From Acanthamoeba sp. SK_2022b (Eukaryota; Discosea; Longamoebia; Acanthamoebidae): a DNA stretch of 64,000 bases. The DNA lies in contig JANDJZ010000116.1 in assembly GCA_027943245.1 (NCBI GenBank), positions 1 to 64,000 of the forward strand. The letters run 5' to 3'. The translations under genes and the position numbers were made by a program. Shown one piece after another: positions 1 to 64,000 of this stretch (within the stretch, counting starts at the first letter, position 1; every line of letters begins with the position of its first letter). The notes below the pieces were generated by a model. It worked only from the letters and a program-made list of their open reading frames with translations. It had not been told where the DNA came from and searched no databases.

Positions 1-2680
<2,680 letters not shown>

Positions 2681-2842
2681 ACAAATGGGCGCGCCACCCG
2701 CAATTACAAAGCTGCTTTGCGAGACTCCAGCCGGCGCGCACGGCTTCGCTCTCAACAAGCAAAAAAGCAAAAAAAAAAAAAAAAAAACGGTAGCTGCCAC
2801 AACCGTGTTCTCTTCTCTTGAGGCGCACGCTGCGGGGCTGCC

Positions 2843-3574
2843 TTAGAACTCGGCGCACACGGAAGTGGGACTGCCTTCGTCCGCGTAGCAGTCGCATTCT
2901 GGCTCGACCACGCATGCTGCAGAGCAGCAGTCCCCGTCGTCCTTGTTGCCATCGTCGCACTCCTCCTCCAGCTCCACCAGGCCATTGCCGCACTCGGCAA
3001 TTCGTCTGGCAAGAATGAGGGCCCATCGGCCGCCTGCCGGCGAGAAACCGACGCCTGAACAGCGCAAGTTTAGCTCCCCCCGCAGTAGCAAGTCGAAGAT
3101 GTTGTAAGTCCATACCAGCCTCCCTGACGAAGATGTCGCCCATGTGCGGGTAGCTGTTGGCGTTGTCGACGAACGTATCGAAGGCCACTTGAGGGGGTAA
3201 GACGCCCTGCAACACATCGAGCGACCAACGGGTGACGTTGTAGCCCGCCGCTTTGAGCTCATCGTTTACCGTCAGGCCGCTCTGGGTTCTGCTGCGGTTT
3301 AGTGGCCGTAAGCAGGTTATGGGAGGGGGGGAGGGACGAACTGAAGAGATATCTCAGACTTGCGCTCCATCTCATCGACGCGTCGCTGAGCCACGCTACC
3401 CAGGATGCTGTTGTGATAGACTTCGCCCTTTCCAGCTCCGATGCGCCAGTTGTTGAGTAGAATAATGAATTCCACCTTGTTCTGCTCCACTTCGGATTGA
3501 ATCTCTCCAAAGGCCAATGCCACCAGGCCCACCGCCACCACTAACAGGATCGCCGCAGCCTTTGTCGTTCCCAT
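2843..3574 (-). CDS. Secreted CAP (SCP-like) protein with C-terminal DUF4215-type Cys-rich repeat
   Basis: Three exons (3574-3342, 3288-3116, 3054-2843) give 205 residues with exact phase joins. Residues about 1-23 form a signal peptide (hydrophobic [15 protein letters not shown]). The body follows the CAP pattern: [10 protein letters not shown], a [16 protein letters not shown] helix, AFDTFVDN, then [22 protein letters not shown]. The tail begins AECGNG and continues with EECDDGN and DGDCCSAAC, the signature of the Cys-rich repeat found in myxobacterial and protist surface proteins (DUF4215). It is probably secreted. CAP proteins have varied roles, so no activity is assigned. It is divergent from the ArfGAP gene, with 338 bases between the starts. 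Confidence 0.75.
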
Positions 3575-3912
3575 CTTCTCGTCCTATGATTTGAGGTCCC
3601 TGTTCTTCTTTCGCCTTCTTTAGGTCCTGGGCTTGGTGGCGCAAAAGCCGCCCTCTGCGTGATTGGTGGGCGCCTCAAATCGGGGAAAAAAGAGTTAAAA
3701 AAAGACAAAAGAAATATTACAATTAACTGCCTGCCCTTCTGCGTCACCTTAACGATCGGAGTGGGTGGGACTCTGGTAGAAGCGGAAGAAAAAGACAACC
3801 AGCAACTCAGGACTAGGCGAGAAGGGGCCCGCAACAAGGAGAGCTAGAGCCGGGTCGTCGCTGGGCGTGTTCCTCATTTTTGATTTGATATATAACCCTA
3901 CCCTCGAAAGCA
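3575..3912. promoter_or_regulatory. Divergent intergenic region between CAP and ArfGAP genes
   Basis: Both flanking genes start here and read outward, so their promoters must lie in this interval. TATATAA occurs at 3889-3895 but is only 18 bases before the ArfGAP ATG, too close for a normal TATA-to-start distance, so it may not act. Short A-rich runs lie around 3686-3715. Nothing else recognisable. Confidence 0.45.
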
Positions 3913-4440
3913 ATGGACCCGCAGACACGCGCTTTCTTTGCCGAGCTTCGCAAGGACCCCAGCAACCTGGTAAGTAAGCAAGGCCTCCCACGTTTTAGTT
4001 CGAATCTTCTTATGATTATGATTGATTCCCCATGGTGATCCCAACGTTGGGATGACAGGGCTGCGTGGAATGCGGAACCAGCAATCCTCAATGGGCTTCG
4101 GGTACCCTTTTCTCCTCTCAAATGGTCCAAAATCTCGAGATGTGTTTCCACTACTTGAAGATGTTGTTCGGTTCGATGCGCTTATCCTCTTTTCGCTCCT
4201 CCCAGTGTCCTATGGTACCTTCATATGCCTGGAGTGCTCCGGCCAACACAGAAGCCTGGGCGTCCACCTCAGGTTCGGGCGCCCCACACTTCCCCTCTTC
4301 TCGGGCGGCCCATCCCAACGCGAAACTGGTGGGCGCGCGTGTTGGTGGCGTGGCTCATGATGGAACCCCCCCGACTTTTCAGCTTCGTGCGGAGCGTCAC
4401 CATGGACACTTGGGCGCCCAAGCAGCTCAAGATGATGCAG
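3913..4440 (+). CDS. ArfGAP zinc-finger protein (3' truncated)
   Basis: ArfGAPs stimulate GTP hydrolysis on Arf GTPases in vesicle traffic. Four exons (3913-3969, 4059-4101, 4206-4272, 4383-4440) give 75 codons in frame. The start [18 protein letters not shown] is typical. The zinc finger reads CVECG then [14 protein letters not shown], with the Arg of the HRSLG motif (the catalytic finger in the family) and the following [11 protein letters not shown]. Exon 4 ends at a donor (CAG/gtgcgg) and no further exon exists: 49 bases on is a (GT)n tract and then the opposite-strand EGF gene. At least half of the ArfGAP fold and the whole C-terminus are missing. Confidence 0.85.
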
Positions 4441-4487
4441 GTGCGGCGATCTCCATCTCATCACTGTGATACATTGATTGATTGTGT

Positions 4488-4488
<1 letters not shown>

Positions 4489-4543
<55 letters not shown>
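4489..4543. repeat. (GT)n microsatellite at the junction of two truncated genes
   Basis: A perfect dinucleotide run of about 27 repeats. It sits in what would be an intron of both the plus-strand ArfGAP and the minus-strand EGF gene. Each loses its 3' exons exactly here. Confidence 0.95.
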
Positions 4544-4545
<2 letters not shown>

Positions 4546-4550
4546 CGCAC

Positions 4551-7500
4551 CAATGGAGCAGTCGGCCCCGGTCCAGTGCTCTTGGCATCGGCCCTCCGCC
4601 GGCTCCACGCTGGCGTCGCATTGGCCCCGCCCGTTGCAGTTCTCCTTGTCGCCCGGACACCGCACCACCGAGCAATCGTTGCCGCGCCACCGGTCGCTGC
4701 ACTGGCAGGTGCCGTTGACGCAGGTGCCGTGCTCGCTGTCCGTGCACTCGACCGGATAGCCGGGACACACGGGCTCGTCTGAGACCACAGCAACACGCGT
4801 GAGTCGACTTACAAGTGGTTGCCTCGACTCTATGTGCGTGGCTGCGTACATGTGGAGCAGGAGTTGCCGTAGTAGAAGGCGTCGCACATGCACGTGGGAC
4901 TGGCCAGATCCGTCGAGCACGTTCCATGGCCAGAGCACTCGGCCTGGGTCTCGCTTGCGGCGCACGTCGCTGAGTGGTGGGGCGTGCGTGTGTGCGGCAG
5001 TTGTGAGCCCGCGGTCGACAGAAACGCTGATTGCCCAATCAAGTGGAAGGGGGGGGGAGCTTACGCGTGAAGCAATCATTGAGCGGACCGGGAGCCCAGC
5101 CAAGCCGACACTGGCACGCCGGTTGGCCCGTGCCGTCGATCGAGCAGGAGCCATGGCCCGCGCACTCGGGGAAGAGGTGGAACTCGTTCACCGACAGACA
5201 ATAGGCTGTCGACCACCCAACACGGGGCCGGTCAGGGGAGTGATTGGAGGGGGGGGGAGAGCGCCGAGGTAGTGCAGGCGCGAGTACGAGTGTTGCAGTC
5301 GGCGCCGCGCCAGTTGTCCGCGCAGGCGCTGCAGTACTTGGCCGTGGAGTTGCCCGCGCAGTCGAGGCAGTGCGGGGCCTTGGAGCAGTCGGTTAGGGCC
5401 TCGGAGCAGTCGGGCCCGGTCCATCCGGCCGCGCACACGCAGCGCGGCGGGTCGAGGCCCACGTCCACGCACTTGCCGTGCCCCGAACACTCGGTGCTCC
5501 CCACCGCGCACTCGGCTAGATTCACACATACGCGCAGGGTCAGCCGTTTCGAAGCTACACACACACACACAAAGAGAGAGAGAGAGAGTACGCACCTACA
5601 GAACAGTCGGGACCAGTCCAGCCCGAGCTGCATCGACACTGGACGGCGTCGGTTGTGACGTTCACCACGCACTCGCCGCGGTGGTTGCAGTCAGGCGAGC
5701 TGTGTTTGCATATATGCATATATATCAGGTGGGACAGTGCATTCAGTGCCGGAGGGAGGTGTATGTACCCGGGGCAGTCCGTGAGTGAACAGTCGAGCCC
5801 TCGCCAGCCGGGCGGGCAAGAGCACTGGCCCGACGTGCGATTGCAGTTCCCACGACCCGAGCACTCGTTTCCGCCAAGTCCCGGACACTTGGCATACACT
5901 GTCACGTGGACATGTTAGTTGCCTCACACGTTGTGTGCGTTTGCGTTTGCGTTTGCGTTTGCGTTTGCGTTTGCGTTTGCGTTTGCGTTTGCGTTTGCGT
6001 TTGCGTTTGCGTTTGCGTTTGCGAAGGCGTTTACCGAACGAACAGTCGAGATCGGGGCCGAGAGCCCATCCCTCATTGCATTGGCAGTGGGGCACGCCCG
6101 AGTCGGCGGCCGTGCAGATGCCGTGGGCAGGGTTCGTACAGTTGTTCGGACATACGGGCACTGGGTAGATGGAAGCCCCCAAGCAGACCAACACAGAGTG
6201 TCTCATTAAGCGTTGCTTGTGATTGGGCGAGCGCGTTATTTGGCGATGTGCTTACCGGAGCAGTCGTTGGGTTGGCCCGCAGGGCCTGTCCAGTTGGCGT
6301 CGCACTGGCAGAAAGGCTTGGCCGCGGTGTTGCTGTTGCAGATGCCATTGTTGCTGCACCCAGGCTCTCCCGGACAGTCGGCTGATTCAACGAGCGACCG
6401 AATAAGTTAGCGGTGAGCCATTGAATGAACGAATGAACAAATGAACGAATAAAATAAATGAATGGAGAAACAGAGCGAGGCACAAGATGGTGGGAGACGC
6501 GTACGTATCTCGCAGGCAAAGCCGATCCAGCCCTCGGGACACAGGCAGCGAGGCGGATCGAAGGCGCTGCCGCAGGTTCCGCGACCGCTGCATTCTGTAT
6601 GTTGGTGTGTGGGCGTGAGTCGCAACGAGCATGCCACCGCCACCTTAACTTGACCGTGCGCACGTACCGGGAGAGCCAGGACAGTAAACTGCGTGCCGTT
6701 TTCCAAGTTGTGACGTGCGTGCGTTGCGTTGCGTATGAACGTGTAGAGGTGAGCCTTGAACCGGCGAGAAGAGAGCGGTGAGAGCGTACTTTGTTCGCAG
6801 TTGTCTCCGGTGTACCCGACGGGGCAAGAACAGACCTCGAAGCTCCCTCCCAAGAGCAGGGCGAACGAGTGAGAGGACTGCACCGTGCAAGAAGCGCGAC
6901 TGCCGGTGTTACTGTTCGGGTCTGTGTACCGGCGAGGAAGGGGGTCAGTTGCGCGAGACGAACGCGAATCGCCTCTCTTTGCACTTACCGTTGGGGACGG
7001 GTGTGCAGGAGAACTGGCAGCGCTCATTGCTGATCGACAGTCCAAAGGCGTTGCTGTCCATGCTGACGATCTTGAAGCTTTTCGTACTGCACGCCACGCC
7101 AGACACTCACTGCCTTAGCTTTTACGGCCAATAAGAAAAGTGTTTTTTCAAAAAGATAAAGATGGTGGACGACACATGAACAGCCAATTGGTGTGTGGTC
7201 GAAGAGGTGGTTCACTGAAACGACGTACTCTCCAACCAGGGAGTCGTAGGAAAAGAACGGAGGCAGAAGGCCGTTGACGAGGGTGCCATAGAGGAAAAGG
7301 GGCAGACCGCCTCGCAACTTGGAGATGCACGGCAGGTCAACGCTGCGGGCCTGTACAGGTGTGTCGGTGACCGGAAGAACGAGGGTGGTCGACTTGACCT
7401 GCGGAAGGTTCGTCTGGAGCCTGCGCACATCGTTCGCTCCCACTAAAAAATAGCGTGCACCTGTTCAGCAGTGGTTTAAAGGAGTTGGTCAGTTGCATCG

Positions 7501-8698
7501 TAACATACCGTATAACTGAAACTGGGATTGGGCGAGCAGAGTGAGATTGCCCTCAATGTCCCAATTGCCCCACGTATACTCGAGCGTGACGTTGGGGTTG
7601 AGCGTGGCCACAGTAACCTGGCCAAGCAGAGTCCACCCGGTCAGTTCCCATCTCGGAAAAACTGCACAGGAAATGGAAGATGATGCAAGCAGGTACCAGC
7701 GACCCAGAGTCGAGGGTCACATCGCCCACGATCTTCACGCTGCCTTGCGCCCACCCACTGATCCATATGCTGGGGGCAACCAGCACGCTGGAATGCGGGA
7801 TGGGTAAGTAATCATGGCTCCCGAAATCAGGGCAACAGGCGAGCGCAACGCAACCAACCTGAGCTCGCTGTCCGCGGCTGAGGTAATGAGCGGGCTGGTC
7901 GTGGAGCGCAAGACGCCAAAGGGATTGACCAATAGAGAGTCCGTTACGGTGAACCGCGCTGCACGAAAGATACACGTGACTAAGTTCAGCACCGTTGACA
8001 CGAGAGTCCAGAGGCACATGAAGCGACGCCTACCCCCACGCAGCACAAGTGCCGCCCAGCACAAAGCCTCGCCAGCCTCGCTCGATGTATTGCAACAGGC
8101 AGACTCGGGAGATCCAACCGTCAACGACTTGATCGACACAGCTTGCCCTGTTTGTAGAGGCTGCCATGTCGACACACCACATCATAGGACGCGTTTGTGA
8201 CGTTACCAAAACGTTTGGGGGTCTGTGTGGGAGGGGGGTGGTGGATGTACATCTACGAAGACGCTGTAGGATATGTTGGCCCACGTGGGCATCAACACTA
8301 CGTCGGACTCGGTGGGCACACGAGGTGCTCCGGTGGTCGAATCGCGCCAGCGGAGCGGGTCCCACCAGTGCCCATCCACGGGCTTGTCCCACTCTACGGT
8401 CTGGTTGGCGCCTGCAGCTAAATATTGATCAGCTAATTTCAGGAATTGTTCGTCATTTAACCGACCAACCAAAGAAGAGCCGGAAAGAAGAAAGAATGGA
8501 GGAAGGGCGTGGTTGGGGATGCATCAACAGTTGAAGTAAGGTGGGGATCAAATGTGCAGGCACGGGATAGGTACCGTGGGTGGTGCGGGGGCAGGTGCCC
8601 AAGAACACAGCCAGTAGGAAGAGCCACTGAAGACACACGGCCCGCGTGCAATGTGGGACTGGCCAAAGGGCATCTACCGCGAGCGCAAGTCCGGCCAT
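4551..8698 (-). CDS. Secreted/surface multi-EGF-repeat protein (3' truncated)
   Basis: Reading starts at 8698 with MAGLALAVDA and a hydrophobic WLFLLAVFLGTC stretch, a likely signal peptide or anchor. The N-terminal region (DGHWWDPLRW, then VVLMPTWANISYSV, later VTLEYTWGNWDIEGNLTLLAQ) looks beta-rich and helix-like but I do not recognise its family. From about 7045 to 4551 there are some ten tenascin/teneurin-type EGF modules, many on their own exon, for example ECSGRGTCGSAFDPPRCLC, CSNNGICNS, CSGHGKCVD, CAGHGSCSID, CNGRGQCDAS, often ending W.GPDCS. The last readable exon ends at a donor at 4551. The usual C-terminus (membrane span, tail, stop) is absent. Likely an adhesion or recognition protein. 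Confidence 0.75.
5937..6024. repeat. (TTTGCG)n hexanucleotide repeat in an EGF-gene intron
   Basis: About fourteen perfect tandem copies of TTTGCG between EGF exons. A short internal tandem array with no chromosome-end context. Confidence 0.95.
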
Positions 8699-8997
8699 CT
8701 ACTGTGTCCTTCTCGTACCTGTACTTGGGGTGAAACAAAACTCACTACCAACTTTTGCAGTTTTTGCAGAAACGGTTGTCCATTGGCGTAGGTTATGCTT
8801 AACTGAAGAGCCAACTTCCCCTTCACCTGGTGGCGTATCTTCATTAAATATTGTGTAGGTGATTACCACTGGTTACATAGACGGAGTTGAAATATTGGTT
8901 GGCTTCGCAGGGGCTTTGTAGTGCACACACGGCATTGAGCGAGCGTAACTAACGAATACAAAAGCCCGCCCAATTACATTGGCCTCAAGCCAGGGGA

Positions 8998-9605
8998 TCA
9001 GGAGAGCAAGCACTTGCTGGGCTTCTCTTTGCGCCTGCTCTTCTTCGCCGCCGACGACGACCCCGCCATGACCCCGCTCCTCCGCAGCTCCATCAGGACC
9101 AGCCCTGCCCCCCCCACGCACCCCGATGCCCCCCCCCACTGCGTCAACTTCCACTGCTCGGCTCGGCCCAAGCAGCCCCGAGGCAACGAGGAGAGACTGC
9201 GCGTACCTGCAAACGCAGTGGTGACGTTGTGGTTCAACTTGGCGCTGGTCTCGATGAACGGCACCGGGCGTCCCAAGCCCAGGCTCAGCCTGCGCGCCAA
9301 CGCGGCGCCCTCACTCGCGCTCACCTCGCGTGTCGCCTTGCGCATCGAATATCCGTCGAGTATCTCATGTGTGTCCACATCGCACTTGTTGCCTGGCCAT
9401 GTGCACGACCGAGATGAACGTCAGTGAGCGATGATCAATCAACCTGAGAGCCATCGGCGTCGCGTGCATACCGACGACGATGGCGCTGAAGGAGTCGTTG
9501 CCCTTGACCCGCGTGATAATTTCCCAGTGGTATCGCTCGACTGACATGGAGGTAAATGTGCTAAGAGTGAGTCGTATGCTGTCTGTGTGGTCGCTCTGGC
9601 GTGTG

Positions 9606-9674
<69 letters not shown>

Positions 9675-12600
9675 GCGTGCCGTACGTTCTTCAAAGCTGG
9701 ATCTGCTGGTGACCGAGTACACCAACATGATAGCGGAGCACCAACGAACGGACTGGACACACGCGAAAACGCTATTAGCGACGAGCCACCTCTCCACAGC
9801 GAACGATCAGCCGCTGCGGAGAGGTGGGGCGGGCGTGAGGCGAATGGCCGCCAATCACGCACCTGCTCACGCATGGCCATGTACTCCTCCGGGCCTGCCG
9901 TGTCCAGGAGGTCCTGCCCGCGCCAACGGACACGCGCATGTGAGCCGAATCGAAGCCACACAACACAACAACACAACACACAACACACAACACACAACAC
10001 ACAACACACAACACACAACACACAACGCAAGCAAGCCAGCACAAACCATCAGGACAGAGCAGTCATTGACGTAGAAGAGCTTGCGGTAGCTGTCCTCTGT
10101 ATGTTGTGATTTGTGGAACCTCCGATGAGCAAGAGACGAATGAAACGATGATGCGATCGCTCGCCCAAGAGGGGGGGGCAGGTGTTGCGGACCGATGGTG
10201 GGGTCGTATTCTTCGACGAAGATATTCTGGATGAACATGATGGTCAACGCCGACTTGCCCACCCCGCCTGCGCACGTCGCATCACAAGCACGCACGTTAA
10301 CCGTTGAGGACAGCTCGTGGGCTACGAGGAGGCATGAAGAGAGCGGATTGGGTCTCTGCGCACAGGAACCAAGGACCACCGTTTTAATCTCCCCGCCGTT
10401 CTTGTAATCGCGTGCCGCAGGGCAAGCCTCGTAACGCACTTGTGTTGCATTGCAACAGAATATATACAAAATTAGCCACTCTGACTTGACGAAATCAAGT
10501 TGCAATGGTAAAATAATAAATAAATAAATAATAAACAAAAGGATAAAAAAGATGAATGGATGTGGGAGTGGGCCATATCTCGGAACGGGTTGCTTTCGAG
10601 ACATCTCTTCAGCTGCGCCTTGCAACCGGTGGTTCGTTGTTCTTTGCCTTGCGGGGCCTCGACGTGGCCGACGTCCTGTTCGAACGCGGCGACAGCCTCG
10701 CGCCACAGCGCGTCGTCTTCCACGAACCTGTGTGGTGGCCAGAGTGTGAACAAGACCTGTGGTCGCGCGCGGTGATCGATGCGTGCGTGCGCGTGTGCGC
10801 AGGTACCGTTGCCAGGCCTTGCTCACGCGCGGCAGAGTGGCTCCCACATCGGCCATGGGCAGGAACGACAGGATGTGAAGCGAGAGCTCCGCCGGCAACT
10901 CTCTGATGAAGTCCACCGTGCCCTTGTCTGTCCACCCGTCTTCCTCATCGGGCCGGGTGAACTCATGGAAATGCGCGCCTTCTCCGCTGCCTGTGAAGTC
11001 CAACATGTGCACATTAGCCGGCTTGGGATTTTCGAACACTCCACTCGAGCGAGGAGAGCGGCTTCGCGTACCACCACCACCAGCCACAGGGGGACAGCAG
11101 AATTGGTAGAGGTCGCACAGATTGCGCGACTTGCCATCGTCGTTGCGCACGTCCACGCCCATGCCTCCAAACATCTGCTCGCTCGAGCGGTGATCGTGAG
11201 CCCGGTTTTACATCGCAAATAACATATAAATGGAGATGACAAATAATAATAATAATGATAATACTGATAATAATAATAATAATAATAATAGAAGAAGTAA
11301 GAACGCACCCAGAGCCGGCCAGCCCAAGGAGTGAGCGAGTGGAAGTAGCGCGCTGATGGCCAGTCCTCCGTTGATGCGGCTTCCCGTGTTTCGTGGCTCC
11401 AGGTCTCGTCCTCTGTGCAAACCACGCCCACCGAAAGCGACGACAGATCGTGAATAGGTGTTGCCAAGGGCCAACGCTTATTGCTGCGATGCCTCACGCA
11501 CCGAAACGGAAGAGGTGCACGCCGTCGAGAGGGCCGGTCCTGTTGGTGCCTCCGTGCACCACCATCACGCCGCCGCCACCACCACTACTGTCGCTCGTCA
11601 CGACCGCCGCGCTGTGCCCGCGCCTCCCGGTCAAACTGGCCGGCACCTCCAGCTCCCGCCACTTCCTCTCGCCTGTTTCATTCATCGTCACCATCATTAT
11701 CACCCTCATCACCCTCATCACCATCATCACCATCACCATCACCCTCTTCACCATCATCATCACCGTGACGAGCCGTACCAAAGTGGAAGCGGAATGCGTC
11801 GCCGAAATTGACTGAGCCAGACCCGCTGAAGCCGCCCACCACCACCATGCTCTCGCCGTCGGGAGCGACCACGGCCGAGTGCAGATGTCTCGCCGACGGG
11901 CCACCCGACCCCTCGCCGGCGCTCACGCGCTCCCACGTCTTCGAGCCTGATGATGATGATGATGATGATAACGCCGCCGCCACCACCATTGTCGTCATCA
12001 TCATCAAGCCTTGGGCCCATGTGACCCGTCAGTCTCGAGGCATTGGGGGGGGGGGAGTGTGTACGGAAGTGGAAGCAGAAGAGGTCGTTGTCGACGCCGG
12101 TCGAGGTGAATCCGCCAAAGACCCACATGGTCGCGTCCATGTCTTTATCATCGTCGTCGGTTTGGTGGCGAGGAGGAGCGACAAGCACGGCCGAGTGGCC
12201 CCAGCGAGGCTTCGGTTGGTCTCCCTTGGTCTTCACCTCCGACCAAGCCGCCTTCCCTGTGCCCATCCCACAAACAACCCACACAAAATGCCAATAATAA
12301 AATTGAAATGAAATGAAAGGGCGTGGGTTGGTTGGAAAATGATCATATCTTAGTATCATAAAAATTAAAAAAACAAGAAAATAATAATAAGTAATAATAA
12401 AAAATAATAAAAAACAAGAACAACAAGGAGGGTGTACGGAAGTTGAACTCAAGCAGCTGGCCAGAGGGCACACCGCTCGAATCGGCAGTGGCACCGCCAA
12501 ACACGAACATGGAGTCGCGCCATACGACGGCCGTGTGCGAGTGGCGCCCCTCCGGCGTTGCCTTGGCCTTCTTGACCTCGCGCCACTCGCCCTTCCCTAG

Positions 12601-12883
12601 ACGGCGTGCAGGTCGCCTTTTGTGAATTGTGTGGCCTTGCCACAGAGAAATAAGAGTGATGGATGTACGAACGAAAGTCAAAGAGGAAAAGGTCGGCGAG
12701 AGGTTGCCGATCACGGCCAAAGCCGCCAAAGACGCACAGGGCGGGTCCTCCTCCGCCAGAAGGTGGATGGCACACAACTGCTGTGTGGCAGTGGCGTCGC
12801 GCTGGCCATAAGCCTCCAGTAAGCGCGGCGGAGGTAGCTTCTTCACAGGGGACCTCTTGCCACCTGACGCGATCGCCTTCCAT
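8998..12883 (-). CDS. Kelch-repeat / F-box / Ras GTPase, readable as one fused protein
   Basis: From ATG 12883 (MEGDRVRWQEVP) come about seven kelch blades on separate exons (ALCVFGGF, SMFVFGGA, TMWVFGGFTS, SMVVVGGFSG, VMVVHGGTN, QMFGGMG). An F-box follows on the exon ending near 10805 (LPAELSLHILSFLP) and continues on 10727-10627 (FVEDDALWREAVAAF). The Ras module uses exons 10438-10364, 10267-10193, 10096-10047, 9913-9863, 9752-9686, 9540-9472, 9392-9207, 9104-8998 (226 residues in frame): YDPTIEDSYRK effector loop, DTAGPEE switch II, NKCD, ETSAKL, C-terminal KCLLS (CAAX). The P-loop reads GSCGVGKS. No usable Met precedes Ras. A phase-1 donor at 10626 fits the Ras acceptor, giving the fusion. 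If two genes, Ras would need an unseen start. Confidence 0.65.
9609..9673. repeat. (GT)n microsatellite in a Ras intron
   Basis: A perfect dinucleotide run of about 32 repeats in the intron between Ras exons 9752-9686 and 9540-9472. The homologous intron of the second copy (about 21490) has only a short remnant. Confidence 0.95.
9958..10026. repeat. (CACAA)n / ACAC-rich tandem repeat in a Ras intron
   Basis: Tandem CACAA/ACACAA units in the intron between Ras exons 10096-10047 and 9913-9863. It explains the repeating VVCCVLC translations in the minus frames. Confidence 0.9.
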
Positions 12884-13030
12884 TGATGTAAGTGGAAAAA
12901 AACCTTTTGCCCTTGGCCAAAGAAGAACTCCAGTTTAGTGAAGCAGCGAGCTATTTTTGCTGGCCAATCACTTCGTTTGCGGTTGGCCACTTGCAAGTTA
13001 TCTTGTGATCACACAGCTTGCAGCCCTCTC

Positions 13031-13053
13031 ACCATTACCATGCTGGTAATGGT
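13031..13053. other. Perfect 10-bp palindrome with 3-base loop
   Basis: Arms ACCATTACCA and TGGTAATGGT flank TGC, giving a perfect hairpin or a symmetric protein-binding site. It lies about 150 bases upstream of the kelch-gene ATG (12883, minus) and 173 bases past the stop end of the next minus-strand gene (13204). It could belong to the kelch promoter or the other gene's 3' end. Confidence 0.6.
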
Positions 13054-13203
13054 AAAGCAGTGCCATCTGTAAGACGAAGAACTGACGCACCCGTGGTGGA
13101 AGTCCGCCCCTCCCGCAGGCTGAAGGTGTGCCTTTGTGGACTAGTTAAGCGTCTTCCTCCGCTCGCCGGTTACCAACTTAAGAAAGAGAGTGTATGTGAT
13201 GCC

Positions 13204-16200
13204 CTAGAGCGCATTGCCCTCCTCTTCCTCTACATCAAAGTTAACCGCGCCGTGGGCCGTGTCCCGCCTCTTGCGGTACCAGACCACTACCAGGCTCGCC
13301 ACAATGACCACGAGCACGAACACCACGGCCAAGGGGATTGCCACGGCCACGCCCACGATGAGGCCCGTGTTGGACGACGACGACGACCCGTCTCCGTCCG
13401 ACCGCCCCAGCAGGACGCCGAGCCCCAAGCTCGGGTCATAGACCACAGACTGTTCGAACGGAGGGAAGCGCAGCTCCAGCACGAAGCCGCTGTCGAAGGC
13501 GAGGTCCGCGCTCACCAGGGGCAGCTGCTCGCCGTCGACCAGAGCCACGTCGAGCACCTCGACCTGCGCCATGGTCCGGTACTCGCCGGAGGTCGACGGC
13601 TCGAACACGACGACGAACGTGGTCATCCCGGCCTGCGGGGTGTTGCTGCGCCTTGCCACGTTGCCCGGTCGCCCGCTGGTGTTGGCCGACGAAGGGGAGG
13701 CGAGGTCCGACAGGCGGTAGCGCAGCGTGAAGCCAGAGCGTTGGGCCTCCGCCACGGCTTCGCTCGGCGACGAGGCCGACGTGGTGAGGTCGATGGACCA
13801 CTTGACCGAGCCCGCGCTCACGGTGAAGTTGGCGCCGGCAAACGACACGGCCTCGGCGTTCGCGTAGTAGGTGTAGGACTGCACCAGGCTCGTCGAATTA
13901 TCGATCTGCGTGCGGTAGGCGTAGGTCGAGTTGGTCACAGTAGTGCGCGTCACGTTGAGACCTGTCGTCAAAAATTACACTTTCAGCACGCTTACACGAG
14001 AGAGAGAGAGAGAGGCCAACAGAGCGCGTAGTTACCGGCAAGTTCGGTGTCGCTGTCGCCCAGGGTCAAGCCGTCGAGGCTCAACTGCGTGCCGAAGGTG
14101 GACGCGGAGGAGGCCACGGAACCGGAGATGGACACGGACGGCTTGTCTTCGGCGAACGTGGCGACCGTGGTGTTGAGCAGCACAGGCACCGCGGACGCGA
14201 CCGGTGAGGGCGAGGCCAAGGCCGCGCAGTCGACTGGAGTTGTTTTTGTTTTAACATGTTAAAACAAAGCTCCCACGACGGTCTGCGACTCACGAGTCGT
14301 GCGCTGACGTGGCCGACACGTGCCTTTCTTGCCGAGGGTGCTCAGTGAGGAGTCGATCTTGGCGGCCATGAACGAGTTGACCTGAGTACAGCACGACGTA
14401 GAACTGCCGCAGATGATCCCTGTGGGAGCGATGCAGGAATTGATCACTCAAAGACGAACCTCAATCAAAGGCAACGATGACTGCCCCACTTACCTACGGC
14501 GTTCGATGCGGTCGTATTGACGTTCGTGAAGCCCACTTGCAACCACAAGCCTCCGCGCGAGAAGTCGATACCTGGACGATCGGCGTAGTAACGCGGCGTT
14601 TTGTTTTTGAGCATGTTGGGTTGTTCGGGTTGAATGAGTCGTCGAGCGTACCGGTGGCTGCGTTGCCGACGTTGAGGGTCATGTTGGCCCTCTGCAGAAG
14701 CCTGGCGCTCGGACTAGACAGGACCACGCCTTTTGCTAAAGTTGACATCGGAGTTAAAATGAGAAGGGAAATTGGGGGATGCGGCGTCTGTGGTGGCAAC
14801 GAGGAAAGGGACCAACCTTGACCGTTCGCCAACGTGAGTACCGTCTGACTCGATATCGTCCACGTTGCCGAGGAGCTCAACTCCACGCCTTTGCACAATG
14901 GTGGCCCACGGGGTTCTCACTTAGCATGGTCCGGCGTGGGCTATGATCACCGGCCCGGTGAGCAGGACATTGCACGTACCGGTACCGGCGGATTGGATGG
15001 CCAACGGACCACTCTGAAGCCATGCGCCTCCCTTCTCCACGAGAACACCTGCGCAGCGTATTACATTGTTAGCAAGATAGCTGCTCAAATATTTAATCTC
15101 AACTATTGTACAAACTAAACTAACAAGAGAAGAGAACAGGCCGGACGAGCTAATGACACGACAGCTGAGGGGCGCAAATGTACCACAGCCGGTATTATCG
15201 AAAATGTTGAGTGTGACCAAGCCTGCTTGGGTCCACTGGGCAGACCCGTTCAAGTGGACTCCTGAATGTATGTGAATAATTAAGATTGCCATTCCAGAGC
15301 GCGAGCGCGGATGCGAATGCGGAACCTGTGCTCTTCGCCGCATCAATCGACAAAGCTCCTGCCAGATCCCACACGGCACCTTCTTGCAGCAGCACTCCTG
15401 TCATTGGCCGGTGGAGGAGAGTCAGACCGGTGCGTCATACGGAAGGTACTGATGCGGGCCAGGCAGGTACCCGTGGAGCCGGGGTTGAGCGCAAAGTTGG
15501 CCGTATCAGACAGCCACGACCCTCCGCGAAGAATGACTCCTGTAAGACCCAACACATGGTCAGCTGCGGTATGAATTGGTTGCTAAGGGTTCCGCGATAA
15601 AAAACCTATCGAGTTTGCGTCGCCGGTGAAGGCGTAGGTGTAGTACTGCGTCCACGAAGCTCCAGAGTTGACTTCCACACCTGCAAAAAAAAAAAAAAAA
15701 AAAAAAACAGGGTCAAGCCAGGAAAAATTATTGTCGACTTATGGAAAAGTGAGGCGAACCGGTGATAAAGGCCCCTCTGAAGTTCACGGACATTTGGGCA
15801 AGCCACGATCCTTTGGTCAACTTGACGCCTGCGCGCAAGGGAGGAAGGAAATGAGCGACCCCCTCCCCACAGGGTAAATGCAAAAGGGAGGCATGGAACC
15901 AATGGCCGAGGAGCTCAGGTCCATTTCCAATAAGGCCGATTGCTCGAAATACGAGTTGTTGTTGGCCAAGTACACCCCTTCACCCCAAGTTAGCCATTGG
16001 CCGGCCAGCCGCACAGAACGATAACTATATAACGCACCATACACTCCTGCTCCGGAAGCGTTCATCAGGACATGGGCGGCAAGGCCCTGTTGAATCCAAC
16101 GCCCACCAGCCGACATGTCGACACCTTAAGGCCCCCCCTCAACGCACACGAGTCAGTCGCCAGTCAGCCTGTGCGAGGGGTCACGACGCGGCGGACGCAC

Positions 16201-17347
16201 CGGCCATGGGAGTGGCAAGATCGGTTTGGTGGCTGTACACCGTGATGTTGCATTCCCCTCGCTGCCGCCACTCCGCCGTGGTACCGAGAAACTTGACACC
16301 TAACACCCGCCGCCACCGATCGGTTGGAGGGTGTCGACCGATGATGCTGTCCGGTCACCTAGAAGAGCGACAGAGACAGACGGAGGTGAAGAAGAGTGGG
16401 ACGTACCAGAACCACCGACGGCCAAGAGCGAGGCGCCGCTTGCCTGAAGCCAGGTTCCAGCGAGGCGGACCAATGGCTCTGTTGGAGTTCACGTGTGAAT
16501 AAGAACGAGCACAGATCGAGCAGAGGAAGGCACGCAAAGTGTACCTCCGGTGTCGCTGCTCGAGTTCGAGGACAAATTGACGCTTCCTTCTTGCGTCCAG
16601 ACGCCGTCGACCTTGATCACTGCAGGGTTCTCACTTGCGCCAGTGAGAATTACGATCATCTTCCACGAGATTCGGCGGAAGAAGAACATGAAAGTGGCGA
16701 TGATGTGAGGCAGACAGAAGCACCGGGAGTATTCATGAGGTGGCTGATGGTAACAGAGCCATTTTGAATAAGCGTAGAGGAGGGGCCTATCTCAATAGCT
16801 CCTGCAACACAACAACATCACTTGTTTGGAACTGTTGCTACACTTGATAAGAGAAATTTCTAAATGAAAGCGCACCATCGTTTAGAACGAGTGCGCCGGC
16901 AAGGGTAAGGTTGGCGCCGTTGGTTATGTTAAGCCAAACTCCGGGCGGGTGTTTGTTTACTGTTACAAACGTGTCGCCCGTGCCAAATCTGCATTCCCAC
17001 ACTAATTTTCAGATAAGAACTAACACCATAAGGCAAAAAGGGCCGCGTACTGAAGATTGATGCTGGAACTGACGGCCAAGGTCAGAGGTTCGGTGAACGT
17101 TGTGCCCGCTGACACCAGTATGGTGTCATCCGTAACAGCAAAGGCGAGGGCGTCGGAGAGAGAGGCGTAAGTACAGGCTAAACCAGGGCACACCGTGTCT
17201 GAGAGGAAAAGGGTTCGATGAGTGAGCAGGGCGACGATCAGACTCCTGTGAACGCGCACAAGTACAAATGGTGGCTGAGGAGGAGCCGCATAAGGCCGCC
17301 AGTAGAACTAGCACTCTCACCCACGGGGGGCTCATCAAGACATGCAT
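13204..17347 (-). CDS. Type I membrane protein with many one-coil exon repeats (beta-helix-like)
   Basis: It begins at 17347 with MHVLMSPPWVRVLVLLAALCG, a signal peptide cut near SSAT. The next exon (TVCPGLACTYASLSDALAFA) resembles the start of pectin-lyase-like or Pmp-type beta-helices. A dozen or more short exons follow, most opening after a phase-1 intron with Gly-Val and then a G..W.Q-like core: GVDMSAGGRWIQQG, GVEVNSGASWTQYY, GVILRGGSWL, GVLVEKGGAWLQSG, GVHLNGSAQWTQAG, GVELSSSATWTIS. The last exon (13971-13204) carries a juxtamembrane domain, a span (IVGVAVAIPLAVVFVLVVIV), YRKRR stop-transfer and a short acidic tail. Likely a surface protein; ligand unknown. Individual middle exons are less sure than the ends. 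Confidence 0.7.
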
Positions 17348-17774
17348 GAGCAGTGGTCGGAGTTCTCAAAGGCCCCAAGGCTCTGCGAAGAACATTTCTT
17401 GGCCCTTTGGAATGTAAAGCATGAGCTTTCCACCAATGGCGCTCTGGTGAGTTTTTGTTTTATTAATATCCTCCAAACTGCGCCACAACGTACCTGCGCT
17501 TTTTGTTTTGAAACTGCCGGACGGCCCTCGCCGTGATAGGTTTCACCTCCCTTTTTTGTGCACTTCGCTTTTCGTTCCTCGACCCTACTCCCTACCCTAG
17601 CCGTTGCGCAGACCCCCCTCCTTGCTCTTTATGTCCGGCCACTTTTTGCGTGAGGCAAAGACATCTTCTCAGTATTCCTGAATTTTGTTGAGTTTACAGA
17701 AACGGTGCCTTCATTGCAGTCGGGATTCACCTGCACAGGCACCGCACAGTCGCACCCAGCTCCGCAGGAGCAGT
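17348..17774. other. Intergenic, nothing recognised
   Basis: No conserved coding segment on either strand and no repeat. It holds the upstream side of the minus-strand gene starting at 17347. From 17775 sequence homologous to the 3' flank of the Ras locus begins. Confidence 0.5.
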
Positions 17775-18460
17775 GTGGACACGGCATTGAGCGAGCGTAA
17801 CTAACGAATACAAGGGCCCGCCCAATTACATTGCCCCTAGTCAGGGGATCAGGAGAGCAAGCACTTGCTGGGCCTGCTCTTCTTCACCGACGACCCCGCA
17901 ATGACCCCGCTCCTCCGCAGCTCCATCAGGACCAGCCCTGGCCCCCTCCCACGCACCCCGATGCCCCCCCCCCCACTGCGTCAACTTCAACTGCTCAGCT
18001 CAGCCCAAGCAGCCCCAAGACAACGAGGAGAGACTGCGTGTACCTGCAAACGCAGTGGTGACGTTGTGGTTCAACTTGCCGCTGGTCTCGATGAACGGCA
18101 CCGGGCGTCCCAAGCCCTGGGCAGGCAGAGTCAGCCTGATCGCCAACGCGGCGCCCTCCTGCGCGCTCACCTTGCGTGTTGCCTTGTGCATCGATATGCG
18201 TCGACTATGATCTCGTGTATGGCCACATCGCACTTGTTGCCTGGCCGTGTGCACGAGAGATGAGCGTCAGTGAGCGATGATCAATCAACCATAGCGATGC
18301 ATCGGCATCGCGCGCATACCGACGACGATGGCGCTGAAGGACCCTTGACCTGCATGATAATTTCCCAGTGGTTTCGCTCGACTGACATGGAGGTGCAAAG
18401 AGTGCAATGAGTGAGTCGTGTGCTGTCTGTGTGTTTGCATACGTTCTTCAATGTTGTGGT
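17775..18460 (-). pseudogene. Truncated Ras pseudogene (third copy of the Ras locus)
   Basis: Plus-strand sequence from 17775 matches 8930 onward (shared gagcgagcgtaactaacga), so the duplicated block includes the Ras 3' flank. Only the 3' three Ras exons are present. The exon carrying NKCD changes frame inside itself: NKCDVAIHEI reads in one frame while SMHKATRKVSA reads in another, against one frame in the intact copy. SAK has become SGK and an extra PAQ is inserted before GLGRPVPFIET. The CAAX cysteine codon is retained. Homology stops near 18445, where a GT-rich minisatellite begins. No P-loop or switch exons follow. Confidence 0.85.
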
Positions 18461-18735
18461 AGTGGTGTGGTGATGTTTTGATGGTGTTGTTGGTGGTGAT
18501 GTTTTGATGGTGGTGCTGTGGTGCTGTTGTGATGATGCTGTTGTGATGTTGTGGGGAGGTTGTGGTGGTATTGTGATTTTGTGGTGTTGTTGTGGAGTTG
18601 ATGTTGAGGTGCTGTTGTGGTGGTGTTGAGGTGATGGTGTAGTGATGTTGGTGTGGTGTGGTGATAGTGTGGTCTGATAGTAATGGTGTGGTGGTGTTGT
18701 GGTGATGTTGTAGTGGTGGTGTGGTGTTGTGAAAT
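18452..18735. repeat. Degenerate GTGGTG/TTGTGG minisatellite, block 1
   Basis: Irregular alternation of GTG, GTT and GAT triplet-like units with almost no C on this strand. It breaks the Ras pseudogene. The Thr/His-rich minus-strand translations here are repeat artefacts. Confidence 0.85.
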
Positions 18736-18774
18736 GAGGCTGGCCTTTATGAGCTGGATGCACCAACACATGCC

Positions 18775-19475
18775 TTAAGGGGAAGTATGGTCTGGTATTA
18801 AAAAAAATTGGAGCACCATGGGCTTGCACCCCATCAGCACTCAAAGAATGTGCACTGTGGTGGAGAACAATGGCTGCAATTATAAATATTTTTTTTCTTC
18901 CCACACTCTGGTAAAAGTGGACTTAGGAAATTGGCACCACAGCAGTAATGTGTAAGTATCCAAGACTTGCAAATTGGCCACAGATGGCTGATCTTCAATT
19001 TCCATTGCTTGAATTTTGAGCTTGCCACGACCTGTGGGGACCTTCTATGAGGGCTTGGGCCCATCTGGACACAACACACATGCTCCCTTTGATTGTACAC
19101 CCCATCAATATTTTTTCTTTGGTCTTTATTTGTTTTTTTTTTTTTTTTTTTTTTTTTTTTGGCCACTGACTGGTGTAAAGTTAGGTGGAGCTGCTTGGCC
19201 AGCCTGTGTGGAGATGAATGTGCCTCATCCATTGTGGCACATGTGAGAAGATGGTGCCACCATGTGCACCACATCACCAATGCCAGGGGCGCAATTTTTT
19301 CAAAGTCCATTTCTGCTGGGGTCTTGTTGCTTGGTTGAATAATAACGCATTTAAATTGGGTTTTTTGGGTACTTTGGTTCTGCGAAGGAGAGTGGGACTT
19401 GGTGCTGTGATCCCTTGTTTCACATTCTTTGAGCACCGATGGGGTGCTCCAAATACCACACCATACTTCCCTTAA
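18775..19475. mobile_element. TTAA-flanked inverted-repeat element (MITE-like, non-autonomous DNA transposon candidate)
   Basis: TTAA at 18775-18778 and 19472-19475 flank a 693-base interval whose ends are inverted repeats. The left end reads GGGGAAGTATGGTCTGGTAT and the right end, complemented, GGGAAGTATGGTGTGGTAT. Inward both continue as TTGGAGCACC, CCATC.G, then CTCAAAGAATGTG, so the imperfect repeat spans about 70 bases per side. Base composition is more AT-rich than the surrounding genes. A TTAA target is typical of piggyBac-type elements. A 200-residue minus ORF (19436-18834) covers nearly the whole element but runs through both repeats and a poly-Lys tract; I see no transposase motif in it. 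The element sits between two minisatellite blocks. Confidence 0.65.
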
Positions 19476-19574
19476 GAGTAGGAGTTAAGAGTCAGTGTTA
19501 TTGTAGCACAACTGTCTATCCAGCACCAATAAAACCACTTCTCTCCTTGCTCTATACCACACAGCATTCATCAC

Positions 19575-20710
19575 AACAATGTGGTGGTGTTGTGGTGGTG
19601 TAGTGGTGTACTGGTGTGGTGGTGGTGTTGTGGTGGTGTTGTGGCAATATTGTGGTGCTGGTAGTGGTGGTTATGGTGATGCTGTGGGGGTGTTGTGGTG
19701 GTTTGTGTGTGGGGGTGTTGTGGTGATGTTGTGGTGATGTTGTGGTGGTGTTGTGGAGATGTTGTTGTGTTGGTGTGTGTTGTGGTTATTATGGTGTGGT
19801 GGTGGTGTGGTGATGTTGTGGTGATGGTGTGGTGGTGTTGTGGTGTGGTGGTGTGGTGGTGTGGTGGTGTGGTGATGTATGTGGTGATGGTGTGGTGGTG
19901 TTGTGGTGTGTTGGTGGTGATGTAGTGGTGTAGTGGTGGTGATGTGGTAGTGTTGTGGTGTGGTGTTGAGGAGGTGGTGTTGTAGTGGTGTGGTGATGTG
20001 GTGTTGTGGTAGTGTTGTGGTTTGGTAGTGTTGTGGTGTGGTGTGGTGGTGTGGTGATGTGGTAGTGTTCACACCACAACATCACCACCACACCAACACC
20101 ACTAAACCATGACAACACCACAGCACCACTACAGCACAACCACATGAGAACACTCAGTTTGGTGATGCTGTGGTGTTGGTGTGGTGGTTGTGTAGTGGTG
20201 TTGTGGTGTTAGTGTGGTTGTGATGTTGTGGTTGTGCTGTGGTGCTGGTGTGGTAATGGTGTGGTGGTGTTAAAGAAGGATATAGGACACCTTCCCAGAC
20301 AGTGCTGTTTACAGTCTCTTTTTCTGGAACACAGTTTGTGGGGTAGTGTAGTGATGTTGTGGTGTGATTGTGGTGGTGTGCTAGAGTTGTGGTTGTGTTG
20401 AGATGTTGGTGTAGTGTTGGTGGTGGTGTGGTGATGTTGTGTATTGTTATGGTGGTGTTTTTGTAGTGTTGTGGTTGCCACATGTGCCAAGTGTTATGGT
20501 GCTGGTGTGGTGCTGGTGTGGTGTTGTGATGGTGTTGTTGTTGGTGATGGTGTTATGCTGTGGTGGTATTGGAGTGTTGTGGTGGTGTGGTTTTGTGGTG
20601 GTGGTTTTGTTGTGGGTGTGGTGGTGATGGTGTGGGTGTGGTGGTGATGGTGTGGTGGTGTTGTGGTGGTGGTGGTGGTGTTGTGGTGGTGGTGGAGGTG
20701 ATGGTGTTCG
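19575..20710. repeat. Degenerate GTGGTG/TTGTGG minisatellite, block 2
   Basis: More than 1 kb of the same GTG/GTT/GAT-rich degenerate array as at 18452. A strand switch near 20070-20145 gives the complement (accacaacatcaccacc). A short unique island lies at 20270-20345. No gene is supported. Confidence 0.85.
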
Positions 20711-20886
20711 TATGTTAGTAAGCATGCAAATATGCTGGCACGCCAGCTCCTCCTGCAACGCGAAGGCAACAAATTATTGAAAAATATAAGTAAATGACAA
20801 GTTTGTCTTCATTGCCGTTGGGATTCACCTGCAGGCGCACAGTCGCGCCTGGCTCCGCACAATTACATTGGCCCCAAGTCAGGACA

Positions 20887-22171
20887 TCAGGAGAGCAAGC
20901 GCTTGCTGGGCTTCTCTTTGCGCCTGCTCTTCTTCGCCGACGACGACGACCCCGCCATGACCCCGCTCCTCCGCAGCTCCATCAGGACCAGCCCTGGCCC
21001 CTCCCACGCACCCCGATGCCCCCACTACGTCAACTTCAACTGTTGAGCCAAGCAACCCCGAGGCAACGAGGAGACACTGCGCACCTGCAAACGCAGTGGT
21101 GACGTTGTGGTTCAACTTGGCGCTGGTCTCGATGAACGGCACCGGGCGTCCCAAACCCAGGCTCAGCCTGCGCGCCAACGCGGCGCCCTCCTGCACGCTC
21201 ACCTCGCGTGTCGCCTTGCGCATCGAATCTCCATCGACTGTCTCGTGTGTGTCCACATCGCACTTGTTGCCTGGCCGTGTGCATGAGAGATGAGCGTAAG
21301 TGAGTGATCGTCAATCAACCTGAGCGATGCATCGGCATCGCATGCATACCGACGACGATGGCGCTGAAGGACTCGTTGCCCTTGACCCGCGTGATAATTT
21401 CCCAGTGGTATCGCTCGACTGACATGGAGGTAAATAGGCAAAGATGAGTCATGTGTGCTGTCTGTGTGGTCGCTCTAGCGTGTGGTTTGTGTGTTTGCCG
21501 TACTTTCTTCAAAGCTGGATCTGCTGGTGACTGAGTACACCATTATGAAGGCGGCGCTCCAACGAATGTACTGAACACATGCAACTTCCATTTTTTGAGC
21601 AAATCATCTGGCGCTGTGGTGAAGTGGGGTGGGCGTGAGACGAATGGCCGCCAGATAACGCACCTTCTCAAGTAGGGTCAGAAACACCTCTGGGCCTGCC
21701 GTGTCCAGGATGTCCTGCCCACGCCAACGGACACGCGCGTGTGAGCCGAATCGTAGCCACACACAACAACACACAATCATCAATCCAGTCAAGAGCACAA
21801 ACCATCAGGACATTGCAGTCATTGCCCAGGAACTGCTTGCGGTAGTTGTTCTCTGTATGTTGTGGTCGTGCAACCTCCGATGACCAAGAAACCATTGAAA
21901 TTATGATGCAGTGGGGGGGGGCAGGTTCTGCGAACCGACGGTCGGGTCGTATTCTTCGATGATGAGATCCTGGGTAAACATGATGGTCAACGCTGACTTG
22001 CCCACCCCGCCTGCGCACGTCCCATCACAAGCAGTCAGTGCACGTTTAGGACCGACTCCGAGGAGGCATGAGGAGTCTGCGCACCGGCACCAAGGACCAC
22101 CACCTTGATCTCCTCGACGTCGTGTACGTAATCACGCCCCGCAGGGTCAGGCACGGGGCTTTCGTATCGCA
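20887..22171 (-). CDS. Ras-type GTPase module, second copy (CAAX cysteine lost)
   Basis: All eight Ras exons of the 8998-10438 locus have counterparts here. The P-loop is canonical (GAGGVGKSALT), the effector loop reads EEYDPTV/ENNYRKQF, switch II reads DILDTAGPEVFLTLLEK, and the G4/G5 exon keeps VDTHE and FIETSAKL. The C-terminal tail ends KPSKRLLS: the codon that is TGC (Cys) in the first copy is CGC (Arg), so the prenylation site is gone. The first exon (VRYESPVPDPAGRDY, EIKVVVLG) aligns with the first copy and again lacks an upstream Met of its own. Joined to the upstream F-box exon by the conserved phase-1 donor, the junction would read ATG. Expression is uncertain because the kelch part upstream is damaged. 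Confidence 0.6.
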
Positions 22172-23160
22172 CTTGTGTTGCATTGCAACGGAACAAAATT
22201 AGCAACTCTGATTTGATGAAGTTAAACGGAATTGTAATAATGATAATAATAAGATTTATATCTATCTATATAAATGGAAGAAGTGGGCCATATCTTGGAA
22301 CGGGTTGCATTCGAGACTTTTCTTCAGCTGCGCCTTGCAACTGGTCGTTTGTCGTTCTTTGCCTGGGACGACGTCCTGTTCGAACGCGGCGACAGCCTCG
22401 CGCCACAGCGCATCGTCTTCCACGAACCTGTGGTGTGACCCACACATCCTGAGTGACCTGTGGTCGCGCGGAGACCCATGCGCGCGTGCCAAGGTACCGT
22501 TGCCAGGCCTTGCTCACGCGCGGCAGAGTGGCGCCCACATCGGCCATGGGCAGGAACAACAGGATGCGAAGCGAGAGCTCTGCCGGCAACACTCTTATGA
22601 AGTCTACCGTGCGCTTGTCTGTCCACAACGTCGTGTCGCCTGTGGGCTGCTGTGCTTCTTCACAGGGCCCGATGAACTCATGGGAATGTGCGCCTTCTCC
22701 GCTACCTGTGAAGTCCAATACGTGAGCCGGCTTGGCTTGGGATGTTTGAAGAAATGAAAGGAAAATAACACAAGCCCGGGAGAGCGTACGGAAGTTGAAC
22801 TCAAGCATCTGGCCAGAGAACACACGGCTCGAATCGGCAGTGGCACCACCAAACACGAACATGGAGTCGCGCCACACGACGGCCGTGTGCGAGTGGCGCC
22901 CCTCCGGCGTCGCCTTGGCCTTCTTGACCTCGTGTCACTCGCCCTTTCCTGCACGGCGAGAAGGCAGCCTTTTGTGAATTGTGTGCTCGTTGCCAACAAC
23001 TTGACCACATGTAAACTGGAGTTTAGGGTAGTGGAACGGAAAAGGTCGGCGAGAGGTTGCCGATCACGGCCAAAGAGGAACAGTGGGTGCTCTCCTCCGC
23101 CAGAAGGTGGATGGCACACAACTGCTGTGGCAGTGGCGTCGCGCTGGCCAGACGCCTCCT
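22172..23160 (-). pseudogene. Shortened, frameshifted kelch / F-box copy upstream of the second Ras
   Basis: Homologous to 10440-12850. Kelch blade 1 (CHPPSGGG, GRDRQPLADL) has lost two bases relative to the first copy (CCACAGCAG against CCACACAGCAG), shifting frame before AVVCHPP, and lacks the FGGF core. Blade 2 is good (MWRDSMFVFGGATADSS). The next four blades are missing altogether: after LEFNFRT and one intron the sequence jumps to KPAHVLDFTGSGEGAHSHEF and the F-box (VLPAELSLRILLFLP, then FVEDDALWREAVAAFEQDV). The F-box itself is in frame, so a short product from an internal start is possible, but the locus as a full copy is broken. Confidence 0.75.
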
Positions 23161-23307
23161 GTAAGTGCGTAACTTGGCGCGACGGCTACAAATTCTAATT
23201 GGACGATCTCAAGATGCGGTTAGCCTGGGATGAAACGCGGTATGTCAGGTATTTCAACTTCTTTTTATTGCAAAAATTAATTATCTTCGACGTCGTTGTT
23301 GTTGAAG

Positions 23308-24165
23308 ATGGCGGGAAGGTCACTGCTGGATAACATTTTCTTGATTTACTTCGCCATCCACATTCCCATCACCCTCCTCATTGGTATTGCACTGTGTGAA
23401 AGCGCGCACTGCCCATCGTAAGTACTAATCACGGCTTACCTCAACTCAGACGCTCATGCGCTGGTTCCCGACCGTAGCGTATTTCCGCAGGCCAGCGTTG
23501 ATCTTGTGGATTGGTACATCCGCGATTTTGGAGGTACTGCTCCAGCCCTGGCTTCAAGAAGGGAAAACGTTTTATTTTCTCTATTTTATACATTAAGATT
23601 ATTGATTGTAATATTAATTTCTCCCTTTGACCACCTGCGTACGCGGCATGCAGACTTCCTGATGGCCAAGCCTCCGCTGTGGTTCCAATCGCTGGTGTGG
23701 GCCGAGATGCTCATCCAGGTGCCGTTCTTCTTTGTCGCCGTCTACGCCTTTGCCAAGTGTGCGTGATCCCTCTCCCGCTGCGCTTTCTCTTTGCCGGCCC
23801 GCTCCGCCGGAGCTCATACTGCACGTGCAGGCCGCAACTGGATCCGCATTCCCGCCCTCATGTACGGCACCCACCTGGTCACCGTGATGACGCCCATCCT
23901 CTTCGAGACGGCCTTCACGCCCATGGACCCGACCCACAGGTTTGCCGTCGTTCCAACAAGACACGCAGCGCCACCCATCGACGTGTGTGTGTGTGTGTGA
24001 AGCAATCTGATCTTAACGCCGCGCTTGGCGGGCGTGCGCAGGCTCAAGATGCTCAGCGTGTACCTGCCGTGGTTCCTCATCCCGCTGGCCCTCTTGATCA
24101 AGATGGTCCGCTACCCGAAGCCCTTTGGCGACGTCGAGCGCCACGCCAAGGCCAAGAGGAGGTGA
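23308..24165 (+). CDS. TMEM97 / sigma-2-receptor-like EXPERA protein
   Basis: Five exons (23308-23383, 23450-23533, 23654-23758, 23831-23939, 24042-24165) give 165 residues in exact frame, the family's usual length. Four membrane spans are visible: IFLIYFAIHIPITLLI, then after DWYIRDFGDFLMAKPPLWF the span SLVWAEMLIQVPFFFVAVYAF, then ALMYGTHLVTVMTPILF, then YLPWFLIPLALLIKMV. The PPLWF.S..W.E...Q.PFFF pattern and the FET after span 3 match TMEM97, an ER protein linked to sterol and NPC1 homeostasis. The C-terminus is basic (KAKRR), compatible with ER retention. The alternative donor at 23419 would add codons but spoil the family match, so intron 1 is taken as 23384-23449. Confidence 0.88.
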
Positions 24166-24290
24166 AGAGATGGACCACTCTAGCGATCCTCGCGAAGCGT
24201 TTTTGGCGAATAAAAACCAGAGAGAGAGAGAGAGGGAGGCCTCCAATCGCTCCAGATGTGTACACATTTGAAGGGGAAGACAGAAGGTCT

Positions 24291-25794
24291 TTAAGATGGC
24301 GGCCGACGCTTGCCGGCCCGGCGGTCGAGCGCGTCGTACTGCCATTGGGAGTAGCGTTGCATGTACTCGGGCAGCACGTCTATTTTGATGTCGGTCCAGC
24401 TCTTCTTGTGGAACACCGTCTCCAATGGGTGCATGTCTGTAGGAGGTGGCCATGACGATGATAACCAAATGAGTGCCTAGGCGACAATGATCACAACGGA
24501 CACCGGAGCGCGTACTGATGCCCTGATAGGCGCGGGCTCGTGTCGGGTGCTTGTTGCTGTTGCAACCCCAGTTGGCGGTGTCGGTCCAATCGACGCCCTG
24601 GTACTTGAGCTGCAGCGTGTCCAGCGAATAGTTGGCGCCCAACACGGCGCGCGACATGCCATACTCGCCCTTCGCCATTGGACGCAGTATAAGCAATCCA
24701 CCAGCGGAAAAGGGAGAGGAGGGGGGGTGAGTGTGGATTTACGTTGACAATGACGTCGACCTTGTTGTCGAAGCAATCGAACACGCCGTGCTTGAGGCCC
24801 AACCGGATGCCGATGTGATCGGTGGCCCAAGCGAATCCCTCAATGCGCGGCCCCCAGCCACCCAGATCCGTCTTGGGCAAGCACACGATCGAGGTGCCCA
24901 CTTGTTGTTTTTGCAACGTTGGAGGAGTAACAACGCCTTGAGCGCAATTGCACGCGTCACGATTCAAAGCAAGGTCGGGAAGAGGGGTTGTACCTTGCTT
25001 CACGCGCTCATTGACGCGACTGGTGAAGATGGTGGACCAGTGGACGTGGGACGGCCAGTAGGCAGGCAGGTAGGGTCCCTTCACGCTCGAGTTGCTGACA
25101 GCAAGGATGAGAAAACGAAGACGACAAAGAACGAAGCCAAAGAACGAAGACGACAAAAGAGCAATCAAAGCACGAAGACAGTCGCAAAAGGGAGCACGAC
25201 GTACAGGATGACATAGCGCCGGAACGTGGGCAGGCGGAGTGAGGGATCGCGGAGGGCTTCGCCTACGGCCCCAAAGTCGAAGCAGGTGTTGTCCCGCTTC
25301 CACACGTTGACGTGGGGCGGCACGTCGACGGTTAAGGTGTGGCCCTGCACGATGAGGAGGTACTCCACACCGTCCCGCTGGCTGTCCTCGGCCGAGCCCA
25401 CGCCGGCCCGCAGGAAGTAGCGTAGGTTCTCGGCATATACGGCATCGCGCTCCCAGTACACGTAGGCCACGAGGGTGGAGTTGATTGGTGGCTCGCTCAG
25501 TGTAGGATTTGTGTTGCTATCATCAATCTCCTCTGTACCGTGCTTCGCATTTCCTGTCTTCTTCCTTGGCCAAGTCGTGATGACCTTTACCGTGGCACCT
25601 CCGTCTTGCTGGTCTGTCTTTTCGCTGTCGCGCGGAGAATCTGTGTGCGTGGCGTCGGCGAGGTTGGCGTGGAGGAGGTCGGAGGGAGAGATATCGAGGT
25701 TTGGGGGCTGCAAGGAAGGGACAAGCAGGTAGACGAGAAGAAGCGAAACTGAAGCCACAGCCACTAACCCATACAGTGGCTGTAACTGCACCAT
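24291..25794 (-). CDS. Type II membrane glycosyltransferase-like protein
   Basis: Five exons (25794-25205, 25094-24994, 24900-24743, 24669-24516, 24436-24291) give 382 residues in frame. A short cytosolic end precedes one N-terminal span (LVAVASVSLLLVYLLV), then a Ser/Thr/Asp-rich stem. The lumenal domain has NSTLVAYVYWERDAVYAENL, VEYLLIVQGHTL, NTCFDFGAVGEAL, NSSVKGPYLPAYW, CLPKTDLGGWGPRIEGFAWA, AVLGANYSLDTLQLKYQGVDW and MHPLETVFHKKSW. These blocks resemble a protist/algal/plant family annotated as putative Golgi glycosyltransferases; I could not place it in a CAZy family, and no classic DXD is obvious. The start is the ATG at 25794. It is divergent from receptor 1. Confidence 0.6.
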
Positions 25795-26243
25795 GGCCAA
25801 AGAACGAAGAAAACTTGGTTGGTCTGTTTCTTCGCTGTTTTAATTTTCTTGTCCATTTTCCTTTCTGTGTGGATAGAGAGAGTATCACAAAAATAATCAA
25901 GAATAAGAACAATATAATTACCTAAATGTTCCACCCCGCAGAAAGAGGACCAGGCATGAGACACCTTTTTATGAGAGGTTGGGTCACGGTGGCAGAGCCT
26001 ATGCGGACGCTCTGAAACCTCCGCGGCCAGTGTTCGCGCCGTGTCATTCGTCAAGTTCAGTCGCAGCTCCCTGTCTCCTGGTACCAGGAATAGCTCCACC
26101 ACCAATTGCAGGGGGACCAAAGCGAGTGCGGCTACCCGCCTTTTAACCTCTTCTCACTTGCCTGTCCTTCTCAGCACCTACTTCACCTCGACTAACACAA
26201 ACCCATTGCTTTCTTCTTTGTACCACCACTCTTACCTCGTTGC
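25795..26243. promoter_or_regulatory. Divergent promoter region between glycosyltransferase-like gene and receptor 1
   Basis: Two genes start outward from this 449-base interval. A pyrimidine-rich stretch (about 26140-26235) precedes the receptor start. No clear TATA box was found. No coding potential is credible here. Confidence 0.4.
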
Positions 26244-26260
26244 ATGACGGTCATGCAACG
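26238..26260 (+). promoter_or_regulatory. Perfect hairpin spanning the receptor 1 start codons
   Basis: Arms CGTTGCATGA and TCATGCAACG around loop CGG form a perfect 10-bp stem. Both candidate ATGs (26244 and 26253) lie in the stem. The tandem paralogue at 34171 has no such structure. Confidence 0.55.
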
Positions 26261-27828
26261 CCACCACAAAACCCTACCTCTCTTGCTTTTCATTGGACTG
26301 CTGGTAGTGCTTCTTCAGCCTGGTTCTGGTGCGACCTACGTTGCTCCTCATTCCACCTCTGCTTGATTACATGCACAGACCCTTCAGACTGACTCTTCCT
26401 TCTGTGGCGGTGTGACACTTTCAAAGCAGCAAACATCTTCAGCAAGGAGATCTACGGCCAGGGCGACGCTGATGTGGCTGCCCTCTTCTCCGCCTGGAGC
26501 GATGCCTACCGCGCCTCGCGCGACGACCTCACTCTTATCTTCGACGTGGCGCCCGCCGAAGAAGCCCTCGCCGCCATCCAGGCAGGCACGAGCGACTTCA
26601 TCAACCTCGACGCGGCGGTCGAGTACGACGACCCGGACTCGATCGCGCAGTATGGGTCCATGTTCCAGGTGCCCATCGCGGCGCAGGGCATCGTGTGGGT
26701 GTACAACCTGGGGAGCGGGTTCAACGCGAGCGTCGACGGCGCCTTGGTGCTCGATCTCAAGGCTCTCGCCGATGTACCTCCTTTCTTCCCCCCTTCCTTC
26801 ATTTGTGGTGTTGCTGCCCTCCGATCGCCTGCGTGGTGGAAAGGGCGTCTTTTTTCCATTTTTTGATCTGGTAGTATTTTTTTGCTTTTTTTTGATTCGT
26901 GTGTCCAGTTCCCCATTTGTTGTGCTCGTTGCAGTGTGCCCGCGCCGGGTAAAATTGTCATTCCTATTAAGCTCCATATGTGTTTCCCTTTCCTTCAATC
27001 GGTTTTTTTAAAGCCAAGCTTCCTGTATCACTGAGTTTCCGTGGTCTGACATGCGACTGGGGCCAGATACTGATGGGCAACATCACGATGTGGACCGACC
27101 CGTACCTGGTCTCCCTCAACCCGCACCTCGCCAGCGCCAACAAGCTGCCATCACTCAACATCTCTCTCTCCTTCATCGACGGCGATGGCCTCGACCTTTC
27201 GGAACCTCTCAAGCGCGCCCTCCCGCCTCTCAACCCCGCCCTTGGGCCGGCGCTCGACGCCGTTGGTGGCAGCTTCAGCGGGCTGCCTCCAGCTTTGGAC
27301 GGCCACGCACGAGCCATCGCCGAGCAGGAGGCGCGGTTGGCATTCGTGGCAGCAACCGAGGGGAGTCTCACGTATGTGGGTTCAGCCGATGCCCTTCGAG
27401 CCGGCCTCACATGCGCGAGCATCGTCAACAACGCGGGCAACCCGATTGTGCCCTCGACCACTAGGCACACCTCCTCCGGCGCCTTTCTTGGTTGTACGAT
27501 ACTGGAGTCTCACACAGCGGGTCGGGTGTGAGCAGTGTGGCGGCGGCGGTGGCCGACTTTGCCGAAGACTTCATCTCGGGCAACGTGGTGATCGATATCT
27601 ACGATGCGCCGGGCAACGAGTCATACCCGCTGGCCTATATCAGCTTCATCTCCATCCCGAGGAACATCACGTTGGCCGACTGCTCGCCCGTGGTCGACCT
27701 GCTCACCTTCTTCAGCTGGACCCAGACCAACCAGAGAGCGCTGGACATTTTGACGCAGCTGTCCTACGTTTCCTTTGTACGTTCATTATTTTTCAAGTTT
27801 TACCATCCATTCTTTACTTTTCTTAATT

Positions 27829-27859
<31 letters not shown>

Positions 27860-30800
27860 TAAAATATCAGCCTAATTTTTGGAGCTAGGGCGATGGAGGC
27901 AGGAAGAACATGATCGACACGCTGGCCGAGGTGGAATGCAACGGCGAGCAGGCATTCGACCTCTCCGTGCTCATCGGCATCGGCGCGCCCCTCGCCGAGT
28001 TCGCCATATGGGCCACTGACTACTCGAGCGACGACGACGACGATAAGCTGCACTACTACTTTGCCTCGACCGAGGACCCGACCGTGGAGGCGGCGCGCGA
28101 GCTCGTCGACTTTGGCGTCACCACCATGGGCCTCAACACGACCGCCTTTCCCAACCTCACCATCCTCCCTTCGGCCGCCATCGGCCTCGTGCCTGCCTAC
28201 AACCTGCCCACTCTCCTCAACACCACCACCACCAACAGTCTGGTGCTAAGTCTCGAGGTGATCGGCGACATCTACCTGGGCCGTGTGACGCGGTGGAACG
28301 ACACCAAGATCAGGGAACTCAACGGGGAGCTGGTGGGAGCGGGGGTGGAGCTGCCGGAGGAGGAGATCGTGGTTCTGGTGCTGGAGGAGGAGAGGTCGGA
28401 GATCACGGAGCTTGTGCGGCGCACTCTGAGCCAGGTGGTCGACGGCTGGGACGCCGCCGTACGCCTCACCCCCCCCCCCCACAATCCTCCTTTAGAAGTT
28501 GTTGTTGACAATCTTGGGGGAGGAGAGCAGATGGGAAGCGGCACGAGTTTCCCAGTGGAGGAGCAACCCAACCGCACGATCAAGGTCACCACGGTGAGCC
28601 TGGCCCCCACGCTCAAGACCACGCCTTACGCCTTCACCATTTGGGTGCGTTGCCACCACTCGTCATCACCCTACGTTTTGAGTTGTGGTTGACAAAGTGG
28701 GGGACGTTGTACTGTGGGGGGGGGAATGATGAAGACGCCGTTTCAAGTGATCAACACCCGCACGGCTCAGGTGGCGCGGCTTGCCAATCGCGACGGTTCC
28801 GTGGTGTCACCGTCGCAGGAAGCCGTCGCTGCGGCCCTCGGTGACTACACCGTAGAGAACTTCATCACGACATCGACCGTTGCGTTTGCACCTATCCTCA
28901 ACTGTACGAGCGCACACATGTCCCACACGGTGTGCTGCGGCCCGCTAACTGATGTGAAATTGTATTTCTTTTTTTTTTTCCTATTGGTTGGTGGCCTTGC
29001 GCAGCGGAAGCAGAAGGCAGCTGGCCGATGGTTGCGTGGGCGTCGTTTCTGATTCTCCCCGATCAGGACAACTGCAACAAGCTGCGTGGCCTCGTCGAGT
29101 TCGTGTTCTGGGCACAGACCAGCGATGACGCCAATGACGGCCTCACCCGGTACCATATCGATCGCCAATCAAACAAAAGAGGTCTCTCTATTGGTGGTAG
29201 CTCACTACATCGAGAACTTACACAGAACGTTTGGAGTGAGCGCCAACCAAGTCGACGCCGTGCGGAGGCATGTCTTCCTCCAGTTGGAGCGGCTCACGTG
29301 CGACGGCGAGCTGGTGGTGCCGGTTCAGGAGTGCCTCATCAACGGCACGCTGTGCTCCGACCGCGGCACGTGCAGCGAGGAGCTGGGCAAGTGCATCTGC
29401 CTGTCGGGCTTCACGGGCGATCGGTGCCAGGTGGTGGAGTCGTCGTCCGACGGCTTGGTCATCGGCCTCGGTACACGCGTGTGCTTGTGCAAATCATGTG
29501 GCGGTGGTGGTGATGACGTTGACGATGTTGTTGGCGCAATCTACACGGGGGGTGGGTGAGGACATGCAGGGGTGGGACTGGCGGTGGGGCTGGCGGTGGC
29601 GTGCTTGGTGCTGTGCCTGCTGGTGGCGCTTGTGGCACTGGCGGCGAGGAGGAAGAGGGTGGAGAGGGACGAATGGGAGGTGGACCTGGAGCACGAGATC
29701 GAGCTGGGCGCCGTGCTGGGCACGGGCGGGTTCGGCGAGGTCTATCGAGCCACGTGGAAGGGCACCGAGGTGGCCGTGAAGAAGATGGTCGTCTCGTCTT
29801 CATCATCGTCTTCTTCGGATCGCAACACCAAGGAGATGGAGAAGAACTTCCGCGACGAGGTGACCCCCTTCAACCTGCAACTTCAAGTTTACATGGTTGG
29901 CTTACCAACAACAACCAACAACAACCAACAACCAACAACGGAACAGGTGCGAGTGATGACAACGTTGCGACATCCGAACGTGGTGCTGTTCATGGCGGCG
30001 TGCACCAAGGCGCCCAACATGTGCATCGTCATGGAGTTCATGAGCCTCGGCTCCCTCTACGAGGTGCGTTTCTAGAGTTGTCTAATCACCTCAACGTGGG
30101 GGTCGCCTTGCGCTCAGTAAATGAATGTCGACGTGGTGTGCAACGAGGACAGCTGCTGCACAACGAGCTGGTGCCAGAGATACCGGCGGAGCTCAGGTAC
30201 AAGATGGCATACCAGGCGGCCAAGGGCATGCACTTCCTGCATTCGTCGGGCATCGTCCACCGCGACCTCAAGTCGCTCAACCTCCTCCTCGACAACAAGT
30301 GGAATCTGAAGGTTTCCTCTCTGCCTTTTGCTTTTCCTCTTCTTTCTCTCTATCCGTCTCTCGTCTTCCTTGCCGCTGGACCATTCCAACCGATTGGTTT
30401 CCTCCATGGCAGGTGAGTGACTTTGGGTTGACCAAGTTCAAGGAGGACCTCAAGAAGGCCGGCACCGCCCAGCAGCAGCAGCAGCTACAGGGGAGCATCC
30501 ATTGGACGGCGCCAGAGGTCCTCAACGAGGTCGATTCGGCCGACCCCATCCTCGCCGACGTACTCGCTCCTCCCTACCACCACTGCACTGTCCCTATCCC
30601 TGCAGAGAGGAGGTCAATCGAGCACTGCTAATTACGGGTGGATGGGTAACGTTGGTTGCAGGTGTACTCGTTTGGGATCGTGTTGTGGGAGATGCTCACG
30701 CGAGAGCAGCCCTACCACGGCATGAGGTTCGCGCTCACGTTCGCGTGCACGATTCGCACAGCGCGCGATATTTAACATTCCGCGCATACCTACGCAGTCC

Positions 30801-33659
30801 GGCGGCAGTGGCGGTGGCGGTCATCCGCGACCGTCTGCGGCCACCGATGTCCGAAGAAGCCGACCAATCCGAATTCGCCGAGCTGGTCACCACGTGCTGG
30901 CATCAAGACCCCTCCATCCGGTAACCACTCCTCCCCTCCTCTATCCTTGACCGTTAGCGGCTAACGTCGCTGTCCTCTCCCATTGGTTACTAGCCCGACA
31001 TTCCTGGAGATCATGACCCGCCTCAGCGCCATGCTGGGCGACTCCAGCGTACGTGCCCCCCCCCCCAATCACCTTCACCGGTGGCCTGACAGAAGACGGC
31101 GTTGCTATGGTCGCGCTACCAGGGCTATCTGGCCACCAGGACATCCACGTCGTCCTCATCGAGCGGCAAGGGCGAGTGGTCGCTCCCGTCGTACGCTCTC
31201 TCTTTCTCTTCCCATAACCACATCGCGCGTGCTCCGTGCTGTGGAGGTTTTGGAACTCTGTCTAGAGGGGGGAGGTAGCTGATTGGTCTGCTGTGCACTG
31301 GTCGCGTTAGGTCGGCCACGGGCATGTCGCGGACGTCGTCCTCTGGTTCGTCGGCCCAGTCCTCCGGCCAACTCCACAACGCGGCAGCGGCCGGCGTGCG
31401 GCCCCCGGCAGGCGATAACGTGACGATCGTGTTCACGGACATCGCACGCGCCGCCTCCCTCTGGGAGTTCAACGCCGAGGCCATGCGCGACGCCACCCTC
31501 CTCCACAACCAGCTCCTCCGGTACCGCCTACCCCATTATTCTTTTATTTCTTTTTCTATTATTTTTTGTTTTTATTAGTTTATTTTTTCCTGTTCGCTGA
31601 TGATACAATCATTGGGGGCGTAATGTAGGGCGGTGCTGCAGGAGCATGGAGGCTATGAGGCGGCGGCGTTCATCATGCGCGACCGCAACAGCGGAGAGGG
31701 CTCCTTCTGCATGGCCTTTGCCGACGTGCGCAACTCCCTCGCCTGGTGCGCCGACGTCCAACAGCGCCTCCTCGGCCTCGACTGGCCCGCCGCGCTGCTG
31801 GCCCACGCCGGCGCCGGCGAGGAGTGGGGCCAAGCCGACGAGCGGGTGGTGTTCCGCGGACTGCGCGTGCGCATGGGCATGAACGTGGGGAGCGTGCGCA
31901 CGGTCAAGGATGCCATGACGCGCCGCGTCGAGTACGTCGGTCCCGCTGTGAACGCCGCGGCGCGCATCACGGCACTGGCCCACGGCGGCCAGGTGGTGCT
32001 GTCGCAGTCGACCATGGACCGACTGCACCACTTGACCGGCGGTAGCGGCGGCGATGACGCGGAGGAGCAGCATGGGGCCAAGGGGCGCAATAGGTTCCAC
32101 TGCCTGGGCCGGTTCGAAGTGCCTGATCAAACCTCCGGTACTGTCACAGCACAGGCCTGTGCTGCTCTCGAATGATGTCGACAGAATGTAGAGCAGGCAT
32201 GCTGACGTGGCTCTGTTTGGGGGGGGGCGAGCAGGGACGAGGCTTTACGAGTACAAGGTCGAGGGACTGGAGGCCCGCTTCTTTGGCGGCGTGTCCCAAT
32301 CGCGCCGCAACGTGAACGAGGAGGACGGCGCGCCGTGGGACGAGAGCGAGGAGCGCAGCGGCGGGAGCAGCCGGTACAACAGCGGGCGCCACGAAGGTGA
32401 TGAAGGCGAGGAGGGAGAGATGGCACTGCAGAACGCGGTGGGCGAGGGCATGATGTTCAAGGAGGACAACTTCCTCACCTCGGCCAACCTGTGCCGCTGG
32501 ATCATCGACTTCAACGACATCCAGCTCGGCAACCAGGTACCCTCCCCCCTCACACCCCACTCCCTGTTGGCCCAAACCTTGTGGATTCATTTTGTGTCGA
32601 CATGGTTGCTGGTGGGGGAGAGCAGGTGGGGATGGGCTCGTACGGGCTGGTGTTCAAGGGCCAGTGGAAGGGCGTCGAGGTGGCGGTCAAGCGCTTCGTG
32701 AAGCAGAAGCTCGACGAGCGGAGCATGCTCGAGTTACGCGCGGAGATGGCCTTCCTCTCCGAGCTTCACCACCCCAACATCGTCCTCTTCATCGGTTAGC
32801 GCCCCTCCCCTTTCACCCACCCATCTGCCCCGCCACCATCATTGTGACGACAGTGGATCCTCAATGTTGATGAATGCGCGCGGTTGTATCTCACATGCTT
32901 GTGCGTTGGGGGGGGGGGCGGAGCAGGAGCGTGCGTGAAGTCGCCCAATCTGTGCATCGTGACAGAGTTCGTCAAGCAGGGCTCCCTCCGCGACCTCCTC
33001 AACGCGAGTGGGGTGAAGCTGGAGTGGCGGCGGCGCATGAGCATGCTGCGGTCGGCAGCGGTGGGCATCAACTACCTCCACTCGCTTCAGCCCGTGATCG
33101 TCCATCGCGACCTCAAGCCCTCCAATCTCCTCGTACGCGCCTCTCCATTCTACTCGTCGTTGTCATCATCATCATCATCGTCATGTTGACGCCGGGCCGA
33201 GCCCATGCGATGATTGTTAAGGTGGACGAGAACTGGAACGTGAAGGTGGCCGACTTTGGCTTCGCTCGCATCAAGGAGGACAACGCGACGATGACCAGGT
33301 GCGGCACGCCGTGCTGGACGGCGCCAGAGATCATCCGCGGTGAGGGCCACTACTCGGAAAAGGCCGACGTGTACAGCTTCGGCATCATCATGTGGGAGGT
33401 GGTGACGAGGAAGCAGCCCTTCGCGGGCCTCAACTTCATGGGCGTGTCGTTGGACGTGCTCGAGGGCAAGCGGCCGCAGGTGCCGAGCGACTGTCCTCAC
33501 GCGGTGGCCAAGCTCATGGCCAAGTGCTGGCACGACAAGCCCGCCAAGCGACCCTCCATGGACGACGTCGTCGCCTTCTTCGACCGTCTATGCTCCTCTG
33601 CCGCTTCGAGTGCAGGGCACGGTGGCGTGAGCGACCTGGAGCTGGGCACCCCTGGTTGA
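26244..33659 (+). CDS. Receptor 1: two PstS-like modules, EGF, TM, TKL kinase, class III cyclase, TKL kinase
   Basis: The signal peptide is on 26253-26328 (LPLLLFIGLLVVLLQPGSG; ATG 26253 aligns with the paralogue, 26244 is nine bases upstream). PstS-like module 1 starts AANIFSKEIYGQGDADVAAL, continues ILMGNITMWTDPYLVSLNP, ends LLTFFSWTQTNQ. Module 2 starts LIGIGAPLAEFAIW, has ELVDFGVTTM and IYLGRVTRWNDTKIREL, ends LVEFVFWAQT. Then come EGF (CSDRGTCSEELGKCICLSGF), a span (GLAVGLAVACLVLCLLVALVAL), kinase 1 (GTGGFGEVY, VAVKK, HRDLKSLN, DFG, WTAPE), a cyclase (VTIVFTDIARA, RMGMNVG, EYVGPAVNAAARI) and kinase 2 (GMGSYGLVF, VAVKRF, HRDLKPSN, DFGFAR). Predicted: ligand-bound ectodomains drive two kinases and cyclic-nucleotide synthesis at the plasma membrane. 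One donor (27465) is GC, where the paralogue has GT. Confidence 0.85.
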
Positions 33660-33757
33660 CAGGCAACATACGCCGACCGGTGTTTGCTCGAAGCTACAGA
33701 CTTCATTATTCGGACTTGAGCGGGCATTTCTCTGCGTAGATACGCGCAGATAGAAAA

Positions 33758-33767
33758 AATAAATAAA
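33758..33767 (+). terminator. Overlapping AATAAA polyadenylation signals of receptor 1
   Basis: Two overlapping AATAAA hexamers about 100 bases after the receptor 1 stop. Confidence 0.5.
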
Positions 33768-34170
33768 AAAATAACGCCGTTATAATATTCCTATTGGAAC
33801 ACAAAGCCGTGTGTACCCGCAGCTGTTTCGTGCCATTTGCCACAAAGCCTAGCACGCCGCCTTAAAAGTAGTTGCTGTGTGATCTGTTATATCTCGGACC
33901 GATCTACGAAATCACGAGTTTCCCCGCACCGAATTACCAAGCACCCAAAAGTGGCGCATGTCTTTTATGGTCGCGATCTCTATTTTCGGCCTACACCCAC
34001 CAGCTCCCGCATCTGTGCTCGTCGTCCCCCATCTGGAACCCTCCTTACCTTTCCAAAGCCAACAAGAACACTTTCCCGGCCTATCACGCAGCAACTGCCT
34101 CCTCTTTTGTTGCTGGCGCTCAACCGTCTTTGTTTCTTAACTCAAACGCAAGCAACACAACGCCACCGCC
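33768..34170. promoter_or_regulatory. Region between the tandem receptors (receptor 2 promoter)
   Basis: About 400 bases with no gene. It must hold the receptor 2 promoter. No clear TATA box or homology to the region before receptor 1 was seen, apart from general C/T richness just before the start. Confidence 0.35.
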
Positions 34171-37100
34171 ATGCGCCTCCACAAGGCCGTGTCTTTCCTT
34201 CTCTTAGGCGTTCTGGTAATGCTTCTTCATACTGGTTCAGGTATGAGGCTTCTTCTGCTTTAGCCGTTTTATGTCTGTGTTGTTTTCTGTTGACCCTCGC
34301 CACCCCCGGCAACGACGGCTGCGGATCCAAAGCAGCAAACATCTTCAGCAAGGAGATATACGGCCAGGGCGACGCTGATGTGGCTGCCCTCTTCTCCGCC
34401 TGGAGCGATGCCTACCGCGCCTCGCGCGACGACGTCACCATCGTCTTCGACGTGGCACCTGCAGAGGAAGCCCTCGCCGCCATCCAGGCAGGCACGAGCG
34501 ACTTCATCAACCTCGACGCGGCGGTCGAGTACGACGACCCGGACTCGATCGCGCAGTACGGGTCCATGTTCCAGGTGCCCATCGCGGCGCAGGGCATCGT
34601 GTGGGTGTACAACCTGGGGAGCGGGTTCAACGCGAGCGTCGACGGCGCCTTGGTGCTCGATCTCAAGGCTCTCGCCGATGTACCACCCTTCCTCCTGCGC
34701 GAGTTGGGATACTCTTACTATCTCCCGAAAAGGAAACTAGTTTGCGTTGAAAATAGTTTTGCGTTGACTGCGCGGTGAGCACTCTTCCTGACCTGAGCGG
34801 TGTTCATGCTGGACAGATATTGATGGGTAACATCACGATGTGGACCGACTCGCACCTGGTCTCCCTCAACCCGCACCTCGCCAGCGCCAACAAGCTGCCA
34901 TCACTCAACATCTCTCTCGCCTTCATCGACGGCGATGGCCTCGACCTCTCGGAACCTCTCAAGCGCGCCCTCCCGCCTCTCAACCCCGCCCTTGGGCCGG
35001 CGCTCGACGCCGTTGGTGGCAGCTTCAGCGGGCTGCCGCCAGCGTTGAACGGCCACGCACGAGCCATCACCGAGCAGGAGGCGCGGTTGGCATTCGTGGC
35101 AGCGACAGAGGGGAGCCTCACCTATGTGGGCTCAGCAGATGCCCTTCGAGCAGGCCTCACATGCGCAAGCCTGGTTAACAGCGCCGGCAACATCGTTGCC
35201 CCCACGCAGGCTAGGTGCCTTCCTCCGTAACTTCAGCGTCGACGCTGTGGTCTAACTGCTTTCACCTTGGAATGTGGACAGCGTGGCGTCGGCGGTGGAC
35301 AACTTCAACGAGCAGTTGATTGCAGGTGATGTAGTGATCGACATCTTCGATGCGCCAGGCAACGAGTCTTATCCGCTGGCCTTCTTCAACTTCATCTCCT
35401 TTGGGAAAAATCTTACCACGAGCGACTGCTCGCCGATCGAAGATCTTCTCGCGTTCTTCAGCTGGACTCAGACCAACCAGGTTCACATAAGCCTTACTTT
35501 GAAGATGTGTGTCCTTGATGGGTTTCTAATATTCGTGTCCACCTCATGTGAAGCGAGCACTGGACCTGTTGAATGACCTGGGGTACTGCTCGATGGTACT
35601 CACCATACACGACACACGAAGGCGCGCTTATGTTGTTTCTCTAATGTGCATGTATACCAACCATACGCAGGGCGACAGCGGGAGGAAAGCCTTGATCGAC
35701 ACCTTGTATCAGGTCGAATGCAATGGCGCGCAGGCGTTTGACCTCTCCATACTCATCGGCATCGGCGCGCCCCTCGCCGAGTTTTCTCTCTGGACAAACG
35801 ACTACTCCAGTGGCGAAGCAGATGACAGGCTGCACTACTACTTTGCCTCGACCGAGGACCCGACTGTGGAGGCTGCGCGCGAGCTCGTCGACTTTGGCGT
35901 CACCACCATGGGCCTCAACACGACCGCCTTTCCCAACCTCACCATCCTCCCTTCGGCCGCCATCGGCCTCGTGCCTGCCTACAACCTGCCCACTCTCCTC
36001 AACACCACCACCACCAACAGTCTGGTGCTGAGCCTCGCGGTGATCGGCGACATCTACCTGGGCCGTGTGACGCGGTGGAACGACACCAAGATCAGGGAAC
36101 TCAACGGGGAGCTGGTGGGAGCGGGGGTGGAGCTGCCGGAGGAGGAGATCGTGGTGCTGGTGCTGGAGGAGGAGAGGTCGGAGATCACGGAGCTTGTGAG
36201 GCGCACTCTGAGCCAGGTGGTCGACGGCTGGGACGCCGCCGTACGCCTCACCCGCTCTGCTTCTCTCCGGCGCATGTGAGGAGCGGTTGTTGACGATCTT
36301 GGCGTGGCAATGGGTACTTGGGAGGAGTGCAGATGGGGAACGGGACGCGTTTTCCTGTGGAGGAGCAACCTAACCGCACGATCAAGGTCACCACGGTGAG
36401 CTTGACGCCCACGCTCAAGACCACGCCCTACGCCTTCACCTTTTGGGTGCGTAGCCACCACTCGCCTAGGCCTGTGGGTTTACCACGGTTGACTGACCGT
36501 TCACGAGAAGACGCCCATTCAAGTGATCGGCACTCGCACAGCGCGCATGGCACGGCTTGCCAATGGCGATGGCTCCATTGTGGCTCCTTCCAAAGCCGCC
36601 GTTGCCGCGGCCGCCGCGAGTGCCTTGTCCACCGGTTCTTCGGCAGTGATGTTCGAGCCCATCCTCAACTGTACTACCTTCTCCCAAACTCAAAAAAGAC
36701 GAACCCCACCGTTAACTTGTTAACCATGCGTTACGAACTACAGCACCAGCAGCGGGGAGCTGGCCAATTGTGGCCTGGGCTTCTGTGCTGCTGCCCAACA
36801 ATCTCAGTAATTGTTACAAGACGCGTGGCCTTGTAGAATTCCTAGATTGGACTCAGACCAGCAGCGATGCTCTTGACGACCAGGCTCGGTACTGGTTAAA
36901 CTGGCTTGTCCAAAAGAGTCCTCTCTCACCTCGTACCTCCGACAGAACCTTCGCTGTACTCTCCATTGAAGTAGCGCCGGCGAGAATTACAACGTTTAGG
37001 ATGCTGGAGCAGTTCCGTTGTGCCGGCCAATACGTGGTGCCGTTGCAGAAGTGCTTCATCAACGGCACGCTGTGCTCCAATCAGGGCACCTGTGCTCAGG

Positions 37101-40100
37101 ATCTCGGTACGTGCATATGCAATCCAGGCTGGACCGGCGACCGATGCGAGTATGCAGCGACTTCCACCGACTCCTTGGCCATCGGTCTCGGTACGTCTCT
37201 ACTGCGCCTGAGGTCAGTCTACTTCGTAGTGACAACGGAGAACGGGTTGGGGGCGGCACAGGAGTGGGACTCTCCGTCGGCCTGCTGGCCGTGTGTATGG
37301 TTGGTCTGCTGGTGGCGCTTGTTGTACTGGCGGCGAGGAGGAAGAGGGTGGAGAGGGACGAGTGGGAGGTGGACCTGGAGCACGAGATCGAGCTGGGGGC
37401 CGTGCTGGGCACGGGCGGGTTCGGCGAGGTCTATCGAGCCACGTGGAAGGGCACCGAAGTGGCTGTGAAGAAGATGGTCGTTGCATCGTCGGATCGCAAC
37501 ACCAAGGAGATGGAGAAGAACTTCCGCGATGAGGTACCCAGTCTCCCCTTCCTCCTGGGCCCTATCTGGGCTACTTCATCTGGGTTAGACCAACAATGGC
37601 AACAACGATGGAACAGGTGCGAGTAATGACGACGTTGCGGCATCCGAACGTGGTGCTGTTCATGGCGGCATGCACCAAGGCGCCCAACATGTGCATCGTC
37701 ATGGAGTTCATGGGCCTCGGCTCCCTCTTTGAGGTGGGTTTCTCTATGCGCACTGAAAGTTATGATTGTCGGATCTCTTTTGGTGACGTGTGCAACAGCT
37801 TCTGCACAATGAGCTGGTGCCAGAGATACCGGCAGAGCTCAAGTACAAGATGGCATACCAGGCGGCCAAGGGCATGCACTTCCTGCATTCGTCGGGCATC
37901 GTGCACCGCGACCTCAAGTCGCTCAACCTCCTCCTCGACAACAAGTGGAACGTCAAGGTTGGCACCCGCTATTACTTCTTCGCACGGGGCCCGTGCTCCG
38001 GCTTAAGCTTTCCTCCGGGGCAGGTGAGCGACTTTGGGTTGACCAAGTTCAAGGAGGACCTCAAGAAGACCGCCGCTGGACAGAATCAGCAGGGAAGCAT
38101 CCATTGGACGGCGCCCGAGATCCTCAACGAAGTTGAATCGGCCGACCCCATTCTCGCCGACGTACGACCATGCGGCCAGCTATCGATAAGGAAGGCTTGG
38201 AACTGAAAAGATGTGGCGATGTTGGCTGCAGGTGTACTCGTTCGGGATCGTGCTGTGGGAGATGCTCACGCGAGAACAGCCCTACCAGGGCATGAGGTAC
38301 GTTGCCTTTACACGTGTGCAGCCCTCTATTTAGTTAACAACATGATGCATACGCCAATGCAGTCTGGCGGCAGTGGCCGTGGCGGTCATCCGAGATGGTC
38401 TGAGGCCACAGATACCTGATGACGAGCTTGATCGGTCCGAGTTCGTAGAGCTTATTACCACGTGCTGGCATCAGGACCCCTCCATTCGGTAATCACCTCA
38501 CCTCGCCGTCGTCTCCTTTTAGTCTGCCTTATTGACAATGATGACGCATGGCCACAGCCCGACGTTCCTTGAGGTCATGACACGTCTCAGCTCAATCCTT
38601 GGCGATTCCAGCGTACGTGCCTCATTCAAGTTGACTGCTGCAGCGATTTGGAATCCACCTCACTCCGGCCATCTTGGGGGTTCAAACACTCAGCTCGGCA
38701 GCCACAACACAAAGAGCTCCATGTCGTCATCCAGTGGCAAGGCCGACTGGTCCCTTCCATCGTACGTTCCTCTTCGCCGAGGTGAACCCTGGACATCAAC
38801 ATGGATCTGAAACGCCGAATACCATTGCAGGATGGCCACCGGGGCGAGCTTGTCCCGGACGTCCTCGTCATCCTCTAGTTCGGCCACGAAGATCCACCGC
38901 CCTGATGTGTCGGGCCCCGGCGCGAAGATTCCCACAGGCGACCACGTGACGGTCGTGTTCACCGACATCGCACGCGCCGCCTCCCTCTGGGAGTTCAACG
39001 CCGAGGCCATGCGCGACGCCACCCTCCTCCACAACCAGCTCCTCCGGTACCTCCTTCCTTCTTTCCCACTATCCGCCGACTCGCATGCGCCACCCACTCA
39101 CTCGAGCTAAACTGTATCGACGCCTCGTATTGTGGCGCATTGTGGTTGTGACCCCTACGCAGATCGGTGCTGAAGGAACATGGAGGCTATGAGGCGGCGG
39201 CGTTCATCATGCGCGACCGCAACAGCGGAGAGGGCTCCTTCTGCATGGCCTTTGCCGACGTGCGCAACGCCCTCGCCTGGTGCGCCGACGTCCAACAGCG
39301 CCTCCTCGGCCTCGACTGGCCCGCCGCGCTGCTGGCCCACGCCGGCGCCGGCGAGGAGTGGGGCCAAGCCGACGAGCGGATGGTGTTCCGCGGACTGCGC
39401 GTGCGCATGGGCATGAACGTGGGGAGCGTGCGCACGGTCAAGGATGCCATGACGCGCCGCGTCGAGTACGTCGGTCCCGCTGTGAACACCGCAGCAACAA
39501 TCACGGCACTGGCCCACGGCGGGCAGGTGGTGCTCTCGCAGTCGACCATGGACCGACTGAACCACTTGACTGGCGGTGGCGACGACGCGGAGGAGCAGCA
39601 CGGGGCCAAGGGGCGCAATAGGTTCCACAGCCTGGGCCGGTTCGAACTGCCGGACCAGCCCTCCGGTACTGCCCCACAGAGACTCGAATGGAGCCTGGCG
39701 GGCTGACATGGCTATGTTGTGGGTTTGGGCGAGCCAGGAACGAGGCTTTACGAATACAAGATCGAGGGACTGGAGGCCCGCTTCTTTGGTGGAGTGGCCA
39801 AGACCAAGCGACAACCGAGCGAGGACGGAGATCAAGAGGGGTGCAGCAGCGACAGCGGAAGTGACAGCGGGCACTACGACGGGGATCGTGAAACGGCGCT
39901 GCAGAACGTGGTGGGCGAGGGCATGATGTTCAAGGAGGACAACTTCCTCACCTCGGCCAACCTGTGTCGCTGGATCATCGACTTCAACGACATCCAGCTC
40001 GGCAAACAGGTTCGTTCCATGGTTCTGGCTAAACTATGTGTCGCGAAGGTGTTGACGATGAATGTGGCGGGGACCGTGAGAGCAGGTGGGGATGGGCTCG

Positions 40101-41072
40101 TACGGGCTGGTGTTCAAGGGTCGCTGGAAGGGCGTCGAGGTGGCGGTCAAGCGCTTCGTGAAGCAGAAGCTCGACGAGCGGAGCATGCTCGGGTTCCGCG
40201 CGGAGATGGCCTTCCTCTCCGAGCTTCACCACCCCAACATCGTCCTCTTCATCGGTGAGCCCCCCCTCCTTTACCTACTTATCTGCCCCACCACCACCGA
40301 TAATTCGCATGTTGTATCATGTGCTGATCAAGTCCTTGGATGGAGCAGGAGCGTGCGTAAAGTCACCCAATCTGTGCATCGTGACCGAGTTCGTCAAGCA
40401 GGGCTCCCTCCGCGACCTCCTCCACAACAACACCAGCGGAGTAAAGCTGGATTGGGGGCGACGCATAGGCATGCTGCGGTCGGCAGCGGTGGGCATCAAC
40501 TACCTCCACTCGCTTCAGCCCGTGATCGTCCATCGTGACCTCAAGCCCTCCAATCTTCTCGTACTACTCCCTATCCACCATACCGCGTCTCCTGCTTGAA
40601 ATCAAGCTTATGGCATTGTTGTGGACATGTTCTGATAACTGTCCAGGTGGATGAGAACTGGAACGTGAAGGTGGCCGACTTTGGCTTCGCTCGCATCAAG
40701 GAGGACAACGCGACGATGACCAGGTGCGGCACGCCGTGCTGGACGGCGCCAGAGATCATCCGCGGTGAGGGCCACTACTCAGAGAAGGCCGATGTGTACA
40801 GCTTCGGCATCATCATGTGGGAGGTGGTGACGAGGAAGCAGCCCTTCGCGGGCCTCAACTTCATGGGCGTGTCGTTGGACGTGCTCGAGGGCAAGCGGCC
40901 GCAGGTGCCGAGCGACTGTCCTCACGCGGTGGCCAAGCTCATGGCCAAGTGCTGGCACGACAAGCCCGCCAAGCGACCCTCCATGGACGACGTCGTCGCC
41001 TTCTTCGACCGTCTATGCGCCTTGTCCGGCGCCGGTGCCGCCGATGTCGAGCGAACTATGACTTCTGTCTAG
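34171..41072 (+). CDS. Receptor 2: tandem paralogue (PstS-like x2, EGF, TM, TKL kinase, cyclase-like, TKL kinase)
   Basis: Twenty-four exons read by eye sum to 5,034 bases: 1,677 residues in frame. Approximate order: signal peptide 1-24, PstS-like module 1 24-352, module 2 353-680, EGF 690-740 (CSNQGTCAQDLGTCICNPGW), membrane span 748-770 (GLSVGLLAVCMVGLLVALVVL), kinase 1 790-1056 (GTGGFGEVY, VAVKK, HRDLKSLN, SDFGLTKF), Ser-rich linker, cyclase-like domain 1100-1318, acidic linker, kinase 2 1397-1670 (GMGSYGLVF, VAVKRF, HRDLKPSN, ADFGFAR, WTAPE). Both kinases keep Lys, HRD and DFG. The cyclase keeps the first metal Asp (VVFTDIA), but the NxxxR transition-state motif is NTAAT, so Arg is lost. 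The intron 35481-35553 is absent from receptor 1 at the same codon. It lies head-to-tail with receptor 1. Confidence 0.88.
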
Positions 41073-41208
41073 AACCGAAACGTCATAGAGATCCATGCTG
41101 AGAGAGGCACTACTGCCGTTTACTACGCCAGCTGCCAGGCATCGCCATCCTCAAACGCTCCAATGTACAACATTGACAAATACCCCAAGGATTGTACAGT
41201 GACATGTA

Positions 41209-41214
41209 AATAAA
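41209..41214 (+). terminator. AATAAA polyadenylation signal of receptor 2
   Basis: AATAAA, 137 bases after the stop; the convergent gene on the minus strand ends at 41246. Confidence 0.6.
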
Positions 41215-41245
41215 GTGTATTACCATCCCTCGTTGCGATGATGCA

Positions 41246-42840
41246 TTAGTTGCATGGCCCCCAGAAAGTAGCACACCACGAACTCCAGAACGCGCTGTGA
41301 TTGGCCGCGAAGAAAGTGATCAATTCCTCACACGCACAGACTGATCTCACTGCGATAAAGTACGTTTGTTGCAGACTTACCTTGTAGGTGTCGCGGTAGG
41401 CCCAGGTGATGGAGAGGAAAGTAAGGAAAGTAGCCGTGCTGATCTGGCGATCTCCGCTGTAGCTCTCCTGCTGCAAAACTACCGGCTCTTCGGCTTCCGT
41501 CAGCAAGACATCTACCGTTTTCTGTTCGACGTTTTCTTCCCTTTCGTTATTGGCTCCTCCTTCTTGATGTTGGTGTTGCTTGCGATCTCTCTCATCTTGG
41601 GCGCGCTCACCATCCGACCCTGCGCTCGGACACGTTGGAATGCTGGAATGTGTCGGCGAGTTAGGGGGCACGCTGGTGGTCTGCGTACCAGAGACGTCCC
41701 ACTCCCAGCTAAGCACGCTTTGCGTCGACGCGTGGTCGTCGGTCTGCTTCAGGGAGGCGTCCATCTCTCGCTCCTTTTCGTGCAACCTCTCGAGCGCCTC
41801 ATCCAGGACGGCTCTCTGCCTCCGGTACTTCTTCTTCAGGGTCCGGCATTCGTTGGAGATGGAGATGATCTCGCTCTGTGTCTCCTTCAGCGAGTCCTTG
41901 AGACACTGCTCGATGTGGTCGCTGATGAAGTCGAACTGTCGCGACAGACAAAGAGCGTCAGGCTACTAGTCTTCCAATGTCACAATACGCCAGCCACTGC
42001 TGAGGAGAGCATCAGCGCACCTCGAGGAACGCCGACGCCTTTCGCGACAGAGTGCGGAATTGGTCGGCCTCTTCGCCCACCCACTTGGACGAGATGTACA
42101 TCTGGTTATGTTTGAGGGGGGGAGTTGCACGTTAACCGATTTGTCAGGTTGCAGCTGAACGCACGACTGACCTGAAGAATGGGGTTGCTGTTCCAGTAGA
42201 ATTTGAGGCACGGGTGGAGCACGAGGCCCACCTGGGCGCACACGACCTCGTCAGGGTAGTCGGCGAGGGAGAGCCTCGCCTTGTAGAGCTTCCTGTAGCC
42301 TGCGCCATGCGGCTGCATCGCCAGAAAGGAAGGAGTGTCAGCTAGCTGCACGGGATTGGGGTGCATGGAGGTGGTGTACCTCGATCAAGTAGAGCTTGAG
42401 CGACTTCTTGCTCTGGCGCTTGGCCGCGGCTTGAAGATGTCGACGCTTCATGGTGGTGGTGAAGGAGACCTTGCCCTCCCGCCTGCCCAGCCACGTCACC
42501 GTCGCTCCCTGCCAACCACAATAAATGAAACCACATGAAAAAATGAACAAAAAAAGGACAGGCGTACCTCTACAGGCTTAGGCGTGGTCTGTCCCTTCAG
42601 CTTGTTGGTGACCCCCCACGCTTGCTTCCATGCTGTGGGTGGGTAATGAGCACAGACCACAAGAAGAATGATTGAACAGAGAGGAGGGGGCACACCGATA
42701 AGAATGGTCTTGCCCTTTTCGAGCTCGGGCAGGCCGTTCACAGAGTGGAACCGAACTTCGTAACGGATGTCGATCGGGCTGACGCTCTCGGGGACGGAGC
42801 CTCTGAACGATGGCACGCACCTGCCCACCGCCTTGTGCAT
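41246..42840 (-). CDS. NT-C2 domain protein with coiled coil and hydrophobic C-terminus
   Basis: Start ATG 42840 (MHKAVGRCVPSFRGSV). The first half fits the N-terminal C2 (EEIG1/EHBP1-type) pattern over several exons: IDIRYEVRFHSVNGLPELEKGK, AWKQAWGVTNKLKGQT, ATVTWLGRREGKVSF, SLKLYLIE, HGAGYRKLYKARLSLADY, and VGLVLHPCLKFYWNSNPIL. Then MYISSKWVGEEADQF leads to a helical, probably coiled-coil stretch (DHIEQCLKDSLKETQSEI, RRQRAVLDEALERLHEKERE), a Ser/Gln/Glu-rich linker, and a moderately hydrophobic end (STATFLTFLSITW, ITFFAANHSAFWSSW). In other species NT-C2 proteins link membranes, Rabs or actin. The last intron (AAG/gtaagt to gag/GAATTG) is short and could be read through in frame. Confidence 0.65.
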
Positions 42841-43420
42841 TTTGCAATCGTGTGACCTCCTGCAAAGAGATATGAGCAGACGGCTGGCGCTGAGAAGGGA
42901 TGAGAGACGTTACCTGACTACCTGGTGGTTGCTCGGCGTGAATGCGAATGTCACCAGTGGTGTTTGATGTGGTTGAAGTGACAAGTGCAAATAAATAGGA
43001 TACGAAATGGACAGGTAGAAATCACGATGCAAGCTTAATCGTTTGTCCATGTCAGCCAAGCCTCCCAGTTTTCCACGCCTTCTTGCTCAGCTCACCACTA
43101 CCCTCTCCCGCGATTGTCTTGAAAGGAATCCGAAGAATTGTATGTTTAACTTGTAACGGATTTTCAACATTCCAACACCAACACTACAGCCCACGCGTCC
43201 AGCGCCCGCGCATCCACAAGCGAAAGCAGAGGTCGTGCCACACGGCACGAAGCCATCGTTGAGACGCGTGAAACACAGCATTGCCGATTCCTGAAACAAA
43301 CGGCAGATGTCAGATGACGAGAACGCATCTCCCCTACTCGGACTGACTGCACAACCTCCGCACACGACGCGCTGGCCCTGTGCCGGCGTCGGTTCAAAAC
43401 CCGCTTACCAATGATCGATA
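42841..43420. other. Intergenic, no gene supported
   Basis: A 92-residue minus ORF (43365-43087) and shorter ones occur but have no recognisable motif and no splice partner. The interval is the upstream side of the NT-C2 gene and the downstream side of the racemase gene. Confidence 0.4.
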
Positions 43421-44286
43421 TCATAGCGCGGCCTTGGCGTGGCCCACCAGCAGGCTCTCGGGCGGCGCCCCTACGGCGCCCGATTCCAGCAGGCGAGCGA
43501 CTTGGTTGGGCCCGAAGCCGTACTCGCGCAGCACCGCGCGGGTGTGCTGGCCGGCAGCCGGCGAGGCCTTGTCTCGCACGCTGTCGGCCGGCGTGCGCGA
43601 GAGCCGCGGGGCCGGTCGCGGTTCCCATCGGCCTCCCTCCGCTTCGTTTTCCTCGAGCAGACGCCTACTCGCCGCCGGTCTCACAATCAGTCGCTGCATG
43701 CACCGCACGCAGGCAACCACTTGCGCGCGCGCGCGCACGCGCACCTGTCCTTGTTGTGCTGGTGGTCCATGAGCTCGGGCAGGTCGAGCACGGGCGTTAC
43801 GCAGGCGTCGAGCCCATCGAACACGCGCGCCCACTCGTCCCGCGTGCGCGAGAGAAAGCGCTCGGTGAACCTTTGCCTGAGCTCGGGCCACCGAGACGAG
43901 TCCATCTGGTGCGGCAGCGACTCGTCCTTGTCCAACTCCAGGCCCTGGCGCCCCCCCCCCCGCCACGTATATAAGGCGACAGGCCAACGAAAGACACACC
44001 AAGCGATTGCGTGTCTTGCCTTGAGCAGGTGGCGGTAGAACTGAGGCTCGAGAGCGCCCACGGCGACGAACTTGCCTATGTGAGCGAGCGAGTGAGAGAG
44101 AGCGCGCACGCAGAAGGGAGGAGGGGGGTATCGCTTACCGTCCTTGGTGCGATAGGTCTCGTAGAAGGGAGCGCCGGAGTCGAGCAGATTGGCGCCCCTT
44201 TCGTTGCCCCACAGGCCCGTGTGGCGGTGGTTGTGCATGAATGTCGACAGGTAGGATGCGCCATCGACCATGGCCGCGTCGACCAC

Positions 44287-44361
<75 letters not shown>

Positions 44362-45229
44362 TCGGCCCGGTGTCGAGTGCTTGCACAACGCAATACAGCA
44401 CAACGGACCTGTCCCTTGCCCGACTTGGCGCGCTCGATCACGGCCAGGAGGATGCCGAGCGCGCAGAGCATGCCGCCGCCTGCAAAGTCGCCCAGCACAT
44501 TGCCCGGGAACAGGGGGCTCTCCCCTCGCCGCCCTGCGCGCAGGTCGACGTGGGCAGGTGGTGAGCGAAACGAAGGCCTGTTTGGCAACAGAGGCGGTTG
44601 GTGGACACCAAAGAGCGACAGGGCGCCAGCCACGGCGATGTAGTTGATGTCGTGTCCCGCCCGCTGCGCGTAGTAGCCGTCCTGTAGCAGCGGCGTAGCA
44701 CACAGCGCTGAGCAGAACGCAACAACGCAACGGGCGGCGATGGTGGCACGAACCTGTCCGAAGCCGGTGAGGCGAGCAAAGATGAGCCGCGGGTTGCGGC
44801 GCAGCAGCACGTCGGGCCCGAGGCCAAGTCGTTCCATCACGCCCGGCCGGAAGGGTTCAATCAGCACGTCGGCCTTCTCGGCCAGCCGCAGCAACGTGTC
44901 CACACCTGCAGGTGATTTTTGGTGCTTTTCGAATTAATGCTGAATAAAGTGTAAATTAATAAATATTGAAAATTAATTATAATAAATAGAATTTTAAAAA
45001 GAACAGTGTACAAGAGGGACCGCTTTGCGAGTGTACCTTCTGCTTTCTTGAGGTCGAGCGCCAGTGACCGTTTACCACGAGCGAGGACATCCGCGCCGCT
45101 GAGGCCACCACTGGCAGGCCACCTGTCTATACGCACCACGTCCGCACCGAAGTCGGCGAGCACCAGCCCGCAGTAGGGCACCGGTGCCAGCCCGGCAAGC
45201 TCGAGCACCTTCAGCCCCTGCAGCGCCAT
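43421..45229 (-). CDS. Alpha-methylacyl-CoA racemase (class III CoA-transferase family)
   Basis: Interconverts (2R)- and (2S)-methylacyl-CoA so that branched fatty acids can enter beta-oxidation. Start ATG 45229: [20 protein letters not shown], then [56 protein letters not shown]. The catalytic segments are visible: [14 protein letters not shown] (His) and [14 protein letters not shown] (Asp). Then [60 protein letters not shown] and the end [17 protein letters not shown]. The C-terminal AKAAL resembles the peroxisomal PTS1-like KA.L tail of animal AMACRs, suggesting peroxisomal import. One intron carries (CA)n. Its start is 87 bases from the divergent CAAX protease start. Confidence 0.9.
44290..44345. 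repeat. (CA)n microsatellite in a racemase intron
   Basis: About 28 CA repeats followed by (GA)n, inside the intron between the exons ending GKGQ and starting VVDAAMVDG. Confidence 0.95.
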
Positions 45230-45316
45230 GACTGTTCTCCTGTGCTCTTGTTGCGCAGTGGAATTTAATTTGTTTTAAACAACAAAAAATAATAACAAAA
45301 GAGGACAGTTGCTCAG

Positions 45317-46759
45317 ATGGAGGCGGGGGCTTTGTTCGATGTGTCGGGCCTGGGGGCCGTAGTCAGCTGCGCTGGCCTGGCATCATGGTTCGTGGGGAGC
45401 CTCTACTTGTGGCCCGACGCACATCGGATAGACCGCAATAGCCCCGTCGTAATCAGGCGGCGCTTCGCAAGCGTGGGTTTGGTCTGCGTGACTGCAGTCA
45501 TGTATCTCTACTTCTGGGCCAACGACGTACATCGCTGCCTTCCCCTTCCCTTCTGCAGCTAAAGATTAAATCAAAATTCGTCTTTCATTTTAAATCAGCT
45601 GCAGACTCAGGCAGGCAGACGTTGTGCTACTTGATGTCCGGATCACTAACATGACTTATCATCTTTCTCATAGCGTGACCTGGGGAAGGTGATGGAGTGG
45701 ATGGGAGTGCGAACTACCGGCGCCATTCAGGTGCCTATCGGCCTCGGGCGCGGCTGCACATGTGCCACACGCTCACTTTACGCGGTGATCGCAGGCGGCC
45801 ATCATCCCTCTCGTGCTGACGATGGTACTCTTTGCCGGTCCGCTGGCGATGAGCTACTACGACGAATGGCTGTTCCACATCAAGCGCGGCACCCTCCCCA
45901 ACTACCTGCTCGAACAGCTCAAGGCCGACGTCTCCTCCCTCATCTTCTGGCGAAACTACGTCGTGGTACCAACCTGTGTTGTGTGTGTGACCTGCGCGCA
46001 CACTCCCGCTCGCTCATGTGGTGGTGTTCGCCCACGCGCGCAGGGACCGTTCACGGAGGAGTGGGTCTTCCGTTCGTGCATGTGCCCGCTGCTCATCTGT
46101 GGTGGCTTCAGCTGGACACAGACCATCTTTCTGTCGCCTTTCTTCTTTGGCATCGGTAAGATCGCAGAGCAGCCTCCCAAGAGCTTATAAGCCTTGTGGT
46201 TGACGTTTGTCGTTCCCACAGCACACATGCATCACATCATCCAGCATCTGCACAAGCAAGGCACCGAGCTCAAGGACGCCTGGGCTGAAGTCCGTACGTT
46301 TTACCTACCCGCTCGTACAGACTATCACGGAGGAGCTTCGACCAACTGACAACAACGACAACTCGCGCAGTGTTCCAGTTGTTCTACACGACTGTGTTTG
46401 GCTGCTACTCGGCGTTCCTCTTTTTGCGAACGGGTAAGTGGGCTTCGTGTCTCCTTCAGGGGCTTCCTCGTCTCAGCTTGCTGTGTCAATGTGTATGTGG
46501 ACCAGGACACATCGTGGCTCCCTTCCTGGCCCACGCCTTCTGTAACATTATGGGGTTCCCCGCCGTAGAGGACATCCCCGGCCACGCGCACAAGGACAGT
46601 ACGTCCCTCGTCCCTGCTTCAGTGCACCACTACGTTTCTGACGCTTCGCTTCATCGATGAACAGAGCTTATCATCGCCTTTGTGGGCGGGTTGATCCTGT
46701 TCTTTGTTCTCCTCTTCCCGCTTACCACTCCTTGGCTCTACTCCTCCCCCTACGCCTGA
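45317..46759 (+). CDS. RCE1: CAAX prenyl protease 2 (RCE1-type, CPBP family)
   Basis: Cleaves the last three residues from prenylated CAAX proteins such as Ras in the ER membrane. Exons read [16 protein letters not shown] (start 45317; first exon to 45526), [130 protein letters not shown], stop 46757. The catalytic EExxxR (TEEWVFR), the FxxxH-type motif (FFFGIAHMHH) and the HxxxN motif (HAFCN) are all present. Multiple spans. It shares a very short divergent promoter with the racemase gene. The same window encodes a Ras with a CAAX end, a plausible substrate class. Confidence 0.9.
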
Positions 46760-47003
46760 ACGTGTTTGCTGACGTGGCATTCATTTTTGCCGACATAATC
46801 AAAAGAGAAAGGCTAGAGAAAACCAACTGCAATTAGTACAACAGCGGCTGGCTTGTTGTGGCAAAGAAAGAGAGAAGACCAATCGATAGAACTTGGAAGC
46901 ATCAAAGCACAACCAGCGTTTCGTCTGCTATACTTTTTTCATATCATTTTTTTTCTCCAGCATCTTATCACCTGCCTTGTACAAAAACAAAGCCACGAGC
47001 AAA

Positions 47004-48030
47004 ATGTTGGATGTGGACGTCATCCCTGGCAAATCTGTGGGCGAATTCAAAATCGGTGCGTTGTCTCGTCTTCCCCCCACCCACCCATCCGCCATCAATC
47101 CTCAACCTGTCCAAGCAACACCACGCGCCCTCTTCGCTGTGGGCTAAACGAGCCGGGTTGCCCACCCACGCAGGTATGCCCATCTCGTCCGCCATAGCCT
47201 ACATCCAAAAGAACTACAAGACCATCTCGGCCGTCGAGCTCAAGTACTGCGAAGAGGTACCCACACACCGCACTCGACGCGCGCGCGCGCAGCCACTCCC
47301 CGCTTCGTTCGGCTCGTTGCCCGTTTTGCTTACGCGGGGTGGCGCCACCCAAAAGGACCTGTTGAACACGTATCTGCTGATCGACCTGAGCGAGGAGGGC
47401 CTGCTGCTGCGGTTCGAGCCGCGCACGCAGCGGCTGCACTCGATCGAGGTGTACGACCTCACGCGCGTGGTGCTGCGCTACTGCGGCGTGGCCTTCAGCG
47501 GCCCCGACACCCTGCCCACGTTCGTCCTCATCTACGGCCGCTTCGGGCCCTCCTTCCCCGGCGAGTACAACCGCGAACGCCAGACCTACTGCCTCGACTA
47601 CCCCGTACGTGGCTCATTGTGTGTGTGTGTTGTTGTTGTGTGTGTGTGTGTGTGTTGTTCGATTGAATTCTCACGCAATCTGGTGGTGGTTGTAGGGCGT
47701 GACGTTCACTTTCCCGATTCCAAACAAGTGGAAGCACTTTGACGAAGAAGGTTTATTATTATTAATTATAGTTATTATTTGCTATTTGTTATTCTTTTGA
47801 TTGTTTGTTTTATTTGTTTGAAGTTGTTTTTGCCTGCTGGGCCACACCTCATTGTGTTGTGCCACACGCAGAGCTCCCGATCGAGTTCTCCGACGGCACG
47901 ACCCCGACGGCGGCGCGCATGGTCGTCTACCACGGCGAGAAGCGCGACACGACCATTCCCCCGCTCGACCCCAAGGCACCTCGCCCTGCTGCTTCGCACA
48001 CCCTGCTGCCTCCCAAACTCAACGCGTTCG

Positions 48031-48102
<72 letters not shown>

Positions 48103-48277
48103 CATTGTAGGAGGACTACTTTGAGGAGCTGCGCGTGCACGCGGCGCACGGCGTCAAGTTCATGAGGCGCGGCTGCCGCCTCGACTTCCAGTCCACGGCG
48201 CAGGACGTCCTCACCGAACTCGGCCGTCCCGACCGAACCTTCTACAAGCACGAGGCACGCATCTTATCCGCGCGCGC

Positions 48278-48317
<40 letters not shown>

Positions 48318-49751
48318 GTGAGAGAGAGAGAGAGATGCGAGAGTCTCTGGAGAGCTCAGCTGACCCGAGGGTCCGCGACGCACAGGACAAGATGCGGATC
48401 CACTCGGGCGACCAGGCCATCATCGGGGCGGGCTGCGAGGACTACTTCTACAACTACTTCAAGCTCGGGCTGGACATCCTGTTCGACATGCGCACCCACA
48501 TGGTCAAGAAGTTCATCCTCCACACCAACTTCCCGTGTCACAACGACTTCAACGTGTACGTTTATTTATTTTTATCTAATAATTTATTATTTTATTTATT
48601 GATTTAATCCGAGTGCTCACTGACCGCCACGTGTGGCCAACAGATACAACAAGTGTAACTTCAAGCTGTTTTTCGGAAGCCCAGAGGAAATCGACTCCAC
48701 CTCGGAATCAGAGGGCACAGAGTACGACGACAAGAGCGGCACAGAAGAGTATATTCTCCCATTCCTCTTGAGGTTATTATTTATTTTATTTTAATCTAAT
48801 TTTTATTTTTATTTGTATTGTATTTGATGTCGTCAATCAATCGTGATCTCATTTGTGTTCGTGGTACTCAGGGCTCAGTTCGATGAGCTGGAGCCGGAGG
48901 AGGAGAGGCCCAAGCTGCCGGGCGACGAGGAGGAGAAAGGCGGCGAAGCCAACGGCGATGATGACGACTATGAGGCGGCGGCGGCGGCGCCAGTCAACGC
49001 CAATGGAAACGGGCGAAAGAAGAACAGGGCGAGCCGGCGAAAGAAGGGCAAGAGCAAGGCGACGGGACCCGTCATCAACGAAGACGAAGCCGAAGGGGAG
49101 GAAGACGACGCCGAACGCGATGGCCGGCACCACCAGGCGGCGGACGAGGACGAGGAGCCGCCCGTCGGCGGCAAGGCCAACAACAAGAAGAAGGGCAACA
49201 ACGGCACCAGGAGGGACCAGGCCAGGAAGAACGCCAACGGCACGGCGGGAGGCGAGGACGCCAAGGGCAAGGGCAAGGCGAGAGAGAAGGAGAGCCCCAA
49301 GCCGATCAAGGTCGACAAACAACAGGAGAAGCCCGCCGTCAAGCCCAACCACATCCATCCAGACATGAAGGTTGCCTTGCCCCCCTCTCCTCGAATCGAC
49401 TCTGCCGGCGCGTGTAGGCAATGGGCTGCGTTGCGGTCATAGAAAAAAGACGCGCACGTTCTAACGCAAGCGCGCCAACGCGCAACACGGCAGTGGGACG
49501 AGGTGCTGCAGGTGCTGCCGGGCAAGTCCAGCAAGCCCGTGGTGAACACGACGACGAGCCCCTTTGGCTCGACCCTCTTCTACGGCCACAACGACCTCAT
49601 ATTCGAGGTGCGCTCCCCTCCCCCCCCTCTCCCATATCTTGTACGGGCGCTGCGTTTGATCTAACGCTGGTGCGATCGTTTGGTGTATATACGCCAGGTG
49701 ATGAGGAACGGGCATGTGGCCAGCATCTGCATCTTCTCCTCTTCCGCGTGA
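47004..49751 (+). CDS. PHAF1 / UPF0183 family protein (phagosome assembly factor) with a charged insertion
   Basis: Start MLDVDVIPGKSVGEFKIGMPISSAI matches the family's MLDLEVVPERSLG...LGMPL opening. Further matches: LRFEPRTQRLHSIEVYDLTRVVLRYCGV, GPSFPGEYN, the STAQDVLTELGRPDRTFYKHEDKMRIHSG segment, YFYNYFKLGLDILFDMRTHMVKKFILHTNFP, FNVYNKCNFKLFF, and the end FGSTLFYGHNDLIFEVMRNGHVASICIF. Human PHAF1 (C16orf70) acts with BCAS3 at autophagic membranes. Between FKLFFG and WDEVLQVLPGK lies an exon (about 48871-49369) of low-complexity Asp/Glu- then Lys/Arg/Asn/Gly-rich sequence not found in animal homologues. The exon near 48750 is ambiguous, so a shorter product is possible. One intron has a long (GT)n. 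Confidence 0.85.
48033..48101. repeat. (GT)n microsatellite in a PHAF1 intron
   Basis: About 34 GT repeats just before the acceptor of the exon starting EDYFEELRVHAAHG. The purine-rich (GA)n next to 48295-48335 is in the following intron. Confidence 0.95.
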
Positions 49752-50600
49752 AGCAGGAAAAGAAGTAGGCTTGGGGGGGGGGGGCAATGCTGGTGTGTAC
49801 AGAAACAAATCGAAATACAACCGATAATCATTATCGCCACGCACATCGCTCTTGTCGGGGTGTGCAGGCCTCGGCCCGCTTTCGGCTCTCGGCAGATCTG
49901 GGAAACTGGTGTGGGGTCACGAGAGGTGAGCTCAGGCCACAATACACAATTGCGGGTTGCGCCCGGGCATCTCCCACTTGTCACACGATCCCGCCACAAC
50001 GACCGACGAGATCCCAGAGGGCGGCCGCAAGTGGCGGTTCGTGGGCGCACTCACACTTGGCACATGTGGCAAACTGTGTGCCGCCATAAGACAAGGCCTG
50101 CAGTAGAGCGGACCTACGGAGTGGGCACCACCAGCTGGGCAAGCTGCCAAGAGATACATTGAAAAAATGCAAAACGAGACACTAGAACCCGCAGGCATGA
50201 ACGCATGTGCGCACTATCTCCATCTCAGCCTTTGCTGGCCAAAATTGTAATTGCCTTTCTATAGGCTTTTTCAATTTACGAGCCCGCAGCGGTACAGCTG
50301 CAACATCGGAAACTCCGTTGCTGACGCGGCATCGGAGCCACGCATGGCATGCATTCCAAGATCCCGGCCAATGGTTTTCGCTCTCGACAACCTTGTCGGC
50401 TAGTGCCTCCGAAATTTCCCCCGCACTTTGCGAACTCCAGGTCGCTTGATCGGACGAAAGTACGATCTTTCGAGGAGCCAATCGAATGCTGCGGTTTTCC
50501 GCACGTTGGCATGGCGAGCTTAGTAGTTAACCAGTATCCGTGACGTACGCGAGCATGTGAGAAGAAACGTGCACCTGTCGCCACCGTGTCAGACCATCAG
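49752..50600. other. Intergenic region, no gene supported
   Basis: Nearly 850 bases with only short overlapping ORFs in several frames, no conserved motif and no repeat. GC content is lower than in the neighbouring exons. A non-coding RNA cannot be excluded but no structure was evident. Confidence 0.4.
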
Positions 50601-50601
50601 C

Positions 50602-50608
50602 CATAAAA
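50602..50608 (+). promoter_or_regulatory. TATA-like box of the F-box/ankyrin-like gene
   Basis: CATAAAA about 135 bases before the ATG at 50742, followed by C/A-rich sequence without ATG. A plausible core promoter by position only. Confidence 0.4.
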
Positions 50609-50741
50609 GCCTGCCGATTCCCGCACCGCGCCAGTATCCCCTAACCGCACACGCCACCACACCACTTCATCACCGCCCGCTCTCTCTTCCCGCTTCGGGC
50701 GGCCGCACATCAATTTCATCCAAAGAAGAGAGACGTTCAGA

Positions 50742-52489
50742 ATGCTGGCGTCCGCACACCACTGGAACGCCCTGCCGCCGTCCTCGAGCGACACCTCCGC
50801 CACCACCGCTGGCGGCCACCACACAGGCGAACACAAGCTTGTGGTAGGCCGTTGGGCCATCACCATCGCCGAGTGCGGCGACGACATGCTGCGGCTGGCA
50901 ATTGCCAGCCTCGCCGAGGACCGCCCCGTAAAGCTCGCCACGTTGTCCGATCAGGTACCAACTTCAATCTTTTCTTCTTTGATGTGTGTGCACGTTTTCT
51001 ACTCCGCGGTTACCTGTCTGGCTGGGCAACGCAGTTGTTTGTTTTTGGCCAATTGGGACAGTTCTCGCCTGCAACCTGCAACTTACCCGTGGACTTTTCT
51101 CGTGTGCGCTTACCATTCCAGGACGCGTCGACTGTCACCGTGTTGGCCGCCAACTCCACCGGGCGCTCGCTCAATAAGCGCAAGCTGTCGTGCCTCAAGG
51201 GGAAACAAGAAGAAGAACAAAGGGCAAACGCGAAGCGATGCCGCGTAGAGAGGGAGCACGTAGACCAGGAGGGAGCGGGAGCTGCCCGCCAGCGCGTGTC
51301 TCTCCCCAGCGAGTCGACGATTCACGCGGACGAGTCAGCAACCGAGCCTCTGGGGCCAGAGCCATGCCAGCTCGAGGAGGAGAGCACCAGGACCGAGACG
51401 CCTCGTGAAGACGCGGCCTCCAGCTTCTCGTGCCTTCCGGACGAAGTGAAGCTCCACGTCTTCGCCATGCTGCCGCCAATGGCGCTCCTCCGGGCCGTGC
51501 CGCTGGTCTCCCGCGAATGGTACTCGCTGGCTCACGACGAGGCCCTGTGGCGCGCCCTCTACTCGCGACACATCGGCGGTCTCGCGCCGTCGACCGCGCC
51601 CTCCCCCTCCCTCTACGCGCCGTCGCCGGTAGTTCCTACGCGTCGACAAAATTTCCGCCGCCCCGCGTCAGCGCCAAAGTTGGCCAAGACGACGACTACA
51701 ACGACGACTACAACGACGTCTACATCGACATCTACGTCGTGGCGCGGGTCTACCAGCTCCGTGTTGCAGCACCTCAAGTCGGCCTTTGCCGATCTCCGCC
51801 GGTCGCTCAGCGACCTGGCAGAGCGCCAGCGCCGCGAGTCCGAGGCCAGCACGACCCGGTGGCTCGCCCACACGGTGGAGTGGATGGTCGAGGGCGGACA
51901 CGCCCCGCTCCTGGCCACCTTCCTGCGCGACGTGGCCCGCTTCGCGCCCGTCGGCGTCATCCGTTCGGCGTTAGCCGACCGCCGCTTCCTGGTGGGGGCC
52001 GCCAAGTCGGGCCACGTGAGAGCCGTGACGACGCTCGTGGCCTTTGGCGCCGATCTGGGCCAGGCCATGGTGCTCGCGGCCATGAACCGGGACGCCGCGG
52101 GCGTGGCGAGCCTCTTCCACGCCTACGCCCACATCAAGGCCATTCTGTGCGTAGAATACCGTCGACAAAAATCGGTTGCCCCGAACGCCAATCACGGGCG
52201 ACGACTGTTTGGCCTGGTGGCGAGCCTACGCGATGCCATGCGTACGTGCATGAATCTGGCGTCGGTGGCGCGCGACCGAGAGCTACTCGAGCTGCTCAGC
52301 AACCTGTGCGCCACCGACGTCGACCTCCGTGAAGCCCACGAGTTCGCCCACTTTATCCAGTTCGAGGGCCCGCTCTCGTCTCGACGCCGCCATAGCCAGG
52401 TCTATGACGACGACGACGACGACGAGAGTGACGACGACCTTGAAGCGGAGGAAGGAGAGGACAGTGGCGATGAAGTTGAACAATTGTAG
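50742..52489 (+). CDS. F-box protein with ankyrin-like C-terminal half
   Basis: Two exons (50742-50954, 51122-52489) give 526 residues. The N-terminal part (KLVVGRWAITIAECGDDML) is unrecognised. A charged stretch with KRKLSCLKGK and AKRCRVERE could be a nuclear signal. The F-box is clear: FSCLPDEVKLHVFAMLPPMALLRAVPLVSREWYSLAHDEALWRAL. Next comes a Thr-rich low-complexity tract (about 51685-51735), then helical repeats resembling degenerate ankyrin units (HAPLLATFLRDVARFAP, RFLVGAAKSGHVRAVTTLVAFGAD, MVLAAMNRDAAGVASLFHAYA). The end is a run of Asp/Glu. F-box proteins present substrates to SCF ubiquitin ligases; the repeats would be the substrate-binding part. The target is unknown. Confidence 0.75.
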
Positions 52490-53302
52490 ATTGTAGAGTA
52501 TGTGTCGTTAGTGCTGGTAGCCTGTACAAGAGTGTACATTCATCAGATAAACAGAAATAATAGTGCCATTATCTCTCCTCCTCATTGAGCAGTGTTGCCC
52601 CCATTTGTTGGCTACGCCTCGGTGTGGCACTTGGTTTCGCTGATCCAGGTCAAGGAAAAGGTGAAAGAAGGAGACAAGGGGAAAGGGGACACGACTGACC
52701 GGCGTCGACTCGTGCAGCACACGCGCGCGTCGCGTGGGTCCAAGCAACGAAAAGTCGGGCGGGAGTCTGCTGCACGCTTGCCCCAGAGGACCGCACCCAG
52801 CCGGGGCAGGCGCTCCTTTAGCGTCTTTTGGGTTGGCCCCACCTGCAACGCCATCGGGGCAGCTTCGCCTCCAAAGGAAAACTTGGGCGCTGCAGGTCGA
52901 CGAAGCGTATCTCTGCCGCGACCTCGCCCTCCGCGCCATTGGTCGGTGCACGTGGCACCGGTCATGATGCGTGTTCGACCGCGAAATTTCGTGGATGTGC
53001 CGGTGGAAGGCCCCCTCGCGCGTACAACTCGAGCCAGGAGACAGTTGTGACTGGGCCACACCACGCGAGGGTCGCAGCTGGCCGTATAAATGCACCCCTA
53101 CTGTGGCCCTCTTCATTCATATCAGCAACACGAGCACTCTACTTCCTCCAGCGAACCCCTTTCCTGCAGCCGGGCAGTGAGTAGTCACTCGCTCCCTTTG
53201 ATTCGCTACTCTCCTTTTTCTCCCACGCTACTACTGCGCCGTCGTGGTAGCTTCTACTCGGTCGATAGCTTTGAGAACAACACACTACACAACAGCGAGA
53301 AG
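52490..53302. other. Intergenic / 5' region of the kinase gene
   Basis: About 810 bases. ORFs of 150-200 codons exist on both strands but are mutually overlapping and lack motifs. The last 220 bases form the kinase promoter and leader. Confidence 0.4.
53085..53090 (+). promoter_or_regulatory. TATA box of the Ser/Thr kinase gene
   Basis: TATAAA, 213 bases before the ATG at 53303. An initiator-like CATTCATATCAG begins about 25 bases downstream, a normal TATA-to-start spacing. Confidence 0.55.
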
Positions 53303-54365
53303 ATGGCCATGCACGAGGAGACGGTCGTGATTCGCGAGCAGGTGGGCAGCGGCGGTAGCGCGACGGTCTACCGCGGCAGCCTGGCGCCCTCAAACGCGGA
53401 CGTGGCGGTGAAGATCGTGAAGAAGGACCTGCACTCGGAGAAGGGCCGCAAGATTTACAACCGCACCAAGTCGGAGAGCCGCATAATGAGCGAGATCAAC
53501 CACAAGCACGTCTGCAAGATAATGGGCGAGGTCGAGACCGACACCAACATCTTCCTCGTCTTGCAGTACGCCTCCAACGGCGACCTGCTCGACCGGCTCA
53601 ACGCCCAGGGCCCTCTCACCGAGAAGCAGTCTCGCAAGATTTTCAAGCAGCTCGTCTTGGCCATCAACCACCTTCACGGCCGGGGTGTCGTGCACCGTGA
53701 CCTCAAGCCTGGTACTACTTCCACTCCTCCCCTCCCTCTTCTCCCTCTTCGCGCCGCCCCATTCCCTTCTTGTCCCTCTGCTTTCCGCCTCGCCTCCGCC
53801 GCTTTTCATCGCTTTCGTTCTTTTCCCCGTTTTCGCTTTCTTCGTTCTTTCGTTCGTGACGACGTCGCCTGACCCCTTTGCCCCAATTCGTACAGAAAAC
53901 GTGTTCTTCGACGAAAACGACAACGTGCTGCTGGGCGACTTCGGCTTCGCCATGACCTGGTCCCCCATCCAGACCGTCGAGGAGTACGTCGGCACGCTCA
54001 ACTACGCCGCGCCCGAGATCGTGACCCACACGCCCTACACCGGGCCCGAGCTCGACATGTGGAGCCTCGGCGCGCTGCTGCTGGCCATGCTCACCGCGCG
54101 CATCCCGTTCGACGCGCCCACCGAGGAGGCCACCGCCCTCAAGATCACCGAGGCCAAGTTCAAGATGCCCGTCGGCGTCTCGTCGGCGGCCAAGGACCTG
54201 CTGGCCAGGCTGCTCGAGCCCAACCCGCTCAAGCGCGCCACCATGATGGACGTGCTGGCCCACCCGTGGATGAAGACCCGCTTCCAGCGAACGTCGGCCC
54301 ACCTCGGCATGGCCAAGAAGCTGCGACAGGAGGCCGCCTGCTGCCACAGCTCCGAGGCCATGTAA
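53303..54365 (+). CDS. Ser/Thr protein kinase, small single-domain type
   Basis: Two exons (53303-53711, 53896-54365) give 292 residues, almost entirely kinase domain. Start MAMHEETVVIREQVGSGGSATVYRG (Gly loop GSGGSATVY); VAVKIVKKDL carries the ATP-site Lys; then ESRIMSEINHKHVCKIMGEV; hinge LQYASNGDLLDRL; catalytic loop GVVHRDLKPENV; GDFGFAM; activation end TLNYAAPEI; then GPELDMWSLGALLLAMLTARIPFD and a final LLARLLEPNPLKRATMMDVLAHPWMK. The HPW end and the overall motifs place it near CAMK/AMPK-like kinases. There is no regulatory tail beyond a short Cys-containing end, so control must come from partners or phosphorylation. Substrates are unknown. Confidence 0.9.
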
Positions 54366-54769
54366 ACTCCTGCACACACACAACGCACGCACGGCCGGCG
54401 CGAGGACCCTGGACGATGTCGAGACCTCGGCCGCAACTCTCCCCCTTCTTCTCCTCCTCCTCCTTGCAACACCGTCACCACCTCTGACGACGACGGCGAC
54501 GACGACGGCGATGATCGGCCAGGGGAACCATCGCTCCTGATCGACCGAAATGTAAATTTGTAGTATCTGCCTCTCTCCACATAACCCACTCCTGCGCCGC
54601 GTAGATGCGGCCTCACCACGCCACGAGCGATACATACAATAGACTATTGTATTACTATACATATCATAAAATATACATAACCCACCATTTCACGAGTCCG
54701 CGCCTCTTGACCAAGACTTTTTCTTTTCTTTTTTCTCTTTTTTTCTCAGCTCAAGAAGAGATCCACAAA
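54366..54769. other. Intergenic between kinase and LSM3
   Basis: About 400 bases, A/T-rich around 54640-54750 with several ATA-rich stretches and a T-rich run just before the LSM3 leader. No gene seen. Confidence 0.45.
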
Positions 54770-55299
54770 ATGCAGGGAGCAGGCAAGGATGTCCAGCTGG
54801 GTAGCACGGTCGAGGAGCCACTCGATCTTATCCGCCTCTCTCTCGATGATCGCATCTACGTCAAGTTGCGCGGTGAGCGCGAGCTCCGCGGCAAGCTCCA
54901 CGTAATGCCCCCCCCCTCGCTAAATTGCTTCACATGATTGGAGAAGGCTCCTTCTACAAAGCCCTAATGCGACGATCAATTTACCGATCGGGTGTAGGCC
55001 TATGATCAGCATTTGAACATGGTTTTGGGCGACGTAGAGGAAACCGTCACGACTGTCGAGATGGACGAGGAAACTGACGAGGAAATCATCAAGGTACACT
55101 GTCTTCCTTGCGCAATGGTGCACAAGTGGGGTGTGTGTCTTCCTATCCTGCCCTGTTCTCTGTCTCATTCTCCACGTCATGCGCGCGCGTGTGTGGCGCC
55201 GCTTTCCCACTTGTTCAGCGGCGAAAGCGAACAGTGGAGATGCTGTTTGTGCGTGGCGATGGTGTCATCCTTGTCTCTCCTCCCGTGCGGACCAACTAA
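54770..55299 (+). CDS. LSM3: LSM3, U6 snRNA-associated Sm-like protein
   Basis: Part of the heptameric LSm2-8 ring (U6 snRNA, splicing) and the LSm1-7 ring (mRNA decay). Three exons (54770-54901, 54998-55093, 55219-55299) give 102 residues. The Sm1 motif is [45 protein letters not shown] across exons 1-2; the Sm2 motif on exon 3 reads [20 protein letters not shown]. Length and order match LSM3 elsewhere. Exon 3 and its surroundings were copied downstream (58636-58776) together with the next gene. Confidence 0.93.
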
Positions 55300-55598
55300 G
55301 GGCCTCGGTCGTTCTCCGACCTTCATTCACCCTGTCCCCGCCCTGTGTTGCTGCTCTGGGTCAATAAGCCGGGCCCCTGGCCATTCCTCACCTCTCTCTC
55401 TCTCTCTCTGGCCGCGCGTGCTCGCTTGGGTCAGTGCAGTGGCCTGATGGGCGAGTCGGGCTTTGGCGCTCTCTTGGCCAAACCTGAAAAGATCTATTTT
55501 TTTCTTATTATTTTTATTGCCCAATAAAAGAGCAACAAAACAGATAACAAGCATAATTAAGTACAAAAGCGGACCCAGCGAAGGGGGGGCACACCACC

Positions 55599-58500
55599 AT
55601 GATGGCACAGACAAAGCAAACGGAAAGGTCGACCTACACCCTGAAGCAACAGAGGGCACTGCGTGCCCTGACCTTCCTGGGCGCCACACCAACTCAACTT
55701 CTGAAGCCGACACTTGCCACCGCCTTGGAGCCAGAAGAGGAGGGGGAGGACGTCGTCGGGCGTCGCGTGCTGGAGCTGTGGCGCGACCTCGACCCTGCAC
55801 TCGTCGCCCCTCCAACGACGGCGACGTACGGCTGGGGCCGGCTCGAGTCCCTGCTGAAGGCGAGCGGCGGCCGACAGCGCGTCGAGGCTCTTCTCGGCCA
55901 CTTCTTTGTGCTCCACCCACCTCCTGTCTCCGTGAGGTCGCTCTTCGATCGCCTCTTCTCCTTCGACTCCCACGTTCACGATGTGGGCAAGTGGAAGAGG
56001 GAGGCCCTGTTGACCCTCGCCCTGCCCATGATGTGGCTCGTGAAGAAGATCGCCTGCACCGTCCCGCCGAGCTTCCTCGACGAGCGCCACCTCAAGCAAC
56101 TGTGGGTGGGCTTGCAGCAGGCCGACAAGGACGGCGACGAGGCGGTGGTAGCCGTGCTTGGCCACTCCATCGCCGTCTTCTGCAGGCTCGCGCGTCCTTC
56201 CCGTGCTTCGGTGGCGATGTTTGTGCCCCAGGTCATCACGGAGATGATCAACGACAAGAGACCAGGCGTGTTCCTTGGTATGGGTGGTCTTCTCCCTCCA
56301 CAACGTCGCCGCTTTCCGTTGGAACTCAACGGGCAATGCGGGGCGTCGCTCTTTCTTTCTTTCTTTTCAGCTGGTATGCACGCAGTGGGTGAGCTCATGA
56401 AGGGCGAGTGGACAGTCGACGCCGTGCGATCTCTTTGCCCCCTTCCATCTGCCCTTCTCATGCAACACTTTTTCTTAATTATTATTATTATTATTATTCT
56501 CTCCCCAATGCTGCTACGCGCGTATAGTGGCTGCCCCGTCTGGCCGAGCTGTTCCGCTCTCACCCACTCCTCGCCGTGCGTCGGCTGGCGGTCAATCTTC
56601 TCGCATGTAGCGAGGCTCGCTGCCTTCTCCACCCTCGTCTCGCCGCGGCCGCTCCCGCGCCGCTTGGCCAGGCAAGCAAAGCTCCACCTGCCTTTCACAC
56701 GTTTGCCTGTTCACGCGTGTTTGTGATTTGCACAGGAGCTGCTGGACATGTGTTTGGCAGAAGATGGAATGGAGCAGATCGATCCGGAGGTCCTGGCGTC
56801 CATCATGAGCCTCTTCACGTCAGCGGTGGCCATCAAGCGCGACTGGAGCCTCACTCGCCGAGCTCAGTTTCTCCAGGTCATCGGCCTGGCCGCACGCAAT
56901 TCGCACCTGCCGGTGGTCACCCAGGCCTCACAGCTCCTCAAAGCGCTCATCCAAGGCCACTGCGAGCCTGTCACCCGACACAACCGCGACTCTGCCGACT
57001 TTGGCGACGAGCTCGCCAAGTGCGTGCCAGCGTTCCTGAGCGCCCTATTGGAATGCGCACTCTTTCAATCTCCGTAGCTGCTAACTCCGGCAAGTGTTTA
57101 TGTGTCGACGCAGGCTGACGGCCGACCTGGTGGACAACCTGCAGGTGAGACCGACGGTCGGCGGCGACGTGGACAGCCTGGTCTCGCTCTGCCTCGACTG
57201 CGTGCAAGACAACCGCAACCTGAGCAGCAGCAATGAGGAAGGGGGCGATGATCCGGTGATGGCCTTGCCGGTCGAGCTGCGCGCCTTGATCGACAATCGC
57301 GTGCGAGGTTGTCCACCGCTCCCCTCCTCTCCCTCCCAAGTGTGTCTTTGCCCCCCTCTGTTCTTGGGCGCTAACCAACCGTGTCAAGAGCGGGACCGCC
57401 AAGCGACACGCACGCTGCAGCTGGCTCGCATGGCGGTGGTGAGCAACTGTCTCCTCGGGTGTTCCACCAAATGCAAGCCCGTGCTGTGGAGCCGAGTGGA
57501 GCAGTACCTGCGGCGGACGCCCAGCCAGCCCTGGCAGCTGAGGTGCGCCACGCTCCGGCCATTGGCAAGGTGGTGTGCTCACCGCCCGAGCGGCTGCTGG
57601 GCGATGTCAGGGAGAAGGGCCTTCTGTTGTGGCAGAGCTGCGTCACAACCGGAGCATATCTGGACAACATGCCATCCAGCGATGACCTCGTCCTCTTCAC
57701 GATGGAATCGCTGAGCGCTCCTGAGGTCGGCTGTCCTCCCCTCCCTCCCCCCTCCCTGCCAATGTCATGCATGGCCTCTGTCGCACAGTCTCAGTCTGCA
57801 TGTTGCCGATGACGAGAACCACAGAGGCAAGTGAGGGAGATGGCCTGTCGCACGCTGGTCCAGATCCGCAACTTTGTGATGGCCTACAACCCGCTCATGA
57901 GGCAGCTCAGACAGCATGGTCCAGCCTTTGTCGCCGAAAGCGCCAAGCTCATGCAAGCGGGGGGCACGGCCGACGCCGCGCAGTTGGAGGTGCGGTCAGG
58001 CTGTGTGATGGGCCTTGAAAGCGTTGCCTTTTGTCTCAATGCTGCGATGGACGATGGGCGACGTCATGGAAACGCAGCTGCAGAAGGGTTGTCTGCTGCT
58101 GATGGGGGAAATGATAGAAGATGGCCATGTGTTGGACGTGATTCCACTTCGCCGGCTCGTTGCTTACGCGACGTCTCTACTCACCGTACCACCTCCCTCA
58201 CTCTCAACCGCACTCCATTCAATTCATGTGATGCACTCTGATTGTGTGTGACCCCAGTGGGAGCCCGCAGTGGGCAATCACAACTATAACCGCTTTGGCC
58301 AAGAACCGGCAAGCCACTATGTGGTCGCCGAGCTGTTGGAGCAGCTGCAGCACTATTGCGACTCGGACCAGTTTGCGAGCGTCGTGCCTGACTTCATGCC
58401 CGCCATCATGTGCCTGCCCCTGAGCAGTTCTATTCTCATCACGTTTGCCAGTATGCTCACCTCCCTCTCCTTTTTTTCCTCTCCTCCTCATCCCATCTTT

Positions 58501-58616
58501 AACAAAGAGTGAGCATTGGGTGAAACCACATTGTCCACATTGCAGGAGGGCTGGCCGACCAGTTTGACATGACTCCATGGCACGAGCAGCTCTTGGAGAG
58601 CGTTCCTCAGGTCTAG
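55599..58616 (+). pseudogene. HEAT-like helical repeat protein, copy A (frameshifted)
   Basis: Ten exons align one-for-one with copy B: 55599-56277, 56371-56423, 56528-56671, 56736-57019, 57114-57307, 57389-57725, 57825-58022, 58078-58185, 58258-58450, 58546-58616. It starts MMAQTKQTERSTYTLKQQ. Amphipathic helical pairs (LLTLALPMMWLVKKI, WLPRLAELFRSHPLLAVRRL, QFLQVIGLAARNSHLPVVTQ) suggest a HEAT/ARM-type solenoid, family unrecognised. In exon 6, 19 bases present in copy B between CTCCGGCC and ATTGGC are missing: before the gap the frame reads LRCATLRPL, after it the homologous peptide VVCSPPERLLGDV lies in another frame. Exon lengths sum to 2,261, not a multiple of three. The product would be truncated at about two-thirds length unless splicing compensates. 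Confidence 0.7.
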
Positions 58617-58635
58617 CCAGATGCCAACACATTGC

Positions 58636-58776
58636 AATGTTCTCTGTCTCATTCTCCTTGTCATGCATGTGTATGTGGCACCGCTTCCACCTTCAGCGGC
58701 GAAAGTGAACAGTGGAGATGCTGTTTGTGTGTGGTGCTGGTGTCATCCTTGTCTCTCCTCCTGTGCAGACCAACCA
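58636..58776 (+). pseudogene. Duplicated LSM3 last-exon fragment
   Basis: Sequence matches the LSM3 intron 2 end and exon 3 (55152-55299). The acceptor (cttcag at 58691-58696) survives, but the exon reads CGG CGA AAG TGA, a stop at the fourth codon, and the original TAA has become CAA. No LSM3 exons 1 and 2 precede it. It marks the left edge of the duplicated block that ends in copy B of the HEAT-like gene. Confidence 0.85.
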
Positions 58777-58909
58777 AGGGCCTCGGTCGTTCTCCGACCT
58801 TCATCCTGTCACCCTGTTCCTGCCCTGTGTCTCTGGTCAGAGCACCAAATAAGTCCGGCCCCTCTCTTTCTCTAGCCGCGTGTGCTTGCTTGGGTCAATG
58901 TGTTGGAGA

Positions 58910-60045
58910 GGAAGAAGAAGGCTGGTGCGGATGTGAGGACGTGCGCCGGAAGATGAGAGAATGCAGTAAGGTTTTTTCCAGTTCCTTGAAGGTCCAGTTG
59001 CTGCCAGTGATGTGTGCTATGCAGGGCAGGGGCACGAGGAGCAGTTGTTGGGGTGATGTTGTGCTGGTGTGATGATGTGGTGATGGTGTGTTGTTGAGGT
59101 TGTGGTGTTGCAGTGTTGATGTGGTGTTATTGGGCTGTTGTGATGGTGATTTTGTAGTTTTGTAGTTTTGTGGTGTTGTTGGGCTGTTGTAGTGTTGTTG
59201 TAGTGTTGTTGTAGTGTTGCTATGGTGTTATGGTGAGGTAGTGGTGGTGTGTTGTAGTAACTATAACACCCCTGCATCAATGGAGTGTTTGGAAAAAAGG
59301 AACCTTGACTCTTTTGGCAATGTACACTTTTCATACTGTTTTACCTCAGAATTTGAAGCATTTTTTTGAGGCCTTACCCTTCTCCCATTGTGTTTTTATT
59401 CCATTTGTGTACGAAAATTGGATGTTTGTACTTGACAAAATGCATTGGTCAACATGGATGTGTTTAAATTGTTGGAACTTGATCTCTTCTAACTCAATGT
59501 CTTGGTGTGGAGTAAAAAACACATAACAAGAAGAACTGGTTTTTAAACATCTTTGGAAATTGGTGCTTAGCCATCTCAAGGCTGCAGCGAGAATGATGAG
59601 CCTGCTGTGCTTGCTCATCATTTGGCTGTTGGTCTTGGTTGGTGAGGATGTTGATGAGGCCCTGGATGCCCACCCAGAGGGAGCACATGGTGTTGCTGGG
59701 GTTCAGTATGTGTCTTGGGCACTAGGCGTGCTGTCTAGTGGTGCTTCTGTGGTGGTGGTCTTGTGGGTCTCCCCCCACCTTTAAGGTAGACTTCTCTCTG
59801 GTTGTGGAGTTGATGGTATACTTGGGGATTGAGTTGAGTTGGAGGAGATAGGGATGTGATCCATGTTGAGTTTCTTGAAGATGGTGTCTTGTGTTGTGGT
59901 TAAATGGCTGGGAGTGGTACTAGTGTGGTGTAGGTGGTGGTACCTTGTGCATCTGTGCTCATGTATTGTCCTGTTCCTGTCAAGGAAGTTAGATTGGTCT
60001 TGTGGGGGATGGAAATCCCTGTAGATTGCGTCAGTTGGAGTATTA
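58910..60045. mobile_element. About 1.1 kb insertion in the second duplicate: GT-rich minisatellite plus AT-rich unique sequence
   Basis: Flanks on both sides align with the continuous sequence 55400-55520 of the first duplicate (left gccgcgtgtgcttgcttggg, right the pre-ATG block with GCGGACCCAGCGAAGG), so the interval was inserted in, or lost from, one copy. It opens with a GTG/GTT minisatellite (59035-59250) of the kind at 18452-20710 and continues with about 700 AT-rich bases. Small ORFs occur on both strands (59560-59784 plus with a hydrophobic start MMSLLCLLIIWLLVLVG; 59621-59346 minus), without recognisable domains. No clear terminal repeats were seen. The class of element is unknown. 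Confidence 0.45.
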
Positions 60046-60133
60046 TATCTTTATTTTTTTTGCCAAAAAAAAAGAGCAATAAAAGTGATAGCAAATAAGC
60101 AAGTGCAAAGCGGACCCAGCGAAGGGGGCCACC

Positions 60134-63100
60134 ATGGCACGGACAAAGCAAACGGAAAGGTCGACCTACACCCTGAAGCAACAGAGGGCACTGCGTGCCC
60201 TGACCTTCCTGGGCGCCACACCAACTCAACTCCTGCAGCCGACACTTGCCACCGCCTTGGAGCCAGAAGAGGAGGGGGAGGACGTCGTCGGGCGTCGCGT
60301 GCTGGAGCTGTGGCGCGACCTCGACCCTGCACTCGTCGCCCCTCCAACGGCCGCGACGTACGGCTGGGGCCGGCTCGAGTCCCTGCTGAAGGCGAGCGGC
60401 GGCCGACAGCGCGTCGAGGCTCTTCTCGGCCACTTCTTTCTTCTCCACGCTCCTCCTGTCTCCGTGAGGTCGCTCTTCGATCGCCTCTTCTCCTTCGACT
60501 CCCACGTGAGCTCCGCCATTGCTCGGCACGATGTAGGCAAGTGGAAGAGGGAGGCCCTGTTGACTCTCGCCCTGCCCATGATGTGGCTCGTGAAGAAGAT
60601 CGCCTCCACCGTCCCGCCAAGCTTCCTCGACGAGCGCCACCTCAAGCAACTGTGGGCGGGCTTGCAGCAGGCCGACAAGGACGGCGACGAGGCAGTGGTT
60701 GCCGTGCTTGGCCACTCCATCGCCGTCTTCTGCAGGCTCGCGCGTGCGTGCCTTGGTTCGGTGGCGATGTTTGTGCCCCAGGTCATCACGGAGATGATCA
60801 ACGACGACGAGAGACCAGGCGTGTTCCTTGGTATGGGTGGTCTTCTCCCTTCACAACGTCGCCGCTTTCCGTTGGAACTCAACGGGCAATGCGGGGCGTC
60901 GCTCTTTCTTTCTTTCATTCCAGCTGGTATGCACGCTGTGGGTGAGCTCATGAAGGACAAGTGGACAGTCGACGCCGTGCGATCTCTTTGCCCCCCCTTC
61001 CATCTGCCCTTCTCGTGCAACACTTTTTTCTTTTTCTTATTTTACCCCCCCAATGCTGCTCGCGCGTATAGTGGCTGCCCCGTCTGGCCGAGCTGTTCCG
61101 CTCTCACCCACTCCTCGCCGTGCGTCGGCTGGCGGTCAACCTTCTCGCATGTAGCGAGGCTCACCACCCTCGTGTCGCCGCTCCCGCGCCGCTTGGCCAG
61201 GCAAGCAAAGCTCCACCTCACCTCTCCTACCACCCACCTTTCACATTTCGCGTGTTTGTGATTTGTGGCAGGAGCTGCTGGACATGTGTTTGGCCGAAGG
61301 TGGAATGGAGCAGATCGATCCGGAGGTCCTGGCGTCCATCATGAGCCTCTTCTCGTCAGCGGTGGCCATCAAGCGAGACTGGAGCCTCACTCGCCGAGCT
61401 CAGTTTCTCCAGGTCATCGGCCTGGCCGCACGCGCTTCGCACCTGCCGGTGGTCACCCAGGCCTCGCAGCTCCTCATAGAGCTCACCCGACACAACCGCG
61501 ACTCTGCCGACTTTGGCGACGAGCTCGCCAAGTGCGTGCCAGCATTCCAGCGCTATTGGGATGTAAAACTCCGTAGCTGCTAACTCCGCAAGTGTTTGTG
61601 TGTCGACGCAGGCTGATGGCCAACCTGGTGGACAACCTGCAGGTGAGGCCGGTCGGCGGCAACGTGGACAGCCTGGTCTCGCTCTGCCTCGACTGCGTGC
61701 AAGACAACCGCAACAGGAGCAGCGAGGAAGTGATGGCTGGCGATCCGGTGACTGCCTTGCCGGTCGAGCTGCGCGCCTTGATCGACAATCGCGTGCGAGG
61801 TTGTCCACCGCGGTCCCCTCCCTTCCACGCGTGTCTATGCTCCCCTCTGTTCTTGGGCGCTAACCAACCGTGTCAAGAGCGGGACCACCAAGCGACACGC
61901 ACGCTGCAGCTGGCTCGCGTGGCGGTGATGAGCAACTGTCTCCTCGGGTGTTCGGCCAAATGCAAGCCCGTGCTGTGGAGCCGAGTGGAGCAGTACCTGC
62001 GGCGGACGCCCAGCCAGCCCTGGCAGCTGAGGTGCGCCGCGCTCCGGCCCGTGTTTCTTGGCGCTGCCATCGGCGAGGTGGTGTGCTCACCGCCCGAGCG
62101 GCTGCTGGGCGATGTCAGGGAGAAGGGCCTTCTGTTGTGGCAGAGCTGCATCATGACCGGACCGTATCAGGACAGCGACGACCTCGTCCTCTTTGCGATG
62201 GAATTACTGAGCGCTCCCGAGGTCGGCTGCCCTCCTCCCCGCCACCGCCAATGTCATGGCCTCTGTCGCACAGTCTCAGTCTGCATGTTGTCGATGACGA
62301 GAACCACAGAGGCAAGTGAGGGAGATGGCCTGTCGCACGCTGGTCCAGCTCCGCAACCATGTGATGACCCACTACTCACTCGAGAGGCAGTTCATACAGC
62401 ATGGCACAGCCTTCGTCGCCGAAAGCGCCAAGCTCATGCAAGCGGGGGGCACGGCCGACGCCGCGCAGTTGGAGGTGCGGTCAGGCTGTGTGATGGGCCT
62501 TGAAAGCGTTGCCTTTTGTCAGTGAGACTGTGACGTCATGGAAACTCACGGTCCGCATCAGCTGCAAAGGGGCTGTCTGCTGCTGATGGGGAGCATGGTT
62601 GAAGGCGGCTACGTGTTGGACGTGGTTCCACTTCGCCGGCTCGTTGCTTACGCGACGTCTTTACTCGCCGTACCACCTCCCTCACTCGCAACATGGAATG
62701 GATGGATGGACGGCCAGGCAGGCGCGCTCCATTCAATTGCTGCACTCTGATTGCACGTGACCCACAGTGGGAGCCCGCAGCGGGCAATTACGACAATAAC
62801 CCATTCTTCTTCTTCGACCACGAACCGGCAAGCCACTATGTGGTCGCCGATCTGTTGGAGCAGCTGCAGCACTATTGCGACCCGGACCAGTTTGCGAGTG
62901 TTGTGCCCGACTTCATGCCCGCCATCATCGCGTCGTGCCCGCCCCTGAGGCGCGGTTCTATTCTCATCACGTTCGCCGGTATGATCACCCCCCCCCCCTT
63001 CTCTTTCTCTTTCTTTCCTCTCCCCATCCCATCTTTGGCAAAGAGTGAGCGTTGGGCCTAAACCACGTTGTCCGCGTTGCAGGAGGGCTGGCCGACCAGT

Positions 63101-63153
63101 TCGACATCACTCCGTGGCGTGAGCAGCTCTTGGAGCGCCTTCCCCAGGTCTAA
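60134..63153 (+). CDS. HEAT-like helical repeat protein, copy B (intact)
   Basis: Ten exons: 60134-60830, 60924-60976, 61072-61200, 61272-61531, 61612-61799, 61878-62221, 62310-62507, 62562-62669, 62768-62978, 63083-63153. They sum to 2,259 bases, 752 residues in frame. The start reads MARTKQTERSTYTLKQQ, whose first seven residues equal those of histone H3. Helix pairs repeat throughout (TLALPMMWLVKKIASTV, PQVITEMINDDERPG, LGLAARASHLPVVTQASQLL-like segments, VVADLLEQLQHYCDPDQFA), consistent with an alpha-solenoid scaffold. I do not recognise the family. The donor after exon 3 (LGQ/gcaagc) is GC, conserved in copy A. The stop overlaps that of the convergent minus-strand gene. Confidence 0.7.
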
Positions 63154-63922
63154 CCAGATGCCAACCTATTGTGCAGCCAGTCCAGGCCCTCGTACAGACC
63201 GTCGCCAGTCCAAGTGGCCGACCCTAGGAGGAACCAGGGCGTTTGCTGTGTGTCGTGCAAGGGGGAAAAGCAGCACGGTGTTACGAGTGGCCCAATAAAG
63301 GAAAAATGGTGATAGGAGAGGAGAGTTGCTTGAACCTTGAATATGGTGTGCAACTCGAGCCGGTCCACAACCTTTGCGAGCGGCAGCGCTGACGGCTGGT
63401 CCTGCTTGTTGGCCCAGACCAACACCGGGCGTCGCCTCCCGGCAGCATCGCTAGCCATCGATCGCAGGTAGTCAACGCATGCGCGCCTCTCGCTTTCATG
63501 GCTGTCCGTGAGTGCGGTGCTGTCCACCACCAGCACGCGGGCTTGCGCTTTGGCCAGCAGACCCGCGCCATATCTTGGCTGTGTTCCCACACCACATGGC
63601 AAATCAATAAAAAAAAAATAGAATAAAAATAATTAAAAAAATGGTTGTTGCTTGTAGAAGAAAGACAGAAACCACCAGTATTATCAGGGGAGAGTGCTAC
63701 CAGGTTGTCCAAGGGCACATCAAGGATGAAGAAGACACGCGCCTTGTACTCGATCAACTTTATCGTATGGCCTATGGAAGGTGCAGAGCGCAAAGAATTA
63801 TATATACATATATAAAACAACAACAATCAAACAAGGCCGCGTACGAGAGGTGGGCGAGGTCGGCTCGACGTCGCCCGTGGCAAACTTGGTCAAGATGCTG
63901 GTCTTCCCCGCGGAGCGTGGTC
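63150..63922 (-). CDS. Divergent Arf-like (ARL) small GTPase (5' partial)
   Basis: Exons 63922-63845 (P-loop GPRSAGKTSILTKFATGDVEP), one near 63777-63700 (HTIKLIEYKARVFFILDVPLDNL) and 63578-63150. The last has LVVDSTALTDSHESERRACVDYL, VLVWANKQDQPSAL (G4 NKQD), ELHTIFKVQ, and SATWTGDGLYEGLDWL (G5 SA, ARL-type C-terminal helix), ending NRLASG. The family's switch II WDxGGQ is replaced by LDVPLDN, so GTP hydrolysis or switching is probably altered. Between FKVQ and SATW lie about 30 in-frame codons that look like an unspliced intron, but no phase-compatible GT donor was found. The N-terminus lies beyond the window edge. Confidence 0.7.
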
Positions 63923-64000
63923 CTGCGACTCCGTGAATGGGAACGGTGCAGCAGGTTGGTCAGGCCTCTTTGGTTGAACAACGCTCAATCAAAAGAGAGA

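What the first reader, a model, noticed from the sequence alone, without database searches (positions are those of the whole stretch)
26244..41072. Tandem receptors combining bacterial-type binding modules, two kinases and a cyclase in one chain
Each gene encodes signal peptide, PstS-like module, second PstS-like module, EGF, single membrane span, TKL kinase, class III cyclase domain, TKL kinase. Seen directly: the PstS landmarks (ILMGNITMWTDP; ELVDFGVTTM; RVTRWNDTKI; Trp-containing C-terminal helices) twice per gene, and complete kinase motifs twice per gene. Known: PstS-type domains are periplasmic phosphate-binding proteins of bacteria. Inference: an amoeba recruited a bacterial solute-binding fold, by transfer, as a receptor ectodomain wired to kinases and cyclic nucleotides. 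In both modules the phosphate-binding GSG-type loop is replaced (STEDPT, VAPAEE), so the ligand is probably not phosphate. Similar architectures may already be annotated in Acanthamoeba; I cannot check.
Basis: partly seen in the sequence, partly recalled or inferred. Interest (0 to 1): 0.88.

Follow-up and report, generated by a model that had tools for sequence, protein, structure and literature searches.

The report
Amoeba receptors built from bacterial PstS
Two neighbouring amoeba genes are predicted to encode cell-surface receptors whose outer part resembles two copies of a bacterial phosphate-binding protein and whose inner part carries two likely active kinases around a probably dead cyclase, a design that giant viruses of amoebae also carry.

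Summary
Two tandem genes (26244-33659, 23 exons, 1733 aa; 34171-41072, 24 exons, 1695 aa), open when spliced, each read signal-like segment, PstS, PstS, EGF, one membrane span, kinase, cyclase-like domain, kinase.

The architecture is not new: kinase-cyclase-kinase receptors were published for Acanthamoeba in 2013 (67 genes) and noted in giant viruses, and the PBP-containing chain is in databases for A. castellanii, Balamuthia and many giant viruses.

Added here. (1) Eukaryotic and viral modules lie next to seven Chloroflexota PstS, 100/100 in a sample picked by similarity, so bacterial origin is well supported. (2) The window modules keep 1 of 8 phosphate-pocket residues each. Balamuthia P0144 and own-genome paralog C903 keep the core pocket in both modules, so phosphate was probably the ancestral ligand. 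(3) The cyclase's second metal-binding Asp is absent in 55 of 55 double-PstS proteins, while both kinases look intact, so a cyclic-nucleotide output is not supported. (4) The window pair is sister to a clade of two A. castellanii proteins and many giant-virus copies (95). Ligand, kinase activity and cyclase death are predictions.

The parts
26244..33659 (+). gene 1, 23 exons, 1733 aa receptor (spliced model)
   Evidence: open from ATG to stop; exon order matches gene 2 except one extra intron in gene 2
26244..26328 (+). gene 1 exon 1, signal-peptide-like segment
   Evidence: model; hydropathy 2.08 at residue 11
26427..27918 (+). gene 1 PstS-type module 1 (exons; residues about 29-367)
   Evidence: Pfam; profile; module 1 of gene 2 matches PstS in PDB at 4.6e-19
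27970..29241 (+). gene 1 PstS-type module 2 (exons; residues about 385-695)
   Evidence: PstS in PDB 2e-15
29332..29433 (+). gene 1 EGF-like repeat (residues about 726-759)
   Evidence: EGF_Teneurin 1.5e-5, EGF_2 3.9e-5
29584..29640 (+). gene 1 single membrane span
   Evidence: hydropathy 3.13 at residues 777-795
29695..31003 (+). gene 1 kinase 1 (exons; end approximate), catalytic motifs present
   Evidence: motifs
31411..32028 (+). gene 1 class III cyclase-like domain (exons), canonical second metal Asp and Lys missing
   Evidence: Guanylate_cyc 1.1e-10
32519..33575 (+). gene 1 kinase 2 (exons), catalytic motifs present
34171..41072 (+). gene 2, 24 exons, 1695 aa receptor (spliced model)
34356..35700 (+). 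gene 2 PstS-type module 1 (exons)
35752..36958 (+). gene 2 PstS-type module 2 (exons)
37052..37153 (+). gene 2 EGF-like repeat
   Evidence: alignment to gene 1
37276..37332 (+). gene 2 single membrane span
   Evidence: hydropathy 3.0 at residues 769-787
37387..38588 (+). gene 2 kinase 1 (exons; end approximate)
38943..39560 (+). gene 2 cyclase-like domain (exons; end approximate); also lacks the transition-state Arg
   Evidence: site string DAGENT
39998..40994 (+). gene 2 kinase 2 (exons)

Best explanation
These two tandem genes are predicted to encode single-pass receptors whose ectodomain resembles two PstS-type (bacterial phosphate-binding) Venus-flytrap modules, and in which ligand-driven closure of the modules would likely switch on two cytosolic kinases, with the cyclase-like domain between them probably acting as a dead scaffold. 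Shown: the exon models are open; both modules match PstS by sequence; both kinases keep their catalytic residues; the cyclase-like domain lacks the canonical second metal Asp and the Lys. Inferred: the modules descend from a Chloroflexota-type PstS that was duplicated and joined to a kinase-cyclase-kinase chassis in an amoeba ancestor. Inferred: the ancestral ligand was phosphate, since Balamuthia P0144 and the C903 paralog keep the pocket core, and the window pair has since changed ligand. Untested: ligand, dimerisation, kinase activity and output.
Against: No transcript, ligand or activity data. Fold evidence comes from a homolog, not the spliced window proteins, and only its module 2 and kinase filled the structure list. 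A Glu at the position next to the lost Asp is common in relatives (GEG[STYM]F in 34 of 55) and might partly substitute. Gene 1 keeps the transition-state Asn and Arg. First and second modules do not separate cleanly: first modules of P0148 and P0151 fall with second modules (98/94), so a single duplication is not shown.
Confidence: 0.66

Rival explanations
1. The cyclase-like domain is active, alone or as a heterodimer with an intact paralog, so the receptor signals through cAMP or cGMP as the first reader and the published family name imply.
For: Fold recognised at 1.1e-10; first metal Asp present in 55 of 55; gene 1 keeps Asn and Arg; published as nucleotidyl cyclases. Cyclase domains with the second Asp exist on other chains of this kind (12 of 21 'other').
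Against: Second metal Asp missing in 55 of 55, Lys missing in 54 of 55, both Asp with Asn and Arg together in 0 of 55; an insert sits at that loop; gene 2 has also lost the Arg.
Confidence: 0.15
2. The window receptors still bind phosphate or another oxyanion through a rebuilt pocket.
For: PstS similarity is conserved; module 1 keeps an Asp at the Asp56 position.
Against: Only 1 of 8 pocket residues is kept in each module, and the Arg and Thr positions are replaced.
Confidence: 0.12
3. The modules do not bind a small molecule: they are used as a protein-binding surface, for example for prey bacteria, another cell or a virus, and the PstS fold is only a scaffold.
For: 138 of 140 modules keep at most 3 of 5 core pocket residues (5 of the 140 rows are partial). 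Between the two window genes the end of module 2 and the EGF region are among the least alike (46-60% identity in 50-residue windows). Giant viruses carry relatives.
Against: No direct evidence for any protein ligand; other parts of both modules are 94-100% identical between the two genes; fast change would fit a changing small ligand as well.
Confidence: 0.3
4. One or both genes are decaying copies without function.
For: Gene 1 has one non-canonical GC-AG intron (27465-27535); expression is unknown.
Against: Both are open over 22 and 23 introns, and the catalytic Lys/Asp/Asn/Asp of both kinases are present in both genes.
Confidence: 0.05

Closest known systems
Acanthamoeba castellanii kinase-cyclase-kinase receptors (Clarke et al. 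2013, PMC4053784; abstract, sections 9 and 10 read, found passages elsewhere)
   Same: Extracellular receptor domain, one membrane span, cyclase domain flanked by two Ser/Thr kinases; 67 nucleotidyl cyclases; also noted in giant viruses
   Different: What I read names neither a PstS ectodomain, its bacterial neighbour, nor loss of catalytic residues in the cyclase. Its supplementary Figure S3.3.1, which I could not see, may show the ectodomains
Giant-virus receptor kinases such as Mimivirus P0130 and P0143, Pithovirus P0122, Pandoravirus P0129
   Same: Two PstS modules, kinase, cyclase-like domain, kinase; 52-62% identity over the cytosolic part
   Different: Viral; their pocket residues are lost too (at most 3 of 8), with other residues
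Balamuthia mandrillaris P0144
   Same: Same order of domains, 51% identity over the cytosolic part
   Different: Keeps the phosphate pocket in both modules (SFSDRSGT, SLSDRSGT)
Bacterial PstS
   Same: Sequence and fold of each module; seven Chloroflexota PstS share a C-terminal Cys-pair tail
   Different: Single soluble or lipid-anchored binding protein of an ABC importer (recalled); binds phosphate
Animal receptor guanylyl cyclases (recalled)
   Same: Periplasmic-binding-like ectodomain, one span, kinase-like then cyclase domain
   Different: There the kinase is the dead part and the cyclase is active; here the residues suggest the reverse
Venus kinase receptors (PMC2680970, abstract read)
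   Same: Venus-flytrap ectodomain, one span, kinase
   Different: Flytrap close to GABA-B receptors and insulin-receptor-like tyrosine kinase

Membership tests
PstS / PBP_like_2 (PF12849) | sequence match over the module | tested here: met
   both modules match PstS; module 2 of gene 1 alone is under Pfam's cut-off (21.5 of 27 bits) but 2e-15 to PstS in PDB
PstS / PBP_like_2 (PF12849) | periplasmic-binding fold | tested here: inconclusive
PstS / PBP_like_2 (PF12849) | phosphate-binding residues | tested here: not met
   1 of 8 kept in each module; it is not a phosphate-binding PstS by these residues (residue list recalled)
Amoebal kinase-cyclase-kinase receptors | ectodomain, one span, kinase, cyclase domain, kinase | tested here: met
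Catalytic class III nucleotidyl cyclases | two metal-binding Asp | tested here: not met
   first Asp present, second replaced by Gly in both window genes and absent in 55 of 55 double-PstS proteins
Catalytic class III nucleotidyl cyclases | transition-state Asn and Arg | tested here: inconclusive
   gene 1 has both, gene 2 lacks Arg
TKL-type protein kinases | catalytic Lys, HRD Asp, Asn, DFG Asp | tested here: met
   both kinases of both genes
TKL-type protein kinases | phylogenetic place among TKL | tested here: inconclusive
   nearest solved folds of homologs include CTR1, BRAF and TNNI3K; no kinase tree built
Receptor guanylyl cyclases | active cyclase with dead kinase (recalled definition) | tested here: not met
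   searches show the reverse residues
Venus kinase receptors | GABA-B-type flytrap with insulin-receptor-type kinase | not tested
   definition from the abstract of PMC2680970; window flytraps match PstS instead

The most novel reading that the evidence does not exclude
A Chloroflexota-type phosphate-binding protein, duplicated once, founded a whole class of amoebal receptors that run on kinases with a dead cyclase, the mirror image of animal receptor guanylyl cyclases. Its pocket-keeping members (own-genome contig C903, Balamuthia P0144) are eukaryotic surface receptors for inorganic phosphate. The window pair and the giant-virus copies are descendants that lost phosphate and were retuned to new ligands, and viruses captured the same lineage from amoebae.
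Probability: 0.4. Interest if true: 0.8.

Novelty: new variant of a known kind. Interest (0 to 1): 0.6.

Why it matters
If right, a transport protein of bacteria became the sensor of a large eukaryotic receptor family, with sister members that still carry the old phosphate pocket, so the change of ligand can be tested by direct comparison. It also says that a family published as nucleotidyl cyclases may, in this branch, signal by phosphorylation instead, and that giant viruses of several families carry a version of the same receptor, which raises the question of what a virus gains from it.

Tried and rejected
Rejected: separate genes (the frame is continuous across 22 and 23 introns); decay; a local invention. 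The five contigs with the strongest own-genome PBP hits (C166, C255, C315, C736, C775) looked like good paralogs, but by my reading of their open frames they are bacterial, with pst transporter genes next to the hit on C736 (output partly cut), so I left them out; I ran no taxonomic search on them. A first protein search with an unspliced ORF gave nothing, and one with the whole protein gave mostly kinases. A scan of viral contigs with the pocket-keeping modules gave 24 loci at 29-36% identity; I did not study them. The VIA listing for P0230 was filled by module 2 and the kinase, and that for P0162 by the first kinase, so module 1 and the cyclase domain were not tested by fold. My Cys-tail pattern was written after seeing the Chloroflexota sequences, so it is descriptive only; a slightly looser pattern also matches L042 (8 of 77). 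A text pattern for the canonical cyclase motif matched 2 of 55, both away from the site. In the reduced tree I used 62 of 92 rows, dropping 30 long-branch or redundant eukaryotic and viral modules; the 92-row tree, which itself used 35 of 77 scored bacterial loci plus E. coli, gave the same neighbour.
Full report
OBSERVATION. The window is contig C129 of a 45-Mb, 1129-contig assembly of an amoeba; Acanthamoeba or a near relative is my inference from the best named cellular hit, A. castellanii Neff, at 59% over the cytosolic part. I built the two genes exon by exon and checked that each is open from ATG to stop: gene 1 at 26244-33659 (23 exons, 1733 aa), gene 2 at 34171-41072 (24 exons, 1695 aa). 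Of 45 introns, 44 are GT-AG and one (27465-27535) is GC-AG. The proteins are identical at 1418 of 1690 aligned residues. No transcript evidence was available.

ALREADY KNOWN. Clarke et al. 2013 (PMC4053784; abstract and sections 9 and 10 read, found passages elsewhere, supplements not seen) report 67 nucleotidyl cyclases with receptor domain, one span and a cyclase flanked by two kinases, and note giant viruses. The Physarum genome paper (PMC4758236; passages) counts 66 such proteins in A. castellanii and 43 in Physarum. A search with the cytosolic part (best 120 of 5212 listed) returned PBP-containing chains of this kind in A. castellanii, Balamuthia and mimi-, moumou-, mega-, pandora-, molli-, pitho-, cedrat- and medusaviruses; several metagenome entries are named as kinase plus phosphate-transport substrate-binding protein. 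Other listed proteins carry a 5'-nucleotidase, Peripla_BP_6, SBP_bac or Kelch domain with such kinases. I found no paper that describes the PstS origin, the pocket or the dead cyclase of these receptors in the searches; these cover open-licence papers only, and apart from the three papers named I saw listings alone.

POCKET. Against E. coli PstS residues Thr10, Phe11, Ser38, Asp56, Arg135, Ser139, Gly140, Thr141 (chosen from memory; the letters at these positions were checked), the window modules read ADADILDL and --TTLSEI: one kept in each. Of 140 modules in the listed proteins plus the window pair (5 rows partial), 2 keep at least 4 of 5 core residues, both in Balamuthia P0144, and 3 keep three. 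In the own genome I examined 18 further loci taken as amoebal (15 of the 20, three; five read as bacterial). L014 (C903) keeps all five core residues in both modules, with Gly140 changed in module 1 and the first exon of that module not found; L017 (C896) keeps the pocket in module 2 only; the three do not keep it. L014 runs PBP, PBP, kinase, cyclase, kinase. L017 shows one kinase and no cyclase in the 10 kb fetched. Other PBP loci of the genome were not examined for the pocket.

ORIGIN. The seven best are Chloroflexota, three of them named Anaerolineae or Anaerolineaceae (E 8e-84 to 4e-64); the next is 4e-54. They score 246-316 bits on the eukaryotic and viral module profile, against at most 240 for the rest of the 77 scored. 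In trees of 92 rows and 62 rows the other 29 bacterial and archaeal rows, among them two further Chloroflexota, form one side of a branch (100/100); the seven Chloroflexota come next, then all eukaryotic and viral modules of the tree as one side (100/98). A Cys-pair C-terminal tail occurs in 7 of 77 bacterial proteins, exactly those seven, and in 55 of 68 first and 17 of 69 second modules. First and second modules mostly form separate groups, and Balamuthia's second module joins those of L014 and L017 (100/96), which suggests that the doubling is older than the split of these amoebae; but first modules of P0148 and P0151 fall with second modules, and Balamuthia's first module stands alone. Pocket-keeping modules lie nearest to the bacteria, except that L014's first module does not.

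OUTPUT. In the alignment of cyclase domains the canonical second metal Asp is absent in 55 of 55 double-PstS proteins (window pair included), 3 of 3 with one module, 10 of 10 own-genome segments (some partial) and 5 of 5 with a nucleotidase ectodomain; it is present in 12 of 21 of the group sorted as 'other' and in 1 of 3 Peripla_BP_6 proteins. In many of the class an insert precedes the site and a GEGSF-like motif replaces it (motif in 34 of 55). The Glu there lies next to the lost Asp and could conceivably substitute, so loss of activity is a prediction. Kinase residues are intact in 66 of 68 first and 65 of 70 second kinases.

VIRUSES. In a tree of 77 double ectodomains (quick method, several long branches flagged) a clade of 23 rows (20 named viral, 3 metagenomic) holds mimi-, moumou-, mega-, coton-, cedrat-, pitho-, molli-, medusa- and some pandoravirus copies (100). 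Two A. castellanii proteins are its sister (98), then the window pair (95). The fewest changes between amoeba and virus labels on this tree is five. This fits capture from amoebae and later sharing among viruses, but direction was not tested.

THE PAIR ITSELF. Identity is a mosaic: some 50-residue blocks agree at 24 of 24 or 30 of 30 fourfold sites, others at 4 of 10 or 9 of 23, which suggests gene conversion. Gene 2 has one intron (35481-35553) that gene 1 lacks. The end of module 2, the EGF region and two cytosolic linker blocks vary most (46-60%); most of the kinases, the cyclase core and the early halves of both modules vary least (mostly 90-100%).

VERDICT. The receptor is a new variant of a published kind. 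Bacterial ancestry is supported, the ligand is probably not phosphate here, and the cyclase is probably not an enzyme.

Noticed in passing
window 35481-35553: Intron in gene 2 with no counterpart in gene 1, an intron gain or loss between tandem copies.
   Followed up: partly
window 27465-27535: Likely GC-AG intron in gene 1 where gene 2 has GT-AG.
   Followed up: partly
window 26427-33659 and 34333-41072: Mosaic of near-identical and diverged coding blocks between the two genes, as after gene conversion.
   Followed up: partly
L009-L013 (own contigs C166, C255, C315, C736, C775): Contigs of the assembly whose open frames read as bacterial (pst operon genes on C736): culture bacteria or associates.
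   Followed up: partly
L135 (own contig C379:27200-29500): Intron-free double-PstS frame in the amoeba assembly that falls inside a pandoravirus clade (100): viral insertion, contaminant or host source.
   Followed up: partly
L015, L018, L019, L020, L027, L028, L134: Several own-genome paralogs have long intron-free ectodomains, unlike the intron-rich window pair.
   Followed up: no
P0125, P0126, P0204, P0228: Similar kinase chains carry 5'-nucleotidase, Peripla_BP_6 or SBP_bac ectodomains: other bacterial-type secreted folds as sensors.
   Followed up: partly
P0001: A protein with a phosphonate-binding PBP domain, a kinase and a cyclase domain at 142 bits, an independent-looking PBP-kinase-cyclase fusion.
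   Followed up: no
window 53246-54260: Another, distantly related kinase gene in the window (24-31% identity).
   Followed up: no
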